Shown piece after piece: positions 1-64,000 of a stretch of 64,000 bases of DNA. The stretch's first letter is position 1; every line of letters begins with the position of its first letter. Under the pieces are notes generated by a model. That model searched no databases. It was not told the DNA's origin and saw nothing but the letters and a program-made list of their open reading frames with translations. This DNA comes from an uncultured Poribacteria bacterium (GTDB taxonomy: Bacteria; Poribacteria; WGA-4E; WGA-3G), in NCBI GenBank assembly GCA_951812525.1, contig OX638316.1, positions 2,080,630 to 2,144,629 of the forward strand, read 5' to 3'. A program made the position numbers and the translations under genes.

Positions 1-358
1 CAATGAATGCGACAAGGTCTGCTAAGTAGGCAGCGTGGTTAAAGAAGGCGATTGCTAATTTTCCACGTTTACCGAACGGTGGGTTACCGATAATGGCAGT
101 ATCGCTGGGTGTGGATGGAGAACCGGTGACTTTAAAAAAGTCTTGAGATTTTACGTCATCACGTTTCGGTGCGAGATCTATGCCTAACCGTCTCCGCGAC
201 GGCAAGAGTTCGTAAAACGCTCCAGTTCCAGCGGCAGGCTCAATAAAAAAGAGGTCGCTGAGGCTTCGGTTCAGGCTTGAAAGCGTGTCCGTGAAGTGCT
301 GCCAACATATCCCCGCGACCTCTGGTTTAGTATAAAACTGATCTAACGAATTCTGCAC
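1..358 (-). CDS. DNA adenine methyltransferase (N6_Mtase type), C-terminus beyond the left edge
   Basis: I read this reading frame directly on the minus strand. It starts at a GTG; an in-frame TAA lies five codons upstream, so no earlier ATG is available, though the ribosome binding site is weak. About 119 residues are inside the window. Near the N-terminus is QFYTKPEVA (residues 7-15), common at the start of such methylases. The SAM-binding motif I EPAAGTGAF is at 40-48 and the catalytic motif IV NPPF at 92-95. These two motifs together identify an amino-methyltransferase that methylates adenine N6 (or cytosine N4). Target specificity and any partner nuclease would lie outside the window. 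Family assignment is strong; the role (restriction-modification or orphan methylation) is not visible. Confidence 0.85.
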   Translation of the reverse strand, partial: MQNSLDQFYTKPEVAGICWQHFTDTLSSLNRSLSDLFFIEPAAGTGAFYELLPSRRRLGIDLAPKRDDVKSQDFFKVTGSPSTPSDTAIIGNPPFGKRGKLAIAFFNHAAYLADLVAFI

Positions 359-470
359 GATTTTTCTGAATTAAATAATTGGGCTAAAACAGCTGTGATT
401 TATAGGAGACTAGACCCTTCTGAAAAGTATATCAGCAGAAGTGCATCCAGACATATTGCTCGGCAGTGGA

Positions 471-1637
471 TTACTCGAAAAGTACCAATTCGCCATCTTT
501 GACAATCAAGACTTTCGCGTCGTAAACTGCGTCCCCGTTGGTATCAAACGAGAATTTACCCAAAATTGTGTCAAGGTCTTTGATATTCGCGAGTGCCTCT
601 CGAATTGAATCAGAATCAGCTGATTGTGCATTCATAATCGCCGCCGCTAGAATATGGAGTGTGGCATACGAACGCGCAGCGTAATTGTTGGGTTCTATAC
701 CGTATTTGGCACTATAGTTCTGCACAAAGGCTTGATTTCCCGGTGTGTCAATAGCAGCACCCCATCCTATAAAGGTCATCGCACCCTCGGCAGCAACGCC
801 TGCAGCTTCCACATCTGCTCCGGTCAATGTGCGGACTATAAAGGGAGCGGATATACCGAGTTGATGTCCTTGGGTTAGTATTCCAGGCTTTTCCGGTGGT
901 AGAGATGAAACAAAGATGACATCAGGATCCAGTGCGTGTATTCGGGTTAATTGTTCAGAAAAGTCGGTGTCTCCACCTTGGAAGGTTTCAGTGATTAGCA
1001 CCTCAACCCCGTTAGCAGCGAGTACTTCCTGCACTGCTGCGTCCGCATCGGTGGAGAAAAGATCCGCCTCATCATATAGTGTGGCGGCTTGTTGATAGCC
1101 GAGTTTTGTATGCGTTGCTTCGATGCCGCTTGGGGTAAGGACATCTGTAGTAAGCGCAACGCGGAAAACGTAATTGCCAATGGCACTAAGGCCCCGAGCA
1201 GCAGAAGTTGGACTTATCGCTACAACCTGATTTTCTTGCGCAACTGCAAAAGCTTCCTCGGTTTGACTTGAGGTAGCAGGTCCGAGAATGACGGACACAC
1301 CATCTTGATGAATTAGTTTATTGAAAGCTGCAACTGCTCCCTCTACGGTGCCGTGATCGTTTTCAATGATAAACTTGAGTTTCCCACCGCTGGGTTGTGC
1401 AGCGTTAATCTCGTTGAGTGCCAACTCAAAACCTTGTGATATTGGGATGCCAAACGACTCAGTGAGTCGTCCTGCCAACGGTAAGACAACACCAATGGAA
1501 ATTTCCTCACTGGGCTCTTGCATCTGAGGTGTGGTGGGTTGGATGACTTGCGAAACTCGATCACACGATGAAAGCCCCACAATTAATGCTGCAATTGCAA
1601 CGAGAAAGATGAATGTTGTAGTTTTTTGGATGTTCAT
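471..1637 (-). CDS. Periplasmic binding lipoprotein, Leu/Ile/Val-binding family (ABC-transporter type)
   Basis: This is a 388-residue substrate-binding protein of the Peripla_BP_6 (LivJ-like) family. I use the ATG of MNIQKTTT because AAAGGAG lies five bases upstream; an earlier in-frame start lacks such a site. A signal peptide ends in the lipobox LSSC, so the mature protein is predicted to carry lipid on Cys25, with Asp following it. The family segments IGVVLPLAGRL, a central VILGPATSSQT and RVALTTD are all present, so both lobes are complete. These proteins usually deliver amino acids or amides to LivHMGF permeases, but no permease or ATPase gene is adjacent, making this an orphan receptor. 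It is divergent from the dehydrogenase gene at 1859; the roughly 220 bp between them should hold both promoters. Confidence 0.85.
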   Translation of the reverse strand: MNIQKTTTFIFLVAIAALIVGLSSCDRVSQVIQPTTPQMQEPSEEISIGVVLPLAGRLTESFGIPISQGFELALNEINAAQPSGGKLKFIIENDHGTVEGAVAAFNKLIHQDGVSVILGPATSSQTEEAFAVAQENQVVAISPTSAARGLSAIGNYVFRVALTTDVLTPSGIEATHTKLGYQQAATLYDEADLFSTDADAAVQEVLAANGVEVLITETFQGGDTDFSEQLTRIHALDPDVIFVSSLPPEKPGILTQGHQLGISAPFIVRTLTGADVEAAGVAAEGAMTFIGWGAAIDTPGNQAFVQNYSAKYGIEPNNYAARSYATLHILAAAIMNAQSADSDSIREALANIKDLDTILGKFSFDTNGDAVYDAKVLIVKDGELVLFE

Positions 1638-1858
1638 AAAACTCCTTTGACGGCACATGGTGTGTGCCTACTATTAAGTTTTCAAGACAATAAATAGCAC
1701 TGGGTGTGTGCTTGCTATTATGGTTTTTATTATACCACCGTCGCTGTGAAAGTCAAATTAAAAACAGTTGTTCATCGGTTTCTGTGTACTTGACCAATTT
1801 TCTATTATCGGCTATATTATTTACTAAATTTAGGAGTCAGAACATTAGACGGAGTCGT

Positions 1859-2860
1859 ATGACAACTGAAGCAAAATCACCGGTCCGTTGGGGTATTCTC
1901 AGCACAGCCAATATCGCCACAAAGGTTGCCGGCGCAATCCACCTTGCCAAAAACGCCGATTTAATTGCAGTTGCGAGTCGAACTGAAGAACGTGCCGCCA
2001 CGTGGGGAAAGGAGCATAATGTCTCTACAACCTACGGCACTTACGACGCGCTTCTCGCCGACGCATCACTTGACGCTATCTACATTCCTTTGCCGCCCTC
2101 TCTCCATGCAGAATGGACAATCAAAGCAGCGGAACACGGCAAGCATATCCTCTGTGAAAAACCGCTCGCTGCAAATGCTGACGAAGCAGCGGCGATGGCG
2201 GATGCCTGTCGTCAAAATGGTGTGCAACTTATGGACGGTGTTATGTGGGTGCATCATAAAAGAACGGGGCAGATGAAGCAGAAACTAACGGATGGCACCC
2301 TTGGGAAACTTCGTCGAGTGACTTCGGCGTTCACTTTCAATTGGGATACAATTCCTGTAGGCAATATTCGCGCTATGAAGGAGTTCGCAGGCGGGAGTCT
2401 CGGCGATTTGGGTTACTACTGCCTCCGCTCGATTCTCTGGGCATTTGATGATATGCCGACACAGGTCTTCGCCACGGCGCGCTACAAGGTGGGTGTTGAT
2501 TTCAATCTTGCTGGTATTCTTTGGTTCAGTGATGAACGTATCGCCACCTTGGATTGTGGGTTCGATACAGGACTTCGGAAGTGGTTTGAGATCGCTGGCA
2601 CGCGTGCGTCAATAGTATGTGACGATTTCACTGTCCCAACGTCTGAAGACACGTCCCGATTCTGGGTTCACGGACCGGACGGCAACGAACAAAATACTGT
2701 TGATGGTTGTATTCAGGAGGTAGCGATGATTGAGCGGTTCTCTCAGATTGTGCAATCTGGAAATCTTGAAGTGCAGTGGTCTGAGGTAGCAGTGAACACA
2801 GTGCGTATCTGTGATGCACTCCTTGAATCGCATCAGCGAGAAGAAATTATCAAACTCTAA
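1859..2860 (+). CDS. Gfo/Idh/MocA oxidoreductase (dihydrodiol/xylose dehydrogenase-like)
   Basis: The product is a 333-residue NAD(P)-dependent dehydrogenase. The N-terminal Rossmann fold begins RWGILSTANIA. The family catalytic motif Glu-Lys-Pro is at 100-102 (CEKPLA), and the C-terminal half includes GGSLGDLGYYCLRS, like glucose-fructose oxidoreductase and dimeric dihydrodiol dehydrogenase. The start is the ATG preceded by GGAG; a longer upstream extension is hydrophobic and unlike the family. The next gene, an enolase-superfamily dehydratase, starts 11 bases after the stop, so the two are probably co-transcribed. A two-step route of sugar oxidation then sugar-acid dehydration would fit, but the substrate cannot be read from sequence. 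Confidence 0.9.
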   Translation: MTTEAKSPVRWGILSTANIATKVAGAIHLAKNADLIAVASRTEERAATWGKEHNVSTTYGTYDALLADASLDAIYIPLPPSLHAEWTIKAAEHGKHILCEKPLAANADEAAAMADACRQNGVQLMDGVMWVHHKRTGQMKQKLTDGTLGKLRRVTSAFTFNWDTIPVGNIRAMKEFAGGSLGDLGYYCLRSILWAFDDMPTQVFATARYKVGVDFNLAGILWFSDERIATLDCGFDTGLRKWFEIAGTRASIVCDDFTVPTSEDTSRFWVHGPDGNEQNTVDGCIQEVAMIERFSQIVQSGNLEVQWSEVAVNTVRICDALLESHQREEIIKL

Positions 2861-2871
2861 GGAGGTTTGCT

Positions 2872-4059
2872 ATGAAAATAACAAATATTGAAACTTTTAT
2901 TGTGGATGCGGGTTGGCGTCCTTGGACTTTTGTTAAGGTAGAAACCGATGAAGGGGTTACCGGTTACGGTGAGTGCAGTGACGGCAGAAATCCCAACGGC
3001 GTGGTGGGGACGATCAAAGACTTTACGCCATTGATGGTCGGACGCGACCCCCGCGCTTATGAGATGAGATTTTGGGATATGATCCGTGGCTCCCGCCAAA
3101 GCCCTGGCGGCATCGCCGCGAAAGCGATCGCCGGTATTGAGTGTGCGTTGGTAGATATTAAGGCGAAAGCGTTGGGGATCTCTGTCGTCGAACTTTTCGG
3201 TGGACCAACGCGTGATGATGTGCGTGTCTACTGGTCGCACTGTGGTAGTTCTCGTGCTCGTAACTATGAACTCATTGGGGTTCCACCCTTAAGAAGCATG
3301 GATGACATCGCTGCGTTAGGTCGCGAGGTGGTCGAGAAAGGCTTCACGGCGCTCAAAACCAATGTTATTTTTCCCGGTGACACAGCATCTGTCCATTTCG
3401 GCGGTTTCGGCGGCGGACCTGGGACGACTGATGGGAATGTAACGTCTCAAGTTCTGCGGCACATTGAAACTTTAATCGGTACGTTCAGAGGGGCAGTCGG
3501 ACCCGATGTTAGTATTAATCTCGACCTGAATTTCAACTTTAAACCAGAGGCGTGCATGCGGATCGCCAAGGTACTTGAACAGTTTGACATGCTGTGGTTG
3601 GAGATTGATATGTACGACCACGAAGCTATCCGTCAAATCAAGGATTCTACGACGACAAAGATATGTACCGGCGAGAATCTTTATTACATGCGCGAATATC
3701 TCCCCTACTTTGAATGTCGGGCTGCTGATGTGTTTATGATTGATGTACCGTGGAACGGATTTGCCCCTTCAAAGAAGATTGGTGACTTGGCGAATGTATT
3801 CCAACTCAACGTCGCACCTCACAACTACTATAGCCACCTCGCTACCCACATGAGCGCGAGCCTCTGTGCTGTTCTGCCGAATGTGCGTATTATGGAGATT
3901 GATATTGATGATGTTCCGTGGAAAGACGATTTAACGACGCACGTTCCAGACATTGTGGACGGCTACATGAAAACTCCGACGCGTCCGGGATGGGGCACTG
4001 ATCTCAATGAGGAGGTTGCCAAAGCACATCCGTGGCCTGATCGGAGAGGGGAATGGTAG
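2872..4059 (+). CDS. Mandelate racemase / muconate lactonizing enzyme family protein (sugar-acid dehydratase-like)
   Basis: This 395-residue enzyme belongs to the enolase superfamily, whose members abstract the proton alpha to a carboxylate with Mg2+ help. The start has an excellent AAGGAGG site. The N-terminal capping domain (about 1-125) is followed by a TIM-barrel. Likely metal ligands are Asp218 (in INLDLN), Glu244 (in LWLEID) and Glu268 (in CTGEN). Lys162 and His317 (in VAPHN) are candidate general bases. The layout resembles acid-sugar dehydratases such as galactonate dehydratase. It follows a Gfo/Idh/MocA gene closely, which supports a sugar-acid pathway. It ends 21 bases from the convergent gene at 4081. 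Family is secure; the exact sugar acid is unknown. Confidence 0.88.
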   Translation: MKITNIETFIVDAGWRPWTFVKVETDEGVTGYGECSDGRNPNGVVGTIKDFTPLMVGRDPRAYEMRFWDMIRGSRQSPGGIAAKAIAGIECALVDIKAKALGISVVELFGGPTRDDVRVYWSHCGSSRARNYELIGVPPLRSMDDIAALGREVVEKGFTALKTNVIFPGDTASVHFGGFGGGPGTTDGNVTSQVLRHIETLIGTFRGAVGPDVSINLDLNFNFKPEACMRIAKVLEQFDMLWLEIDMYDHEAIRQIKDSTTTKICTGENLYYMREYLPYFECRAADVFMIDVPWNGFAPSKKIGDLANVFQLNVAPHNYYSHLATHMSASLCAVLPNVRIMEIDIDDVPWKDDLTTHVPDIVDGYMKTPTRPGWGTDLNEEVAKAHPWPDRRGEW

Positions 4060-4080
4060 ACAGGTTATCTACCGTGATGT

Positions 4081-5145
4081 TTACTGTAAGATAGTCACAT
4101 CATCTGCGCTGTGGACGGGATGCGGATTTAGATTGTAGTTGCCGTTCAATGAAATATCGTCAACTTTGACAACTTCACCTGTGCTCGCGGACTGATGCAT
4201 GGCAAAGAAGGTTTGGACGACGTGTAGATTGCCGCGTCCATAAGTCGTTGGCTTTTCTCCAGTGCGTAGACACTCCTGGAAGTGTGCCATCACGTTTCCA
4301 AAAGCATCTGGAAACCACGTTCCCTCTATTGACGGTTTAATTTCGTGAGGCTCTGGTTCTGTGAGGTGAATTGTCATATCACCACTATTACCGTAGATAG
4401 CCCCTTTGGTCCCTTGGATCCGAATTTCCTCATGTGGATGTTGCAAGTTGCGTCCGGGATCGGCGAGGAACGCCCAGTTGCACGACAGCAAGCCTTGTAT
4501 GCCGTTACGACTTGTGAAGAGCGCGACGGACATGGTTTCGCCTGCTTCAATAGATCGATTATGTCCGTGCGCTTGGCAGTAGATGCTCTCGTATTCACCA
4601 AACCATTTATGGACAAGTCCTACGTGATGCACTTGCATCGCCGGGATCAAATGGCGTTCAGGGAACTCGGTGTAAAATCCGTTACAGGTTATTGAGACAT
4701 GGTAGATGTCGCCGAGGTGTTCGGCGTTGATGTAGGGTTCGATGGCGAGGAAACCCGGAACGAAACAGGAATTCTGATTCACCATAAGCTGCACGTTGTG
4801 TTGCTCACAGGTTTCTACCATTTCGACGGCTTGTTGCATCGACATTGAGAACGGTTTTTGGCAGAGGATATGTTTGCCAGCCTCGGCAGCGGCTTTGACG
4901 ATGGGGGAACGGATCCATGGCTGTACTGCCATATCAACCACGTCAACTTCGTTATCAGCGATTAGGTCGGCGATGCGGGTATAACGTTTATCGATGCCAA
5001 ACCCATCTCCAACTTCGTTAAGACGTGCGGTATCTTTGTCACAAATCGCGACAACAGGTAAGTCTTGGCGTTGATAGCCGAGTAGATGCTGCTGTCCAAT
5101 ACCCAACCCAACCAAACCGATCCCAAATTCTTGCTTGTCTGTCAT
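4081..5145 (-). CDS. Gfo/Idh/MocA oxidoreductase
   Basis: This 354-residue NAD(P)-dependent dehydrogenase has the Rossmann glycine motif GLVGLGIGQQH at residues 10-20. The signature normally reading Glu-Lys-Pro is Gln96-Lys97-Pro98 (CQKPFS): the lysine is kept but the acidic residue is replaced. The C-terminal domain includes VHHVGLVHKWFGEYES, where His residues of the family's active site usually lie. It is downstream of a second Gfo/Idh/MocA gene with only 33 bases between them, so they probably form an operon. Paired dehydrogenases of this type often act successively on inositols or amino/deoxy sugars, but that is inference here. The start ATG has an AGAGAG site. Confidence 0.88.
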   Translation of the reverse strand: MTDKQEFGIGLVGLGIGQQHLLGYQRQDLPVVAICDKDTARLNEVGDGFGIDKRYTRIADLIADNEVDVVDMAVQPWIRSPIVKAAAEAGKHILCQKPFSMSMQQAVEMVETCEQHNVQLMVNQNSCFVPGFLAIEPYINAEHLGDIYHVSITCNGFYTEFPERHLIPAMQVHHVGLVHKWFGEYESIYCQAHGHNRSIEAGETMSVALFTSRNGIQGLLSCNWAFLADPGRNLQHPHEEIRIQGTKGAIYGNSGDMTIHLTEPEPHEIKPSIEGTWFPDAFGNVMAHFQECLRTGEKPTTYGRGNLHVVQTFFAMHQSASTGEVVKVDDISLNGNYNLNPHPVHSADDVTILQ

Positions 5146-5178
5146 GTTATAGCTCTCTAACGCGCAGTTGTGATGTGG

Positions 5179-6441
5179 TTAAATGCCAAGACCTTCGTCG
5201 ATTTCGTTCTGGTATGTATTGATTGACTCGTTTAGCATATCGTCCATCTGAACGATCTGTCCAGTTGCACCAGATTCAAGCATGGCATAGGAGACTGCCA
5301 CTGAGCGGGTGCCTTGGTATGCGTCAACTTCGACTGCACTGTTTCCAGCGATCGCTTCGGCGAAGTCGCCGTACTCAATAGCGATAATCTTGGCGTCGAT
5401 TTGCGTAAACGGCAATTCATACTTCCACAGTCGGTTGCCGCCGAATAGGTCTGTCGTAACAGCATCCAAGTGGAAATCCGGGACGAGATCCAAGAGTCTT
5501 TGGTCACTAAGAGGTTCCTCTCCATCAATATTGAGGGTAATAAGTCTACCGCTCCGGTCTCCGGGGAGCGTCATGGAACCTTTGGAGCCGTGAATTTGGC
5601 GGAGAAAGCCGCCTTGTCCCCACGCTCCGTGATCTTCAATGTACTGCCCTACGGCACCACTTTTGAAGGTTAAGGTTGCATAAGCTGCGTCTTCTGCGGT
5701 TGCCTCAAATTCCGCCGGCATCTTACGTTGCCATTTCGTATAAACCCCAGACGGATTAGAACCGGATTCGCCGGTCACTGCAGCGGAATTGTATCGGATG
5801 GGTTCGTGGAGGCGTGTTTGCGCATAGACGGTGTCAATCTCACCGAGTAGGTATTCGATCATATCGGCGAAGTGAACGCCAACATCCAGCAGCACCCCAC
5901 TCTGATCCTTCTGGTGCCGCCAAACGGAGATGGTCATACGGTTTGCTCCACCGATTGTGTTGTGGATGAGAAAGCGCGGAGGACCAATGACTTCCGCATC
6001 GAGGAGTGCTCTTGCAAGTCGATTAATCGGATCGCGCCGATAATTCTCTGCGACGCTGAGAATCGCGTCAGACGCATCGGCAGCGCGTCGAATCAGGTTA
6101 CACGCCCGAACTGTCAGTCCCATGGGTTTTTCTACCATGGTATGCCAACCACGTTCGAGTGTCTCTACGGCGACGGTATGATGATACGGCGGTGTGGTTG
6201 TCACATCGACAGCGTCCACGCCAACCTCAGAAAGTTCTTCCAGACTCCCGACAACGGCAGGTTTTTGACCGAAACGTTCTTCTGCTTGTTCAGCGAGTGA
6301 CTCGGCGTTGTCGAGGACTGGGTCGCAGGCACCAACGAGATCAAACCGTGTCCACCCGGCACGATGCAGTTCCGCCAATCCGTACATGTGTCGATGTCCC
6401 ATGCCGCCACATCCAACGATTGCCAATCTAATTTTATCCAT
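5179..6441 (-). CDS. Gfo/Idh/MocA oxidoreductase
   Basis: The 420-residue product is slightly longer than the family average. It has the dinucleotide-binding motif AIVGCGGMGHRH (7-18) and a canonical Glu104-Lys105-Pro106 motif (MVEKPMG). The C-terminal substrate domain contains GVLLDVGVHFADMIEYLLGE, the usual DxGxH-type segment that contributes active-site His and Asp. A GAGGG site precedes the ATG. It is the first gene of a two-gene unit with the dehydrogenase at 4081. The two are only distantly similar, so they are not a recent duplication. Substrate unknown. Confidence 0.88.
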   Translation of the reverse strand: MDKIRLAIVGCGGMGHRHMYGLAELHRAGWTRFDLVGACDPVLDNAESLAEQAEERFGQKPAVVGSLEELSEVGVDAVDVTTTPPYHHTVAVETLERGWHTMVEKPMGLTVRACNLIRRAADASDAILSVAENYRRDPINRLARALLDAEVIGPPRFLIHNTIGGANRMTISVWRHQKDQSGVLLDVGVHFADMIEYLLGEIDTVYAQTRLHEPIRYNSAAVTGESGSNPSGVYTKWQRKMPAEFEATAEDAAYATLTFKSGAVGQYIEDHGAWGQGGFLRQIHGSKGSMTLPGDRSGRLITLNIDGEEPLSDQRLLDLVPDFHLDAVTTDLFGGNRLWKYELPFTQIDAKIIAIEYGDFAEAIAGNSAVEVDAYQGTRSVAVSYAMLESGATGQIVQMDDMLNESINTYQNEIDEGLGI

Positions 6442-6485
6442 TTTATTCCCTCGCAGCTGAGGTGTGCTTCGCGGGCACCCTCTCT

Positions 6486-7991
6486 TTAATCATTAAGTAC
6501 CGCTTCTAACCGATTGAGATCGCTTTCCATTTTTTCCTTATTGTCACGATAGAGTTGATAACGGGTTAGGACTTTTTTCGCATATCTTTTACCTTTGCTG
6601 ATGAGGGGACCGCGTATCCTCACCCTACTGGGCCCAACATTGTAAGCTCCGAGGGCCAAAGTCAAATCGCCTCTATGTTTCTTTACAAGTTTATTGAAAT
6701 AGGTTAAACCGCCGTGTAGATTTTTGGTTGGATCAAAACGTTCGTCTACGCTTGCATCACGGTTCGGTTTTCGTTTGTCATTATATTTGGGGACTTTGAG
6801 TCCAAGTTCCCGTCCAGTGTGTGGCATCAGCTGCATCAAACCCCCTGCTCCGTTTATAGAGACAGCGAGCGGGTTAAAGTTGGATTCAGCAAAAACGATT
6901 GCAAGGAGGAGTTCTACGTCAGTGTCGTGTTCTTCCGCGATCTGAACAGTCTTATACTCTGAAAGTTTCTGTTTTGGCTGTTGTGTTTGTCTTGTTGATT
7001 TTGCGACTGTTGGTTGTATTGTGGTCGGATCTTCGACAGGAGGCTGTTGTGTTTTTGTAGTGATTTCTGGTCTTTGTGAAGCAGGTTGTTGCCCACCGAA
7101 GGACATGCCGATTGAAACGAGATGTTTATACTCGAGATCCCCGTGATTGAGATAGGTGTAATGGAGCTGCTTGCCTAATTGGCTGAGTGAAAATCCGGCA
7201 CTCCATGACTGTGGAGGCGTATCGGTACCAAAAGAGAATGCTGAGCCGACCCGAGCGGTGATCGTTTCGTTTCCGATTTCTAAACTCGTGCCGAAGCCGG
7301 GCGCGTTAATGTTTATGCGGTTATGCCATCGAATAAACGGGTGGGGTGTTAGGGCTGCACCGAGGGCAAAATGTTGGTCGAAGGTTTGCAAAACCTGTCC
7401 ATTTTGATGTCGGATGGTTACACCGGAAATATCACGGAGCCGCATTCCAAGTGTAAGATAGGGATTGAGTTCCGTCTGCATGCCGATGTCATAGTTTTGT
7501 GCCCAACGGCTCCCATAGTATGGGGCGCGACTGTATCCGGTGCTGGCACCGAGTTGCAAGGGACCGAACTTTCTTGCATAAGAGAACAGGGCTTGATTAT
7601 TGCCCAGTTCGAAACTACCAATTGGGTTGGAGACGTGTTCTACCAGAAATCGGTCGCCGCTATTTAAATCGAGGAAATTTATACCGAATGTACCGATAGA
7701 TTTGATAGGATAGGCGACAGAAAATGCCCCTTGCGACAGGTCATAAATTAAATTGCCACGTCGAAGTGTAGCAAGTCCTGCAGGGTTCCAAAGTGGACTT
7801 GTTGCGTCATCAGCACTGCTAATGAATGCCCCACTCAATCCAAGTCCCCGTGTACCGACCTCAGGTCTCAGATTGAGTGAATCGGATAGTGTGTTTTTTT
7901 CACTAAAGAAATACGACAATAAGAGAAAAATTGGGACCAGGAACAGCCAGCCTCGCTTACTGTATGGTGAGATACTGAGATGGTTTTTCAC
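6486..7991 (-). CDS. Outer-membrane beta-barrel (PorV/UPF0164-like) fused to a lytic transglycosylase (SLT) domain
   Basis: This 501-residue protein joins two modules seldom seen together. After a hydrophobic N-terminal segment (GWLFLVPIFLLLSYFF) comes a beta-rich region, about residues 35-290. It opens with GLGLSGAFISSADDATSP followed by LWNPAGLA, the hallmark of PorV/UPF0164/FadL-like outer-membrane barrels. A Gln/Thr/Pro-rich linker follows, then an SLT domain with catalytic Glu369 in FAESNFNP, GAGGLMQLMP and ALGAYNVGP. SLT enzymes cleave peptidoglycan between MurNAc and GlcNAc to give 1,6-anhydro ends. I chose the GTG at 7991, which has an AAAGGCA site; a TTG at 8015 is the alternative. 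Either start overlaps the end of the LysM-M23 gene, so translation is probably coupled. Confidence 0.85.
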   Translation of the reverse strand: MKNHLSISPYSKRGWLFLVPIFLLLSYFFSEKNTLSDSLNLRPEVGTRGLGLSGAFISSADDATSPLWNPAGLATLRRGNLIYDLSQGAFSVAYPIKSIGTFGINFLDLNSGDRFLVEHVSNPIGSFELGNNQALFSYARKFGPLQLGASTGYSRAPYYGSRWAQNYDIGMQTELNPYLTLGMRLRDISGVTIRHQNGQVLQTFDQHFALGAALTPHPFIRWHNRININAPGFGTSLEIGNETITARVGSAFSFGTDTPPQSWSAGFSLSQLGKQLHYTYLNHGDLEYKHLVSIGMSFGGQQPASQRPEITTKTQQPPVEDPTTIQPTVAKSTRQTQQPKQKLSEYKTVQIAEEHDTDVELLLAIVFAESNFNPLAVSINGAGGLMQLMPHTGRELGLKVPKYNDKRKPNRDASVDERFDPTKNLHGGLTYFNKLVKKHRGDLTLALGAYNVGPSRVRIRGPLISKGKRYAKKVLTRYQLYRDNKEKMESDLNRLEAVLND

Positions 7992-8742
7992 TTCTGCCTT
8001 TGTACCTAATTTCAAAATGTAAGTGAGGTCCTGTCGAAATCCCTGTGTTGCCTGAAAGGCCGATTACTTTTCCCTGAGACACCCATTGTCCACTTTTTAC
8101 TCTAATACGCGACAAATGTCCGTACCAGGTTGTAAAATCATTCTCGTGTTCTATACCGACTATTTTCCCGTAGCCACCTTTCCGTCCAGCATAAATCACT
8201 TTACCAGCCCTGGAAGCATATACGCGTGTACCCGTAGCAGCACGGAGATCTATACCTTCGTGAAACCGGTAGCGACGGGTCACAGGATGAGGCCGGTAGC
8301 CATACCTTGAGGTTACAACTAAAGGCACTCGGAGTGGGTTTGCAAAAGTAAAAGGAGGTTCACCGTTTGGAATCCGAATTCTTGCGCCAATCTGAAGACT
8401 CCGAGGAGAAGAAATACCGTTAACTCTTTGCAAATCCCGCCATTCAACGTTGTAGCGGCGTGCAATACTGGATAAAGTATCGCCTGCTTTAACAAAATAC
8501 CAAGAATCCTGAGTGAGTGTTCCAGGAATTAGCAATTTTTCCCCGATTTGCAACCGTTTAGTTAACTTAATCCTGTTGGCTTGAGCGATTGATTTGAGAG
8601 GGACTTTATATTTTCGGGAAATTCCCCATAACGTATCACCTTTTTGAACCAGGTGTTGCTGAACACCAGCATCTGAGTTTCGTCCAAAGAATGCGATAAC
8701 AAGCAAAACAGCTGTAAAAATCTGAATTAAATTTCTTTTCAT
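7957..8742 (-). CDS. LysM-M23 murein endopeptidase
   Basis: The 261-residue protein has a signal peptide ending near SDAG, then two LysM peptidoglycan-binding repeats (about 29-74 and 81-125) and a C-terminal peptidase M23 domain. All zinc-site residues are visible: His161 and Asp165 (FHEGIDLRA), His209 (WYGHL) and His240/His242 (GPHLHFEIR). It should therefore be an active zinc endopeptidase cutting peptide cross-links, unlike the inactive LytM activators NlpD and EnvC. I start at the ATG of MKRNLIQ; an in-frame TTG 12 codons upstream is less likely. Its 3' end overlaps the transglycosylase fusion gene, so a peptide cutter and a glycan cutter are made together. Confidence 0.9.
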   Translation of the reverse strand: MKRNLIQIFTAVLLVIAFFGRNSDAGVQQHLVQKGDTLWGISRKYKVPLKSIAQANRIKLTKRLQIGEKLLIPGTLTQDSWYFVKAGDTLSSIARRYNVEWRDLQRVNGISSPRSLQIGARIRIPNGEPPFTFANPLRVPLVVTSRYGYRPHPVTRRYRFHEGIDLRAATGTRVYASRAGKVIYAGRKGGYGKIVGIEHENDFTTWYGHLSRIRVKSGQWVSQGKVIGLSGNTGISTGPHLHFEIRYKGRSEKPSQYLTIQ

Positions 8743-8840
8743 TTCATCTGATACCCTGACGATGTAAAATAAAAGCAAATTCTGCTCGGATGCTAATTAA
8801 GTTAGGTATGGTGCATCTTTACAGAGTTTACTTTTACTAA

Positions 8841-9368
8841 CTAATTTCTAACAGTCAGCAAGACAGTTTTGGTTTCTGAAAAAATTTGGGTATCGGTATC
8901 AATTCCGGAGGTGCCGACTGAAACCACCTCGCTAATCACAGTCACAACGAGTTGGATGACCTCAACTTGAACGTTTTCTCCATTGAGTGTACTAGGAGCA
9001 GTCCAAGTGACTGCATTTTCGCTGATGGTGGAAAGTTCACCATGTTTGGTAATGTTCAGCCAGTTCAACGTGACACTGGTACCTCTAACCCCTTTCACCG
9101 AAGCAGTGAGTTCCGTCTCTTCACCAGGTTGCACCGTTTTCTTTGTAACGGTGATTGTTACGTCAAGATCGGTAATCTGCTCCAGCTTTTCTATGTCTTG
9201 GTTCTGTGTAAGTTCAACGATATCGTCGCTGGTTTCGCCACTCTCTGCTGTTGTGTCCGTATCTGATACTGGATTGTTCAGGTTACTACCACCGCAGCTC
9301 GTCAAATTTAATACAAAACCAATTAGGAGCATCGAAAAAAATACTCCAAGGAATTGAGAAACTCTCAT
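8841..9368 (-). CDS. Small lipoprotein with an Ig-like beta domain
   Basis: This 175-residue protein has a signal peptide with lipobox LTSC, predicting lipid attachment at Cys25. A low-complexity Asp/Thr/Ser/Glu linker follows (about 26-60). The rest (about 66-175) is a beta-strand-rich domain with VTKKTVQPGEETELTASVKG, WLNITKHGELS and VTWTAPS, which resembles bacterial Ig-like domains (BIG type). No catalytic motif is seen. A good GAGGGTGGTGTC leader precedes the ATG. It sits upstream of, and on the same strand as, the LysM-M23 and barrel-transglycosylase genes, so it may belong to the same envelope unit. Function not known. Confidence 0.7.
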   Translation of the reverse strand: MRVSQFLGVFFSMLLIGFVLNLTSCGGSNLNNPVSDTDTTAESGETSDDIVELTQNQDIEKLEQITDLDVTITVTKKTVQPGEETELTASVKGVRGTSVTLNWLNITKHGELSTISENAVTWTAPSTLNGENVQVEVIQLVVTVISEVVSVGTSGIDTDTQIFSETKTVLLTVRN

Positions 9369-9744
9369 GACACCACCCTCTCTTTATATTCAGATCTGGC
9401 AGACGTTTGTATGCTCTGAGACTGATAAAATTCTTGTCTTTATCAACGAATAAGCTTTCGCACAGAAAGGAACAGTTATCTATCGTTTCTGCAATTCTGG
9501 ACACGTTGTTCCTGTGTGCTGGTGGCATGCTTCTGAACTTTTATCTAAAGTCCAATGTATCCTGAAAGTCAACCTTCACTTTTTCAAGATGAGCGTGCAA
9601 ATTAAGCCCATAATCGTTCAAAAAACTTTAGTTGATACAAACGCATACAAAGAGAGTCGGTTACAAAAAATCAAACAAGTACGATAAAGTATATCGTAGA
9701 ATAAAAGGTTTGGCTGGGAGGATTAATCCCAGCCAGAGTTATTG
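9369..9744. other. Intergenic region, no gene seen
   Basis: About 376 bases of rather AT-rich sequence upstream of the lipoprotein gene and downstream of the cytochrome gene. The only structure I can support is the terminator-like hairpin listed separately. The promoter for the lipoprotein-LysM-barrel unit should be here, but I could not pick a convincing -35/-10 pair. Confidence 0.5.
9712..9734 (-). terminator. Rho-independent terminator of the cytochrome c gene
   Basis: A perfect 8-bp stem (GGCTGGGA / TCCCAGCC) with a 7-base loop lies 10 bases beyond the cytochrome stop codon on the minus strand. It is followed by AAACCTTTTATT, a moderate T run. Position and stem strength support a terminator. 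Confidence 0.65.
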
Positions 9745-10515
9745 TTATTTTGCTGTGTTTTCTATCTGATCGCGCAGAAATGCGATAATGTCAGCGATGT
9801 CTTGGTCACTGAGGATATCCGGGGCGTAGAACGGCATGAGTGAGCCGCCGCCACGAATTTTACCAGCCCAGCGCGCCATCGTGGCATCAATATTGCGCGG
9901 TGCTCTAGAGCGGACCAGTTGTGGTCCGATTCCAGCCTTCTTAACCGATGGGTGACAAGTAATGCAGGCGCGTCCGAAAAGTTGCCAACCGTTGCTCGCA
10001 TCACCGCTCATAGCGGCGATGTCCTCGCCCGCTTTCTTTATAGCGTCTTTATCGAGCATAGCGATTTCAAACTCGGGGCCTTTATTGTCGCCGGAAATAA
10101 CTTCAAAATAAGCCATAAGTGCTTCGGCATGTTCAGCTGGAATTGCGGTAGGATTAACTTTATCGGGTGGCACTCTCTGTAGGAAATGTTCATAACAGAA
10201 GCCACCGCCGCCCGCTGCACGGGCGAAGTCTGCGCCTTTGATCATCCCGCCTTTTGCTTCTCCACGGTGTGGAACACCGACCACGCTATGTCCGGCGCGA
10301 ATCACGCCATCCGGTTTCGCTGTTTCGTCGAAATCGGCGTGACAGCTTGCGCAGGCAAGCCCAGTCGCTTTTGACGGGTCGATTGTGCCTTTAAAGGTTG
10401 GATCGTGGAAAAGTTCTCGCCCCAGTTGCGCTTTATCTGACATTTGGGCTTGCGTTAGCACGACAAACGCCATAATTAGAGCGCCACAGAGGCCGAGTGA
10501 AACAAATTTACGCAT
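9745..10515 (-). CDS. Secreted di-haem c-type cytochrome
   Basis: The 256-residue protein has a signal peptide (cleavage near TQAQ) and two haem c motifs: C55-A-S-C-H59 and C184-I-T-C-H188. Each haem domain is followed by Met-containing segments that could supply axial ligands, for example GGSLMPFYAPDILSDQDIADIIAFL near the C-terminus, typical of cytochrome c class I. The N-terminal domain resembles the cytochrome-c-peroxidase-like ELFHDPTFKG opening, but only one CxxCH is in that half. It probably carries electrons in the periplasm; its redox partner is not in the window. Two ATGs are adjacent, and AAAGGAG spacing favours the second. Confidence 0.85.
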   Translation of the reverse strand: MRKFVSLGLCGALIMAFVVLTQAQMSDKAQLGRELFHDPTFKGTIDPSKATGLACASCHADFDETAKPDGVIRAGHSVVGVPHRGEAKGGMIKGADFARAAGGGGFCYEHFLQRVPPDKVNPTAIPAEHAEALMAYFEVISGDNKGPEFEIAMLDKDAIKKAGEDIAAMSGDASNGWQLFGRACITCHPSVKKAGIGPQLVRSRAPRNIDATMARWAGKIRGGGSLMPFYAPDILSDQDIADIIAFLRDQIENTAK

Positions 10516-10628
10516 CATAAACTCCTTTCAAACTATGTTTCTCTAATATTTTATCAAAATATGACATTTTAATCAATAAAAAAGTGCTTTAAGTCGGATA
10601 TTGAGACGTTGGACAGCCTTAATTCGCA

Positions 10629-11192
10629 TTAAATTAATTTCAACACGGCAATATAAGGCAGGTTTCTATACTGCTGGGCATAGTCAAGCCCATAGCCAAC
10701 AACGAAAGTATCTGGAATCTCAAAACCGGTGTAGTCAATAGCCACGGGTACTTGACGTTGAGAAGGCTTATCAAGCAGTGTACAGACTTTAATCGTTTTC
10801 GGTTTCAACGTCCACAGGTGTTCGTGGAGAAACTTCAAGGTATGCCCGGTGTCAACGATGTCTTCTACGATTAGAATATGCCGTTGTTCAAGGTAGTCGG
10901 TACCGCCGCGAATGAGTTCTACAGCCGATGGCTTGGTACTATCCTGGTAACTCATAAGTTGGACGAATTCAAACCGGAGCCGGACTTCCTTGACTGGATT
11001 TTCAAGTTGTGCGCTGAAGATAGCACGCGCGAGATCTGCGAAGAATATCACGCTACCTCTAAGCACACCTAATAGCACCAGCTCTTGGTTTTCGTAATCG
11101 GTGGCTATCTGAGCACCGAGTTCGTGAATACGATTCTGAAGATGTGATTCAGAGATTAAAACAGATTCAGGAAGAGGGTTCGTCGCTGGCAT
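10629..11192 (-). CDS. hpt: Hypoxanthine phosphoribosyltransferase
   Basis: This 187-residue purine-salvage enzyme converts hypoxanthine or guanine plus PRPP to IMP or GMP. The PRPP-binding loop VEDIVDTGHT is at 109-118, preceded by ILGVLRGS-like text (LLGVLRGSVIFFADL), both diagnostic. The aromatic/C-terminal region GYGLDYAQQYRNLPYIAVL is also family-typical. I start at the ATG of MPATNPLPES, which overlaps the 3' end of tilS by 26 bases; upstream in-frame sequence is tilS read in another frame. The tilS-hpt pairing is widespread in bacteria and supports both calls. Confidence 0.93.
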   Translation of the reverse strand: MPATNPLPESVLISESHLQNRIHELGAQIATDYENQELVLLGVLRGSVIFFADLARAIFSAQLENPVKEVRLRFEFVQLMSYQDSTKPSAVELIRGGTDYLEQRHILIVEDIVDTGHTLKFLHEHLWTLKPKTIKVCTLLDKPSQRQVPVAIDYTGFEIPDTFVVGYGLDYAQQYRNLPYIAVLKLI

Positions 11193-12624
11193 AACGTAAG
11201 TGGATATATTGCGGCGTGCTGGGTTTAATCTTGAACGGCTCACTGGTGGTATAACCGATGATCCACAAAACCTCATTCCCGCAGACGAGTAGTGGGATAC
11301 AATCCCGTTCGTAGCGAGGCACCTTGGCATCTATCAAAAAATCCTTAATCTTTTTTGTTCCTTGCATACCGTATGGCTGAAACCGGTCCCCTTGTTGCCG
11401 ATTACGCACCGTGAGCGGTAATGTTTCTGCGATTGTGCCCCTTAGTTTTTCATAATCAAATATCGCCTCAAACTTGCCGTCCGGTAAAGTTAGCGTCTCA
11501 TCAGACGGGACATCACCTACTTCTGCGATTATCTCCGCTTTTAGAGCCGTGATAGACGTTTTACCGGGAACAGTGAGCCGATAGGCAAAACTCTCCGTTC
11601 TAACAGGAAGTAAAGATCCTGAACGCTCAAAGATGAGGTGCTGATAGACACGTTGGAACCGTAAACCGTTTGGGAGTGCCAACACGGCATTGGGTGTGTT
11701 ACCTTCGATAAGGTTTAGCATCGCCTCACAGTGCACGAAATAGAGGTCGCTTGTGTCGCCTAATATCTCAGAAATACTCTGCCGGAGCATCCGTCTCTGT
11801 AACGCAATATGATATTCGCGGAATTTTGCCCTATCGAGGATAACACTATTCTGTTCGACAGCTTCATTCGTATTTGGTATCCGACATGCTTCAAAGGCTG
11901 CCTGCGCGATTGTATCAAGGTATTCCGACTCGGCACCTAACACATCGGCAGTACGGTTTAATCCGGTTCTGATATTTGGATTATAGTCGCTTTCGAGGAT
12001 AGGTATCAGTTCGTGACGGATACGGTTGCGCAAATAACGTTTGTCTGTGTTCGTTGAATCGTGCTGTGGGTTCACACCTATCGAGGTGAGGAACGCTTCA
12101 ATCTGTTCACGTGTAAATCCTATGAGCGGTCGCATAATCTTGATGTCTCTGACCGGGGCGATACCTTTCAATCCAACGGCTCCACTCCCTCGGATGAGGT
12201 TCATCAAAACAGTCTCGGCGGTATCATCCTGATGGTGCCCCAGAGCGACCTTGGTAGCCCCGATTTCTCTACAAACATCCTCGTAAAATTGGTATCGTGC
12301 TTTACGTCCTGCTGTTTCTACTGAGAGTTTCCACTGCTTTGCCAGACAATCTACTTCAGCGCGTCGGACGGTACACGGCAATTCCAGGAGGAACGCGTGC
12401 CGCTGAACGAAGTCCGCATCCCCATCCGCATCCGGACGGAGGCAGTGATTTAAATGCGCCACATGAAACTGACACTTGAGTTGTGGGCGTAAGGCGTGCA
12501 ATCCATACAGGAGTGCAAGCGAATCCGCACCGCCTGAGACAGCAACGAGCACGGTTTCGCCGTTCTCAATCATTGCGTGTTGCAAAATGAAGCGGTGCAT
12601 CTGTTGGACAAAGTCGGTTGTCAT
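11167..12624 (-). CDS. tilS: tRNA(Ile)-lysidine synthase
   Basis: The 485-residue enzyme attaches lysine to C34 of the CAU anticodon of tRNA-Ile2, changing its decoding from AUG to AUA and its charging from Met to Ile. The ATP-pyrophosphatase P-loop SGGADS is at 30-35 in VLVAVSGGADSLALLYGL. HHQDDTAETVLMNLIRGSG, LRPLIGFT-like text and NRIRHELIP follow, as expected for TilS. The C-terminal substrate domains are present (RQQGDRFQPYGMQGTKKIKDFLID), so the protein is full length. It lies 22 bases downstream of a CAU-anticodon tRNA gene and overlaps hpt. Confidence 0.95.
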   Translation of the reverse strand: MTTDFVQQMHRFILQHAMIENGETVLVAVSGGADSLALLYGLHALRPQLKCQFHVAHLNHCLRPDADGDADFVQRHAFLLELPCTVRRAEVDCLAKQWKLSVETAGRKARYQFYEDVCREIGATKVALGHHQDDTAETVLMNLIRGSGAVGLKGIAPVRDIKIMRPLIGFTREQIEAFLTSIGVNPQHDSTNTDKRYLRNRIRHELIPILESDYNPNIRTGLNRTADVLGAESEYLDTIAQAAFEACRIPNTNEAVEQNSVILDRAKFREYHIALQRRMLRQSISEILGDTSDLYFVHCEAMLNLIEGNTPNAVLALPNGLRFQRVYQHLIFERSGSLLPVRTESFAYRLTVPGKTSITALKAEIIAEVGDVPSDETLTLPDGKFEAIFDYEKLRGTIAETLPLTVRNRQQGDRFQPYGMQGTKKIKDFLIDAKVPRYERDCIPLLVCGNEVLWIIGYTTSEPFKIKPSTPQYIHLRYASDEPSS

Positions 12625-12646
12625 GGGGTGTGCCTTAAAAGGGCAA

Positions 12647-12718
12647 TGCCGGTGCGGAGAGTCGAACTCCGGACAGCACGATTATGAGTCGTGTGCTCTA
12701 CCACTGAGCTACACCGGC
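12647..12718 (-). tRNA. tRNA with CAU anticodon (elongator Met or Ile2)
   Basis: The folded cloverleaf has a 7-bp acceptor stem (GCCGGTG/CACCGGC), a D-stem GCTC/GAGC, an anticodon arm CACGA-CTCATAA-TCGTG with anticodon CAT, a T-arm CGGAG-TTCGACT-CTCCG, and discriminator A. No CCA is encoded. The 1-72 pair is G-C, so it is not the initiator. Sequence alone does not settle elongator tRNA-Met versus tRNA-Ile2, the TilS substrate. Its place 22 bases upstream of tilS makes the question worth answering. Confidence 0.93.
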
Positions 12719-12763
12719 ACTTTTCTGGGTAAGTTTGTGAACTTTACCCTAAAAACTGTATTA

Positions 12764-12792
12764 AGTATAACATATATTACAAAAAAAGTCAA
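12764..12792 (-). promoter_or_regulatory. Sigma-70-type promoter for tRNA(CAU)-tilS-hpt
   Basis: On the minus strand TTGACT and TATACT are separated by 17 bases, close to the housekeeping consensus. The -10 ends 45 bases before the tRNA 5' end. Between them lies a near-perfect inverted repeat (12727-12749, GGGTAAGTT/AACTTTACCC) that would form a hairpin in the leader. Confidence 0.65.
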
Positions 12793-12840
12793 GTATCTTG
12801 GGCTTTTTTCGTAGATGCGTCATGGAAAATCGGATTGGCA

Positions 12841-13689
12841 TTAAAGAAAGTAATACTTTGCGCGTTCTGTTTCGGGCATATAATCCGGGCGGGTTCGATA
12901 CCAGCGGAAGTGTTCATAGTGGGCAGTGTAGTGTTCACCATCTCGGCTGTCGTTGTAGCTGAGAAACAGCATTCGCCGAGCACCGTGCGATGTGTTGGGT
13001 GCCGCCGCATGTGGTGTGAAACAGGTAAAGATCGCCATGTCTCCCGGTTCTAAATCCACATAGACGTGTTCCTCGTTCGTAAGTCGTTCAGGGTCGATCT
13101 GGGTTTTGTCTAGGGAACCGGGTTCATGTAAAAATCCCTTATGATGCCCCGTCCACAACTCTGTGCACCCATTCTCTTTCGTGCTTGCATCAAGTGCAAC
13201 TGAGACGGTAAGGAGACTATGTGGGAATCCTTGCCACCAATTGTAATCTTGGTGAAGTCCATTGCCGTGGCTATCGGGTGGCTTGAAGATGAGTTTATCT
13301 TTGAACAGCACCGCTTCGTAGCCATTGTACAGGGAAGCCAACCGATCCATAATTCGTCTATCACGGGTGAGTGCGGAGAATAAGGGTGAGATACTTACAA
13401 ACGGGTCAATTTTCCATGGGTGACCATCTGCTAACATCTCGAATCGAAGATTGTATCTCGGCTCAAGCTGAAATTCACGACTCAACGAAAGCCCATGATC
13501 GAGAATCCGTTCTGTCTCTTGACGATAGATTTCAATCTCTTCAGGTTGGAATACATCGCGAAGAATGAGGAATCCGTTCTCGTTATACGCGTCAATTTCA
13601 GCGGTGTCAAGGGCAAAGCGGAGTTGCCGTTGCTGTGGACCGTTCCATTGCGGTGTGCCCGTTTCAGATGGGCGTTCGACACTTACCAT
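12841..13689 (-). CDS. Phytanoyl-CoA dioxygenase (PhyH) family protein
   Basis: This 282-residue protein belongs to the Fe(II)/2-oxoglutarate oxygenase superfamily. The iron triad is visible: His146 and Asp148 in GLHQDYNWWQGF and His227 in FTPHAAAPNTS. Arg238/239 shortly after is a candidate 2-oxoglutarate-binding residue. The N-terminal EIDAYNENGFLILRDVFQPEEI is the usual PhyH opening. A GGAG site precedes the ATG. The enzyme should couple decarboxylation of 2-oxoglutarate to hydroxylation of an unknown small molecule. It is followed 16 bases upstream on the map by a secreted tag-bearing protein (start at 14374) on the same strand. Confidence 0.88.
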   Translation of the reverse strand: MVSVERPSETGTPQWNGPQQRQLRFALDTAEIDAYNENGFLILRDVFQPEEIEIYRQETERILDHGLSLSREFQLEPRYNLRFEMLADGHPWKIDPFVSISPLFSALTRDRRIMDRLASLYNGYEAVLFKDKLIFKPPDSHGNGLHQDYNWWQGFPHSLLTVSVALDASTKENGCTELWTGHHKGFLHEPGSLDKTQIDPERLTNEEHVYVDLEPGDMAIFTCFTPHAAAPNTSHGARRMLFLSYNDSRDGEHYTAHYEHFRWYRTRPDYMPETERAKYYFL

Positions 13690-13705
13690 CGTTGTCTCCT
13701 GTCTG

Positions 13706-14374
13706 CTATTGAATCCGAACGTCTGTTTTCAGCTGTCCCCAGCGAGTTGCCAGTTTGCCATTGGGTTCAACAGCGAAGGCAGGGATATCTTCTCCGTCAA
13801 TGATCAGATTGTCGAAATGGACGTTTGCCTCATAGGTAATAAAGCCGATGCGTCCACTGTCGCGGAATTTCGCATCGTCTGCATCGTCGAATAGAAGTTC
13901 ATCATCGACGAAGCATTGGTAATTCTGCCCCTCTGCAACAATCTTAAGACGATAGGTTTCGCCGACTTCCGGTTCAAGCGGTAGAGGGGTTGCGATGTGG
14001 TCCCATTGATTCTCTTTCCATCGCGAGAATTGGCATTTGTGCTGATCTGTGCGGATCCAGTATCGCATGGCGTTGTCTCCGTCTGTATCGGCGCGGATTA
14101 ACACACCAGCAGCATTCACGCCCACGTTTTTCACCAAGGTCACATCTACTTCAAGGGTATAATCCGTCCAATCTTCATCGCCGAACATTGTCTTGGCGTA
14201 CTGTGCGCCAGAGGTTTCGGCGTAAGCGTCCTTCTGGATCTTCCACTCGCCACTGACCTCATTCCAGCCATCCGGAAGCCCATTGTCAAAGTTTTCCTGC
14301 CATACTCCTGCCGAAGCGGTGGAAGTCAATATGGCGATCATGAATATAACTGAAACTACATTTGCGTAGCGCAT
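13706..14374 (-). CDS. Secreted concanavalin-like (DUF1080-type) protein with C-terminal TTWG-type tag
   Basis: The 222-residue protein has a signal peptide (MRYANVVSVIFMIAILTSTASAG) and one lectin-fold beta domain, about 30-195, with WQENFDNGLPDGWNEVSGEWKI-like and VHFDNLIIDG-like ends. This resembles the DUF1080 / LamG-like jelly rolls that bind or act on sugars. After this domain comes the short C-terminal signature VEPNGKLATRWGQLK, shared with four other secreted proteins in this window. GGAGG precedes the ATG. The next gene downstream is a PhyH oxygenase. I see no catalytic motif that I would trust, so a binding role is as likely as an enzymatic one. Confidence 0.78.
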   Translation of the reverse strand: MRYANVVSVIFMIAILTSTASAGVWQENFDNGLPDGWNEVSGEWKIQKDAYAETSGAQYAKTMFGDEDWTDYTLEVDVTLVKNVGVNAAGVLIRADTDGDNAMRYWIRTDQHKCQFSRWKENQWDHIATPLPLEPEVGETYRLKIVAEGQNYQCFVDDELLFDDADDAKFRDSGRIGFITYEANVHFDNLIIDGEDIPAFAVEPNGKLATRWGQLKTDVRIQ

Positions 14375-14545
14375 TGATTCCTCCGGTTATTGATTCGTTG
14401 ATGTAAACCATTTAACTGCTAAGAACATATTTGATGGGTGTTGGTGGAGAAAACAGGTGCCTCTCGTTATGTTTTCTGGATATCAGTTGGTACTTTACCA
14501 GAAAACACAAAAAGGTTCAAGAAGGTTGTGGGTGGGATAAAAGAA

Positions 14546-14619
14546 TTGCAGGGGCGGGATTTGAACCCGCGTCCTCCGGGTTATGAGCCCGACGAGCTAC
14601 CTGACTGCTCTACCCTGCG
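14546..14619 (-). tRNA. Initiator tRNA-fMet (CAU)
   Basis: The 74-base cloverleaf shows all initiator hallmarks: a C1-A72 mismatch at the end of the acceptor stem (CGCAGGG/CCCTGCA), three consecutive G-C pairs in the anticodon stem (GGG-CTCATAA-CCC), anticodon CAT and discriminator A. CCA is not encoded. It lies 23 bases downstream of tRNA-Leu on the same strand. Confidence 0.95.
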
Positions 14620-14642
14620 ATAAGAAATATTGAAGCAAATCA

Positions 14643-14728
14643 TGGTCGAGGAGGGACTTGAACCCTCACACCTTTTTAAGGGCGACGGATTTTAAGTCCG
14701 TTGTGTCTACCGATTCCACCACTCGACC
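14643..14728 (-). tRNA. tRNA-Leu (UAA)
   Basis: The 86-base gene has acceptor stem GGTCGAG/CTCGACC, the anticodon arm ACGGA-CTTAAAA-TCCGT with anticodon TAA, a long class II variable arm and the T-arm GAGGG-TTCAAGT-CCCTC. It reads UUA (and UUG by wobble) codons. Confidence 0.95.
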
Positions 14729-14743
14729 GCGAATTCTGTTAAT

Positions 14744-14773
14744 AGTATATACTATGCGTTGGGTATTTGTCAA
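14744..14773 (-). promoter_or_regulatory. Sigma-70-type promoter for tRNA-Leu and tRNA-fMet
   Basis: A perfect TTGACA is followed after 18 bases by TATACT on the minus strand, ending 15 bases before the tRNA-Leu 5' end. This is the strongest consensus promoter I found in the window and fits a stable-RNA transcript. Confidence 0.65.
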
Positions 14774-14930
14774 CTTTTTTTGATTTTTTCGAGAAAAAGT
14801 TACTAATCCCGCAGTGTTCATGTGGAATTCTATGCTATTTTGGTGGAGATGTCAAGGTTTAACCGAGAAATTGGGAGATGCTTTTCCGACGCTTGACTTT
14901 TTTTCGAGAATCACATATCATGAAGGTATT

Positions 14931-15707
14931 ATGAAAAACGTTAAACTTGCATCAGGACATGAAATACCAATACTGGGTTTGGGAACCTGGCAATTAAAAG
15001 GACGACAATGCGAACGTATTGTCAAAGAGGCTATCGCGTTGGGCTATACTCACATCGACACGGCGTGGATGTACCAAAACCAACGCGAGATTGGGAAAGC
15101 ACTTCGTGACATTCGCATTGACCGAGATGATATCTTTCTCACGACCAAAATTTGGGGAACCCATCTTAATCATGCCCACGTTCTCTCCCAATTTGAAGAG
15201 TGTTTGAGTGATCTACAAATGGATTACGTTGATTTGTTGTTGATTCACCATCCAAGGGATTCTGTTCCGTTTGCTGAAACCTTTGCCGCTTTTCACGAAA
15301 TCTATGAAGCGGGAAAGGTAAAAAGCATCGGTATCAGCAATTTTAGCATTGAGCAGGTCGAGGAATCACGTGAAGTCTCCGCACTTCCGATTTGCACAAA
15401 TCAGGTGGAATACCATGTCCGGAGAAACCGTTCAGAATTGCGGGATTACTGTCACGCGCGAGACGTTATAATGACGGCGCACCGTCCGTTAGCTGTTGGA
15501 GATCTTGCCGGTGATACAACGTTGCGTGAGATCGGCGAAAATCACGGAAAGACGGCAGCGCAGGTGGCGTTACGGTGGCTCATACAACAAGACATCATCA
15601 CGATTCCGAAATCTGGTTCAGTGCCGCATTTACGTGAAAATTTGGATGTTTTTGAATGGCAGTTAACCGATGCGGAAATGCAAATACTTGATGCTTTAGA
15701 TGGCTAA
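14931..15707 (+). CDS. Aldo/keto reductase
   Basis: This 258-residue NADPH-dependent reductase has the complete AKR catalytic tetrad: Asp43, Tyr48, Lys73 and His106 (in HIDTAWMY, TTKIW and LIHHPRD). GIGLGTW-like and IGISNF segments and the C-terminal ITIPKSGSVPHLRENLDVF (phosphate/NADPH binding) are typical of small bacterial AKRs such as 2,5-diketogluconate reductases. I start at the ATG of MKNVKLASGHEIPILG, which has an AAGG site and matches family length; an upstream in-frame extension is not family-like. It is 56 bases ahead of the luciferase-like oxidoreductase gene. Confidence 0.92.
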   Translation: MKNVKLASGHEIPILGLGTWQLKGRQCERIVKEAIALGYTHIDTAWMYQNQREIGKALRDIRIDRDDIFLTTKIWGTHLNHAHVLSQFEECLSDLQMDYVDLLLIHHPRDSVPFAETFAAFHEIYEAGKVKSIGISNFSIEQVEESREVSALPICTNQVEYHVRRNRSELRDYCHARDVIMTAHRPLAVGDLAGDTTLREIGENHGKTAAQVALRWLIQQDIITIPKSGSVPHLRENLDVFEWQLTDAEMQILDALDG

Positions 15708-15763
15708 GTTTAAGACCTTACCGTCACCGAAGCGGAAATTAATATAGGGAACAATTGGAGCGT

Positions 15764-17047
15764 ATGAAATTTGGATTGTTTTACGAACATCAAATCCCGC
15801 GTCCGTGGCATGACGGCGCGGAACATAAACTTTTTCAAGATGCCTTAGCACAGGTAGAGCTTGCTGACAGACTTGGATTCGACTATATTTGGGAGGTCGA
15901 GCACCATTTTCTTGAGGAATATTCACACTCTTCTGCCCCGGAGGTGTTTCTTGCCGCATGTAGCCAGCGGACGAGTCAGATTCGGTTAGGGCACGGGATC
16001 GTGCTGATGCCGCCAGGCTATAACCATCCGGCGCGCGTCGCCGAACGTATTGCGACCCTTGATCTTGTATCAGACGGTCGTGTAGAGTGGGGGACTGGGG
16101 AATCTGCTTCGCACATGGAACTCGGTGGGTTCAATGTTGACCCGAAATGCAAACGCGAGATGTGGGCAGAATGCACACGCGAAACGGCAAAAATGATGGT
16201 GCAATCACCTTATGCTGGGTATGATGGGCAGTATTTTTCGATGCCGACGCGCAATGTGCTACCTAAGCCGTTGCAAACCCCGCATCCGCCGCCTTGGGTG
16301 GCGTGTTCAAGCCGTGAGAGTCTCCGCTACGCTGCTCGATACGGACTTGGTGCGTTAACCTTCGCCTTCGTCGATGCAGAGGAAGCCAAATTTTGGGTCG
16401 AAGAGTATTACGACATCTTCGAGAAAGAGTGCGAGCCTTTGACGCAGCGGGTGAATCCCAATATCGCCATGGTATCGGGATTTTCATGCCACGACGACGA
16501 AGATGTTGCGGTTGCGCGTGGATTAGACGGCTTACGGTTCTTCCGATTTGCGCTCGCACACTATTATCACAACGGCTCGCAAATACCCGGAGAGACTGAT
16601 ATTTGGCAACTTTATAAACAGACACCGCAGGATCCTGCTGAAGCCAGAGCAGGGATCGGCACGCCTGATCAGATACGTGAACACTTGGAGATAATGGAGA
16701 GTGCTGGCGTGGACCAGGTCGTTTTCATTCAGCAGGCAGGTGCCAACCGTCATGAAGATATATGTGAATCGTTGGAGTTGTTCGCTGAACGAGTGCTCCC
16801 TGACTTCAAGGAACGAGACGCTGCACAAGTTGCTAAAAAAAGTGAGCGACTCGCTGAAGTAATTGCGGCAGCAGAAAAACGGAAACCGGCGTTGACTTCC
16901 CTCAGTGAAGTTCCTATTGTTGATTCTTATCCTGTCCTCAAACGGAAACTGGAGGAAAAAAAGGAAGAACCGGGCGATAAGGAAATGAGCGATGATGGTA
17001 AAAAGTTTTTGCTTTCAATAGAAGGTGGTAAGCGGACAACAGGCTGA
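15764..17047 (+). CDS. LLM-class (luciferase-like) flavin-dependent oxidoreductase
   Basis: The 427-residue protein is a bacterial-luciferase-fold monooxygenase. KFGLFYEHQIPRPW at the N-terminus, DYIWEVEHHFLEEYSHSSAPEV, LGHGIVLMPPGYNHP and RVEWGTGES match the family. An FMN/F420-type pocket is expected; the cofactor cannot be told from sequence. The last 60 residues are highly charged and probably disordered (KRKLEEKKEEPGDKEMSD), an unusual tail for this family. The ATG has a close GGAG; a TTG three codons earlier is possible. Substrate unknown. Confidence 0.85.
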   Translation: MKFGLFYEHQIPRPWHDGAEHKLFQDALAQVELADRLGFDYIWEVEHHFLEEYSHSSAPEVFLAACSQRTSQIRLGHGIVLMPPGYNHPARVAERIATLDLVSDGRVEWGTGESASHMELGGFNVDPKCKREMWAECTRETAKMMVQSPYAGYDGQYFSMPTRNVLPKPLQTPHPPPWVACSSRESLRYAARYGLGALTFAFVDAEEAKFWVEEYYDIFEKECEPLTQRVNPNIAMVSGFSCHDDEDVAVARGLDGLRFFRFALAHYYHNGSQIPGETDIWQLYKQTPQDPAEARAGIGTPDQIREHLEIMESAGVDQVVFIQQAGANRHEDICESLELFAERVLPDFKERDAAQVAKKSERLAEVIAAAEKRKPALTSLSEVPIVDSYPVLKRKLEEKKEEPGDKEMSDDGKKFLLSIEGGKRTTG

Positions 17048-17091
17048 AAGCTAAATCTGTGCCCTGTAAAACACGACTGTAAGGTTTTGAA

Positions 17092-18516
17092 ATGAAGAAT
17101 GTGTTGGTAATCGACGACGATGAGAAAATCTGTTGGGCGTTTGAGCAATTCTTGGAGGGCGAAGGCTACTGCCCCAGCATTGCGAACAACGCTGAGGAAG
17201 GTTTGCGCCGCATCGCAGCTGGTAAGCCGGATGTCGTTTTACTTGACGTGAGACTGCCGGGCATGAGTGGATTGGAGGCGTTGGAGGAAATTAGAGCGCG
17301 CCACCCGTGGGTGATTGTAATTATCATCACGGCGTATGACGATGTGGAGACGACAATAGAGGCGATGCGCCTGCAGGCGTTTGATTTTGTCCCGAAACCG
17401 ATTGATTTGGACATCGTCAGGAGTGTGCTGGATCGCGCTTTTCGTACACAATCTGTCCGTAGTGCCTTGCCTGCGGATACAGAAGACGATTCACCGATGG
17501 CAGAGGTTGGACATCGACTGGTTGGAAGAAGCAGTCAGATGCGTGAGATTTACAAGCTTATTGGTGTTATGGCAAGCAATACGGTAACAGTCTTGATTGA
17601 AGGCGAGACAGGGACAGGAAAAGACCTTGTTGCGCGCGCAATCCATGTCGGAAGTGAACGCAAGGAGAGACCATTTATTCCTGTTGATTGTGGGGCACTG
17701 CCTGATGAACTTTTGGAGAGCGAACTGTTTGGGTATGAAGAAGGCGCGTTCACAGGTGCGAGAACTGAAGGGAAACCCGGACGGTTTGAATTGGCTGATG
17801 GCGGGACGCTTTTCCTTGATGAGGTAGGTAATATGACCCCGGCGTTACAGGTGAAGCTGCTACGCGCCCTACAGACACAAGAGATTGAGCGATTGGGTGG
17901 AACCCGTACGCTTAAGGTGGATGTCCGCGTCATTGCCGCTACCAATCAAGAACTCGGTGATATGGTGAAGCGCGGACAGTTTCGCGAGGACCTCTATTAC
18001 CGTTTCAAACGCGTTGCGCTCCATCTCCCACCTTTGCGTGAGCGTCAAGAAGATATTCCATTACTCGTTACACATTTTTTGCAGTTGATCCAAGAAGAAC
18101 TTGGTAAACCGATCCGTGGTATCTCCGAAGACGGGATGAAATTGCTGCAGGATTACACATGGCCCGGCAACGTTCGAGAATTAGAAAATTGCCTCAGAAG
18201 TGCCGCAGCACTCTGTAGAGCAGATGTGATTCTCCCAGACGATCTACCGGCAGAAATCCATACAGGGGACCAAGCAGCTTCTACAGACGCATCGGAACTG
18301 GTGACCTCTTTCAAGTCCGTTCTGCAAGATATTGCAATGGAAGCGATTTCCGAAGAAAAATCTGGGCTTTACGATGAGGTTGTTGCTACATTGGATAAGG
18401 CACTGATTGAACTGGTGTTAGATGAGTATTCGGGCAATCATAGTAAAACAGCCGACTTGCTAGGCATGAGTCGAACCACTCTTTTAAAAAAGATTAGGCA
18501 AGCCGATACTGAATAA
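17092..18516 (+). CDS. Sigma-54-dependent response regulator (NtrC family)
   Basis: The 474-residue regulator has all three NtrC modules. The receiver (1-120) has acidic Asp8/Asp9, phospho-acceptor Asp52 (LLDVRLPG) and Lys102. The AAA+ domain (about 143-375) has Walker A GETGTGKD at 171-178, the sigma-54-contacting GAFTGA loop at 218-223 and Walker B TLFLDE. A Fis-type helix-turn-helix ends the protein (NHSKTADLLGMSRTTLLKKIRQ region). It should activate sigma-54 promoters when phosphorylated. No sensor kinase gene is adjacent, so its signal is unknown. Confidence 0.94.
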   Translation: MKNVLVIDDDEKICWAFEQFLEGEGYCPSIANNAEEGLRRIAAGKPDVVLLDVRLPGMSGLEALEEIRARHPWVIVIIITAYDDVETTIEAMRLQAFDFVPKPIDLDIVRSVLDRAFRTQSVRSALPADTEDDSPMAEVGHRLVGRSSQMREIYKLIGVMASNTVTVLIEGETGTGKDLVARAIHVGSERKERPFIPVDCGALPDELLESELFGYEEGAFTGARTEGKPGRFELADGGTLFLDEVGNMTPALQVKLLRALQTQEIERLGGTRTLKVDVRVIAATNQELGDMVKRGQFREDLYYRFKRVALHLPPLRERQEDIPLLVTHFLQLIQEELGKPIRGISEDGMKLLQDYTWPGNVRELENCLRSAAALCRADVILPDDLPAEIHTGDQAASTDASELVTSFKSVLQDIAMEAISEEKSGLYDEVVATLDKALIELVLDEYSGNHSKTADLLGMSRTTLLKKIRQADTE

Positions 18517-18542
18517 ACAGGTCGCTACAGGAGAAAAACGTC

Positions 18543-19259
18543 ATGGATTCGTGGATTCGGATCGCGCACCGCGGGGCATCGGGTATTGCTCCGGAGAATA
18601 CGCTCGCTGCGTTTAAGAAGGCAATTGAAATAGGTGTTGATGCCGTTGAACTCGACCTACACGGCACCGCTGACGGTGAGGTAGTGGTGATACACGATGC
18701 TTCCTTGGATCGAACGACTGACCACCGCGGTCTTGTTAACCAAACTGCCTTGGAAACGATCAAACGTGCTGATGCGGGTGGGTGGTTTGGTGCCGAATTT
18801 GCTGGTGAACCTGTACCGACGCTTGCAGAGGCACTGGAATGTATCGGAGAAAAAACCGTTGCGCTTCTGGAAATCAAAGATCCGCTGATAGCCGAAGCAG
18901 TCGTGGCAAAGGTGCGCGAAACCCAGACCTTAAATCTAACCGTTATTATCTCCTTCCACACCACCGTTTTAGAAACCGTTCGCACGTTAGAGCCGCGCAT
19001 TCCGACGGGATGGCTCATCGGAAACCATGACAATCAGGTCGCTCCTGAGCAGTTGTGTCAACAGTTAGGCGAACTTGGCAGCAGCCTGTTGAACGTTAAT
19101 CACCAATTGATCACAGCGGAATTTGCCTACGAAATCCGATGCCGTGGGATTGCGCTGTGGTGCTGGACTGTCGATGATGTCGTTCGTATGCGCGAAATGA
19201 AGGCGTTCGGTGTACAGGGTATTACCTCAAACTATCCTGAGCGTTTCGCCGAAGTTTAG
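18543..19259 (+). CDS. Glycerophosphodiester phosphodiesterase
   Basis: This 238-residue cytoplasmic TIM-barrel enzyme hydrolyses glycerophosphodiesters to glycerol-3-phosphate and an alcohol. Family residues are intact: His9 (AHRGASGIAPENT), Glu36 and Asp38 (VELDLHGT) and His51 (VIHDASLDRTT). There is no signal peptide, as in UgpQ rather than periplasmic GlpQ. It lies 26 bases after the sigma-54 regulator on the same strand and is convergent with the MurJ-like gene. Confidence 0.92.
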   Translation: MDSWIRIAHRGASGIAPENTLAAFKKAIEIGVDAVELDLHGTADGEVVVIHDASLDRTTDHRGLVNQTALETIKRADAGGWFGAEFAGEPVPTLAEALECIGEKTVALLEIKDPLIAEAVVAKVRETQTLNLTVIISFHTTVLETVRTLEPRIPTGWLIGNHDNQVAPEQLCQQLGELGSSLLNVNHQLITAEFAYEIRCRGIALWCWTVDDVVRMREMKAFGVQGITSNYPERFAEV

Positions 19260-19263
19260 TCGC

Positions 19264-19290
19264 TGCTTGGAAACCAAGTGCCCTTGTTTT
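19264..19290 (+). terminator. Possible terminator between glpQ/ugpQ-like and murJ-like genes
   Basis: A short stem CTTGG-AAA-CCAAG, extendable by two wobble pairs, is followed by GCCCTTGTTTTTCG. It lies just after the phosphodiesterase stop in a 34-base convergent gap. The stem is weak, so this is tentative. Confidence 0.3.
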
Positions 19291-19293
19291 TCG

Positions 19294-20622
19294 TTATTTT
19301 TGTCGCCAGAACGCAACTGCAATATACGCAAGAATCGGATAAGATAACAGGGCAGTTGACCAGGCAATCCCCTCTAATCCCCAATATTTCATGAAGAACC
19401 AATTGAGAAACGGGTTCAGGATAAGCCTGATAAGCGTTGCTGTGAAAACAGTTCGGTGCGCTTGGCGTGCCAAGTGTGCGCGGATCAGTAACCTGCTGAT
19501 TAAACGCGGAAGCATCCCGATTAGATAGATCCCAAGCAGGGACGCAATGTGGTTCTGTCCTGCCTCTGACAATTGCCCATGTCCATACAGCACGGCGACG
19601 ATGTCCGATCGGAAAAGATAGAACAGGACGAGGAACGGGGCCATCAGCACCAGTAATGCGATAACACCTTGCCAGACGCTTCGTTGTAGCTGCTGGGTGT
19701 CTTCTGCGTGTGACTCGGATGCGGATATCTTCGCCCAGTGTGATAGCAGAATAGGTAGTGTGACACCTGTGAGCGTTTCAGGGATTGCACACAAGCGGAG
19801 TGAGTAATCAAGTTTAGATACTGAGCTTGTGCCTAATGTACTTGCCATGCCCCTGTCAACAACTGGGTTTAACCCGTCAGAGATCGCTGCGCCTATCATC
19901 GGTAGACACTGCCGTAGGAACGATTTGGTATATTGTGTCTCTTGCCGATTGATTTTTAAGTCCCGTACGCGTAGGTTCAGCACAGCACAGCATCGCGGAA
20001 GCAAGATAAGTACTTGAAAGATCTCACCGAGGATCAGTGCGAACGGTATGCTAAACCAAGCCAGAGCAGGCATGAACAAATAGATAGCACCAATAACGAA
20101 AACAGCTCGGATTCCTTGTAGGATGACTGGCAATTGGAATGCCTGGTAGGTGTCTAAGACAGCTTTGAGCATCCAGCGAACTGAGGAGACGATCGCAAAG
20201 ATGAGGAAGCCGCAGACGATACCGATGGTGGTGGACGGGGCGAGTCCCACGTTTGGGAAAAAGAGTTGAGAAACCGTCCATGAAATGCCGACTAACAGAC
20301 AACAAAGTCCCGGCATTATTCTGATATACACAGCGGAGATGGATTGTACACAGCGTTGTGCTTCGGTCTCGCCCTTTGCGCGGGCTTCGGCTAACAACGG
20401 AACGAGAACGGAATAGGCAGAGGCAGCACTGAGCGACTCAATCAGGAATACGGCGATAGCCCAGTAATAGTAGATAAAGTCCATCTCTGCTGTGTCGCCG
20501 AACCAGTTAGCGAGAACAATGTAGATGAGAAGCGTACCAGCACGTCCGATGAGACTGAGTGGCGCAACAATGAGGACGTTTTTGAGGATGGATGACTCTG
20601 TTTGGGGGGCATTATTGAGCAT
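19294..20622 (-). CDS. MurJ/MviN-like lipid II (or lipid-linked glycan) flippase
   Basis: The 442-residue integral membrane protein has about 12 or more hydrophobic segments and belongs to the MOP exporter superfamily. PLSLIGRAGTLLIYIVLANWFG at the start, GAAISDGLNPVVDRGMASTLG and LLGIYLIGMLPRLISRLLIRAHLA resemble MurJ/MviN. Arg residues typical of the central cavity of MurJ appear present (VVDRGMA, RLISRLLIR). I use the ATG of MLNNAPQTESS; an upstream TTG lacks a good binding site. It is downstream of the sulfatase gene on the same strand. An O-antigen or exopolysaccharide flippase is the main alternative. Confidence 0.75.
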   Translation of the reverse strand: MLNNAPQTESSILKNVLIVAPLSLIGRAGTLLIYIVLANWFGDTAEMDFIYYYWAIAVFLIESLSAASAYSVLVPLLAEARAKGETEAQRCVQSISAVYIRIMPGLCCLLVGISWTVSQLFFPNVGLAPSTTIGIVCGFLIFAIVSSVRWMLKAVLDTYQAFQLPVILQGIRAVFVIGAIYLFMPALAWFSIPFALILGEIFQVLILLPRCCAVLNLRVRDLKINRQETQYTKSFLRQCLPMIGAAISDGLNPVVDRGMASTLGTSSVSKLDYSLRLCAIPETLTGVTLPILLSHWAKISASESHAEDTQQLQRSVWQGVIALLVLMAPFLVLFYLFRSDIVAVLYGHGQLSEAGQNHIASLLGIYLIGMLPRLISRLLIRAHLARQAHRTVFTATLIRLILNPFLNWFFMKYWGLEGIAWSTALLSYPILAYIAVAFWRQK

Positions 20623-20711
20623 GAAGCGACTGATGAGAAAGCGTGAAGTAAACAGAGTTGAGGATCCATGTAGCCCCAACTCTGCCAATTACTGAAAATT
20701 AGGGTGTTCTG

Positions 20712-21989
20712 CTATGGTTGCCATCTCACATTGCCCGCTTTCTGCGTTTCTGCCTGAAGCAGACGACTCATCTCTCCAAAGAGTTCTGCATGTGTTTCCA
20801 CGTTGTTTGTTGTTTCCAGTGGATCGCTCGATAAATCGTAGAGTTCTAACGGTTCAAAGGGTCTGTTGTGGAGTAGCTTAATGTCACCCTGTCGGACTGC
20901 GTGTTGGGGTTGACCGAAAAACGTTCCGCCTCCTTCCCTACGTAACCAGTAGAGAATACGCTCCGAGAGATCCTGTTGTTCACCTTGAAGTGTCTGCCAG
21001 ATTGAACGTCCTTCGATCTCATGAGTGATAGGCGCATCTGCCACCTCACATACCGTCGGGAAGAGATCCATGAGCAACGCCACCTGATCCGTGACATGAC
21101 CTTCTGGGATGTGTCCGGGCCACATCGCACACGTTGGGACTCGGATGCCGCCTTCATACATATCGCCTTTCTGACCGCGGAGTGGACCGTTGTGTGCCCC
21201 GACCTTCATGTCGCCGCCGTTGTCAGACGTGTAGATAACAAGCGTGTTAGACAACTGATCGGTCTCAACAAGCGTGTCAAGCACGCGTCCGATGCCGGCA
21301 TCCATGTGTTCAACGAGGGCAATATATTTGGCACGTTGTGGCGAGATATCTGGTTCGCGTTCCCGCACGCGTTCCACCCAATCGTCAGGGGGTTGGATCG
21401 GGGTGTGCGGTGCGTTGTAGGCGAGATAGAGGAAGAAAGGGTCAGACGATTGTGCTTGCGAACGAATGAAGTCCATACTCCATTCTGTAAAGAGATCTGT
21501 GGCGTGTCCGCTTGGGTCAATCGTTTCAAGGTCATGTCGCATGTAATTTATATCGTGACGGAGGTGCGTATAGTAGTCGTCCATCATGTCGCCGAGGAAG
21601 CCGTGGAAATGGTCGAAGCCGCGCTTACAGGGATGATTCTCGGGTTGAAGTCCGAGGTGCCACTTACCGATGAGTGCAGTATGATAATCTTTCTGTTTCA
21701 AGGCTGATGGGAGTGTGATAGCATCTTGTCTGAAATAGCCCCAACTGTTTTCTGGATGCGTGCGGATTACACCTGGAACTCCAGCGCGGTCAGGGTAGCG
21801 CCCGGTCATGAGAGAAGCTCTGCTGGGGGAACAGACCGATGAATTTGCGTAGAATTTAGTAAACCGTGCGCCGCCTGCAGCGATCCGATCGATGTGTGGT
21901 GTCTGAATTGCTGGACCGTTGTGTGCTGAGATATCGCCGTAGCCGTGGTCATCGGCGAGGATGAGAAGAACGTTTGGTGATTTTGCCAT
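20712..21989 (-). CDS. Sulfatase (arylsulfatase family, Cys-type)
   Basis: The 425-residue enzyme removes sulfate esters from sugars or aryl compounds. The formylglycine signature is C53-S-P-S-R57, so an FGE or anSME maturase is needed; none is in the window. Metal-site residues Asp13-Asp14 (LADDHGYGD), KWHLG and TSDNGGD are all present. There is no obvious N-terminal signal peptide, so as drawn the enzyme would be cytoplasmic, or the true start lies elsewhere. Its neighbours (LamG proteins, mannonate dehydratase, GH32-like genes) suggest degradation of sulfated polysaccharides, such as those of a marine host. Confidence 0.92.
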   Translation of the reverse strand: MAKSPNVLLILADDHGYGDISAHNGPAIQTPHIDRIAAGGARFTKFYANSSVCSPSRASLMTGRYPDRAGVPGVIRTHPENSWGYFRQDAITLPSALKQKDYHTALIGKWHLGLQPENHPCKRGFDHFHGFLGDMMDDYYTHLRHDINYMRHDLETIDPSGHATDLFTEWSMDFIRSQAQSSDPFFLYLAYNAPHTPIQPPDDWVERVREREPDISPQRAKYIALVEHMDAGIGRVLDTLVETDQLSNTLVIYTSDNGGDMKVGAHNGPLRGQKGDMYEGGIRVPTCAMWPGHIPEGHVTDQVALLMDLFPTVCEVADAPITHEIEGRSIWQTLQGEQQDLSERILYWLRREGGGTFFGQPQHAVRQGDIKLLHNRPFEPLELYDLSSDPLETTNNVETHAELFGEMSRLLQAETQKAGNVRWQP

Positions 21990-22050
21990 AGTTATCTCCG
22001 TGTTAGCTAATGGGCTCAGTCATGCTGTTTCCTTACAGCAAACGTCCAGA

Positions 22051-22098
22051 AAATAGGTGCAGCCAGTCGTTCAGGGATCAGACCAGCTGCACCTATTT
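22051..22098 (-). terminator. Terminator-like inverted repeat after LamG gene
   Basis: A perfect 13-bp inverted repeat (AAATAGGTGCAGC / GCTGCACCTATTT) with a 22-base loop lies 7 bases beyond the stop codon of the LamG gene on the minus strand; a short T run follows. The long loop makes it a weaker terminator call than the one at 9712. Confidence 0.5.
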
Positions 22099-22105
22099 AT
22101 TTAGT

Positions 22106-22888
22106 CTATTGTCGAGCCTTGATACCTGCCCATGTAGTGGCAAGTTTGCCAGCAGGCTCAACGGGCAGTAGGGTCAATAGACCCTTCTCCATCAAATCTG
22201 TTATATCCTCTTCTTCCAGTATAGAAGCGAAGATTGCGACCTCATAGAGCATACCGTCAAGCGTCTCTGAGGTATTTTGGGTCCAACCGCCGATGTTGAC
22301 GTCAGTGTCATTGCGAGGTGCAGGTTTACCCATCCCAGCAGCAGAACCGATTTCCTCACCGTTTTCGTAGATTATGATCTTATCCTTTGCGTCGTAGACA
22401 GCGGTCATATACAACCATTCATCTTTCTTTACCTGACTTTGATTCCAAGCCCCTTTCCAGCCGCCGTTCGCAAAGTAAGCTTCCCAGCCGGTACCAGTGC
22501 TGCTTGTCCTGAAAGCGTAATTTGCTATTGTGCCACCTGCAGGTCTTTTGCCGAGAATATGTCCATAACCGTTCTCGGATTTATTCACATAAGCCCAGGC
22601 AGTAATTGACCACTCCTCTTCAAGATACATACTATCGGAGTCTGGAATGATAACCCGATCATCTTGTCCGTTTAAACTTAGGGCGGGACCGTCTTGTCCT
22701 TTGACCCATTTTCCTCCCTGAAGTTCACCGTGATTCTCGTTTCCAGAGATATCCTCAATCTCCTTGCCTTTACCTTCGTCAAGCAGCCAAATGCCTCTTG
22801 CTGTGCTAAAATCAATCTCCGCGTAAGTTTGGACTGTGAAGGTTAGACAGATGGTGATAATCGCTAAGCAAACTATAATGGTTTTCAT
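22106..22888 (-). CDS. Secreted LamG-domain protein with C-terminal TTWG tag (copy 1)
   Basis: The 260-residue protein has a signal peptide cut after TYA (before EIDFSTARG), then one LamG / concanavalin-A-like domain (about 28-230) with ARGIWLLDEGKG, LSLNGQDDRVIIPDS, WSITAWAYVNKSENGYGHILGK and LDGMLYEVAIFASIL. Such domains bind carbohydrate or matrix proteins in a Ca2+-dependent manner. The C-terminus carries the shared signature PVEPAGKLATTWAGIK. It is a tandem copy of the next gene on the minus strand. GGAGG precedes the ATG. No catalytic domain is present, so it is probably a surface or secreted adhesin-like protein. Confidence 0.85.
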   Translation of the reverse strand: MKTIIVCLAIITICLTFTVQTYAEIDFSTARGIWLLDEGKGKEIEDISGNENHGELQGGKWVKGQDGPALSLNGQDDRVIIPDSDSMYLEEEWSITAWAYVNKSENGYGHILGKRPAGGTIANYAFRTSSTGTGWEAYFANGGWKGAWNQSQVKKDEWLYMTAVYDAKDKIIIYENGEEIGSAAGMGKPAPRNDTDVNIGGWTQNTSETLDGMLYEVAIFASILEEEDITDLMEKGLLTLLPVEPAGKLATTWAGIKARQ

Positions 22889-22982
22889 TTTTACCTCCTA
22901 AAGGTTGAATTTACCATTAAGGAACGTTTTGACGCATTGCGTCACGCTAACTGAAACCAATCAACCTACTGTTCTGCATCTA

Positions 22983-23762
22983 TTATTGAGATTTGATAGT
23001 TGCCCACGTAGTTGCAAGTTTGCCAGAAGCCTCAACAGCCGTTAGGGACGATAAACCCCTATCCATCAAATTTTCTATATCCTCTTGTTCCAGTATGGAA
23101 GCGAAGATTGCGACCTCATAGAGCATGCCGTCAAGGGTCTCTGTCGTGTTGTTAGTCCATCCGCCGATGTTAACATCGGTATCATTTCGAGGTCCCGGTC
23201 CACCCATCCCACCGACGGAACCGATTTCCTCAGCATTTTCATAGATCGTAATGGTGTCGTTTGCATCGTAGACTGCGGTCATATACAACCATTCGTCTTT
23301 CTTTACTGAGCCTTGATTCCAAGCCCCTCTCCAGCCGTCTCGCGCGAAGTAAGCTTCCCAACCGGTGCCGGTGCTGTTTGTCCTGAAGGCAAAATTTGCC
23401 ACGGTTCCAGATGCAGGTCTTTTGCCGAGAATATGCCCATAACCGTTCTCGGTTGTATTCACGAAAGCCCAAGCAGTGATCGTCCACGCCTCTTCGAGAT
23501 ACATACTATCGGAGTCTGGAATGATAACCCGATCATCTTGTCCGTTTAAACTTAGGGCAGGTCCATCTTGTCCGTCAGCCCATTCTCCGCCCTGAAGTTC
23601 ACCGTGATTTTCGTTTCCAGAACTATCGTTGATAATGTTGCCTTCACCTTCATCGAGTAGCCAAATGCCTCTTGCCGTGCTAAAATCAATCTCCGCGTAG
23701 GTATGGACTGTGAAGATCAGGCTAATGGTGATAATCGCTAAACAAACTATACTGGTTTTCAT
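22983..23762 (-). CDS. Secreted LamG-domain protein with C-terminal TTWG tag (copy 2)
   Basis: This 259-residue paralogue of the preceding entry has the same signal peptide type (MKTSIVCLAIITISLIFTVH), the same single LamG domain and the C-terminal signature VEASGKLATTWATIK. The two proteins match over most of their length and their upstream sequences also match, showing a recent tandem duplication. Differences cluster in loops (for example GARDGWRGAWNQGSVKK against ANGGWKGAWNQSQVKK), as expected if ligand preference is drifting. The ATG of MKTS has GGAGG seven bases upstream; a longer in-frame start is unlikely. Confidence 0.85.
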   Translation of the reverse strand: MKTSIVCLAIITISLIFTVHTYAEIDFSTARGIWLLDEGEGNIINDSSGNENHGELQGGEWADGQDGPALSLNGQDDRVIIPDSDSMYLEEAWTITAWAFVNTTENGYGHILGKRPASGTVANFAFRTNSTGTGWEAYFARDGWRGAWNQGSVKKDEWLYMTAVYDANDTITIYENAEEIGSVGGMGGPGPRNDTDVNIGGWTNNTTETLDGMLYEVAIFASILEQEDIENLMDRGLSSLTAVEASGKLATTWATIKSQ

Positions 23763-23841
23763 TTTACCTCCTAAAGGTTGCATTTGCCATTAAGGGACGT
23801 TTTGACTCATTGTGTCCCGCTAACTGAAACCGATCAACTTG

Positions 23842-24837
23842 CTATTCCGAATTTACCGCCTGAATCAGGGCGATAATGTATCCAAACTGGAACGCCCACG
23901 CTTGTCGAACTCTGCCAGAAACGCCAGGCGGCGATGTGTCATCTGAGTGTGATGGCGCATGGTCGGGCATCAACATGTAGGGATATTCTACATCTCGAAG
24001 CGTCTGTGCAACCTTGTGCATGTCTAAGTGTCCCTCATCGGGCCACACCTCTTGGAAATTGTGTAATCCACCACGGATGTTGCGGAAGTGAATGTTGAAA
24101 AGCTTCTTTCGCTCGCCGAAATATCGAAGAATTTCGTAAAACTCGGTGCTGGGATCGTCTAAACCCTCCGAAACTGTGCCACAGCAGAAATTAAAGCCGT
24201 GATATGGGCTGTCTGCAATTTCAGAGAAGCGTTTTAAACCGTCAAACACCGGATAATTCCACCGTTCAACACCTCTCAAGATAGGTGCGGGCGGATCGTT
24301 TGGGTGGCAAGCCATCTGAACACGATTCGCCTCAGCGACTGGAATTACGCGCTCAAGAAAGTAAGCAACCCGGTCAAACGCCTCTTCACGACTCACCTCG
24401 CCTGCCTCTGAGAGCGTTTCGTTATCGTACTTGGAGAAGTCAAAAGTACTGTAGCGTGAGCCGCCTCGTCCGAGTGTGCTCTCTGTCCGCTGATGATTCA
24501 GGATGCAGAAGTTATAATTCAGTCCCCTTAATCCTGCCGCTGCAGCATTCTCAATCATTTTACAGACCGCATCGAGATCCTTATCGCGCTGTGAATCTTG
24601 TGCAAGTGTAATACTCCTCGGAAGCCCAATGTGAATCATTTCAAGACTAATTCCTGCTTCCCCCGCTTCTGCCTTGTGCCGAATCAGCGTTTCGGTTTCA
24701 GTGTTCTCAACGGAGGCGTCCATGTGTGTTACACCGTGGCGAACGAGGAATGCTAACTCTTTAGCGGATGTTCCGATCCCCTGCACACCAACGTGCATCG
24801 CCGCCTTTTTACCTGATTGCTTTTCAGTTCTGTCCAT
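23842..24837 (-). CDS. Mannonate dehydratase (UxuA-like)
   Basis: The 331-residue TIM-barrel enzyme resembles UxuA, which dehydrates D-mannonate to 2-keto-3-deoxygluconate in hexuronate catabolism. Metal-ligand segments expected for UxuA are seen: MACHPNDPP, NFCCGTVSE, NIHFRNIRGG and PDHAPSH near the C-terminus. I use the ATG of MDRTEKQ because AAGGAG lies just upstream. It follows the LamG pair on the same strand, about 80 bases upstream of it. A relative within the xylose-isomerase-like sugar isomerase superfamily is the alternative. The product would feed KDG kinase/aldolase, not found here. Confidence 0.8.
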   Translation of the reverse strand: MDRTEKQSGKKAAMHVGVQGIGTSAKELAFLVRHGVTHMDASVENTETETLIRHKAEAGEAGISLEMIHIGLPRSITLAQDSQRDKDLDAVCKMIENAAAAGLRGLNYNFCILNHQRTESTLGRGGSRYSTFDFSKYDNETLSEAGEVSREEAFDRVAYFLERVIPVAEANRVQMACHPNDPPAPILRGVERWNYPVFDGLKRFSEIADSPYHGFNFCCGTVSEGLDDPSTEFYEILRYFGERKKLFNIHFRNIRGGLHNFQEVWPDEGHLDMHKVAQTLRDVEYPYMLMPDHAPSHSDDTSPPGVSGRVRQAWAFQFGYIIALIQAVNSE

Positions 24838-24981
24838 CGTTTCCTTCTCCTTTGACAATCGGATGTCCTAATCAATGTGTTGCACTAAGAGAACACACTG
24901 GCATTATAACAGTCCTTGAAAGATGTGTCAAATGAAAATAAAGGGTATTCGGTTATCGGTTTTTGGGTGTCGAAAATGGTT

Positions 24982-25003
24982 GCGATCGGGAGATTGCTCC
25001 TAC
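24982..25003 (-). repeat. GTAG-hairpin (REP-like) repeat
   Basis: On the minus strand GTAGGA is followed by a small hairpin (GCAATC / GATCGC, with wobble pairs). It matches the GTAG-plus-hairpin pattern of the other intergenic repeats in this window and lies in the promoter region of the first GH32-like gene. Confidence 0.5.
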
Positions 25004-25095
25004 AGAAGAACAGAAATTTTCTGGACATGCAATCAAGTCTATGCTATTCTGAGAGCTACAGAATTTCATAAAGATTAGATAACAGAGGAGACACG

Positions 25096-26652
25096 ATGGC
25101 TACAGAAGACTACACTTCGCTTGTACCGCATTATACATTCGCGGAGACACTGGAAGAGCAAGAGGCACAGTTGGAAACAAATCCGCTGATGCAACGGCTC
25201 AACGCTGCGCGGAAAGCATACGAAGGCGATCCGCATCGTCCAATCTACCACTATATTAACCCTGAAGCGATGCTCAACGATCCGAACGGTCTCTGTTTTT
25301 GGCAGGGACGCTGGCATCTCTTCTATCAGGCATATCCACCCGAAGATACACGGCAGCACTGGGGACACGCTATCAGTGATGATCTGATTCATTGGCGCGA
25401 CCTGCCTTATGCGATCTATCCGAACCCTGAAAGATGTTGTTTCTCCGGTGCAGCACTTGTGGAGGAAGATCGCGTGATTGCGATGTACCATGGAACGGTT
25501 GTCGGTAACATGGTGGCAGTATCAAGCGATCCACTTCTTCTGAATTGGGAGAAGGTCTCCGGCAAGGCGGTGATTCCAGCGAAACATGCGGATGGCACAA
25601 CACCGGTTTATCGCGTTTTTGATCCGTGTATCTGGAAAAAAGATGGTCTGTACTACTCGCTTTCAGGTGGTACGCTTCCGCACGGACCTGGTGGCAAACG
25701 TATCCGCGCTAACTTCTTGCTCCGCTCGGCGGACCTCGCGAACTGGGTCTATCTGCATCCGTTCATTGAAGATGACCAGTTCACGTTAGTCGGCGATGAT
25801 GGTGCCTGTCCGTATTTTTGGCCCATTGGTGACCGACACATGCTTCTCTTCTTCAGCCACATGAGCGGTGGGCAGTATCTGCTCGGTGATTATGACACAG
25901 AACGCGACAAGTTCGTCGTGACAGCGGGTGCAAAGAACAATTTCGGGGCGGCATCTCCTGCGGGTGTCCACGCGCCCTCAGCAACGCCTGATGGCAAGGG
26001 TGGACTCATCGTTATCTATAACATGAATCCTGCCAAGCCTACCAAAGGCTGGAATCAGATTATGACCCTGCCGCGTCGGTTGACACTCCTCTCCAGAGAC
26101 GAAGTCGGTGTTGAACCTGCGGGTGATATTGAATCGTTGCGTTATGCACATCAGCGTGTTAACGCGATGACCCTCCCCGCAAACGAAGAAGTCGTGCTGA
26201 AGGGTATAGCAGGCAATGCGATGGAGCTTGAACTCGAAATTGATCCCAAGTCGGCACCGATGGTTGAACTGAACGTTCTCCGTTCACCGCAGAAAGAGGA
26301 GTTCACGCGTATCGCCTTCTTCAGAGAACGAGGTATGCGCAACCCGGATATACCCGATCGCGTTCGCGACAGCCTCCTTACGATTGATTCGTCGTATTCG
26401 TCGATTGCACCAGATGTCCTTTCACGCGCACCCGAAACCGGGGCGATCTCTATTGCACAAGACGAAACCCTTAAATTACGGGTGTTCGTTGATAAAAGCG
26501 TTGTAGAGGTCTTTGCCAACGGGAAACAGTGCGTCGCGATGCGTGTCTATCCTGACAGGGAAGATAGCGTTGGTGTGTCGTTGCGTTCACAAGGACAAGC
26601 CTGCGAACTCAAATCTTTAGATGCTTGGCAGATGCAGAATATCTATGCATAG
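25096..26652 (+). CDS. GH32-like beta-fructosidase-family protein (copy 1)
   Basis: The 518-residue protein has the five-bladed GH32 propeller and the C-terminal beta-sandwich (about 360-518, ending RVFVDKSVVEVFANGKQC). The nucleophile motif N61-D-P-N-G65 and the transition-state Asp176 (VFDP) are intact. The acid/base Glu of the usual E-C-P motif is not: the segment reads DDGACP, with Ala237. Family members hydrolyse terminal fructose from sucrose, levan or inulin; this one may be a weak or altered enzyme. No signal peptide is present. A start-proximal GGAG supports the ATG. It overlaps the next gene by 8 bases. Confidence 0.85.
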   Translation: MATEDYTSLVPHYTFAETLEEQEAQLETNPLMQRLNAARKAYEGDPHRPIYHYINPEAMLNDPNGLCFWQGRWHLFYQAYPPEDTRQHWGHAISDDLIHWRDLPYAIYPNPERCCFSGAALVEEDRVIAMYHGTVVGNMVAVSSDPLLLNWEKVSGKAVIPAKHADGTTPVYRVFDPCIWKKDGLYYSLSGGTLPHGPGGKRIRANFLLRSADLANWVYLHPFIEDDQFTLVGDDGACPYFWPIGDRHMLLFFSHMSGGQYLLGDYDTERDKFVVTAGAKNNFGAASPAGVHAPSATPDGKGGLIVIYNMNPAKPTKGWNQIMTLPRRLTLLSRDEVGVEPAGDIESLRYAHQRVNAMTLPANEEVVLKGIAGNAMELELEIDPKSAPMVELNVLRSPQKEEFTRIAFFRERGMRNPDIPDRVRDSLLTIDSSYSSIAPDVLSRAPETGAISIAQDETLKLRVFVDKSVVEVFANGKQCVAMRVYPDREDSVGVSLRSQGQACELKSLDAWQMQNIYA

Positions 26653-27343
26653 CAGCGGAATGCCGAGCACTTCCATCCAATACGCAGCGGACCTTAATAA
26701 TGTTAAAGAGGTCACACTGCACGGCACAGCGGATTTATCGTTTTGGGAATCGGTGCTGCACAAGGAGAATCTTTCTCCGTACCACGAAGCGGGTAAGGCA
26801 GTCTTATTACTCAGCGCGATAGATGCAAAATGGCGGGGATTCAAATTTAGGGAGTTTGTTATCGCTGTTGGGGTTTGCCTTAATGAAAATCAAACAAGCT
26901 TGGATGGATATTATTTGCCACACGCATTTAACTCGTCCAGGCTCTTGGCTTTTTCGGAACGGGTGTTTTTCCAAACCCCTTATGTTCAAGGCGACATCCA
27001 GCTCGTAAGCAGACTCCCAGCTTCTATTAAGTTGCGGAATAGAACAAAAGTTCTTCTCCACGCCGAGATGTTTACGCCTAATACATCGCCGACAGTGGAG
27101 TATTTGGAGTGGCAGGGACCTATCTTTCTTCCAAATAACGGCGGTAAATTCTTTGCTATACTTTCAGGTGAAGCGGAAATATATCCGTTTTCACCTGTAA
27201 CAGACAGTTTTGAAATCGAACCGTCAGGGCGTCACCCAATTTTTCAGCAACTTATCGAAAGCAATTTTGCCTGCAGCGTATGGAGTCTAAGAAGCAGCTC
27301 GCGTCATGCAAAATCAAAGACTTACAAACGCGATTTTGAGTAA
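26645..27343 (+). CDS. Unknown protein between two GH32-like genes
   Basis: I do not recognise this 232-residue protein. It overlaps the stop of the first GH32-like gene and ends 13 bases before the second, so it is clearly part of that operon. The protein has no signal peptide or membrane segment. It alternates beta-type segments (GKAVLLLSAIDAKWRGFKF, EFVIAVGVCL) with a conserved-looking DGYYLPHAFNSSRLLAFSERVFF region, somewhat reminiscent of acetoacetate-decarboxylase-like barrels, but I would not name it so. The start could also be the ATG five codons later. A sugar- or acid-processing partner of the GH32-like proteins is a guess from context only. Confidence 0.6.
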   Translation: MHSSGMPSTSIQYAADLNNVKEVTLHGTADLSFWESVLHKENLSPYHEAGKAVLLLSAIDAKWRGFKFREFVIAVGVCLNENQTSLDGYYLPHAFNSSRLLAFSERVFFQTPYVQGDIQLVSRLPASIKLRNRTKVLLHAEMFTPNTSPTVEYLEWQGPIFLPNNGGKFFAILSGEAEIYPFSPVTDSFEIEPSGRHPIFQQLIESNFACSVWSLRSSSRHAKSKTYKRDFE

Positions 27344-27356
27344 GAGGAAATCCGAT

Positions 27357-28979
27357 ATGGCAGATACGTGGGAAGAACTCCGAGGCAAGACCTATCCTGA
27401 TACGGAGACGAAACAGTTCGCTGCGCTTGAGATGGATGAGACGGTGCGTGACTACAAGCAACGTAGAGAGGCGTGGGCATCAGATTCCTACCGTCCTATT
27501 TATCACATGTCTTCCCTCTACGGTATGGGTGATGCGAACGGGCTTTGCGAGTGGCAGGGTAGGTATCATTTGTTTTATCAATTCGGTCCTCCAGACGTTA
27601 ATCGGGTTCACTGGGGACACTGCTATAGCGAGGATCTGGTGCATTGGCATGATTTACCACCGGCATTGTATCCAGATACCGAACTACACTGTTTCAGTGG
27701 ACAGTGTCTCGTGGAAGATGATCGGGTTGTCGCTATCTATCACGGCAAAATGTCCGGGAATAGTATCGCTACTGCGAACGATCCGCTCCTACTCAACTGG
27801 AAAAAGCATCCCAATAATCCAGTCATTCCCAATGTCGAGACCAATGCATACGAGCAGCCCTATAACGTATTTGATCCGTGTATCTGGAAGGAGGAGGACG
27901 GGTATTATTCGATTTCGGGTACATCCGCTAACGGTTGGATCCGCGAGCGACGTAGGTCAGCCTCGCATCTGTTCTATTCAAAAGATTTAACACATTGGGA
28001 ATATCTCCATCCGTTACTGATTGATGATGTTTTCTGCGACCTCGGTGAAGATGGTGCGGTGCCGAATTTCTTGCCTATCGGAAACGGTAAGCATATCTTG
28101 CTACTCTTTAGTCATAAACGTTCAGCGCGTTACTACATCGGCGAATATGACCAAGGGACACACAAATTTACGCCTGAATATCACGGTAGAATCAACCACG
28201 GCACCTTCGGGGGTGGGATGGTCTCCTGTCCCTCTGCGACGATAGATTCCCGGGGTCGCTTCATCTCCATCTTAAACTGTTCGGATGGAAGGCAGGGTGC
28301 AGAAGCAGCATCGGGTTTATGCATGACACTCCCGTGGCATCTCACTCTGAAAGAAGACAATGCCTTGGCTATAGAACCGGTCGAAGAAGTGAAAAGTCTG
28401 CGAAACACGCACACCCGGTTCTCTGATATTACCCTATCAGCGAACGAAGAGCGGCTTCTTGATGGTGTGGCGGGCAAAGCGATTGAGATAGAGCTGACCG
28501 TGGAGATGGGGACAGCACGGGAAGTCGGTTTATATGTGTTCCGTTCGCCGAGTGGAAACGAACGGACAAAAATCTCCATCTACAACCACAGACACGGTAA
28601 AACGAACGATAGCCTGCAGGTTGACACCTCCTATTCCTCGCTGCGTACAGACCTGGTCGGCAAACCGCCTGAGAGTGCGCCGTTCCGTCTGAGCAGTGAT
28701 GGTAAAGCGCACCTCCGTATCTTCCTTGACCGGAGCCTCATTGAAATCTTTGCCGACAACGGAGAATGTCTGCCCGAATGGGCGTTTCCACGGAAAGGTA
28801 TCGACAAACTATTCCCCTTGTTCTCTCGGCAATGCGCTGTTGCGCGTGTCTATCCGCTGCAAGAGGAGAGTAACGGTATTTCGCTTTTCGCAATCGGTGG
28901 AGAGGCGAAGATTGTTTCTATGAACGTGTGGCAGATGCGCTCCATCTGGGAAGAGTTGAAGTATCGGGAAGGGGAATAG
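27357..28979 (+). CDS. GH32-like beta-fructosidase-family protein (copy 2)
   Basis: This 540-residue paralogue of the gene at 25096 keeps the fold order and many blocks (GRYHLFYQFGPPDVNRVHWGH, CFSGQCLVEDDRVVAIYHG, NVFDPCIWKEEDGYYSISG). The nucleophile motif is altered to GDANG (Asp kept, Pro replaced by Ala), and the acid/base segment reads EDGAVPNF, again lacking Glu. A C-terminal beta-sandwich ends with RIFLDRSLIEIFADNGECL. It has no signal peptide. The ATG of MADTWEEL has a GAGGAA site. Both copies differ from true invertases at the same catalytic residue, so the pair may share a changed chemistry or have a binding role. Confidence 0.83.
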   Translation: MADTWEELRGKTYPDTETKQFAALEMDETVRDYKQRREAWASDSYRPIYHMSSLYGMGDANGLCEWQGRYHLFYQFGPPDVNRVHWGHCYSEDLVHWHDLPPALYPDTELHCFSGQCLVEDDRVVAIYHGKMSGNSIATANDPLLLNWKKHPNNPVIPNVETNAYEQPYNVFDPCIWKEEDGYYSISGTSANGWIRERRRSASHLFYSKDLTHWEYLHPLLIDDVFCDLGEDGAVPNFLPIGNGKHILLLFSHKRSARYYIGEYDQGTHKFTPEYHGRINHGTFGGGMVSCPSATIDSRGRFISILNCSDGRQGAEAASGLCMTLPWHLTLKEDNALAIEPVEEVKSLRNTHTRFSDITLSANEERLLDGVAGKAIEIELTVEMGTAREVGLYVFRSPSGNERTKISIYNHRHGKTNDSLQVDTSYSSLRTDLVGKPPESAPFRLSSDGKAHLRIFLDRSLIEIFADNGECLPEWAFPRKGIDKLFPLFSRQCAVARVYPLQEESNGISLFAIGGEAKIVSMNVWQMRSIWEELKYREGE

Positions 28980-29003
28980 GAGATAAAAAGGCGAGGCTAA
29001 CCC

Positions 29004-30239
29004 ATGTTTTATCTAACTGCTGTTCTTATTATCTGTGTGCTGTTTCTTTCAACCCAATTAACTACGACAGCACAGCGTGTCAGCATCCGTGAGCCTGTAC
29101 CTCCACCTGTTACCGTTCAGGAAACTTTTGATTTAGACCCGTTTTACGAACAGTGGATCGATGTAGATGGATTGCCTGTTGTGGCATCAGCCAAGGTGAG
29201 CCCTTATGCGGTGAAGGAGGCGGCATGGCTTATTCGGCAGATGCTTGGGCATCGTCAAGATATATTGCAGGCACTTGCAGAAAACAGTGTGCGTTTTGCT
29301 GTGATGGCATATAGTGAGCTGACAACAGATATTCCTGAGCATAGCGATCTGAAACCCGATTATTATTGGGATCGACGCGCACGCGGTTTGGGTTCGACAC
29401 CAGCAAGGCCGGCGGTAAGTTGTGGTGAGGAGAACCTGCTTAATTACGCCGGTGATCCCTATTCAACTGAAAATATTCTGGTTCACGAATTCGCGCATGC
29501 GATTCATCAGATGGGCTTGAATAAGGTTACCCCGAACTTTGATGATCGCCTTGAGACGACGTTCAACGCTGCGAAAGAGAACGGTTTATGGAAGGACACC
29601 TACGCTATTACGAACAGGGCGGAGTATTGGGCTGAAGGCACGCAATCTTGGTTTGACACGAATCGGGCAAACGATGACCAACATAACCATGTTGACACCC
29701 GCGACAAGTTGAAGGATTATGATCCTGAACTCGCAGCACTGCTCACCGAGGTCTATGGCGATACGGACTGGCGATACATGCAGGCGGTAACTCGGACGCA
29801 TCTCTCACATCTTCAAGGGTTCGATGCTGAAGTGTCTCCGAAGTTTGAATGGTCTCCTGAATTGATAGAGTTAACAGAGTTCTACCGGCAATTGAAAGAT
29901 CCAAATAGCGATGGTGATGGAAGATGGATAAACTTGGAGGAACAGGATCTTAATTCGCTTCCAACTTTGAAATCTGGGGACGACGATACTGAGACCGTGG
30001 TTCTCTTAGTGAACGGGACAGAAACCGAGATTGCCTCTTATTGGATAGATTATGAGGGTAAAGAGAAATCTTACGGTAGGATTGCGCCGGGTGATTTTGT
30101 CAATCATCAGACCTACGTGGGACACGTCTGGCTTATCAAAGATGTGAATAGTCGGAACCTTGCTGTGTTTCGCGCTGAGGAACAGACAGGACGGGCACTT
30201 GTTGGTGTGCGGTTTTCGGGCACACAAAATGAGAATTAA
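29004..30239 (+). CDS. Secreted zinc metallopeptidase with C-terminal VHL-beta-like domain
   Basis: The 411-residue protein begins with a signal peptide (MFYLTAVLIICVLFLSTQLTTTAQ). The catalytic domain has a zinc motif H161-E-F-A-H165 and a downstream NRAEYWAEGTQSWF (204-217) that probably supplies the third ligand. The last 80 residues (about 330-410) resemble the beta domain of the von Hippel-Lindau protein. Aligning them, the hydroxyproline-pocket residues of human VHL (Trp88, Tyr98, Ser111, His115, Trp117) correspond to Trp347, Tyr357, Thr370, His374 and Trp376. Thus four of five are identical and one is conservative. The gene follows the GH32-like operon by 24 bases. Substrate unknown; hydroxyproline-rich matrix proteins are an attractive guess. 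Confidence 0.8.
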   Translation: MFYLTAVLIICVLFLSTQLTTTAQRVSIREPVPPPVTVQETFDLDPFYEQWIDVDGLPVVASAKVSPYAVKEAAWLIRQMLGHRQDILQALAENSVRFAVMAYSELTTDIPEHSDLKPDYYWDRRARGLGSTPARPAVSCGEENLLNYAGDPYSTENILVHEFAHAIHQMGLNKVTPNFDDRLETTFNAAKENGLWKDTYAITNRAEYWAEGTQSWFDTNRANDDQHNHVDTRDKLKDYDPELAALLTEVYGDTDWRYMQAVTRTHLSHLQGFDAEVSPKFEWSPELIELTEFYRQLKDPNSDGDGRWINLEEQDLNSLPTLKSGDDDTETVVLLVNGTETEIASYWIDYEGKEKSYGRIAPGDFVNHQTYVGHVWLIKDVNSRNLAVFRAEEQTGRALVGVRFSGTQNEN

Positions 30240-30361
30240 ATTTTCCCGATAGCATTATAATATTAACCTGTTGGTGCTTTTGTTGGTTTAGGAGGCGTTT
30301 TCGCTCCATGCCTTCAATATCAGCGTTTAAACAAATCTTTTGAAAGCAAGGAGAAATACAG

Positions 30362-30997
30362 GTGAACCAAATCGTCCAAAAGGTTACCGCATTTATAATA
30401 CGCGAGCACAATGGGATCAAAGAATTGCTTGTTTTCAAGCATCCGACGACGGGTATCCAAATTCCTGCTGGGACAGTCGAAAAGGGTGAAGACATTGAGA
30501 CTGCTGTGAAGAGAGAAACATACGAAGAGACAGGCTTACGGTTTGTGGAAATTAAAAGTTATCTGGGTTGCATTGAAAATGAATTAAGGGAAGGTAGAAA
30601 AATAATCGCAGAAACAACTCAAGTTTATATTGAGCCTAACTTGAATGCAATCCCATACGAAAAGAAACTCACCAGAGGTCTTACTGTCGATTACCATTCT
30701 ACACAGGGTGGCTTCACACATGTTTCATATATTGAGTACAACAAACATCCTAACCCGACATGCATTCGCTATAACATTACCGGATGGGTGCCGAATGAAA
30801 ACATAAGTGGGCAGAAAAAGAGATATTTCTTTCATTTAACCACGCAAGAAGAAACGGCAGATGCGTGGGAATTGAAGAGTGATGGCGGTCATATTTTCAG
30901 TCCTTTCTGGGCACCACTTTCTCCGAAACCCAATATTGTGCCACCACAAAACGAGTGGTTGGATTTTGTCTATGAGAAAATTCTTGTGAACGATTGA
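30362..30997 (+). CDS. Nudix hydrolase
   Basis: This 211-residue protein has a complete Nudix box starting at about residue 38: G-T-V-E-K-G-E-D-I-E, then A-V-K-R-E-T-Y-E-E-T-G-L. It should hydrolyse a nucleoside diphosphate linked to another moiety using Mg2+. The C-terminal 100 residues extend beyond a minimal Nudix fold and I do not recognise them. The start is a GTG with an AAGGAG site. Codon use is more AT-rich than its neighbours, hinting at a separate origin. It stands alone between the metallopeptidase and a dehydrogenase. Confidence 0.85.
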   Translation: MNQIVQKVTAFIIREHNGIKELLVFKHPTTGIQIPAGTVEKGEDIETAVKRETYEETGLRFVEIKSYLGCIENELREGRKIIAETTQVYIEPNLNAIPYEKKLTRGLTVDYHSTQGGFTHVSYIEYNKHPNPTCIRYNITGWVPNENISGQKKRYFFHLTTQEETADAWELKSDGGHIFSPFWAPLSPKPNIVPPQNEWLDFVYEKILVND

Positions 30998-31103
30998 AAT
31001 GGTAATTTATATGAAAAAGCGTGGACAAATAGTCAACTCCAAGCTGGATTTACACTGGAATAGTTGGGTGTTGGCTTGATACAACTCCTTTGGAGGAAAC
31101 AAG

Positions 31104-32207
31104 ATGACAACTTATCGAGCAGGCGTAATCGGTTTAGGACGCATGGGTAGCACCTTTGACGACGAAATAACACAAGGTGGGTCGATTTTTCTACCGTATT
31201 GCCACGGTCCAACTTACCACGCTGCACCGAATGTAGAACTGGCTGCAGGGGCGGATCTGCACGCTGAACAGGCAGCGATATTCGGTGAGCGATGGGGATT
31301 AGGTTCGGAACATATCTACAGCGATTATCGTGAGATGCTGGAGAAGGAAAATCTTGATATTGTTAGTGTTTGCACAACGGCACGGATCCGATCGACTATC
31401 GTTCAAGATGTGGCGCGCTCCAGTGTCAGGGCGATCTGGGCGGAGAAACCGATTGCGCTAAGTCTCGCCGAAGCAGATGCGATGGTGGAGACCTGCCGGG
31501 CAGAAGGTGTCGCGCTGGCGATCAATTGTGCGCGTCGTTGGAATCCGTTCTTTAGTGAAGCCCGAAAACTCATTGATGAGGGCGCAATCGGTGATGTGCT
31601 TCAGGTAACGGTCTATGCGCAGTGTGGGTTGTCGCACAATGGGAGCCACGCCATTGATGTTTTGCGCTACATGGCTGGCGGCAATGTTGAATGGGTCTTT
31701 GGTGAGATGCAGTCTGATGAAGCCGCCGCGGGTGAAAGCGATCTGATGGGGAACGGCTATCTCGTGTTTGATAACGGGGTTCGTGCGTATCTCCGCAGCA
31801 CACCGTGTGGCGCAGCACCGTGGGAGGTCGATGTTATCGGGACAACAGGACGTATCCGTTCTGTCAACAACGCCGAGACGTTTGAGTTGATTCGTGTGGT
31901 TCCGGGTGGCAGACGCGGGCAGGGAGTGCCTGCGACATGTCCATTCCCGATTCCTGTACGGATGCAAGGTATGGGACTAACAATCGTCGAAGATCTCATT
32001 AACGCCATTGAGAACGGTTCTTCTCCGAAGTGTTCTGGAGAAGACGGACGCGCAGCGTTAGAGGTAGCTATGGCACTTCGAGAATCGCATCGGCGTGGCT
32101 GCGTAAAGGTTGCGCTGCCGATCGAAGATCGGAGTCTCCGAATTCTCTCGTCAGAAATTCAGAATGATGACACTCCGGCTCGGGTTCGACGATTACAAGC
32201 GAATTGA
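31104..32207 (+). CDS. Gfo/Idh/MocA oxidoreductase
   Basis: The 367-residue NAD(P)-dependent dehydrogenase has a Rossmann motif (GVIGLGRMGSTF, 7-18) and a canonical Glu114-Lys115-Pro116 (WAEKPIALS). The C-terminal substrate domain includes GSHAIDVLRYMAGG, a typical His/Asp-containing catalytic helix. GGAGGAAAC gives a strong start. It appears to be a single-gene unit followed by a 200-base region with two hairpin repeats. It is the fourth member of this family in the window and is not closely similar to the others. Confidence 0.88.
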   Translation: MTTYRAGVIGLGRMGSTFDDEITQGGSIFLPYCHGPTYHAAPNVELAAGADLHAEQAAIFGERWGLGSEHIYSDYREMLEKENLDIVSVCTTARIRSTIVQDVARSSVRAIWAEKPIALSLAEADAMVETCRAEGVALAINCARRWNPFFSEARKLIDEGAIGDVLQVTVYAQCGLSHNGSHAIDVLRYMAGGNVEWVFGEMQSDEAAAGESDLMGNGYLVFDNGVRAYLRSTPCGAAPWEVDVIGTTGRIRSVNNAETFELIRVVPGGRRGQGVPATCPFPIPVRMQGMGLTIVEDLINAIENGSSPKCSGEDGRAALEVAMALRESHRRGCVKVALPIEDRSLRILSSEIQNDDTPARVRRLQAN

Positions 32208-32274
32208 TAGAAGTTGCGGATGCGCACAAAAACCGCAAAATTGGTAGATTTTAGAATTAAGTGGACATTAAGTA

Positions 32275-32300
32275 CTGGCGAGGTTAGGAAACCTCGCCAG
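32275..32300. repeat. CGAGGTT palindromic hairpin repeat
   Basis: A perfect 11-bp inverted repeat CTGGCGAGGTT / AACCTCGCCAG around a 4-base loop. The core GGCGAGGTT / AACCTCGCC recurs at 52900 and 53875. It lies downstream of a dehydrogenase gene and could serve as a terminator. Confidence 0.75.
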
Positions 32301-32365
32301 CGGCGATAGTGTATTTCGTGTCTACTTATTTTTAGACTTCACCATGATGAATCCACAGATTGCTG

Positions 32366-32392
32366 TAGGAGCGGTCGCCTGACGGCGACCGC
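32366..32392 (+). repeat. GTAG-hairpin (REP-like) repeat
   Basis: GTAGGA is followed by a 9-bp perfect stem (GCGGTCGCC / GGCGACCGC) with loop TGAC. It lies just upstream of a PhyH gene and has the best-formed hairpin of the GTAG family in this window. Confidence 0.7.
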
Positions 32393-32417
32393 AAAGGATC
32401 GAGGCAAGGAGCATTAT

Positions 32418-33236
32418 ATGAAGCCAGAAGATTATGCGTTTTTTAAAGAAAATGGCTATATCTCACTCGGTAAGATTCTAAGCGATGCTGAGGTTGAGCA
32501 TTTTGTTCATATCTTTGACCGGGACCGCACTGAAGTTGAAGATCACTGGTATCCTATCGGACATTACCAGACCGTGAATTGCGATGCCCTTCTGACTTCA
32601 CCTGAATTTGACAATGCCATTCGGCATCCGATCGTTATGGATTGTCTACACACGCTGATGGGCAATCCCCCTTGCTTTTCAGAAATCTGCATCCGACACA
32701 TGGCACCGTACGATGGGGAACTGAATCGTGGCTGGCATCGAGATGGTCCGAAGCACTGGTTTGAACACCCCTTGCGCGTCGGGTTCATACAGTTAATGCT
32801 GTATCTAACCGATGTTGATGAAACGACGCACTGTTTCTCCTTATCACCGGAATCAGTGGAGGCTGAGATTCTTGAAACAGACGAGCAGTTAGCGCGTGGC
32901 GGCATTGTCGATTTGTACGGTCCCGCCGGGACAGCCATACTATTCAACATTGGTGTTTTACACACCGCTACGACCCGTCCCACTCAGGAAGAACGTAAGA
33001 CGGTGCAAGTCTATTACGGGCATCCGAACCGTCAGTACTTGAGCGAGGATTCGATCATACCTGTCGAACTTTGGCGAGACCACTCTGACCCTGAGGTGCG
33101 TGCCTTTTATGGTGTGCTCAATAGTAAGACGCGCGACTACATCGAACACACGGCTTCAATGGGTGAACTATCGTTTGAGGACACTTTGACAATCCTTCGC
33201 GAATTGGATGTCAAGCACCACAAACGGCGGGGGTGA
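32418..33236 (+). CDS. Phytanoyl-CoA dioxygenase (PhyH) family protein
   Basis: This 272-residue Fe(II)/2-oxoglutarate oxygenase starts YAFFKENGYISLGKILSDAEVEHF, a classic PhyH opening. Iron ligands are His107 and Asp109 (GWHRDGPKHWF) and His182 (GVLHTATTRP); an Arg shortly after (EERKTV) may bind the 2-oxoglutarate carboxylate. The start has an AAGGAG site. It is one of five PhyH-type genes in the window, and is divergent from or dissimilar to the other four in its central region. Substrate unknown. Confidence 0.88.
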   Translation: MKPEDYAFFKENGYISLGKILSDAEVEHFVHIFDRDRTEVEDHWYPIGHYQTVNCDALLTSPEFDNAIRHPIVMDCLHTLMGNPPCFSEICIRHMAPYDGELNRGWHRDGPKHWFEHPLRVGFIQLMLYLTDVDETTHCFSLSPESVEAEILETDEQLARGGIVDLYGPAGTAILFNIGVLHTATTRPTQEERKTVQVYYGHPNRQYLSEDSIIPVELWRDHSDPEVRAFYGVLNSKTRDYIEHTASMGELSFEDTLTILRELDVKHHKRRG

Positions 33237-33311
33237 ATTGGCGATAGTCTGTGGTAGTTCCTCAATATAAGATAACAGACGACTTTAGTTGCGGTTTGGT
33301 ACTGTCAACGT

Positions 33312-34457
33312 CTAAAGTTCTGAGCCTGTCAAAACCTCCGCCTGCACCGGATTTACATAGCACTGATAGTGCTGTTCGACATCTGCCGCTGGCGTAACGC
33401 CTTCGTGGACATAGGCTCCGAATCGTAGACGGAAACGGTCATCTTCTAGTTCATCAGGCGGATGGTGGAGGATGCTCATCTGTTCCGGTACAGCGATTTC
33501 CCCGAAAAATCCCGGATGTTCAATGTTTTCTGAGTGATCAAATAGCGCGATACCAGCCACTCCATCTCCCACTGTGCCGCCTAAGTCGCACCACCGCGCT
33601 CGTTGATGATGCACCGTTGTTCTGCCAATCTGTCCTTCAGAATTTTCAACGTGCCCTTCCTCTGGAATACCCATTGATGGGTTCAAACGCGCTACAAAGA
33701 GGAATTGCCGATCACCGATGTCCAGCGGCGGTGTCGTTTCGTGAGTAATTTCCAGAAACCGACGCGTATCGTCCGCATACCATACTCGAGCGGTTCGCGT
33801 TTCTGTCATGATAAGGTTGCCATTGCCTTTGACATGGATCAAGTCTTCGACAAATTCGGCGTAGACGTTCCCTTCAGTGATTCGGACAAAGCGTTGGTGT
33901 AACATCTTTCCGCAGGGACCATAAGGTGGCTCATCCCAATCAGACCAGATGTTCGCAGACCCGCCTTCACCGTGCCCCCCGTAGGCGAGGTAAAGCCCTG
34001 TGTGATGCGGATGATCGCCGCCGCCAGCCCCGCGGACCACAGTCCCGTGATTCGCGTTGAGGGGCCAAAAGTAAGGCTTCCAGACACCGAGAAAGTTGTA
34101 TCGTGTGAATAACGCGTCATCGGCAGAAATGAGCAAATGCGCGGGTTTTTGTTCGATTTGATAACGGGCTTTTGGTGGCGGCTCATTGATCTGTCGGATC
34201 GCGTAATATGCCGATGTCCCCGTTAGAAGTTCACCTGTCTGCCACGCAAGTTCACGTAGCGTTGGCTCGAATTGACATGGGACATCCTCGCCGAAGACAC
34301 GCCCCTCTGCATCAGCTATGGACATCGCAAGCATTGAAATTCCTTCTTGCCAATCGGGAAAGTAACGTTTCGGCTTGAAACACATGCGGACGAGGTCATT
34401 GTGTCGATTGACCGAACCCGCCTCAATTTTGATGATTACATTTCGATTTTGTGTCAA
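33312..34457 (-). CDS. DUF6807 (PmoA-like) family protein
   Basis: The 381-residue protein matches a family often annotated as methane oxygenase PmoA-like or DUF6807, common in Planctomycetes and related groups. The diagnostic segment GVWKPYFWPLNANHG, GGGDHPHHTGLYLAYGG and SANIWSDW is present. The name PmoA is misleading; this soluble beta-rich family has no demonstrated methane oxidation. The start appears to be a TTG with GGAG seven bases upstream. There is no signal peptide. It lies between PhyH genes and is convergent with the one at 32418. Confidence 0.8.
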   Translation of the reverse strand: MTQNRNVIIKIEAGSVNRHNDLVRMCFKPKRYFPDWQEGISMLAMSIADAEGRVFGEDVPCQFEPTLRELAWQTGELLTGTSAYYAIRQINEPPPKARYQIEQKPAHLLISADDALFTRYNFLGVWKPYFWPLNANHGTVVRGAGGGDHPHHTGLYLAYGGHGEGGSANIWSDWDEPPYGPCGKMLHQRFVRITEGNVYAEFVEDLIHVKGNGNLIMTETRTARVWYADDTRRFLEITHETTPPLDIGDRQFLFVARLNPSMGIPEEGHVENSEGQIGRTTVHHQRARWCDLGGTVGDGVAGIALFDHSENIEHPGFFGEIAVPEQMSILHHPPDELEDDRFRLRFGAYVHEGVTPAADVEQHYQCYVNPVQAEVLTGSEL

Positions 34458-34663
34458 TGGTTAACTCCTGAAAGATCAAGGCATTTATGGTAGATTTTAG
34501 AAATATATGAACATTTTACTGAGAGTTGTCCCGTAAACGCTTTCTCTTACTGGTGAGGTTTCCAAATTGTGCTAACAGAGCGCAATTTGTTTTAGTTTTA
34601 ATTCCTCACCTGTATAGTTAGCAGGGATAGTAAATGTGATTCGGTAAAAGCCGCTCTGCATTT

Positions 34664-35884
34664 CTACCAACTTTGAATAAAGTCCTCTACCTCGAAATTC
34701 GCTGGCATATCGGTCAGTTGATAGCGCATCACACGGGATGTTCTGTCTGGAACACGCCGGGCAATCTCTGCCTCAATTTTTTCGTAAAGCGTTGAGAACC
34801 GTTTCCAGATACACTCGGCATCTTCGGCAGAAAAACGGCGAGCAAAGTCTTCATAGAGACCGAAATTGAGTCGATGCGCGGAGATTGCGCCGATGCGTTC
34901 TTCAGTCGAAAGTTTGTTGACTTCGGGGTCTTTGAGGGTACGGACTTTATCCGCTAACTTTGAGAGGAATACGACGGCAACCATGCGTTCTTCTTCACCC
35001 GGGTGTAGCTTCGTCAACCCATCTCGAAAGCCGTCAGCGTCCTTGTTGCGGATGGCGTGAAAGGTTGCCTCAATCACATCACTCTGTTGCGTATGGAGTT
35101 GGAAGAAATGTTCAAATCGAGCGCGGGCTTCGGTGGAAAGGTGCTGGGTGAATCCCAAGTTCCAATAAAAATGGTCAACGATTGGATACGAATCCCCACC
35201 GAAGGCACGATATCCAAGATGAACGGTCCGTCGCAATTTTGTGCTATAGTTACTTCCCCAATGCAAGCCCATGTGGCTATAGACGACGCCATCGCCTGCT
35301 GAAAGTTCAATCGGAATCCCATCAGGCATCGGCTCCTGTGCGCGTGTTAATAGGTGTTGATGCTCCTCTGGTGTGTTGGGACGGCAATAACTCCTCGGCA
35401 CGAGCCAGAACACGCTATCGTCGTAAAGCGGGATGTTCCATTGAACATATCCTGGTCCGTTTTTAACATAATCCATCTGCATGCCCTTGAGGGGTGCCTG
35501 TGCCGTGGGGTCAATATCACGGTGCCAACTGGCGGGCCCGTGATCTCGCATCGGATTACACATCAGTGCCATCAGCGTTATCGCCGCGTGAGGTACTCTC
35601 ATGAGTTGTTGACTCACACCGAGCGTATTCTCATGGAGGCAAAATTCGATGGTATTGGCGGTCGCTGCGTCAACGACCTCATCGAAAAATACCCTCGGTT
35701 GTCCACTCGTCGTCCAGACGCCTCCAGGCTTCTCTCCGGGTTTCCGCTCCCGTTCCCAAACTACTTTTTGCTTTTCAACAAGGATTTCAAAGCTTGTTCT
35801 CAGTGTTTCTAACTGATCGGGTGGGACGACCTGCCGTAGGACAATGTAGCCGTCATCAATGAGTTGTTGTGGATCCACTTTCAT
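34664..35884 (-). CDS. Large phytanoyl-CoA dioxygenase (PhyH) family protein
   Basis: This 406-residue protein is longer than typical PhyH enzymes (about 280-300). The iron site is His121-Arg-Asp123 (ASWHRDIDPTA) and His208 (HMGLHWGSNYS), with an Arg-Arg pair following. The extra C-terminal 130 residues are charged and helical (KLADKVRTLKDPEVNKLSTEER) and unlike known PhyH domains. I use the ATG of MKVDPQQL, with GGAG upstream. Its upstream region, nearly 300 bases, separates it divergently from the hydrolase at 36176. Substrate unknown. Confidence 0.85.
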   Translation of the reverse strand: MKVDPQQLIDDGYIVLRQVVPPDQLETLRTSFEILVEKQKVVWERERKPGEKPGGVWTTSGQPRVFFDEVVDAATANTIEFCLHENTLGVSQQLMRVPHAAITLMALMCNPMRDHGPASWHRDIDPTAQAPLKGMQMDYVKNGPGYVQWNIPLYDDSVFWLVPRSYCRPNTPEEHQHLLTRAQEPMPDGIPIELSAGDGVVYSHMGLHWGSNYSTKLRRTVHLGYRAFGGDSYPIVDHFYWNLGFTQHLSTEARARFEHFFQLHTQQSDVIEATFHAIRNKDADGFRDGLTKLHPGEEERMVAVVFLSKLADKVRTLKDPEVNKLSTEERIGAISAHRLNFGLYEDFARRFSAEDAECIWKRFSTLYEKIEAEIARRVPDRTSRVMRYQLTDMPANFEVEDFIQSW

Positions 35885-36175
35885 CGCCTGCTCTCCTTTT
35901 AAGTTAAGCGTACCATTCACGTCAGGTTTACCCGGTTGTTGAGAGACAGAAGTTTTCCAATTGATGCTTAGATTATCCGTGAAATACGTCTTCATGTCAA
36001 GAGATAAGGATGTACCTAAAAGCCTATCTCGATGTCAGAAATTTCAGTTGACAACGGTTCAATGAAATAATATAGTTACACCAATTTGCAATCTATCCAA
36101 TCTGATGGAATCGTGAACCAAAACTTGGACAGTATCAAACTAAGATAAATAAGTCTCGCTTAGAATTGAGAAGAT

Positions 36176-37033
36176 ATGTACCTGGAACAAATAATTCCGA
36201 TTAATGGTGCTCGACTTTGGACAGCCATTCAGGGAACAGGACAACCGATGGTGCTTTGCCACGGGGGTCCCGGTGGTTATGATTATCTTGGTCCTATTGC
36301 CGACATGACTTCTGATCTATGTCGGGTTATTCGATACGATCAACGTGGGAGCGGAAGGTCACAAGCGTCGGGTCCGTACGATGTGTCCACATTTGTTAAT
36401 GATTTGGAGGGGTTGAGAAGGTTTTTCAACTTTGAACGTTGGGTTGTTGGAGGTCATTCATGGGGAGCGGGACTTGCTTTAGCCTACGCAGTTAGGTTTC
36501 CAGGTCGGACTATAGCCGTTCTTCACATTGCAGGCACGGGTATTGATGACCGGTGGCACGACGAGTATCGCGAAAATCGGTTAAATGCACTGAGTGAGTC
36601 AGAGCGCGAAGAGTATCAACGGCTGCGTGCACAACGGGAACGGGCTACAGGTGCTGAGTCGCGACGAATATTGGACAGACTCCGCACACTAAGTCGGAAG
36701 ACGGATGTGTTTGACCCGAATCGGGTTGACCATATTCCGACCTTTGATGAACGTCCTGTAAGCGATGAAGCAAACGAAAAGGTTGGTGCCGACTGGAAAG
36801 GTTACACCACAGATTCAAAATTCCAGCAATCCGTTTATGATCTACCCATGCCTGCTCTTTTCCTGCATGGGGCTTGCGACCCTCGTCCGAGTCACTTTAT
36901 AGAAACATTAGCTTCTAAATTATCTCATAGTACGTTCGCATCGATTCCTAAATCAGGACATTATCCTTGGGTAGAGAAGCCCGATGAAGTGAAGGCAGCG
37001 CTCAGGCGGTTTATCCGCTGTCAGGTAATGTAA
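36176..37033 (+). CDS. Alpha/beta hydrolase, proline-iminopeptidase-like (S33)
   Basis: This 285-residue hydrolase has the oxyanion motif HGGPGG (29-34), RYDQRGSGRS and the nucleophile elbow GHSWGAG with Ser95. That combination is characteristic of prolyl aminopeptidases (family S33), though related esterases share it. The C-terminal LFLHGACDPRP and SGHYPWVEKP supply the acid and His. No signal peptide is visible. It lies 20 bases before a PhyH gene on the same strand, forming a three-gene unit with two PhyH proteins. Release of N-terminal proline or hydroxyproline from peptides would be the family activity. Confidence 0.82.
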   Translation: MYLEQIIPINGARLWTAIQGTGQPMVLCHGGPGGYDYLGPIADMTSDLCRVIRYDQRGSGRSQASGPYDVSTFVNDLEGLRRFFNFERWVVGGHSWGAGLALAYAVRFPGRTIAVLHIAGTGIDDRWHDEYRENRLNALSESEREEYQRLRAQRERATGAESRRILDRLRTLSRKTDVFDPNRVDHIPTFDERPVSDEANEKVGADWKGYTTDSKFQQSVYDLPMPALFLHGACDPRPSHFIETLASKLSHSTFASIPKSGHYPWVEKPDEVKAALRRFIRCQVM

Positions 37034-37053
37034 TAAAGTTCTTAGGAGAAACT

Positions 37054-37926
37054 ATGCTAATTCGTGGTGAAGACAGTGCCATTGATCTTCCGTCGACGCT
37101 AACAGAGGAGGAGAAATGGCATTACGATCTGTTTGGTTATTTGGTGCTTCGGCAGGTGGTTTCACCGGCAGAGGTTGAACAGATGCTTGAGGTAGCGAAC
37201 GGGTGGTTCGCTGATCCCGAAGCAGCACCTGAACCCGTAAACGTTACACAAGATGAATATAGCGGTGTGCTGAACAATGTTCAGTACGGCAATCGGCTTT
37301 TCGAGCGGTTATCGCTCAATGAAAAGGTCTTACGGGTTGTGATGGGTTTGATGTGGAACCGTCCGAGGCTCTTCAACTGCGCGCTCGTTTTGCAGAGGCA
37401 GCACCCTATCTCTGAAGGTGAAAAAGAGAGGCTGCATCGGGATACCAGCGGATTTGATTTTCCTGATGGCTTCCAGAACCCACACAACGACTACCAAGCC
37501 GGAAACGGACAGATCTACAGCAATTACGTCAATACTGCTATAACGCTCGTTGATGTGCCGGAGGACAACGGTTTTATGTGCATCCCCGGCACACATAAAT
37601 CGCGAATCAAGTTTCCTACGACGCTTGACATCGATAACGAGTTGGCACCCGCAATCACCTTTGAACTAAAGGCAGGGGATTGTCTCGTCTTCTCATCACG
37701 ACTGATGCACGGCGCAAAATATTGGAAAGTTGACTATCCACGCCGAGTTGTCTTCAATCGGTATCAATTCAGTTTCTACTTTAATGAGAACTATAGTCTT
37801 CCCATAGAAGCGCATCGACATCGCATTTCTGCAGACCAATACGCATTGGAATCGATCCAACGCGGCGAAAAGGAATTTGCCAAACGCATCCTTAAGAAGT
37901 TGGAGAACGGAGAGGAACTATGCTGA
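37054..37926 (+). CDS. Phytanoyl-CoA dioxygenase (PhyH) family protein
   Basis: The 290-residue oxygenase has EEEKWHYDLFGYLVLRQVVSPAEVEQML at the N-terminus. Two HxD motifs exist: His128-Arg-Asp130 and His144-Asn-Asp146 (FQNPHNDYQAG); the second has the spacing to IPGTHKS expected for the iron site. The distal His is 219 (SRLMHGAKYW). It is the middle gene of a three-gene unit and overlaps the next by 7 bases. That neighbour is its closest paralogue in the window, showing local duplication. Confidence 0.87.
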   Translation: MLIRGEDSAIDLPSTLTEEEKWHYDLFGYLVLRQVVSPAEVEQMLEVANGWFADPEAAPEPVNVTQDEYSGVLNNVQYGNRLFERLSLNEKVLRVVMGLMWNRPRLFNCALVLQRQHPISEGEKERLHRDTSGFDFPDGFQNPHNDYQAGNGQIYSNYVNTAITLVDVPEDNGFMCIPGTHKSRIKFPTTLDIDNELAPAITFELKAGDCLVFSSRLMHGAKYWKVDYPRRVVFNRYQFSFYFNENYSLPIEAHRHRISADQYALESIQRGEKEFAKRILKKLENGEELC

Positions 37927-38738
37927 CACAAGAAGAAAAATGGTACCTCGATCTACTTGGCTATTTTGTGGTACGCAACGCTGTGCCGAAAGCGGATGTC
38001 GAACTAATGAAGGCGCAGATGTTCGAGTGGTACGAATGGGACGCCGACGATTTCAAGCATCCGATGCGGATCAACGCGCCGGAGGGGAAGCCGTGGTGGG
38101 TCTACAACATGCATTACGGGCATGAGGCGTTCCAGCGGCTTATCTTGAATCCTGAAATCCTGCGTGTGGCGACTGCGCTGACTTGGAACCGTCCGCGAGT
38201 TTTTGATGTTGTAGCAAATATCTGCTACCCGGATGCAGACGGTTTGGAGCTGCACGGTGGACATAAGGGTTGGTTTAGAAGTCCGCAACACCAATACCAA
38301 GTCGCCAACGATGAGATCTTCGTGAGTTTTTTTAATCTCTCCGTTTCGTTAGTAGATGTGCCACCTGGCAACGGTTTTGCCTGCATTCCCGGAAGCCACA
38401 AGTCGGAATTCCAGTATCCGGAATATATCACGATGGACGACCCACCTCCAGTCGTCCACAATGTTCCTGTGAACGCTGGTGACTTCATTGTGTTTTTGCC
38501 GAACACGCGGCACGCTGGAAGACGATGGAATCATGAGGCTTATCCTCGGATGACTGTGTTCTTGCGTTGGGTCTATGCGAAACAGTTCCATCATGCCGAC
38601 TCGTCTTGGTGGCTTCCGTTTGATGCACATAAAGAGGAAATTCCAGAAGCACTTCACGAGCTTGAGAGCCGCGACCACGGGCAGCGCGGAGCATTGAATG
38701 CGCTTATAGAGCCGTTTAAAGTGGATGTTCCTGAGTGA
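37920..38738 (+). CDS. PhyH-family protein with altered iron-ligand motif
   Basis: This 272-residue paralogue of the preceding gene keeps the opening (EEKWYLDLLGYFVVRNAV), VDVPPGNGFACIPGSHKS and the distal His198 (NTRHAGRRW). At the HxD position, however, the aligned residues are Gln123-His124-Gln125, and the other candidate motif reads His112-Gly-Gly114. In either alignment the acidic ligand is missing. HxG/HxA in this superfamily is seen in non-haem iron halogenases, where chloride takes the place of the Asp; loss of activity is the simpler explanation. Its ATG lies within the previous gene's last codons, so translation is coupled. Confidence 0.82.
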   Translation: MLTQEEKWYLDLLGYFVVRNAVPKADVELMKAQMFEWYEWDADDFKHPMRINAPEGKPWWVYNMHYGHEAFQRLILNPEILRVATALTWNRPRVFDVVANICYPDADGLELHGGHKGWFRSPQHQYQVANDEIFVSFFNLSVSLVDVPPGNGFACIPGSHKSEFQYPEYITMDDPPPVVHNVPVNAGDFIVFLPNTRHAGRRWNHEAYPRMTVFLRWVYAKQFHHADSSWWLPFDAHKEEIPEALHELESRDHGQRGALNALIEPFKVDVPE

Positions 38739-38758
38739 AGATTCTACAGGACATCAGA

Positions 38759-38784
38759 GGTCGGGATTCGGAGATCCCTCCTAC
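38759..38784 (-). repeat. GTAG-hairpin (REP-like) repeat
   Basis: On the minus strand GTAGGAGGGATCTCC is followed by GAATCCCGACC, forming a GGGAT/ATCCC stem. Nearly identical copies occur at 52953 and 58499; a diverged one is at 54820. Confidence 0.7.
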
Positions 38785-38885
38785 GGGTGAACTGTACGGT
38801 TCTGAAAAAAGCGTTGACGTGAAGTTCGGGAATTGATAAGATGCACAAGGAAACCACTCTTTATGTTACAGGACTGGAGAATTAG

Positions 38886-40523
38886 ATGGCAACCCCGACG
38901 AACCGAGAAGTGATCGCCCATTGGCGCGACGAACCCGCCCCGCTGCTCGCATTACTACACGCCTTCCACGACCGAGATGGATTTATTTCGGAGGCAGTCC
39001 TTCGCGACATCACAGTCGGACTTCGGATTCCGCTTGCTGAACTCTTCGGTACCTTGACGTTTTACCACCATTTTGCGCGTGAAGCCCCAGGACAGGATGC
39101 ACCGCGGGTGTGTACCGGACCTGTTTGCCGGTTGCAAGGCGGGTTGGAAATCCTTGACGCACTCAAAAATGAAGGTGCGACCCCGATGCCGTGTGCTGGA
39201 AGATGCGACGATTGTGTGCCGGTGTTGAGAGGACACGAGGTGTTCGTCGGGAAACAGGTAGATACGCTTTCTGTGCAACCCACGCCTTTGCCCCCACCAC
39301 ATCCCGGTGATGGTGAAGAATGTATCTTCGCCGAGATTCGTGAACCCGAACGCAATACATTAACAGGTTACCGACGCACGGGTGGTTACGAAGCGTTGAG
39401 GCATGCGGTAACAACACTCACCCGAACAGATGTCATCGAAACACTTAAAGAGAGTCAGCTTGCTGGTAGAGGTGGTGCAGGATTTCCGACTGGCATGAAA
39501 TGGGAATCGGTGTTGAACGCTCCGGGTGAACCGAAGACGATCATTTGCAACGCCGATGAAGGTGAACCGGGATGCTTCAAGGATCGGGTTATTCTCGATT
39601 ATGATCCATACGCTGTGATTGAAGGGATGACACTCTCCGCTTACGCGACGGGTGCGAGGCGTGGTTTTATCTATCTCCGATATGAATACCCAGAGACCCT
39701 CAAAATACTTGAACGCGCACTTGCGGAAGCGGAAGCAGCGGGACTACTTGGAGATACTATCCTTGGTGAGGACTTTAACTTTAACATCTACATCCGGCGC
39801 GGTGCGGGTGCTTACGTCTGTGGTGAGGAAGGGTCGCTGTTGAACAGTTTGGAGGGGAAACATCCGTTTCCAAGGAACCGTCCACCTTATCCTGTGACGC
39901 ATGGGTTTGAGAATTTGCCTACCGTTGTAAATAATGTAGAGACACTCGTTGCTGCTGTCCAGATTGTCCGGCACGGCGCAGCATGGTATAAAAGCCTTAG
40001 TTATGACGAAGGCTTGGCGGGGACAAAGATTATTAGTCTCTCTGGAGACATCCAGAGACCGGGAAATTACGAGGTGCCGTTTGGACTGCCGTTGAAGACG
40101 CTCCTCTATGAATGGGCAGGCGGTGCACCGGAAGGACACGAGATTCAAGCAATTACGACAGCGGGATTGTCTGGTGGGTTTATTGCTGGAGACGATCTCG
40201 GTATTACTATTGATGAACCGAGTTTCCAAGAGGTAGGTGCGATGCTTGGCGCGGCGGGGATCATGGTATTTGATAACACGCGGGATATGCTTGATGTTGC
40301 ACGCAATGCAATGGAATTCTTTGCCGAAGAATCTTGTGGAAAATGTTTCCCGTGTCGTATCGGCACACAACGGTTGACGGAACTTTTGTCTACACCGTTG
40401 GAACCAGATTCAGAGGAGCTAATTTCGAGAATCGGCGCAGTCATGAAGGCGACAAGTGCGTGTGGACTTGGGACTGCCGCACCGAATATTACGGATAGTT
40501 TAATGCGTTATTTTTGTCAATAA
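38886..40523 (+). CDS. NuoE-NuoF fusion (NADH-binding diaphorase subunit)
   Basis: This 545-residue protein joins a thioredoxin-like [2Fe-2S] domain (ligands Cys76, Cys81, Cys103, Cys107) to a complete NuoF. The NuoF half has the FMN-site GRGGAGFPTG (194-203), NADH-site GAGAYVCGEEG and the [4Fe-4S] ligands Cys484, Cys487, Cys490 and Cys526. It should oxidise NADH and pass electrons through FMN to iron-sulfur clusters. The same fusion occurs in HoxF and FdsB, subunits of hydrogenases and formate dehydrogenases. Here no other complex subunit is adjacent; the next gene is an MFS transporter with zero gap. Confidence 0.9.
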   Translation: MATPTNREVIAHWRDEPAPLLALLHAFHDRDGFISEAVLRDITVGLRIPLAELFGTLTFYHHFAREAPGQDAPRVCTGPVCRLQGGLEILDALKNEGATPMPCAGRCDDCVPVLRGHEVFVGKQVDTLSVQPTPLPPPHPGDGEECIFAEIREPERNTLTGYRRTGGYEALRHAVTTLTRTDVIETLKESQLAGRGGAGFPTGMKWESVLNAPGEPKTIICNADEGEPGCFKDRVILDYDPYAVIEGMTLSAYATGARRGFIYLRYEYPETLKILERALAEAEAAGLLGDTILGEDFNFNIYIRRGAGAYVCGEEGSLLNSLEGKHPFPRNRPPYPVTHGFENLPTVVNNVETLVAAVQIVRHGAAWYKSLSYDEGLAGTKIISLSGDIQRPGNYEVPFGLPLKTLLYEWAGGAPEGHEIQAITTAGLSGGFIAGDDLGITIDEPSFQEVGAMLGAAGIMVFDNTRDMLDVARNAMEFFAEESCGKCFPCRIGTQRLTELLSTPLEPDSEELISRIGAVMKATSACGLGTAAPNITDSLMRYFCQ

Positions 40524-41714
40524 ATGTGGAGTCGGAGGTTTGTTCTTCTTTGTAGCATCGTTTTTGGTGTCGGTTTGGTAACAGGACCGATACAGATGCT
40601 GTTCCCGGTCTATGCCGAGCGGATCTTAAAAGAGACTGTACTGTTTGCAGCGTTACTGCGTGCGCTTCCTATCGGGCTTGGTGGTGTTTCAGCACTCATC
40701 GGTGGCACGCTCAGTGACCGGTTCGGAAGAAAACCGACCATACTAATTGGGGTGACCGGCGCAGTCGTTGTGGGCGGGCTTTTTACGACACAAACGCCTC
40801 TGTTTCTTTGGGGTATCCTCTGTTATGAGGGTATTGCATCCGGCTTCAAAACCGCAGGTGGACAGAGCTATCTCATCAGTGCTGTACCGTCGAATCGATT
40901 GGGGTGGGCGACTGGGTGGTACTTTATCAGCATGACTGTCGGGAGCGCGTTCGGGAGTGCTATCGCTGGTGAAGTTATTGACCGGACCGACTATAGTGTT
41001 TTCGGCACCGGCGCGATGATTTTAGCGGGTGTGCTGTTTGTAGGTGCGTGTCTCTTTTTACCGCGGTTGGCACAGCATGAGTCTTCAGCCAGCCACCGGA
41101 AGCGGGACGGGATATGGAAATCCACTCTTAATGTTGGGGCGTATTTGGACCTAAGTCGGCGACCGGAGATGCGGATGCTGATTGGTTTACGCGTCTTCCC
41201 AACTTACTATTGGGGTTCTGTAAACCTGTTGATGCCGATCTTGATTGAGCGTATTGCTGGCGTGAAGGCGACGGGTTATTATGGGGCAATTAGTCTCCTG
41301 TTTGCTTTTGGGTGCCAATTGGCTGTCGGCAGAATATGTGATGTCGTTGGACACCGTGCGCCTGCGTTTGTGGCAAATACAGTCGTTACGCTCCTCGCCT
41401 TTGGTGTAGCGTTTTTTCACGACTCATTAATCGCGCTTGAGATTTTTGGGATACTCGGCGCAGGCGCGGCGTGGTCACTTTCGACGACTATCCCGCGGTT
41501 TATCAATGAATTTACAAAACCCGATGAGAAAGGACACGGTGTGGGTCTCACACACTTGGCATGGAGCACTGGATTTCTCCTCGGTTATGTCGCAAGCGGT
41601 TTTCTAATTAACATCTCTGTTCATGTTCCGTTTATTGTCGCAGGTATTTTCCTGATTGTTTCAACAGGTATTTCCTATAGACTGTGGTATATGAATACCA
41701 AGATCACAAACTAA
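40524..41714 (+). CDS. MFS transporter
   Basis: This 396-residue membrane protein has roughly 12 hydrophobic segments and the MFS loop motif GGTLSDRFGRKPT (about 65-77) between TM2 and TM3. Similar elements reappear in the second half (GRICDVVGHRAP). Such proteins are proton-coupled symporters or antiporters; efflux of small molecules is common for this subtype. Its ATG directly follows the stop of the NuoE-NuoF gene, so the two are translationally linked. Its last codons and stop lie inside a short dispersed repeat (41701-41720). Substrate unknown. Confidence 0.88.
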   Translation: MWSRRFVLLCSIVFGVGLVTGPIQMLFPVYAERILKETVLFAALLRALPIGLGGVSALIGGTLSDRFGRKPTILIGVTGAVVVGGLFTTQTPLFLWGILCYEGIASGFKTAGGQSYLISAVPSNRLGWATGWYFISMTVGSAFGSAIAGEVIDRTDYSVFGTGAMILAGVLFVGACLFLPRLAQHESSASHRKRDGIWKSTLNVGAYLDLSRRPEMRMLIGLRVFPTYYWGSVNLLMPILIERIAGVKATGYYGAISLLFAFGCQLAVGRICDVVGHRAPAFVANTVVTLLAFGVAFFHDSLIALEIFGILGAGAAWSLSTTIPRFINEFTKPDEKGHGVGLTHLAWSTGFLLGYVASGFLINISVHVPFIVAGIFLIVSTGISYRLWYMNTKITN

Positions 41715-41720
41715 CAGTTT
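41701..41720. repeat. 20-base repeat covering the MFS stop codon
   Basis: The 20 bases are identical to 43068-43087 and include a small palindrome (AAACT-GTT-AGTTT when read on the minus strand). This copy contributes the final residues and the TAA of the MFS gene, so the repeat has become part of a coding end. Confidence 0.6.
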
Positions 41721-41752
41721 GTAGTACTTTCAAACTAAGGAAGGAATGCATA

Positions 41753-42280
41753 ATGGTTATTGCAGAACTTGATTTGGAAAATGTAGAACATCGTGAACTC
41801 ACTAATTCCGAATGGCGTTATGGCGATGGGCTTGTTCCGGGTGAACCGAACGGCGGTTTGGTTGATCAGTTGCCGGAAACACCTGCTCGTCTTGCCGACT
41901 ATGACGACTCAGACTGGCCCATCACTGAGGATATCCAAGAGTTTATCTCGACAGGATTTTGCTTCGGTTGGTATCGGATCACGGTGACACTTCCAGAGGA
42001 AGTTGATGGCGTTTCGATTGCCGGTTCAAAGGTATGGTTTCACACATGTATTGATGACTACGGCGAAGTCTGGGTCGATGGCGAAATCGACTTGGCTTTC
42101 GGAGAGTCAGGACGCGGTGCCGCCTCCGGTTTTAATGCCCCACAACGCGTTGTTGTCACCGAAAGCGCGGAACCCGGTGCGAAACATGTCATTGCATGCT
42201 TGGCTGTCAACGGTCCTTTTGGTAGACCGGGTGGCGGCATCTTTATGCGTTTCGCGAAATTAGAGTTTGAACAGGAGTAA
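41753..42280 (+). CDS. Galactose-binding-like (jelly-roll) domain protein
   Basis: The 175-residue cytoplasmic protein appears to be a single beta-sandwich like the N-terminal sugar-binding domain of family 2 glycoside hydrolases: GWYRITVTLPEE, GSKVWFHTCIDDYGEVWVDGE and HVIACLAVNGPFGRPGG. No catalytic residues are evident, and no signal peptide is seen, so it may be a stand-alone binding domain. AAGGAAGG precedes the ATG. It follows the MFS gene and may share its transcript. Function not known. Confidence 0.7.
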   Translation: MVIAELDLENVEHRELTNSEWRYGDGLVPGEPNGGLVDQLPETPARLADYDDSDWPITEDIQEFISTGFCFGWYRITVTLPEEVDGVSIAGSKVWFHTCIDDYGEVWVDGEIDLAFGESGRGAASGFNAPQRVVVTESAEPGAKHVIACLAVNGPFGRPGGGIFMRFAKLEFEQE

Positions 42281-42295
42281 CCCGCGTGATCTCTG

Positions 42296-42318
42296 TAGGG
42301 ACGGCTCCGTGCCGTCCC
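42296..42318 (+). repeat. GTAG-hairpin (REP-like) repeat
   Basis: GTAG overlaps an 8-bp perfect stem GGGACGGC / GCCGTCCC with loop TCCGT. It lies between the jelly-roll gene and queC and could also act in transcript ending. Confidence 0.65.
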
Positions 42319-42373
42319 ACGATACAGTAATAGCAAGTTTTGGTTTGCAAGCTACACCAAAAAAGGAAAAGAA

Positions 42374-43066
42374 TTGCGTAAAAAAGCGGTTGTCTTATTC
42401 AGTGGTGGCTTAGATTCAACTACAGTGCTCGCTATCGTTCGCGATGAAGGTTATGACACTTATGCAATGAGTTTTCGGTACGGTCAGCGGCATACAGTGG
42501 AGTTACAGTGTGCCAAAAACGTTGCAAAGGCGTTGGGTGTGAAACAGCATATTGTTGTTGACATCGATCTGCGTACCTTCGGATCGTCGTCAGCATTGAC
42601 TGCGGATATTGAGGTGCCAAAAGACAGATCTGATACGGAGATGGGTAATGGCATACCGATAACTTACGTCCCCGCCCGAAACACAATCTTTCTCTCCTAC
42701 GCCCTCGCATGGGCTGAAGTCCTTACCGCCGATACCATTTTTATCGGAGCTAACGCCATTGATTACAGTGGCTACCCAGATTGTCGTCCTGAGTACATAG
42801 AAGCCTATCAAACAATGGCGAATCTTGCGACCCAAGCCGGCGTTGAGGGTAAAACAGAATTGAAAATCCGCGCGCCGCTTATTGATAAGACGAAGGCGGA
42901 GATTATTGAAATTGGCGCGGCACTCGGTGTCGATTATAGCCTCACCTTAAGCTGCTACGATCCAGACGCTGAAGGCAGAGCGTGTGGTGGGTGTGATAGC
43001 TGTCTGCTCCGAAGACGAGGCTTTAAAGAGGCAGGTATCCCCGATCCGACGCGTTATCACCCCTGA
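42374..43066 (+). CDS. queC: 7-cyano-7-deazaguanine synthase
   Basis: The 230-residue enzyme makes preQ0, the precursor of queuosine, from 7-carboxy-7-deazaguanine with ATP and ammonia. The ATP-pyrophosphatase loop SGGLDS is at 10-15. The zinc site uses Cys194, Cys204, Cys207 and Cys210 ([12 protein letters not shown]). [18 protein letters not shown] and the Asp/Tyr-rich [15 protein letters not shown] are also diagnostic. The start is TTG, with AAGGA upstream. queD, queE and queF are not in this window, and I see no preQ1 riboswitch upstream. Confidence 0.95.
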
Positions 43067-43067
43067 A

Positions 43068-43094
43068 AGATCACAAACTAACAGTTTATGCTAC
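43068..43094 (-). repeat. GTAG-containing short hairpin repeat
   Basis: The first 20 bases equal 41701-41720. Read on the minus strand, GTAG precedes the small hairpin AAACT-GTT-AGTTT, so it may be a divergent member of the GTAG-hairpin group. It lies between queC and the first HAD gene. Confidence 0.55.
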
Positions 43095-43101
43095 AAAAAG
43101 A

Positions 43102-43809
43102 ATGATAAAAGCAGTTTTCTTTGACTTTTATAAGACGTTGTGCGTTTGGGGGCGGCCACTTGAGGCAAGCCTCCAAAAAATTGCAGAGCGGTACCAGTTT
43201 GAAATAGACTGGGAGCGTTATGCAGCAGCACGCCAAAACCTCTATGCGGATGCATCAGGCTCTGATCCTACCCAACATTCCGTCCTTGGAACAATGCAAG
43301 AGATTGTTGAAAGTTATTATGAATTTATAAGAGCACTTGGGGTTCAAGAACATGTAGAGCAGGTGACGTGGGAGTTGTTGCAATCTGAACATTCGCTTTT
43401 TGCTGCGAACAACGCTACACTCTACGACGATGCCGTTCCGATGCTTCAACATTTGCGAGATGCGGGTTTCAAGTTAGCGATTGTATCAAATTGGGACACA
43501 CCGTTGGATCCGCTTACAGAACGGTTGGGGATCGCCCACTATTTTGATGCTATTGTTGCTTCGCACGATGCGCGTGTTAAGTCTGCAAAGCCAGATCCGC
43601 ATATCTTCCACTATACGCTCGCAACGATTGGCGTTTCGGCAGAAGAAGTTGTTCATGTGGGTGACACTTATGAAGCGGATATTATCGGGGCAAAAAACGC
43701 TGGTATTCGTCCAATATTGATTGACCGAGACGGGACACAAGCCGGTAAATGGGAAGAGACGATTCAAAGTTTGCCTGAATTGGTGGAATTCCTCTCTGGT
43801 GATGCTTGA
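43102..43809 (+). CDS. HAD-superfamily hydrolase, tandem copy 1
   Basis: This 235-residue HAD-IA protein has motif I F-F-D8-F-Y10-K-T12: the nucleophile Asp8 is present but the second Asp (acid/base of phosphatases) is Tyr10. Motif II is VSNWD, the Lys of motif III is in VKSAKPDP and motif IV is HVGDTYEAD. The Y at D+2 is seen in haloacid dehalogenases (DAYGT), while the GD...D motif IV is phosphatase-like, so the activity is unclear. It is the first of three adjacent paralogues. Confidence 0.87.
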   Translation: MIKAVFFDFYKTLCVWGRPLEASLQKIAERYQFEIDWERYAAARQNLYADASGSDPTQHSVLGTMQEIVESYYEFIRALGVQEHVEQVTWELLQSEHSLFAANNATLYDDAVPMLQHLRDAGFKLAIVSNWDTPLDPLTERLGIAHYFDAIVASHDARVKSAKPDPHIFHYTLATIGVSAEEVVHVGDTYEADIIGAKNAGIRPILIDRDGTQAGKWEETIQSLPELVEFLSGDA

Positions 43810-43829
43810 GTATATGAGGCAAGGCAATT

Positions 43830-44537
43830 ATGGTAAAAGCGGTTTTCTTTGATTTTTATAGAACATTGTGTGTGTGGGGGCAGCCGTTTAAACCGAGACT
43901 CCAAAAAATCACAGATCGATATGGCGTTGAGGTTAACTGGACGCATTACGTAGCGGCGCGGGAAGTGCTTGATTCAAACGCGCCTGACTTGGACCCTACT
44001 ATTAGCAATCCTTTAGAAGCAGTCCGGCATATAATTGATAGTTACCGGAATTTTCTAAAGACGCTCGACGTACAGGACTACCTTGATCAGATCGCGTGGG
44101 AGATGTTACAATCTGAGCACTCACTCTTTGCTGCAAGTGCTGCTACGCTCTACGATGATGTTGTTCCAACACTCCAGCGTTTGAAGGACGGTGGATTCAA
44201 ATTGGCAATCGCCTCAAACTGGGGTGTGCCGTTGGACCCACTTTCAGAACGACTCGGCATTGCTGAATACTTTGACATTATTGTCGCTTCGCATGATACA
44301 CGTGTCAAGTCCGAAAAGCCGGATCCCTATATCTTTAACTATACGCTAACGGCGATTGGCGTTTCGGCAGAAGAAGCTATCCATGTTGGGGATACCTACG
44401 AAGCGGATGTCATCGGGGCACAGAATGTAGGGATTCGTCCGATACTCATTGATCGAGATGGCACACAAGTTGGTAGATGGGACGAGACGATTCAGAGTCT
44501 TACTGAATTACCGGCACTGCTTTCGGGTCGTGTCTGA
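43830..44537 (+). CDS. HAD-superfamily hydrolase, tandem copy 2
   Basis: The 235-residue protein is closely similar to its neighbours on both sides. Motif I reads FFDFYRT, motif II ASNWG, motif III KSEKPDP and motif IV HVGDTYEAD. As in copy 1 the acid/base Asp is replaced by Tyr. The cap region (about 15-90) differs most among the copies, so substrate choice may differ. The 20-base gap before it carries GAGGCAAGG, repeated almost exactly before copy 3, so the duplication included the ribosome binding site. Confidence 0.87.
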   Translation: MVKAVFFDFYRTLCVWGQPFKPRLQKITDRYGVEVNWTHYVAAREVLDSNAPDLDPTISNPLEAVRHIIDSYRNFLKTLDVQDYLDQIAWEMLQSEHSLFAASAATLYDDVVPTLQRLKDGGFKLAIASNWGVPLDPLSERLGIAEYFDIIVASHDTRVKSEKPDPYIFNYTLTAIGVSAEEAIHVGDTYEADVIGAQNVGIRPILIDRDGTQVGRWDETIQSLTELPALLSGRV

Positions 44538-44557
44538 GTGCGTGAGGCAAGTAAATT

Positions 44558-45268
44558 ATGGTAAAAGCGGTTTTCCTTGATTTTTACCAGACATTGTATT
44601 TTCATAGGCGGACACTTAAAGAAAACCTTCAGCGGATCGTAGCGCGGTATGGTGTTGAACCTGATTGGAAACGCTTTGAAACAGCGCAGGCGCGTCTCTT
44701 CGCCGATACAGCAGTGTTTGATCCTGCTACCTATTCTTTGATGGAATCGCTAATGACTACAGCGAAGCGGGAGTGCGAGTTTATAAGAGAGTTGGGTATT
44801 CAGGAACATGCTGAACAGATGGCGTGGGAGTTGTTGCAATCCGGCCATTTTCTCTTTGCTGCGAACAGTGGCACTCTCTATAGTGATGTTATTCCAACAC
44901 TTCAGCATCTACGGGACACCGGTTTCAAATTAGTGATTGTTTCAAATTGGGAGTCACCGCTGGATCCACTCACTGAGCGATTCGGCATTGCGGAGTATTT
45001 TGATGCGATTGTCGCTTCACATGATGTGCGCGTCAGATCCGAAAAACCGGATCCACATATCTTCAACTATGCACTCGCAGCAGTCGGTGTTTCGGCTGAA
45101 GAGGTCGTTCATGTTGGAGATACCTACGAGGCGGATGTGGTCGGTGCGCAGAATGTAGGCATTCGTCCGATACTGCTTGACCGCGATGGGACACAAGCTG
45201 GTAGATGGGACGAGACGATTCAGAGCCTTAATGAATTGCCGAAGCTGCTTAAAGGATATGCTTCATAA
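44558..45268 (+). CDS. HAD-superfamily hydrolase, tandem copy 3
   Basis: This 236-residue copy has motif I FLDFYQT, motif II VSNWE, motif III RSEKPDP and motif IV HVGDTYEAD. The catalytic pattern is the same as in copies 1 and 2. Its C-terminal half is nearly the same as copy 2 (VGAQNVGIRPIL and DRDGTQAGRWDETIQSL), implying that copies 2 and 3 are the younger pair. It ends 52 bases from the convergent giant gene. Confidence 0.87.
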   Translation: MVKAVFLDFYQTLYFHRRTLKENLQRIVARYGVEPDWKRFETAQARLFADTAVFDPATYSLMESLMTTAKRECEFIRELGIQEHAEQMAWELLQSGHFLFAANSGTLYSDVIPTLQHLRDTGFKLVIVSNWESPLDPLTERFGIAEYFDAIVASHDVRVRSEKPDPHIFNYALAAVGVSAEEVVHVGDTYEADVVGAQNVGIRPILLDRDGTQAGRWDETIQSLNELPKLLKGYAS

Positions 45269-45320
45269 AGATTGAGAATCGTCTCTTTCCCTTTTGTGAG
45301 TTTTCTTGGATGGAAAATTC

Positions 45321-48300
45321 TTACTTGCGAATCAACATCTTCCGTGTTGCGGTGAACTCACCTGCTGTTAGTGTATAGAAATAGACACCGCTCGCGACCT
45401 GCTCACCAACTTGATTTCTCCCATCCCAATACACTGATCGGCTTTTGCTATGATACATTCCAGCAGGCTGATGCCCTAATGCCAATGTCCGAATCAATCT
45501 GCCGTCTACTGCGTAGATACTGAGCGTAACATCAGCAGACTTTGCCAGCTGATAGGGTATCCATGTTTCAGGGTTGAACGGATTCGGATAGTTTGGCAAT
45601 AGCGATGTATCTTTGGGAATTAGAGCTGCGAGAAGCTGCTGAAGCATGAGGATACCGCGTTGGGATGTAGCATCTGTCAGATCCAGGTGCTGTGCTTGGG
45701 AGAGCCATTGTTGCACATCTGCTGCAGTGAGTATTTCCAGCGTCTGGGGATGTGATGCAGGTGCGGCTGCCCCAGCCCCCATCTCGCCAGCGACTTTAAC
45801 GAGGTCAACGATATTCACTATACCATCGCCGTTGACATCAGCGATATTTTGCCCTGTCTGTCCGAAGTTTGCGGATACAAATACCAGATCCAAGATATTC
45901 ACTATACCATCGCTGTTGACGTCTACAGAATCTACTGGGTCGGATGGACGTTTATAGACGGTGTTTACGTCTGCATCAATGCCGACGAACATACTCCAAC
46001 CTCCAGCGCGCTCACTAACTTTCACCAACAGGAGGTTATCGCCTTGTTTCAAGTCAACTGTAAACCTGTCCTGATAATCTTGTGCCCCTCGATCTATAGG
46101 GTTGTTATGAACGACTTCACCGTTGAGCCAGACTTTGATAGAATCATCGCTACCAGTTCTCATGGTCACCCCAGACTGCGCTGTGGAGGATTCAAGCGTG
46201 ATGAAGGCATAAGACGAGTGGTCGTCCACATCTCCTCTGCCCAAGCCGATTTTATTGAGCAAGTCATTGACATTATTACCGCCGGTCTCAGCAATCTCTC
46301 CAAGTGTCCATACATAATTACCAACTGCATCACCTTCTCTGGCACCGTTTGAGGCAACATCCGTTTCTGTCACATTCCCACCACTGGCAGCGGCAAGAGA
46401 ATCGACATTATTGGAATTTGCACCACCTTTGCCGGTTTCCGTTGGCGCGATCATCCAGAGCCAGGGACCGGTGATTTTGTTTGGACCTAGTGTCAAAGTG
46501 GAGTCCTGCTCAAGTAATGTCTGAAGTTCCCATAGACGCACCGTTCCATCCTCTCTTCCACTGGCTAGCAGCTGTCCATCTGGACTGAACACAATAGACA
46601 TAATATGACCAGCACCTTCTTGAAGTGTATTTTTATATTCGCCAGTCTTTGCGTTCCATAAACGGATTCTCTGATCTTGGCTTCCACTGGCAAGTATTTC
46701 TCCATCTGGACTGAATGCTAAAGGATTAATCCAACCCGTATAGCCAGTGAGAGTTGATTTGAGTTTTCCAGTTTGTGGGTTCCACAGCCGAATTGTACTA
46801 TCCCGACTGCCACTGGCAAGTGTCTCCCCATCGGAACTAAAGGTAACGGAGTCGATCATCTGCCTATGTCCCGTGAGAGTTGATTTGAGTTTTCCAGTTT
46901 GTGGATTCCATAACCGAATCGTTTTGTCTTCACTTACGCTGGCAAGCGTCTGTCCATCTGGACTGAACGCTACTGACGTGATTTGTCCTGTGTTTCCTGT
47001 CAGTGTTCTTATGTTCTGTTCGTTGTGTATGTTCCACAACCGAATCACAGGGTCACTGTAATCACCGCCAGTGGCAAGTGTCTGCCCATCTGGACTGAAC
47101 GCAACGGAGTTGTAACCGGCGTACGAGAATCCCGTATGCGCCCTGAGCGTCGTTTTATGTTGTCCATTGCGTGGATCCCATAATCGTATTGTTGTGTCTC
47201 GACTCACACTCGCTAGCGTCTGACCATCTGAACTGAATACAATACCATTAACAGTCTCTGTGTGTCCTATGAGGAGAGTTTTAGGTTGTGCCGTGTGTGG
47301 ATCCCATAACCGAATGGTTCCATCCCGACTTGCACTGGCGAGTGTCTGTCCATCAGGGTTAAACGCAACAGAGGAAACATAATCCGTGTGCCCTTCAAAG
47401 ATTGCTTTGGATGGACCGGTTGTTGCCTTTGTGGTTTTTGAGGATAGGGCTATCTCAGTCAAGAGATATTCAAGAAATACAATCCCTTTCCGCAGAATTG
47501 TATCTTCAACTTCAAGCTGCTTGGCATCGGTTAGCCATTTCTGCACATCTGCAGCAGCGAACGTTTCAGCTGTTTGCCTGGACACAGAAGACAAGTTTGC
47601 TGCGACTAAGAGAAGATCGACAGTATTAACAACCCCATCTTCGTTGATGTCTGCTGGATTTTTTCCACGTCGTCCGAGACGTAAGGCAACGGGTGTCAAA
47701 TCAGAGGTGTTCACTATACCATCGTTGTTGACATCTAAGACATTTTGGGTAGATACTGCTGTGTCCAACTGGATAGGTAGTGTTGCCCATGTGATGTTTC
47801 CGTTGACATCAATAGTCTGAAGCGAGACTCTATCAATGAGATCTGCTGTTCTTACGACAGATTCAAATGTACTTGTTTCGCCGTTTAGTTGTTTACAGTC
47901 GAATAAAGAACGGGGGAGTGAGACACCTTCTGGGTCAAGTTCTGGTAGTAGCAACTGAGCGTGATGAAGCCCGTCGGGGTCTATTACCTTAAAACGGAGG
48001 CTTATTGTGTCGCTACCATAAGTCCGTATAGAGAGAAGTTGAATGTCCGTCGGCGTGTTGGGGGATAGGGGCTTGGTATTATAGAATTGGTGGACTGACA
48101 ACCACTCAGCAGAACACTCAGACAATTGACTTTGGCTACCGTAAGCCATGAGGTAGTCGCTGTCACGAGCTTCTCGAAAATCGTGGAGCAAGCCAAAAGC
48201 GTGTCCAAGTTCGTGAGCAGCTAAACCCAGTTTTCCAGCGACATCACCAGACGCGGAAATTAGGGTGAACCCCCCGAAAGCTTCTTCCCGTTGTGTTATG

Positions 48301-49691
48301 TCTGCCTGCCGCCACAGGACCCCTCGTCCGTCTTGAGAGAAAAAAGTAATGCTTCCTTCCCCACCTGATCTTCCACCATGAATATCTTCGCTACTCAAAT
48401 CTATTGCAACGAAATGGATGTGCTGAAGATCGCGGTCGTCAAAATGATCGCGAACTTCTGTCCAGGCTTTATGACCAGTGCCCTCTCTGTAATAGTGTTC
48501 TTCCGGGAATTTACCATCAATGTGATGCACCACAGGTTCACCGTCTTTATCGGTTTCAACAGAGAAAGTTTTTCTACCGAATCCATAGCTTTGCATCTCG
48601 TCAGCAAAAAACTGTTGTGTGTTTTTAATCAACTCGCGGAGTGCTGCGACTCTTTCTGGTCGGGCGGGTCGGTCATTAGGAAGGAAGTAGACCACTCGAA
48701 CCATTCCGTTTGTAGTGATAGAAGGAAACTCGTAATCAGAAGCATTGTATTCCCATAAGCGCACCTTGTTGTCTGCGCTTCCACTCGCAACCATTTGTTC
48801 ATCTGGACTGAAGACGACAGAGAAGAAATCCGTTAAATCTGGCGAGAAAGGCTTTTTGTATTGATCTGTCTGTGTATCCCAAATGAAAATCCCATGTCCT
48901 CCAATGAGAAGTGTTGCACCGTCGGAACTGAAGACGACTGGCTTTGTCCATCCTGTCCGATTGGTAAGGGTTCTTTTCTCTTGTCCGTTGTTTGGATTCC
49001 ATAACCTAACTGTATCGTCGCGACTCCCACTGGCAAGTGTTCGACTATCTGGACTGAACATTATGCGTGGGATATCACCGGTATGTCCTGTAAGGGTTCT
49101 TTTGAGATTTCCGTTGTTTGGGTTCCATAATCGGATTGTTTGGTCGCGGCTTCCACTGGCGAGGGTTCGACCATCTGGGGAGAATGCCACGGAATCGACC
49201 ATATTCGTATGTCCTGTAAGGGTTCTTTTGAGATTTCCGTTGTTTGGGTTCCATAATCGAATTGTTTGGTCCCCACTCGCACTCGCAAGGGTCTGCCCAT
49301 CGGGACTAAACGCAATGAATGAGATACCATCAGTGTGTCCAGAGAGCGTTCTTTTAAGATTTCCATTGTTCGGATTCCACAAGCGGATCGTTCCGTCCCA
49401 GCTTCCACTGGCGAGGGTTCGACCATCTGGACTGAAGGCGACGCTGTTGACAGCATCTCTATGTCCAGTAAGAGTTCTTTTGAGATTTCCGTTGTTTGGG
49501 TTCCACAAACGGATCGTTCTGTCTTGACTCCCGCTGGCGAGCGTCTGTCCATTTGGGCTAAACGCAACGCTCCAGACGAGATCTGTGTGTCCTTCAAGCG
49601 TCGATTTGAGTTGAGCTGTTGCGACTTTTGTGGGTAGGAAGAAAATGGAAGTTAACAGTAGTGTACAGGTCAGGAATTGTATCTTTTTCAT
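45321..49691 (-). CDS. Giant secreted protein: WD40 propeller - metzincin - dockerin - WD40 propeller - dockerin - sorting domain
   Basis: The 1456-residue protein has a signal peptide and modules in this order. (1) Seven WD40 repeats (about 28-325). (2) A metzincin-like peptidase with zinc motif H493-ELGHAFGLLHD. (3) A type-I dockerin-like Ca2+ repeat pair (about 648-700). (4) Seven more WD40 repeats (about 762-1060). (5) A beta-rich PA14/CBM-like domain (about 1067-1243). (6) A second dockerin-like pair (about 1254-1307). (7) A C-terminal FlgD-like/type IX-type sorting domain beginning LLPNYPNPFNPETW. It should be exported across the outer membrane. First-propeller repeats are nearly identical at DNA level. 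I use the ATG of MKKIQFL. Peptidase activity is predicted; its partner is unknown. Confidence 0.88.
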   Translation of the reverse strand: MKKIQFLTCTLLLTSIFFLPTKVATAQLKSTLEGHTDLVWSVAFSPNGQTLASGSQDRTIRLWNPNNGNLKRTLTGHRDAVNSVAFSPDGRTLASGSWDGTIRLWNPNNGNLKRTLSGHTDGISFIAFSPDGQTLASASGDQTIRLWNPNNGNLKRTLTGHTNMVDSVAFSPDGRTLASGSRDQTIRLWNPNNGNLKRTLTGHTGDIPRIMFSPDSRTLASGSRDDTVRLWNPNNGQEKRTLTNRTGWTKPVVFSSDGATLLIGGHGIFIWDTQTDQYKKPFSPDLTDFFSVVFSPDEQMVASGSADNKVRLWEYNASDYEFPSITTNGMVRVVYFLPNDRPARPERVAALRELIKNTQQFFADEMQSYGFGRKTFSVETDKDGEPVVHHIDGKFPEEHYYREGTGHKAWTEVRDHFDDRDLQHIHFVAIDLSSEDIHGGRSGGEGSITFFSQDGRGVLWRQADITQREEAFGGFTLISASGDVAGKLGLAAHELGHAFGLLHDFREARDSDYLMAYGSQSQLSECSAEWLSVHQFYNTKPLSPNTPTDIQLLSIRTYGSDTISLRFKVIDPDGLHHAQLLLPELDPEGVSLPRSLFDCKQLNGETSTFESVVRTADLIDRVSLQTIDVNGNITWATLPIQLDTAVSTQNVLDVNNDGIVNTSDLTPVALRLGRRGKNPADINEDGVVNTVDLLLVAANLSSVSRQTAETFAAADVQKWLTDAKQLEVEDTILRKGIVFLEYLLTEIALSSKTTKATTGPSKAIFEGHTDYVSSVAFNPDGQTLASASRDGTIRLWDPHTAQPKTLLIGHTETVNGIVFSSDGQTLASVSRDTTIRLWDPRNGQHKTTLRAHTGFSYAGYNSVAFSPDGQTLATGGDYSDPVIRLWNIHNEQNIRTLTGNTGQITSVAFSPDGQTLASVSEDKTIRLWNPQTGKLKSTLTGHRQMIDSVTFSSDGETLASGSRDSTIRLWNPQTGKLKSTLTGYTGWINPLAFSPDGEILASGSQDQRIRLWNAKTGEYKNTLQEGAGHIMSIVFSPDGQLLASGREDGTVRLWELQTLLEQDSTLTLGPNKITGPWLWMIAPTETGKGGANSNNVDSLAAASGGNVTETDVASNGAREGDAVGNYVWTLGEIAETGGNNVNDLLNKIGLGRGDVDDHSSYAFITLESSTAQSGVTMRTGSDDSIKVWLNGEVVHNNPIDRGAQDYQDRFTVDLKQGDNLLLVKVSERAGGWSMFVGIDADVNTVYKRPSDPVDSVDVNSDGIVNILDLVFVSANFGQTGQNIADVNGDGIVNIVDLVKVAGEMGAGAAAPASHPQTLEILTAADVQQWLSQAQHLDLTDATSQRGILMLQQLLAALIPKDTSLLPNYPNPFNPETWIPYQLAKSADVTLSIYAVDGRLIRTLALGHQPAGMYHSKSRSVYWDGRNQVGEQVASGVYFYTLTAGEFTATRKMLIRK

Positions 49692-50028
49692 TAAAACCCC
49701 TTTTTCGATGTCAGAGAAGAGGTGGCATCTGAAATATTCCAGGGTCTGCTTCAAACATGGGTTGAATCTGAAGACCCGGTATAGGTTAGTAGAGTGGTGA
49801 AAGTGAGTTAAACCATTTTATATGCTCATATTAACTTAATATAAATAAAAAATTATTTTTATTAAAAACTTGCTTCTAAGTGACTAAAAATATACCAAAT
49901 TCCAGTCTATGCGTCAAATTAAATTTTGGTACCAGCGTTATTCAGTTATTGATGGCTTTCACGGGAAAGTCATTTTCTATAGATATGGCATTCCGTATGA
50001 GAATAAAAAGATAAGTTAGGTAATTAAC

Positions 50029-50048
50029 GGGCGATGAATCGCCCTACT
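50029..50048 (-). repeat. GTAG-hairpin (REP-like) repeat
   Basis: On the minus strand GTAG is followed by TA and a 7-bp stem GGGCGAT / ATCGCCC. It matches the general GTAG-plus-hairpin layout of the other elements. Confidence 0.6.
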
Positions 50049-50160
50049 ACAAACGGGGCTGCTTGTAATAAGATGAGTTTGAACGGTAAAAAGCAAAATC
50101 TATCTCGTTTATATGGAAACTTTTGGTTTTAGGTGGGCTATTGGTGTGAATAGTATTAGC

Positions 50161-50294
50161 GAAACCCAACAATCTAAGCACTGCGGAGGGGTGTTGGGTT
50201 TCACTTGTTTCTCTGGAGATTTGAGTGCCAAATGGAATTTGAAAGTATTCTTCCAGACATGCGTTCTAATGATTTTTCGTTCAACCCAACCTAC
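50161..50294 (-). repeat. GTAG-GTTGGGTT long inverted element
   Basis: On the minus strand GTAGGTTGGGTTGAAC begins the element and GTGAAACCCAAC lies about 80 bases on, so the ends can pair as a long hairpin. A second internal 11-bp stem (GAAACCCAACA / TGTTGGGTTTC, 50161-50202) is present. A like element is at 62023. Confidence 0.6.
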
Positions 50295-50309
50295 TTTAGG
50301 ATAGATTTG

Positions 50310-51074
50310 TTACTTTGTCTTAATGCGTCCCCATGTTGTCGTTGCTTTTCCAGAAGGTTGGACGGGTAGGAGTTCTCCAGCCATCGACAATTTGATTTCA
50401 TCTTCGGTGAGGACGATGCTCCAAATTCTTACCTCATCAATGAGTCCATTCCACGCTTGGGCGTACCCCTCATTGAGGGTGCCAATCCATATAGGTTTTT
50501 CACCTTTGCCAACTTCGTCTTCAGGATGATCTACTTCGTTTTCGAGTTCACCGTTGACGTAGAGGAGTTGCTGCTTTGTTTTCCCGTCATACACGTATGC
50601 GAGATGCATCCATTTTTTATCTTCTAAGACGGATTCCGATGAAATTTGTTGACCGTCCTTGGCGTTAACCCTTGCCCAGAATTTACTCTCATTCCACGAA
50701 AAGAGGTTGTAAACATCTCCAGCTTGGAACCCTGTGCGTTTGGAGACAATACCTCTTGCAAGAGCATCTGATCCAAAAGGTTGAACCCAAGTTTCAACCG
50801 TCAACTGCTTCATGCCTTCGAGATCGGCACTGTGCGCAACTTCAACAAAATTCGATGCCCCTCCATCGAATTCAAGTGCGCCGTTGATTTTGCCTTTAAC
50901 CCATTTCAAATTCCCTTTAATACTGGCTTTATTTCCATTGCCAGAGGCGTCTTTGGGATTTTTCCCCGCGCCGTCATCAAAAGGTAAATAGAGGAGTAAT
51001 GCATTTTCATCGACTGCTTGCGCGTAGATACCGATAACAAGTACAAGTGCCAAAATAAAAGAAAGTATGCGCAT
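50310..51074 (-). CDS. Secreted LamG-domain protein with C-terminal TTWG tag
   Basis: The 254-residue protein has a signal peptide (MRILSFILALVLVIGIYAQA) and one LamG domain (about 25-230): LLLYLPFDDGAGKNPKDASGNGN, GALEFDGG, LTVETWVQPFG and LIDEVRIWSIVLTEDEI. The C-terminus is PVQPSGKATTTWGRIK, the shared tag. It differs from the pair at 22106 and 22983 in most of the domain, so this is not a recent copy. The downstream neighbour on the minus strand is the giant secreted protein. Probably a carbohydrate- or matrix-binding surface protein. Confidence 0.85.
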   Translation of the reverse strand: MRILSFILALVLVIGIYAQAVDENALLLYLPFDDGAGKNPKDASGNGNKASIKGNLKWVKGKINGALEFDGGASNFVEVAHSADLEGMKQLTVETWVQPFGSDALARGIVSKRTGFQAGDVYNLFSWNESKFWARVNAKDGQQISSESVLEDKKWMHLAYVYDGKTKQQLLYVNGELENEVDHPEDEVGKGEKPIWIGTLNEGYAQAWNGLIDEVRIWSIVLTEDEIKLSMAGELLPVQPSGKATTTWGRIKTK

Positions 51075-51105
51075 GATCGTTCCTTCTTGCTTATCATGAT
51101 AGACT

Positions 51106-51345
51106 TTATGTTAGTCTATAAGCCTCCAGAAAAGCATCTCTGGAGATTCCTGCCTGAGTGCAGATTCGACGCAAAGTTGAGCCTTTGATGCGGCGATGAT
51201 TGGGTAGAACTAGAACGCTTCGATTGCCATCTGGGTTTTCACGTGCCATACAAATATGGTTCCGTTCACGGATTATGCGATATCCTAATCTTTCTAATGC
51301 CCGGATAACTCTGTTTTTTGGAGCGTCTGTTGGAAAACGAGGCAT
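51106..51345 (-). CDS. hicA: HicA-family mRNA interferase toxin
   Basis: This 79-residue protein has the dsRBD-like HicA fold: RVIRALERLGYRIIRERNHI, a central RSVLVLPNHRRIKGSTLRRI and a final helix ISRDAFLEAY. The His in the RNHI segment is at the catalytic position. HicA enzymes cut mRNA independently of ribosome position. Its ATG overlaps the hicB stop by one base (TAATG), so antitoxin precedes toxin, as in many hicBA modules. Confidence 0.87.
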   Translation of the reverse strand: MPRFPTDAPKNRVIRALERLGYRIIRERNHICMARENPDGNRSVLVLPNHRRIKGSTLRRICTQAGISRDAFLEAYRLT

Positions 51346-51563
51346 TAAATATTCACTTCAGTTATGAAAACTTCCAAGGCAGGTTCCTCGACTTCAAGTT
51401 CTTCTTTTCCAAAAGTCTCAATATAAAACCGAATTGCTGATGTTACGTCCTCAACACTTTCCTCGTAGGTATCACCTTGACCTATAACGACCCCCTTTAA
51501 TCCGATTGGATAGGCAACATAGCCATCGGTATGTTTTTCGACAATAATCTTGAAAGGTTGCAT
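51345..51563 (-). CDS. hicB: HicB-family antitoxin (short, no DNA-binding domain)
   Basis: The 72-residue protein is a HicB/UPF0150-like partial RNase-H fold (FKIIVEKHTDGYVAYPIGLKGVVIGQGDTYEESVEDVTSAIRFYIETFG). It should neutralise the HicA toxin encoded directly after it. Longer HicB proteins carry a C-terminal HTH or RHH domain; this one ends soon after the fold, so it may not autoregulate by DNA binding. A good GAGGGAG site precedes the ATG. Confidence 0.87.
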   Translation of the reverse strand: MQPFKIIVEKHTDGYVAYPIGLKGVVIGQGDTYEESVEDVTSAIRFYIETFGKEELEVEEPALEVFITEVNI

Positions 51564-51593
51564 TCTGTTCTCCCTCTTTCTATGGAAATTTAT

Positions 51594-52871
51594 CTACTCA
51601 CTAAACCGCGAGCGGAGTGCCCATAAGCCTTGTCCGGGTTCGCTGATATAGAAGAAACCGCCGTCATTGAATCCGTCAGTAAGCGTTTCGGGATTGTATT
51701 CGGCAATCACTTCGCTCACGGGTGCCCACTGATAACCAACGGATTCGATTTCGGCTTGGGTGAGGTGTCCGGTCGCATAAGTGACCTTGAAACGCCCTTC
51801 GGTACTGCCGTGAATCAAGTGCGCGGCAGCGGAAAGGTTTTCTTGCAACTCTGGGTTTTCCGAAACGGCTTTGAGTGTTGTCGGTGTGCCGCGGTAGCCG
51901 TATTTTCGGATGAGTCGATCGATTTCAGCGTCCTCACCGAATTCGCGGAGACCGGGAGCAATGATGATTAACTCACCGTCGTCTGCCATTGCCATCCGTG
52001 TACGGTAGATTGCCTTGTTACCGAGCCACGTGCTTTTAAACTCTATCGGATCCAAGTAGACGATTACTTTTGCTAAAGGGGCATCCAAGAAGGTCATGTT
52101 AGTGGCTCTGCTTAGTTCGGCGGCGGTTTCAAAGGTGTGTGCATCATCGCCGACGTAGAGTCCACGCATTACGCGCTCGCCAGTGGCATCGGCATCCATG
52201 ACGCTCATGACATACTGAATACCGAGCTGTTTCAGATGGTATGTATGGGCATAGTTCAACACTCGCCTGACAGAGGTATCGGTTCGTCCCATCAGGCGTT
52301 CCATGCCGTCTACGGCACCAAGAAAATGAGATTTGTTAATCATCTCGACGCCGCCTGCACCGACGAGGATGTTTTTAAATCCGTTGGCGATGCCGATAAC
52401 TTCGTGTGGGATCACTTGTCCGACGGAGATAATAAGTTCGTAGTCTCCCTCTACAAGACGGCGATTTACGGCAACAGGAATGCTGTAATCGAGTTTGCCT
52501 CCTGACACTTCCTGCACGAACTCGGATGGAACTTCGCCGAAGTGGTACAGTCCAGTCCGCCAGTTGTGAACATGATAGGTCGCTTTGGGCAAGTCTCCGT
52601 ACATCTCGGCAATCTGCGCTTCGGTCATCGGGGCGTGTGTGCCGATGGCGGGGAGGATATCGAAGGTGGTGCCGTTTGCGGAGTCCCACAACTCATAGAG
52701 GATTTGGGTGAGTTCGCCAGCGTTTGAGTGGAGGCGTGTTATATCCGGCGGGACTACCAGAATCTTTTTTGGGATACCGCCTAACTTGAGCAGTGCCTCG
52801 CGTAGTAAGGAACGTTTTTCTTCCGATGTGATGACGGTGTCTTTTCCACCGTGGGCAATATAGGTTGGCAT
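51594..52871 (-). CDS. Nickel-dependent lactate racemase (LarA) family protein
   Basis: This 425-residue protein has the DUF2088/LarA order: VVPPDITRLHS near residue 41, IGTHAPMTEAQI, YHVHNW, GQVIPHEVIGIANGFKNILVG and VEMINKSHF. LarA-type enzymes use a nickel-pincer cofactor to racemise or epimerise alpha-hydroxy acids. The larB, larC and larE genes for that cofactor are not in the window. Relatives act on lactate, malate or sugar acids, so I leave the substrate open. It lies upstream of hicBA on the same strand, 30 bases apart. Confidence 0.82.
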   Translation of the reverse strand: MPTYIAHGGKDTVITSEEKRSLLREALLKLGGIPKKILVVPPDITRLHSNAGELTQILYELWDSANGTTFDILPAIGTHAPMTEAQIAEMYGDLPKATYHVHNWRTGLYHFGEVPSEFVQEVSGGKLDYSIPVAVNRRLVEGDYELIISVGQVIPHEVIGIANGFKNILVGAGGVEMINKSHFLGAVDGMERLMGRTDTSVRRVLNYAHTYHLKQLGIQYVMSVMDADATGERVMRGLYVGDDAHTFETAAELSRATNMTFLDAPLAKVIVYLDPIEFKSTWLGNKAIYRTRMAMADDGELIIIAPGLREFGEDAEIDRLIRKYGYRGTPTTLKAVSENPELQENLSAAAHLIHGSTEGRFKVTYATGHLTQAEIESVGYQWAPVSEVIAEYNPETLTDGFNDGGFFYISEPGQGLWALRSRFSE

Positions 52872-52899
52872 AATGTTAGTCTCGGTTGTTTAGAGCACA

Positions 52900-52921
52900 G
52901 GCGAGGTTAGGAAACCTCGCC
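52900..52921. repeat. CGAGGTT palindromic hairpin repeat
   Basis: Perfect 9-bp stem GGCGAGGTT / AACCTCGCC with loop AGGA; same core as the copies at 32275 and 53875. Confidence 0.75.
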
Positions 52922-52952
52922 AGCGGGCGTTAAGGCAAAAGTATTGAGTAAT

Positions 52953-52980
52953 GGTCGGGATTCGGAGATCCCTCCTACAG
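52953..52980 (-). repeat. GTAG-hairpin (REP-like) repeat
   Basis: Nearly identical to the elements at 38759 and 58499. It lies about 30 bases after the CGAGGTT palindrome, so two repeat families cluster in this 160-base gap. Confidence 0.7.
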
Positions 52981-53032
52981 AAGAACTGGGGGTCCTATCT
53001 AAATAAAAAAGGATTCTTGATTGTAAACTTGG

Positions 53033-53791
53033 CTAATAAGCAGCTTTGATGGTTCCCCATGTTGTGCTTAACTTATCCTGTGGCTCGACAGGTAAAACGA
53101 GGTCTTCGACGGCATCGCCGACAAAGATGTTATCGATATAGACAAGCCCGTAGTTGCCGAACTTACCGGTCTTGAAGTTTCCGTCTTCCCCTTCTGTTGT
53201 TGGATCGACTTTGTTAAACGGTGTCTTATCCTTACGCTCTTTGAGTTTGAAAGTGAATTTATCACCTGAGAGGATCAGTTGCGCTCGATACCAGACTTCG
53301 GGATCATTTTCTACCATTCCATCTTTAACTTTTCCCCAACCGCCTTGGCGTTTGTAGAAGTGGTATTCTCTACCTCCTTGCCGCCGGTCGCTCAGATAGA
53401 ATTTCTCCCCTTCTTGGAAGCGGAAGACAACTCCCATATAGAAGTCGTCAGGGAACATCATATCCCATTCAGCGACGTAATCGTCCCAGCTGTCGTCGCC
53501 GATGACATAGATGGATCCGCCGACATCGTGCCTTGATTGATTGGATGCTTTGTCAGCGGTCAAGAGGACATTATTACTTGCTTTTTTTGGATCTGCGACG
53601 ACTTGAGCGGTTGTACTTCCGTCGTGTCCGACCTCCCATTTGCTCGGTTCTTCTCCGATTTTATCCTTTTCAAAGTCGTCGTGAAACAGTAGGACTGCTG
53701 GTGCTGGGAGTGCTATGCTGATGCTCAATGTGAGCACGGCAATTATGGCGTAGGTTGCGGGTTTCAAAGGTGGTAGGTGTGTAGAAGGCAT
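53033..53791 (-). CDS. Secreted concanavalin-like protein with C-terminal TTWG tag
   Basis: The 252-residue protein has an N-terminal signal-like segment (TYAIIAVLTLSISIALPAPA) and one beta-rich domain (about 34-230) with FHDDFEKDKIGEEPSKWEV, DDYVAEWDMMFPDDFYMGVVFRF and NYGLVYIDNIFVGD. It resembles the lectin-like fold of the 222-residue protein at 13706 more than LamG. The C-terminus is PVEPQDKLSTTWGTIK, the shared tag. A good AAGGAAG site precedes the ATG. It sits upstream of the LarA gene, from which it is separated by two repeats. Binding role likely, function unknown. Confidence 0.78.
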   Translation of the reverse strand: MPSTHLPPLKPATYAIIAVLTLSISIALPAPAVLLFHDDFEKDKIGEEPSKWEVGHDGSTTAQVVADPKKASNNVLLTADKASNQSRHDVGGSIYVIGDDSWDDYVAEWDMMFPDDFYMGVVFRFQEGEKFYLSDRRQGGREYHFYKRQGGWGKVKDGMVENDPEVWYRAQLILSGDKFTFKLKERKDKTPFNKVDPTTEGEDGNFKTGKFGNYGLVYIDNIFVGDAVEDLVLPVEPQDKLSTTWGTIKAAY

Positions 53792-53874
53792 TTTTTCTTC
53801 CTTGTTTCAAAGAGGTTTAAAGGTGAAAAAACGGATCCGTAATTTGTAGCGCAGTTTCCACGATGTGATATTTA

Positions 53875-53907
53875 GTGGTTGGCGAGGTTTTCAACCTCGC
53901 CAACCAC
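53875..53907. repeat. CGAGGTT palindromic hairpin repeat (long stem)
   Basis: A perfect 15-bp inverted repeat (GTGGTTGGCGAGGTT and its complement) around a 3-base loop; core shared with 32275 and 52900. It is the strongest hairpin of this type in the window and lies just past the stop of the FAH gene, so it may end that transcript. Confidence 0.8.
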
Positions 53908-53934
53908 AGGTTATAAGGCGCGCCTACCCAAAAA

Positions 53935-54687
53935 TTACTGTGCTACAACAGGATTTTTCAGAATGCCGATGCCATCAATCTCGATTTCGACGACATCACC
54001 CGCTTTTAATGCGCTCGTTGTGCCGGGTGTGCCAGTAAAGATCACATCACCGGGTTCAAGGGTTATCGCCTGTGAAATGAAGCTTACAACCGTTGTTACC
54101 GGAAAGATGAGGTCTGCAGTGGTCTGTTTCTGAACGACTTCGCCGTTAATGCGGGTTTCCAAATGTGCGTCGGTGTAGTCAAGGTCAGTGACGATGACCG
54201 GTCCTATGGGTCCAAAGGTATCGGATGCTTTGGCGCGCCACCACTGTAAATCGTTGCTTTGCCAAGTACGCGCACTGACGTCGTTGCCGCACGTCACGCC
54301 TAATATATTAGCGGCGGCTTCTTCTGGTGTTGCCTTCCGTGTCTGTTTCTTCATTATGACGACGAGTTCGCCTTCGGCGTGAACTTCATCATCACCGTCT
54401 GGTAGTTCGATATTGCCGCCCGGATCGTTAATGCAGGAAGGGGTTTTGATGAAGATTTCGGGATTTTGCGGTTCTGGTGCTCCGTCTAAGTGACTCCGAT
54501 AGTTCAGACCGACGGCTAACACTTTCGTGGGTGTTGTCGGTGCGAGGAGTTTGACATCTGCTAATGCGACGGTTTCTCCTGTTTCGTTGTGTTCACCAAA
54601 CGGGCATCCCGATAGGACGTTCAGATTATCTCCTGAAACAGTGCCGTAACCGATTGTGCCATTTAATTCGTATCGTGCTAATTTCAT
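53935..54687 (-). CDS. Fumarylacetoacetate hydrolase (FAH) family protein
   Basis: The 250-residue enzyme is of the FAH superfamily, which hydrolyses, hydrates or decarboxylates beta-keto acids. LAVGLNYRSHLDG, metal ligands in HAEGELVVIM (two Glu), GVTCGNDVSARTWQ, ASDTFGPIGPVIV and the C-terminal LEPGDVIFTGTPGTT are all diagnostic. Length suits the short bacterial FAHD1/HpaG-type proteins such as 2-keto-3-deoxy-arabonate dehydratases or 5-oxopent-3-ene decarboxylases. Substrate is not evident. AAAGGAG precedes the ATG. Confidence 0.9.
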   Translation of the reverse strand: MKLARYELNGTIGYGTVSGDNLNVLSGCPFGEHNETGETVALADVKLLAPTTPTKVLAVGLNYRSHLDGAPEPQNPEIFIKTPSCINDPGGNIELPDGDDEVHAEGELVVIMKKQTRKATPEEAAANILGVTCGNDVSARTWQSNDLQWWRAKASDTFGPIGPVIVTDLDYTDAHLETRINGEVVQKQTTADLIFPVTTVVSFISQAITLEPGDVIFTGTPGTTSALKAGDVVEIEIDGIGILKNPVVAQ

Positions 54688-54819
54688 TGTAGTCTCCTTT
54701 GATTTTTTCCGGCGTAGTTTGCGAGCCGAAATTTGCTATATTCTATCGTGTGTGTGATGTGGTGTCAATTGATTTATTGTCCTTGGCGGTCAGCTTTCAG
54801 CGGTCGGCAGTCAGTGGTC

Positions 54820-54842
54820 GAGGCTCAGAGATCCCTCCTACA
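54820..54842 (-). repeat. Diverged GTAG-hairpin repeat
   Basis: On the minus strand GTAGGAGGGATCTC is followed by TGAGCC, an imperfect version of the 38759-type element. It lies 80 bases upstream of argC within a GTCAG-rich stretch. Confidence 0.45.
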
Positions 54843-54927
54843 GAGGAGTAATTTGACTTTTGGCACAAAATGTGTTAAAATTCCATACAAAATTAACACC
54901 CTTATAAAAAATATACGGTGAGATGTA

Positions 54928-55971
54928 ATGATGAAAATTGGAATTGTTGGCGCATCAGGGTATGGTGGCAGCGAGTTGTTACGCTTTCTCGTCAACCATC
55001 CGGGAGAATTAAAAATAGCACTCTGCACGTCTGAGACTTACGCTGGGCAGTGTATTGACAGTGTTCTACCCAATCTTCGTGGGTTTTTATCCGCCAAGTT
55101 TGAACCCTTGGAGCTTGATTCCCTCAAAGAGAGAGTGGATGCTGTTGTTCTCGCTGTTCCACACAAAGTTGCTATGTCGTTCGCACCGCAAATTCTGGCA
55201 CAAGGTCTACGCGTCATAGATTTCAGTGGAGATTATCGATTCACAGATGCTGAGACCTATGAAGCCTGGTATCATGTGCAACATACGAGTGCATCACTGA
55301 TACCTGAGGCGGTATATGGTTTGCCGGAACGGTATCGCGATTGCATTCGCACCGCACGACTCGTCGCGAATCCAGGGTGTTATCCGATGAGTGCTATACT
55401 TGCGGCGATGCCTTTCGTTGCTGAAGGTGTAGTGGAATTAGACTCTATTATTATAGACTCGAAATCCGGTATTTCTGGTGCCGGTCCAAAACCCAGTGAA
55501 AATACACACTACCCGAATCGGGAGTCTAACTTTGTCGCCTACAAAGTCGGAGTGCATCAACATACACCGGAGATTGAACAGGAGTTGACGGCTGTCGCAT
55601 CGGAACCGGTCTGTGTAACGTTTACCCCTCACCTTGTGCCAATGACGCGTGGTATTCTCAGCACTGTCTATATGCGTCTCACAGAAGAGATGTCCACCGA
55701 AGAAGCCCTCGATATCTATTCAGCCTTTTATGGACACGAGCCATTTGTTCGGGTGCTTCCCTCTGGTACCTATCCGGAAACGAAGGCGGTACTCGGCAGC
55801 AACTATTGCGATGTTGGTCTTGAGGTGGATACGCGGACACGCCGCATCGTTGCGATGGCAGCGATTGACAACCTCGGTAAGGGTGCTGCGGGTGCTGTCG
55901 TGCAAAATCTCAACCTGATGTTCGGCTTCAAGGAGACTGCTGGGCTGAAGGTGCCGGGGATGATGCCTTAG
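54928..55971 (+). CDS. argC: N-acetyl-gamma-glutamyl-phosphate reductase
   Basis: The 347-residue enzyme reduces N-acetylglutamyl-5-phosphate to the semialdehyde in arginine biosynthesis, using NADPH. The Rossmann motif GASGYGGSELLRFL is at 8-21 and the catalytic Cys151 is in ANPGCYPMSAIL. A conserved DSKSGISGAGP follows. Two ATGs lie together at the start; either fits. Other arg genes are absent, and the next gene is lpxB, 141 bases on. Confidence 0.95.
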   Translation: MMKIGIVGASGYGGSELLRFLVNHPGELKIALCTSETYAGQCIDSVLPNLRGFLSAKFEPLELDSLKERVDAVVLAVPHKVAMSFAPQILAQGLRVIDFSGDYRFTDAETYEAWYHVQHTSASLIPEAVYGLPERYRDCIRTARLVANPGCYPMSAILAAMPFVAEGVVELDSIIIDSKSGISGAGPKPSENTHYPNRESNFVAYKVGVHQHTPEIEQELTAVASEPVCVTFTPHLVPMTRGILSTVYMRLTEEMSTEEALDIYSAFYGHEPFVRVLPSGTYPETKAVLGSNYCDVGLEVDTRTRRIVAMAAIDNLGKGAAGAVVQNLNLMFGFKETAGLKVPGMMP

Positions 55972-55974
55972 GAT

Positions 55975-56023
55975 AGTACTGGGTACTGAGTACTGGGTAC
56001 TGGGTACTGGGTACTGGGTACTG
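55975..56023 (+). repeat. 7-bp tandem repeat, seven units
   Basis: Seven consecutive copies of RGTACTG (A or G first) begin four bases after the argC stop; a degenerate unit follows. Its period is not a multiple of three and it lies between genes. Confidence 0.85.
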
Positions 56024-56112
56024 AGTCTCAGTTAAAGAGGTTTTTGTTAAACAGGAACCCTTTTCTGCTGTTGAATCCTATTCCGTCTGACAATTATTGT
56101 TCGGAGACTATT

Positions 56113-57270
56113 GTGCCGACTGTTATGATTGTTGCTGGAGAGCCCTCTGGTGACCTGCACGCTTCTCATGTTGCACACCGACTCAAGGTACTTTGTCCCG
56201 ATATAACGCTCTTCGGCATGGGTGGCGACCAGATGGAAAAGGCGGCGGTGAAGCTTGATTTCCACATCCGAGATTCTGCCGTTATGGGGTTTGCCGATGT
56301 TGTTACTGTCCTACCGATGTTCCTTCGGAAACAGACGCGTCTGAAACAGCGTATCCGTGAGGAACGCCCTGATGTACTCCTCCTCGTCGATTTTGCCGAG
56401 TTTAATATGCCGTTAGCCAAGTTTGCACAGAAGCACGGCGTTTCGGTTGTTTACTATATCCCACCAAAAGCTTGGGCGTGGCGTGCGGGTCGAGCGCGGA
56501 AATTGGCGAAATGGGCGGATGTTGTCGCTGCGATATTTCCTTTTGAAGCGGAATTCTATCAAGATGCTGGTGCGAATGCAGAGTTTGTTGGGCATCCGCT
56601 CGTCGATTTTGCACAGACCTCTCTCACCGGGCACGAGGCGCGGGAACAGCTCGGTTTAGTCGAAAATGAGCAGGCGCAAGATGCTCCTGTTATCGGATTG
56701 ATGCCGGGAAGTCGCCGTTCTGAGATCCGACACATTTTGCCAGTGATGCTGGAAGCCGCAGCGAACGTTACCAAAGTCTATCCGCACGCACAGTGGATCC
56801 TCCCTTTAGCCCCAGGACTCTCACGCGATCTCATTGCTACGTGCCAACAAGAATTGGTAGGTATCGAGGTTCCGCCTATTAAAATTGTGGAGCAGTCGAC
56901 CTATCCAGTGATGCGGGCATCGACCCTGTTATTGGTTACCTCTGGCACAGCGACACTTGAAGCAGCGTGTATCGGGACACCGATGATTATCCTCTTTCGC
57001 ACATCAACACTCAACTGGCGTATTATCACGTCCCTGTCTCCTTTGAACCGGAGCGGGCTTCCGAATCTGATCGCTGGTCACGACATTGTGCCAGAGCTGC
57101 TACAGACGGATCTGACACCAGCAGGTTTGACGGAATTGGCTCTGGATTTCTTGCGGCATCCAGAGAAACGGGAGACGCAACAGAAGGCACTTCAAGCGGT
57201 TTATGCACAGCTTGGTACAGCCGGTGCCGCTGAGCGTACTGCTGAATTGGTGTTGGATCAAATCCAATGA
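56113..57270 (+). CDS. lpxB: Lipid-A-disaccharide synthase
   Basis: This 385-residue GT19 glycosyltransferase joins UDP-diacylglucosamine and lipid X to form lipid A disaccharide at the inner membrane. IVAGEPSGDLHA opens the protein, with LLVDFAEFNMPLA, YYIPPKAWAWR, FVGHPLVD and LMPGSRRSEI all diagnostic. I chose the GTG that has CGGAG seven bases upstream because it gives the family length. An ATG four codons later would leave a very short N-terminus. lpxK overlaps by 4 bases. This gene shows the cell has a lipid-A-bearing outer membrane. Confidence 0.93.
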   Translation: MPTVMIVAGEPSGDLHASHVAHRLKVLCPDITLFGMGGDQMEKAAVKLDFHIRDSAVMGFADVVTVLPMFLRKQTRLKQRIREERPDVLLLVDFAEFNMPLAKFAQKHGVSVVYYIPPKAWAWRAGRARKLAKWADVVAAIFPFEAEFYQDAGANAEFVGHPLVDFAQTSLTGHEAREQLGLVENEQAQDAPVIGLMPGSRRSEIRHILPVMLEAAANVTKVYPHAQWILPLAPGLSRDLIATCQQELVGIEVPPIKIVEQSTYPVMRASTLLLVTSGTATLEAACIGTPMIILFRTSTLNWRIITSLSPLNRSGLPNLIAGHDIVPELLQTDLTPAGLTELALDFLRHPEKRETQQKALQAVYAQLGTAGAAERTAELVLDQIQ

Positions 57271-58379
57271 AATTTGTAGGCTACCGCGACCCTGCCTCGC
57301 TCCAAAAGAGACTTCTCGCAACCCCTTTACGCTTTCTGTTAATTCTACTCAGTTGGCTCCACGCTGTCGGTGTTTGGATGCGAAATTGGTTTTATATGCT
57401 CGGCGTGTTTAGGGTGCGAACTCTCCCCTGTACCGTCATCAGTGTTGGTAATATCACTGTCGGTGGGACGGGCAAAACCCCTGCTGTTATTGCTATTGCA
57501 AAACATCTTCAGAAGGAAGGTATGCGTGTTGCGATCTTACTGCGCGGTTACAAACGCCACGCCCGTGAGAAGGTGACGGTTGTCTCAGATGGGAAAAAGG
57601 TGTGCGTATCTTCAAGAGAAAGTGGAGATGAAGCATACATGATGGCGAGACACCTCAGCAACGTTCCGATTGTTGTGGGTGGACAACGCTATCTGTCGGG
57701 ACAGGTCGCTCTATCGCGTTTTAATGTGGATGTACTGCTCCTTGACGACGCATATCAGCATCGGCAGCTTGGGCGTGATGTTGATATTCTTACGCTTCTG
57801 GCAACACATCCGTTCGGGAATCCAGAGAGGCTGCTGCCGGCGGGAACACTACGTGAGCCACCAACTGCGCTTCGACGCGCCGACATTGTTCTGCTGACGC
57901 ATGCAGACACACCTGACATCTCCGTTGATGCTCGGCAAGCAGTGAAACGGTTGGCACCGAATGCGCTGGTTTTGGAGAGCACCCATCAGCCGACACTTCT
58001 CTATCCAGTGGTTTCTGAAGACGGTGAAGAGCGGATGGGTGTAGAAGAACTCGAAGGGAAACGGCTTCTTGCGGTCTGTGGGATTGGAAATCCGGAAAGT
58101 TTTGTCGCTACGCTCAGGCGGTGTTCTCCAGAGAACGTTGAACTGCTGGCGTTTCCTGACCATCACGTTTATACGGAGGTTGATGGACAGCAGATATATG
58201 ATGCTTTTCGAGCAGCGAAAGCAGATCTAATTGTCACGACACAGAAAGATGAACAGAAACTGGTAAGCCTTGCAGAACACCATGAACTACCGATTGTTGT
58301 GTTGGTGGTTGCATTGGTTATTGATGGTGGGGATGAAAAGCTTACTGATGTTTTGCTGGCGAGTATTCGTGCGGAATAG
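57267..58379 (+). CDS. lpxK: Tetraacyldisaccharide 4'-kinase
   Basis: The 370-residue membrane-associated kinase phosphorylates the 4' position of the lipid A disaccharide. It has an N-terminal hydrophobic segment (LRFLLILLSWLHAVGVW), then the P-loop GGTGKTP (66-72) in SVGNITVGGTGKTP. LLRGYKR, DEAYMMAR, DDAYQHRQLGRDVDI and FPDHHVYTEVD follow as in LpxK. Its ATG overlaps the lpxB stop (ATGA), so the two are coupled and consecutive in the Raetz pathway. Confidence 0.94.
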   Translation: MKFVGYRDPASLQKRLLATPLRFLLILLSWLHAVGVWMRNWFYMLGVFRVRTLPCTVISVGNITVGGTGKTPAVIAIAKHLQKEGMRVAILLRGYKRHAREKVTVVSDGKKVCVSSRESGDEAYMMARHLSNVPIVVGGQRYLSGQVALSRFNVDVLLLDDAYQHRQLGRDVDILTLLATHPFGNPERLLPAGTLREPPTALRRADIVLLTHADTPDISVDARQAVKRLAPNALVLESTHQPTLLYPVVSEDGEERMGVEELEGKRLLAVCGIGNPESFVATLRRCSPENVELLAFPDHHVYTEVDGQQIYDAFRAAKADLIVTTQKDEQKLVSLAEHHELPIVVLVVALVIDGGDEKLTDVLLASIRAE

Positions 58380-58404
58380 TGGTCAGTGGCGTAAAGAAAG
58401 TTTT

Positions 58405-58524
58405 GTGCGGTTTTGCCCGGTGCTGTTAGAAACCGCACCTACTGACTTGGTAGTCAGCAATCGAGGTCGGGATTTAGAAATCCGTCTTATCCTTAAGAGT
58501 CGGGATTCGGAGATCCCTCCTACA
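58405..58524 (-). repeat. Cluster of GTAG-hairpin repeats in a convergent gap
   Basis: Three units lie here. One (58405-58442) has GTAG then a 9-bp stem GTGCGGTTT/AAACCGCAC with a 16-base loop. One (58464-58485) keeps a CGGGATTT/AAATCCG hairpin without the GTAG. One (58499-58524) is almost identical to 38759 and 52953. The gap separates lpxK from the membrane-protein gene, and the hairpins could end transcripts from both sides. Confidence 0.65.
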
Positions 58525-58530
58525 GAAGAA

Positions 58531-61062
58531 TTAAGTTGTCTTACGTTGTCGGTCCAGCCATTTGACAGAAAAATGGAGTAGGTTCTCCATAATTTTGTTA
58601 TTAATTTCCGCGTCTTCTTCTGTCTCATTTTTCAGACTTGTGACAACGTATAGCCCTTTCTGGAAAGGGAGCAGTAGGAGCGGGGATGCGTTTTCAAAGC
58701 CGTTGCTCGGAAGCCCCGCAGCAGCGGTGTTCGTTTTGGCAAGCGATGTCCATTTTCCGAGCGGATCTATCCACATATCATCCAACCGAATAAGTGGTTG
58801 ATCCATGGCATCCAGATCTGTATTGTGGTTTCCATTCAGTGGGTTCGGCGATTGGAAGATGCGTGAGCGTTTACCTTGCGATGTGGGAAAGAATTCGTAG
58901 GTTTCTTCGCACTCGACACCAGTCAGCGGTTCTGGAACCCATCCAGTGCCGCGGCGTTGTTTGGCACTGGTTTTGATGTCTTGCCCAGAGACAATTGCGA
59001 TTCCACCTTGACTGACGAAGTTTTTAATTCGGTGTTCCGTATCAATGTTCAAACGATACCCGGATTTGTAGATTTCTCCGTTGCCGATCCACAGGATGTC
59101 GGTTTTTGCGAGCCTGTCGGTACGCAAATTTTGGACTTCATTGTGAATTATATGATGCTCTTGAATGTATTCAAAGCGTTCCAGGATGGGAAACTCCACT
59201 GTGGATGTGTTTCCAGTAAGTGCCATGAGTTTGAGCGGCATCGCAATTTGTACTTCTGAACGCATGGTGCTCTTGGCAGTTCCATTTTCTGGTTTCCAAA
59301 ACTTACCGTCGAGGATAGCATCTACACGCCTCAAAGTTTGATTCCGAATTGACTTCCATCTGCGTGTGTGCTGTTCAGTTGTGTTTAGATTACGGGTCTG
59401 TGGATATGTAAGTGATGCCATCGCTGCGTGCCGAATAGGGTTACTGTGTATGTGTTCAACGATGGAGGTGTATGCTGCGATCTGCCCTCGATTTATCGGC
59501 AGGAGTCTTTTGTAGAGTGGAAACCCGTGGCGGAGTTTGTTGTCGAAGCGGCGAAACGCGTTTTCAACGTTCCACCGCCGGCTATAACTAGTGTCAATCG
59601 ATCTCAGATCGATTCGTTCCTCGTTGATGTTCGTCACATATCCATGGACAACGTTGATACCGTGGATAGGTTCGCCGTCCTTGTCGGTGATAGCGATGTC
59701 CTCTGCATCACGCATGTTCAAGATCGTATCGGTCAAACCCGTTAGACTGAAGAGTTCTGGTTGATATTTCTCTGCACTTTCGACGATTATGCAATAGCGG
59801 CGTGGAAAAACGATGTCTGCATCGCGGAAAGATCGAAATTTGAAGAAAATCTTTTTGTAATCGCTGATAGCGTGCCGATGCTTGGTTTTAACGCGTTCGA
59901 AGGGTTTCACTTGACGCTCGATGACAATATCCAGCTCATGTTTTTGAACACTAAATGCAGGTATGTGATGTTTATATTTATAGTCCTTTTCCCATTTCGG
60001 TGCGTCTTCCCAGAGATGGATACGGCCGAGTTGGATGGGATACGGTGTATTGTTTTCAAAGATAATTGTGTTCCCTTCGGCGCGGCACCGTAAGCCGCGG
60101 TCATCACGAATGTTAAGTTCGTCTAAGTTTTTCTTAAATTCGCATTCAAGTTCCCATTCGTCTTTGTAGCCGTTATCGTCCTCGTCTTTCACATTCATCA
60201 GCGCGATGTGCTTGTTGTTATAGTCTTTGAGGATGGCGGTGTATTCAGTGCCTTCTTCATCGAAACGGACTCGAACTTTGACGCGTGTGCCGATGAGACG
60301 TTCGATGAGACGTTCATAACTTTCTTGCTCCAAGTAACTGGCAGATTCCTCTTCTAATTCCTGAAGTCTTGTATTGAAGTCGCCGCCCGCTGAGGTTTCA
60401 TAAGCTTCATTGTATCTTGCCAATCGCGTGTTAGCACCTCTCCTGAAACTGTTCCATACCATGCTAATGGCTTCGTCGAGTGCCTCTTTGAGAGCGATGA
60501 ACATGTTCCGAATTTTCCGTCCGATTTTGTAGAAGAGAGGTGGATGGTAGACGCGCTCAAGTTCCCACGCGCGTTCGCGTAATTCGCGCGTATTCATCGA
60601 ATCAAGGTAACGGATGTAGGCAACGATTCCTTCCTCACGTTCAGTGTTCGTGAAAATGTAACTCGGGGCGTGACCTCGTTGCCGCGACTCCTCGGAGATA
60701 ATTTCCATACCTGTGATCTCAAGTCGCATCGTGCCTCGGTAACGCTGTCCGTTTTTCATCTGAAAGACGACGTATTTGTCGAGGAGTTTCTTTAGCAGTT
60801 TATCTTTTTTAAAGAGTCTGATTATGTACCCGATGCTGCTAATCAGGAAAACGAGAACGATAACGCCAATGTAAACCTGTGAGTTTGACCACCAGCTGCT
60901 TACCTGTTTCTGTGCCTCCTCAACAACGGTCGATTCCTGTCCCATTGCTGTAGGCAAGAGGGAGAAAAGGGTGAGGACTAGGACGAAAATGGATGTATTA
61001 ATATGGGAAACCCGCAGGCGATGTGCTAAAAGGTTTATTGTTTTTACACTTTTAAACATCAT
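58531..61062 (-). CDS. Large membrane-anchored protein of unknown function
   Basis: This 843-residue protein has two N-terminal hydrophobic segments (about 25-45 and 65-88), the first signal-like and followed by VVEEAQKQV. The middle (about 90-600) is a long charged region I do not recognise. The last 250 residues form a Rossmann-like domain (DILWIGNGEIYKSGY, FVSQGGIAIVSGQDI, QKGLYVVTSLKNE), which resembles the glutamine-amidotransferase-like domains of DUF4159/ThuA-type proteins. The start ATG has GAGGAG upstream. It lies directly after a sugar epimerase gene (13 bases), so the two probably share an mRNA. Function not known. Confidence 0.7.
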   Translation of the reverse strand: MMFKSVKTINLLAHRLRVSHINTSIFVLVLTLFSLLPTAMGQESTVVEEAQKQVSSWWSNSQVYIGVIVLVFLISSIGYIIRLFKKDKLLKKLLDKYVVFQMKNGQRYRGTMRLEITGMEIISEESRQRGHAPSYIFTNTEREEGIVAYIRYLDSMNTRELRERAWELERVYHPPLFYKIGRKIRNMFIALKEALDEAISMVWNSFRRGANTRLARYNEAYETSAGGDFNTRLQELEEESASYLEQESYERLIERLIGTRVKVRVRFDEEGTEYTAILKDYNNKHIALMNVKDEDDNGYKDEWELECEFKKNLDELNIRDDRGLRCRAEGNTIIFENNTPYPIQLGRIHLWEDAPKWEKDYKYKHHIPAFSVQKHELDIVIERQVKPFERVKTKHRHAISDYKKIFFKFRSFRDADIVFPRRYCIIVESAEKYQPELFSLTGLTDTILNMRDAEDIAITDKDGEPIHGINVVHGYVTNINEERIDLRSIDTSYSRRWNVENAFRRFDNKLRHGFPLYKRLLPINRGQIAAYTSIVEHIHSNPIRHAAMASLTYPQTRNLNTTEQHTRRWKSIRNQTLRRVDAILDGKFWKPENGTAKSTMRSEVQIAMPLKLMALTGNTSTVEFPILERFEYIQEHHIIHNEVQNLRTDRLAKTDILWIGNGEIYKSGYRLNIDTEHRIKNFVSQGGIAIVSGQDIKTSAKQRRGTGWVPEPLTGVECEETYEFFPTSQGKRSRIFQSPNPLNGNHNTDLDAMDQPLIRLDDMWIDPLGKWTSLAKTNTAAAGLPSNGFENASPLLLLPFQKGLYVVTSLKNETEEDAEINNKIMENLLHFSVKWLDRQRKTT

Positions 61063-61074
61063 GCAACTCCTCAA

Positions 61075-61935
61075 TTAATAGATACGAACTCCGTTTTCAG
61101 CGGCAATTCGACGGACATTCGCATTTGCAGTCGGAATCTTCTCGGCGGGGAGATGTTCTATCAATCCGTAGCCGTTGGGGTAGCGTTCGTCAAAACGTTT
61201 CAGTGCCACGCCAAGCTCTAATTCACCTTCACCGGGGACTTCTTCGTTGAGGTGAAGTACCAAGCCGTTCTGGACACTAATGTCTTTTATGTGTGCCATC
61301 GGGGCGACGGGACCCATCACGTCAAAAATGTGATTGAGTCGCTCTTCACTGTTATAGACTTGTAGGAGCGTTTGAAAATGATTGACAAAATCCATAACAA
61401 TCCGTAGCCGCTCGGAACCGACGCGTTCCACGACTTCGCGGCAGATTTCTGGCGAACCCATAATTGAAACGGCGTGTGTTTCCATCACAAGCGTTAATTC
61501 GTGTTGTTCGGCGTGTTCTGCAATCGGCTTCAAGGTGTCAATCAAGCGTTCCATCGATTCTGGGAGGTGGTTGTCCCGATGAGATGTCCAAGCACCATCG
61601 GGGTTTAGACTCCCCGGACGGAATAGATAATGATGTGCATTGAGAGAAGCGGCGGTCGCCATACCGCGTTGAACGCTCGCGATCGCGGCTTCGCGCACAG
61701 CGGCATCTGGGTGGAAAAGGCATTCCTCGTAAGTTATGCCGAATTGCACAAGATCGAGGTTCGCATCTTCTAACATCTGCACACAGCGGGAACAGGCATC
61801 CGGTGGCACAGATGGAATCTCCGCGCTGCGGAAATGGAAACTTAAACCTGTAAATTCCAGTGCTTTGATGTTCGCGATTTCATCTAATGTGAGTGTGCGG
61901 AAGTCTCCACACAGTCCAACAACGCCGAGTCTCAT
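61075..61935 (-). CDS. Sugar phosphate isomerase/epimerase (xylose-isomerase-like TIM barrel)
   Basis: The 286-residue protein is of the AP-endonuclease-2/xylose-isomerase-like family. Likely metal ligands are Glu in LVMETHAV, Asp and His in IVMDFVNHF, His-x-x-Asp in AHIKDISV and Glu in GLIEHLP. These enzymes isomerise or epimerise sugars, inositols or keto acids. AAGGAAG precedes the ATG. It is the first gene of a unit with the large membrane protein. Substrate not evident. Confidence 0.87.
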   Translation of the reverse strand: MRLGVVGLCGDFRTLTLDEIANIKALEFTGLSFHFRSAEIPSVPPDACSRCVQMLEDANLDLVQFGITYEECLFHPDAAVREAAIASVQRGMATAASLNAHHYLFRPGSLNPDGAWTSHRDNHLPESMERLIDTLKPIAEHAEQHELTLVMETHAVSIMGSPEICREVVERVGSERLRIVMDFVNHFQTLLQVYNSEERLNHIFDVMGPVAPMAHIKDISVQNGLVLHLNEEVPGEGELELGVALKRFDERYPNGYGLIEHLPAEKIPTANANVRRIAAENGVRIY

Positions 61936-62022
61936 AATATTCCTTCTTTCCTATCTTGAACACAAATTGAGACGACCTGATTAGAGTCGGTTCATTGTCT
62001 AAAGTGCGTGTAATTTAGAAAT

Positions 62023-62128
62023 GCGTTGGGTTTCACTCGGTATCTTTGAAATGAAGAGTGTATCGACTGGACATCAGTTATCTTTAAATCGCCAGCGGTC
62101 CGAGATCATCCGTTCAACCCAACCTACG
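62023..62128 (-). repeat. GTAG-GTTGGGTT long inverted element
   Basis: On the minus strand the element begins GTAGGTTGGGTTGAACG and ends GTGAAACCCAACG, with about 75 unrelated bases between. It is the same type as the one at 50161-50294. It fills much of the 254-base gap between the sugar epimerase gene and the TPR gene. Confidence 0.65.
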
Positions 62129-62189
62129 ATTAAGTCCTTTCTGAAATTGACATCTATGGATTGAGGTATCGCTTCATACCATAGAGTGT

Positions 62190-64000
62190 CTAACTAACAG
62201 CCTTAGCCTCCAACGCATCTAAAAGGTTTCTGGCGCGTTTTAGGTCTTTCGTATTGAGCTCTTCTGAAAACCAGGCGTATATCGGCTCCAACAACCTATA
62301 TGCGTCTTGGTATCGGTCTTGGGTCTGCCATAATTCGCTTAAACTGAGTGCGGCTCGAAGTTCCCACGATTTTGCGTCTTGTTTGCGTGCTATTGTCAAT
62401 GCGTTTTGAAAATAGTCTTCAGCTTGATTCTGTGCAACAGTTTCATTGCTTGGTGTCTCGGTTTTCTCTGAAAGCATGAGGTACAGATCGCCTTGCTGTC
62501 GGGTGAGTTCGGCAGCATAGGAGCGTTCCCCTGTTCGATCGACGACGGAGAGTGCGGAATCAAGGGTTTGTAAAGCTAAAGTATGTTGTCCGGCACGTTG
62601 ATATGCTTGCGCCAGCAGTCCTAAAAAAAGAGGGAGAAGCATTTCAGCCCGCGTTTGCTCCCATGCAGCAATGCCTTTGCAAATCATTGCGATCCCTTTT
62701 TCTGGATTATTCTGTTCTGCGAGTGCCCATCCTTTCATTACCGTTGCAGCAGCTTCCCAACTCGAAAAGTCGTGTTCTTGGGATATTTTAAGCATCTCCG
62801 TTGCAGCGGTGTCCACTTTTTCTACGTCGCCTTCATACTGATAAAGTACTGTTTTGAAGTGGAGTAAAACTGCGTCACTAAAAGGGTGATTTCTGTCTTC
62901 ACCAATCGAGGCGGCTTCGTAAAGTTGAGATTCCGCTTGTGTAGGATAGCCCACACACCACAAGAGTGGTGCGGAATAAGCGAGCAGGGTCATACCCGGA
63001 TCCGCGACATAATGCAGGAATGTAGGGACTGGATGGTGTTGCGGTTGATAGACTTTAATTCCAGCCTCTAGGTGTTTCCAAGCGGTTTTGAACTCACTCA
63101 AGTAATAGAGTGTTGCCCCGAGTGCGCGACGCGCCTCGACTTCAAAAGCGAGGTTTCCCTCTTGTTTGGCAATTGAGAAGCACTGCTCACCGAGTTCACG
63201 TGCCGAGAGAAACCGTCCACGTACCAGATGGGATAGCCACAATCCGAATAAAACAGGGAAACGGAGGTCTTTTACATTGGTACTGACTGAGAATTCGGAA
63301 CTTTCGCTCGAAATGGATTCTTTGACTTCAAATGTGTCTAATAGTTCAAGTGCTCGTGTATAGGCGATTTCTACTTCCTCAGATGCATAGCCCTTTGTTG
63401 CAATCAGTGCTGTTCCGAGGGTTGTTTGCAATTCTAATTCTAATTGCGCGGTAGCCTCAATTTCCTGTGTGTTGGCGTTCTCCGACAAATTTTCGAGTGC
63501 TGCGAGTCCTTGTCTGATGTGTTGTACGCTTTCGACGTTTGCAGAATGTTCTAAAGCGCGGTGTCCGGCATGCTGCCAGTGATGAACCGCTTTTTCGGGA
63601 AGTCCAGCTTCTGTATAGTGATACGCGACCAACTCTGGTTGGAAGCCGTCGCCAATACCTCCGCTGCTATCCTGTAGTACTTCAGCAATCTGTTGGTGAT
63701 ACTGCTGCCGTCTACTCTTGAGCAGGGATTGGTAGGCGGTCTCACGAAGTAGTGGATGCCTAAAGGTATAGCGCACCTGGTTGTCGGGTGTCTCGTTGTA
63801 GTTGAGGATATATGCGTTTACTAATTCTCCCAATTTGATTTTTAGGGACGTCAGATTGATAGATGCATGATTTTCCAGATGAATGCCGGAAGCGACTTTG
63901 TAAAGCAATTCTCCTGTCCATTGCCTTCCGAGCGTTGCTCCGAGTTGCACGATTTCCTTGGCGGGACCGAGTTCGTCTAACCGAGCTGTCAACAGATCCT
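62190..64000 (-). CDS. TPR protein of the cyclase/AAA-ATPase/TPR type, N-terminus beyond the right edge
   Basis: The frame stays open to the right edge, where it reads DLLTARLDELGPAKEIVQLGATLGRQWT. That segment, and TFRHPLLRETAYQSLLKSRRQQYHQQIAEVL just after, are typical of the end of the AAA/NACHT-like ATPase module in bacterial proteins that carry an N-terminal adenylate/guanylate cyclase or kinase domain. About 500 residues of TPR-type helical repeats follow (for example LPEKAVHHWQHAGHRALEHSANVE). The N-terminal catalytic part is outside the window, so cyclase activity cannot be claimed. The C-terminus is complete, ending LLDALEAKAVS. About 603 residues are visible. Confidence 0.82.
   Translation of the reverse strand, partial: DLLTARLDELGPAKEIVQLGATLGRQWTGELLYKVASGIHLENHASINLTSLKIKLGELVNAYILNYNETPDNQVRYTFRHPLLRETAYQSLLKSRRQQYHQQIAEVLQDSSGGIGDGFQPELVAYHYTEAGLPEKAVHHWQHAGHRALEHSANVESVQHIRQGLAALENLSENANTQEIEATAQLELELQTTLGTALIATKGYASEEVEIAYTRALELLDTFEVKESISSESSEFSVSTNVKDLRFPVLFGLWLSHLVRGRFLSARELGEQCFSIAKQEGNLAFEVEARRALGATLYYLSEFKTAWKHLEAGIKVYQPQHHPVPTFLHYVADPGMTLLAYSAPLLWCVGYPTQAESQLYEAASIGEDRNHPFSDAVLLHFKTVLYQYEGDVEKVDTAATEMLKISQEHDFSSWEAAATVMKGWALAEQNNPEKGIAMICKGIAAWEQTRAEMLLPLFLGLLAQAYQRAGQHTLALQTLDSALSVVDRTGERSYAAELTRQQGDLYLMLSEKTETPSNETVAQNQAEDYFQNALTIARKQDAKSWELRAALSLSELWQTQDRYQDAYRLLEPIYAWFSEELNTKDLKRARNLLDALEAKAVS

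Follow-up and report, generated by a model that had tools for sequence, protein, structure and literature searches.

Introduction

The gene at positions 29004-30239 of the window, by which we mean the whole 64,000-nucleotide stretch of DNA that was analysed, raises the question of what a domain related to human VHL does on a bacterial peptidase. The human VHL pocket binds the hydroxylated proline of HIF-alpha; its reading of hydroxyproline is familiar from the oxygen sensing of animals, and drug discovery exploits the pocket to bring proteins to degradation. Bacterial VHL domains are already in Pfam, and the Pro-Pro endopeptidases (PPEPs), the fold of which is found in the catalytic part, are well known. 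In open-access papers we found no report on bacterial VHL-peptidase fusions or on conservation of the pocket across bacterial peptidases, and pocket-keeping VHL fusions to proline-directed peptidases seem to be unreported. A bacterial extracellular VHL, the secreted VHL-domain protein of Litorilituus sediminis, was described in 2022, but it was read as linked to tumour suppression, and the passages on it do not treat a peptidase fusion (PMC9002001). We propose, with a probability of roughly 0.55, that the 411-aa protein is a secreted PPEP-fold endopeptidase in which polypeptides rich in hydroxyproline (or proline) dock onto the VHL domain.

A VHL Beta Domain at the C-Terminus

The 411-aa ORF has an ATG start and its stop codon inside the interval, as given by the ORF list and the translation, and its features are collected in Table 1. 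An AlphaFold2 model built from 53 aligned homologs has a mean pLDDT of 86, with values of about 86-96 across most of the VHL part; a single-sequence model of the isolated VHL domain (pLDDT 38.6) was set aside. Read by eye, the N-terminus has no lipobox cysteine and no clear positive charge at its start, and the model places a helix of low confidence at residues 2-20. From the signal-peptide-like character of this region we infer that the peptidase is probably secreted.

Table 1. Features of the 411-aa protein and its gene; positions are those of the window.
Feature	Residues	Positions	Strand	Remarks
Whole gene		29004..30239	+	411-aa ORF; PPEP-fold zinc peptidase, probably secreted, that ends in a VHL beta domain
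Signal-peptide-like N-terminus	1-24	29004..29075	+	Hydrophobic stretch, then TTTAQ, by sequence reading
Catalytic domain	29-253	29088..29762	+	PPEP / lethal-factor-type gluzincin fold, by VIA-align
HEFAH zinc motif	161-165	29484..29498	+	Conserved in 53 homologs
Y200 and third zinc ligand E207	200, 207	29601..29624	+	Spacing as in PPEP-1 Tyr178/Glu185
VHL beta domain	320-401	29961..30206	+	Seven strands; Pfam, PDB phmmer, Foldseek, VIA-align
W347 = human Trp88	347	30042..30044	+	38/38 same-type Poribacteria; 57/57 outside Poribacteria
Y357 = human Tyr98	357	30072..30074	+	37/38 same-type Poribacteria; 57/57 outside Poribacteria
T370 = human Ser111	370	30111..30113	+	Thr/Ser in 38/38 same-type Poribacteria
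H374 = human His115, W376 = human Trp117	374, 376	30123..30131	+	38/38 each, same-type Poribacteria

The initial annotation, which was made from the letters alone, had proposed a VHL-beta-like domain at the C-terminus, and this part of the protein is now confirmed as a VHL beta domain by homology of both sequence and fold. Pfam VHL (PF01847) matches residues 330-385 at 35.5 bits against a curated gathering cut-off of 21, and a phmmer search of PDB sequences pairs residues 320-385 with human VHL in an alignment free of gaps (E about 2e-5, with a range of 2-5e-5). A structural search with the AlphaFold2 model bore this out: residues 320-401 match pVHL with a Foldseek E of about 3e-7 and a VIA-align Z of 11.2 (rmsd 1.4 A over 82 residues), the seven-stranded beta sandwich of residues 330-400 superposes on pVHL, and the matched entries include complexes with a hydroxylated HIF peptide and with capped hydroxyproline. 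The bacterial protein differs from pVHL in being of extracellular type and fused to a peptidase, and it lacks the alpha domain: the chain runs on for only about 10 residues past the beta domain and the match to human VHL stops with that domain, so that the protein has no elongin-C binding region.

The Pocket Residues Lie in the Human Register

The hydroxyproline site of human VHL consists of Trp88, Tyr98, His110, Ser111, His115 and Trp117, of which Ser111 and His115 bond the hydroxyproline hydroxyl and Tyr98 bonds the hydroxyproline carbonyl through its OH (PMC9528729). These six positions read W, Y, Q, T, H and W in the 411-aa protein. Five of them had been paired initially at identical spacing from Trp88 to Trp117, and the pairing holds in a gapless register of +259 from human to bacterial numbering (Table 1), with four residues identical and one changed from Ser to Thr; N78=N337, Y112=Y371, G114=G373 and D121=D380 match as well. 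The position of human H110 is occupied by Q369 and is His in 28 of the 38 same-type sequences from Poribacteria, 37 of which keep all five pocket residues. The five residues would form a hydroxyproline-binding pocket in the 411-aa protein, with a geometry that rests on the backbone fit and the alignment register. The subsites that flank the site in human VHL are changed (N67 to D326, R69 to D328, P99 to G358, R107 to V366 and I109 to H368), and since they are not kept, the peptide context must differ from that of HIF.

The Catalytic Domain Has a PPEP Fold

The VHL domain had been seen as fused to a secreted HEFAH peptidase. Fusion to a peptidase with a signal-peptide-like N-terminus is supported, and the fold of the catalytic part can be added. 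By VIA-align, residues 29-253 match PPEP-3 9g5j (Z 14.8, rmsd 3.5 A over 188 residues), PPEP-2 6fpc (Z 14.6) and PPEP-1 5a0p (Z 13.6), with anthrax lethal factor next after the PPEPs at a Z of about 12. Pfam ATLF (PF07737; 21 bits against a cut-off of 27.4) is below threshold, for which reason only likeness of fold is claimed, and M90 is likewise below threshold (20.2 bits against 26.2). The HExxH motif is present, as are the oxyanion Tyr and, seven residues further on, the zinc Glu (H161, E162, H165, Y200 and E207): H161 and H165 are invariant and E162 is nearly so in the 53 homologs, and E207 is found in all, and Y200 in all but two, of 62 aligned homologs. The protein is a predicted zinc enzyme.

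Known PPEPs are secreted and cleave the bond between neighbouring prolines (PMC12828418), and by analogy the catalytic domain may carry out proline-directed cleavage; having a Pro-Pro endopeptidase fold, it would fit a proline-rich substrate. With PPEP-1/Zmp1, PPEP-2 and PPEP-3 it shares the fold (Z 13 to 15), HExxH, the Tyr/Glu spacing and probable secretion. It differs from them in an identity of only about 20%, in the added linker and VHL domain, and in reading A206-E207 at the tandem Glu184,185 of PPEP-1, such that Ala206 is the equivalent of Glu184. The classical collagenase family M9 is represented in the same genome only by a match below threshold, at another locus. The catalytic domain also has a relative that lacks VHL (34% identity, residues 41-300), encoded at 328267-329181 of Rhizobium etli CFN 42 plasmid p42d (L260), where it is RHE_RS30980, annotated as hypothetical and situated between nodA and nodD2 on the symbiosis plasmid; matches come from 51 Rhizobium plasmid records.

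Conservation and Loss of the Pocket in Poribacteria

The relatives are Candidatus Poribacteria, a group described as sponge symbionts of wide distribution (PMC8546597). A relative is encoded in 59 of the 85 genomes of the phylum and a Pfam-level VHL domain in 40 of the 85. Full-length homologs are present in most genomes of the genus, mostly 70-85% identical among its species over the full length, and several neighbouring gene products exceed 90%. Two GH32 genes and a 240-aa ORF precede the peptidase gene, and NUDIX, Gfo/Idh and PhyH come after it, an order that the genus largely preserves and that a sister genus preserves in part. The two GH32 genes lie close together (window positions 25090-28979) and are conserved mostly at about 90% or more, the peptidase being less conserved, and the 240-aa ORF between them (26621-27343) has no Pfam match and is syntenic across the genus.

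The C-terminus has been lost in four species of the genus (L080, L093, L094 and L095), in which the peptidase stops near residue 290 and is followed by NUDIX, with no VHL remnant found downstream of the syntenic gene in any of the four. As these species keep the peptidase without VHL, docking would be dispensable. The genome of the 411-aa protein also encodes a second, larger copy (50% identity, headed by WD40-like repeats as judged by eye), the VHL-like part of which has no pocket. In a tree built from the catalytic domain alone, covering Poribacteria and Planctomycetota relatives, the full pocket is found in the type of the 411-aa protein, in a sister-genus set and in 8 of 9 Planctomycetota relatives; Tyr98 is replaced, mostly by Arg, in one sister-genus Poribacteria clade; and a clade of larger paralogs has largely lost the pocket, with HExxH kept in 10 of its 11 members and Glu207 in all. 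The pocket can therefore be lost without loss of the enzyme. One Planctomycetota sequence (L203) falls among the larger paralogs on a very long branch and its placement is unsure. Based on this distribution the pocket is likely to be ancestral.

The persistence of pocket-less modules in the larger paralogs, and the four species that manage without the module, would be expected if VHL capped the peptidase in a structural or regulatory role and had no external ligand. We consider this very improbable, as it leaves unexplained a pocket that is near-invariant across phyla and that is also present on a second, unrelated peptidase fold.

A separate 940-aa protein (L083) combines LRR-like, VHL and YWTD-like repeat regions and keeps Trp88, Tyr98, His115 and Trp117, with Ala for Ser111.

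VHL Domains on Peptidases of Other Bacteria

A VHL-profile scan of 84,980 species genomes retained 80 loci, of which 57 lie outside Poribacteria. S9/DPP IV-type peptidases account for at least 49 of the 57 (44 by motif, 5 by Pfam), a count that leans to S9 since two of the three seeds were S9 domains, and in which the class of some rows was set by motif or by N-terminal likeness; truncated sequences are among the remainder. Trp88 and Tyr98, both of which lie outside the search patterns, occur in 57 of 57, and the HTYxGHxW motif was fixed by the search pattern, so that its conservation in these loci proves nothing. The search patterns used found no VHL relatives in viral contigs. Three S9 proteins with VHL that resemble those of uncultured Verrucomicrobia come from records titled Klebsiella pneumoniae or Akkermansia muciniphila (L161, L163 and L176), bin names that look doubtful.

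Sampling with the Pfam HMM, which is less biased than the profile scan yet favours conserved residues, found VHL in 42 of 294 and 18 of 241 genomes of two phyla, centred on Planctomycetota and Verrucomicrobia records. All five pocket residues are present in 49 of the 57 domains sampled, and the six best-conserved columns are the five pocket residues plus Asn78 (hypergeometric p 7e-7, an optimistic value because the sampling profile itself weights conserved columns). Among peptidase fusions sampled by HMM, His115 is present in 55 of 56. S9 (DPP IV-type) peptidases keep the five residues in Planctomycetota, Verrucomicrobia and other groups, and bacterial VHL domains that are fused to peptidases have the pocket as their general state.

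Bacterial VHL thus sits on two unrelated peptidase folds, PPEP-like and S9/DPP IV, both tied to proline by family. The S9 proteins, from Planctomycetota, Verrucomicrobia, Chthonomonas/Abditibacteriaceae-type genomes and some Poribacteria, likewise join a peptidase to a VHL domain with the same pocket set, but they are serine peptidases with a beta-propeller and carry VHL before the propeller rather than at the C-terminus. The PPEP-like proteins of Planctomycetota (L195, L196, L204, L214, L239, L240 and others) have the same architecture as the 411-aa protein and mostly keep the pocket, with 42-47% identity to it for L195, L196, L204, L212 and L214; they differ in phylum and in not keeping the His110 equivalent.

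PPEP enzymes are known for proline, not hydroxyproline, and S9 enzymes likewise for proline rather than hydroxyproline. The VHL module might then bind proline-rich or other peptides regardless of hydroxylation, its aromatics being a proline or turn site or part of the fold core, and the Trp/Tyr/Trp set and Thr do mostly stay where His115 is replaced by Ala or Asn. We regard this as rather unlikely. Binding that is blind to hydroxylation is at odds with the retention, in nearly all peptidase fusions, of His115 and Ser/Thr111, the residues that bond the hydroxyl in human VHL; a role in the fold core is at odds with the larger paralogs, which lose cage residues yet align over the whole VHL domain, so that the fold does not depend on the cage.

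VHL Domains on Glycan-Related Enzymes

Besides S9 and PPEP-like peptidases, VHL occurs on sulfatases, sialate-type esterases, a GH127 fragment, LRR proteins, one kinase and small proteins that contain little more than the domain, and the sulfatases, esterases, GH127 fragment and LRR proteins mean that the fold is not tied to peptidases. The kinase (L256, 2933-4579 on the minus strand) has MORN repeats and a C-terminal VHL domain that keeps His115. In Planctomycetota-type genomes the modules on glycan-acting enzymes (sulfatases L187, L246, L248, L249, L251 and L258; sialate-type esterases and LRR proteins L242, L247, L252 and L254; GH127 L211) retain the aromatic cage and Thr, and in most of them Ala or Asn stands in place of His115. 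The difference between peptidase fusions that keep His115 and glycan-enzyme fusions that lose it is pronounced (Fisher p 4e-11), but the tree gives a single loss, which counts as one event and not as independent support.

These hosts, together with the position of the peptidase gene downstream of two GH32 genes, could indicate that the VHL module binds a glycan or glycosylated protein, much as a carbohydrate-binding module (CBM) would, and that the peptidase acts on glycoproteins. This seems improbable to us in that the modules on glycan enzymes are mostly without His115 and form one branch, whereas the module of the 411-aa protein is of the His-keeping type. The GH127 family includes enzymes that act on arabinosides of hydroxyproline-rich glycoproteins (PMC6085000, PMC10850190), and the link that GH127-VHL makes to such glycoproteins is only suggestive because that VHL copy has Asn for His115.

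Proposed Mechanism and Possible Targets

The identity of the domain, its fold and register, the conservation of its residues and the repeated pairing of VHL with peptidases come directly from the computations, and from them we infer that the two parts of the protein probably cooperate. For the docking endopeptidase proposed here, the cage of Trp, Tyr and Trp, together with Thr370 and His374, would hold the ring of a hydroxyproline (possibly a proline) in an extended chain. Docking by VHL would then present nearby proline-rich segments of the same polypeptide to the PPEP-type active site, where the zinc gluzincin part (HEFAH, Tyr200 and Glu207) probably cuts proline-rich polypeptides.

The initial annotation had seen the hydroxyproline-rich collagen of a sponge host as the obvious target. 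A special adaptation to sponge collagen finds no support, because pocket-bearing fusions occur in other phyla, PPEP-like in Planctomycetota and S9 in many bacteria, and some of the records outside Poribacteria are named for lake or groundwater samples. Sponge collagen is a possible target that no evidence favours in particular, and the target may be any hydroxyproline-rich protein, such as collagen, sponge matrix or algal or plant glycoproteins. A target made by the bacterium itself was considered and rejected, as was catabolism of free hydroxyproline: no collagen-like protein and no proline/hydroxyproline racemase/epimerase of family PF05544 were found in the genome, so that neither a self-target nor racemase-route catabolism is indicated. 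The genome does encode one marginal prolyl-hydroxylase-type 2OG-FeII oxygenase (27.3 bits against a cut-off of 27).

The conserved pocket suggests that bacteria may read hydroxyproline on extracellular proteins. More tentatively, and with the odds against it, bacterial VHL domains in general could be extracellular hydroxyproline-reading modules, the protein counterpart of CBMs, carried on peptidases and on enzymes for the sugars of hydroxyproline-rich glycoproteins, with the oxygen-sensing VHL of animals a later use. If the extracellular versions in bacteria work in this way, the reading of hydroxyproline would extend beyond oxygen sensing and would give bacteria a dedicated means of locating collagen, extensins and proteins like them, and bacterial VHL domains would constitute a natural store of hydroxyproline-binding domains.
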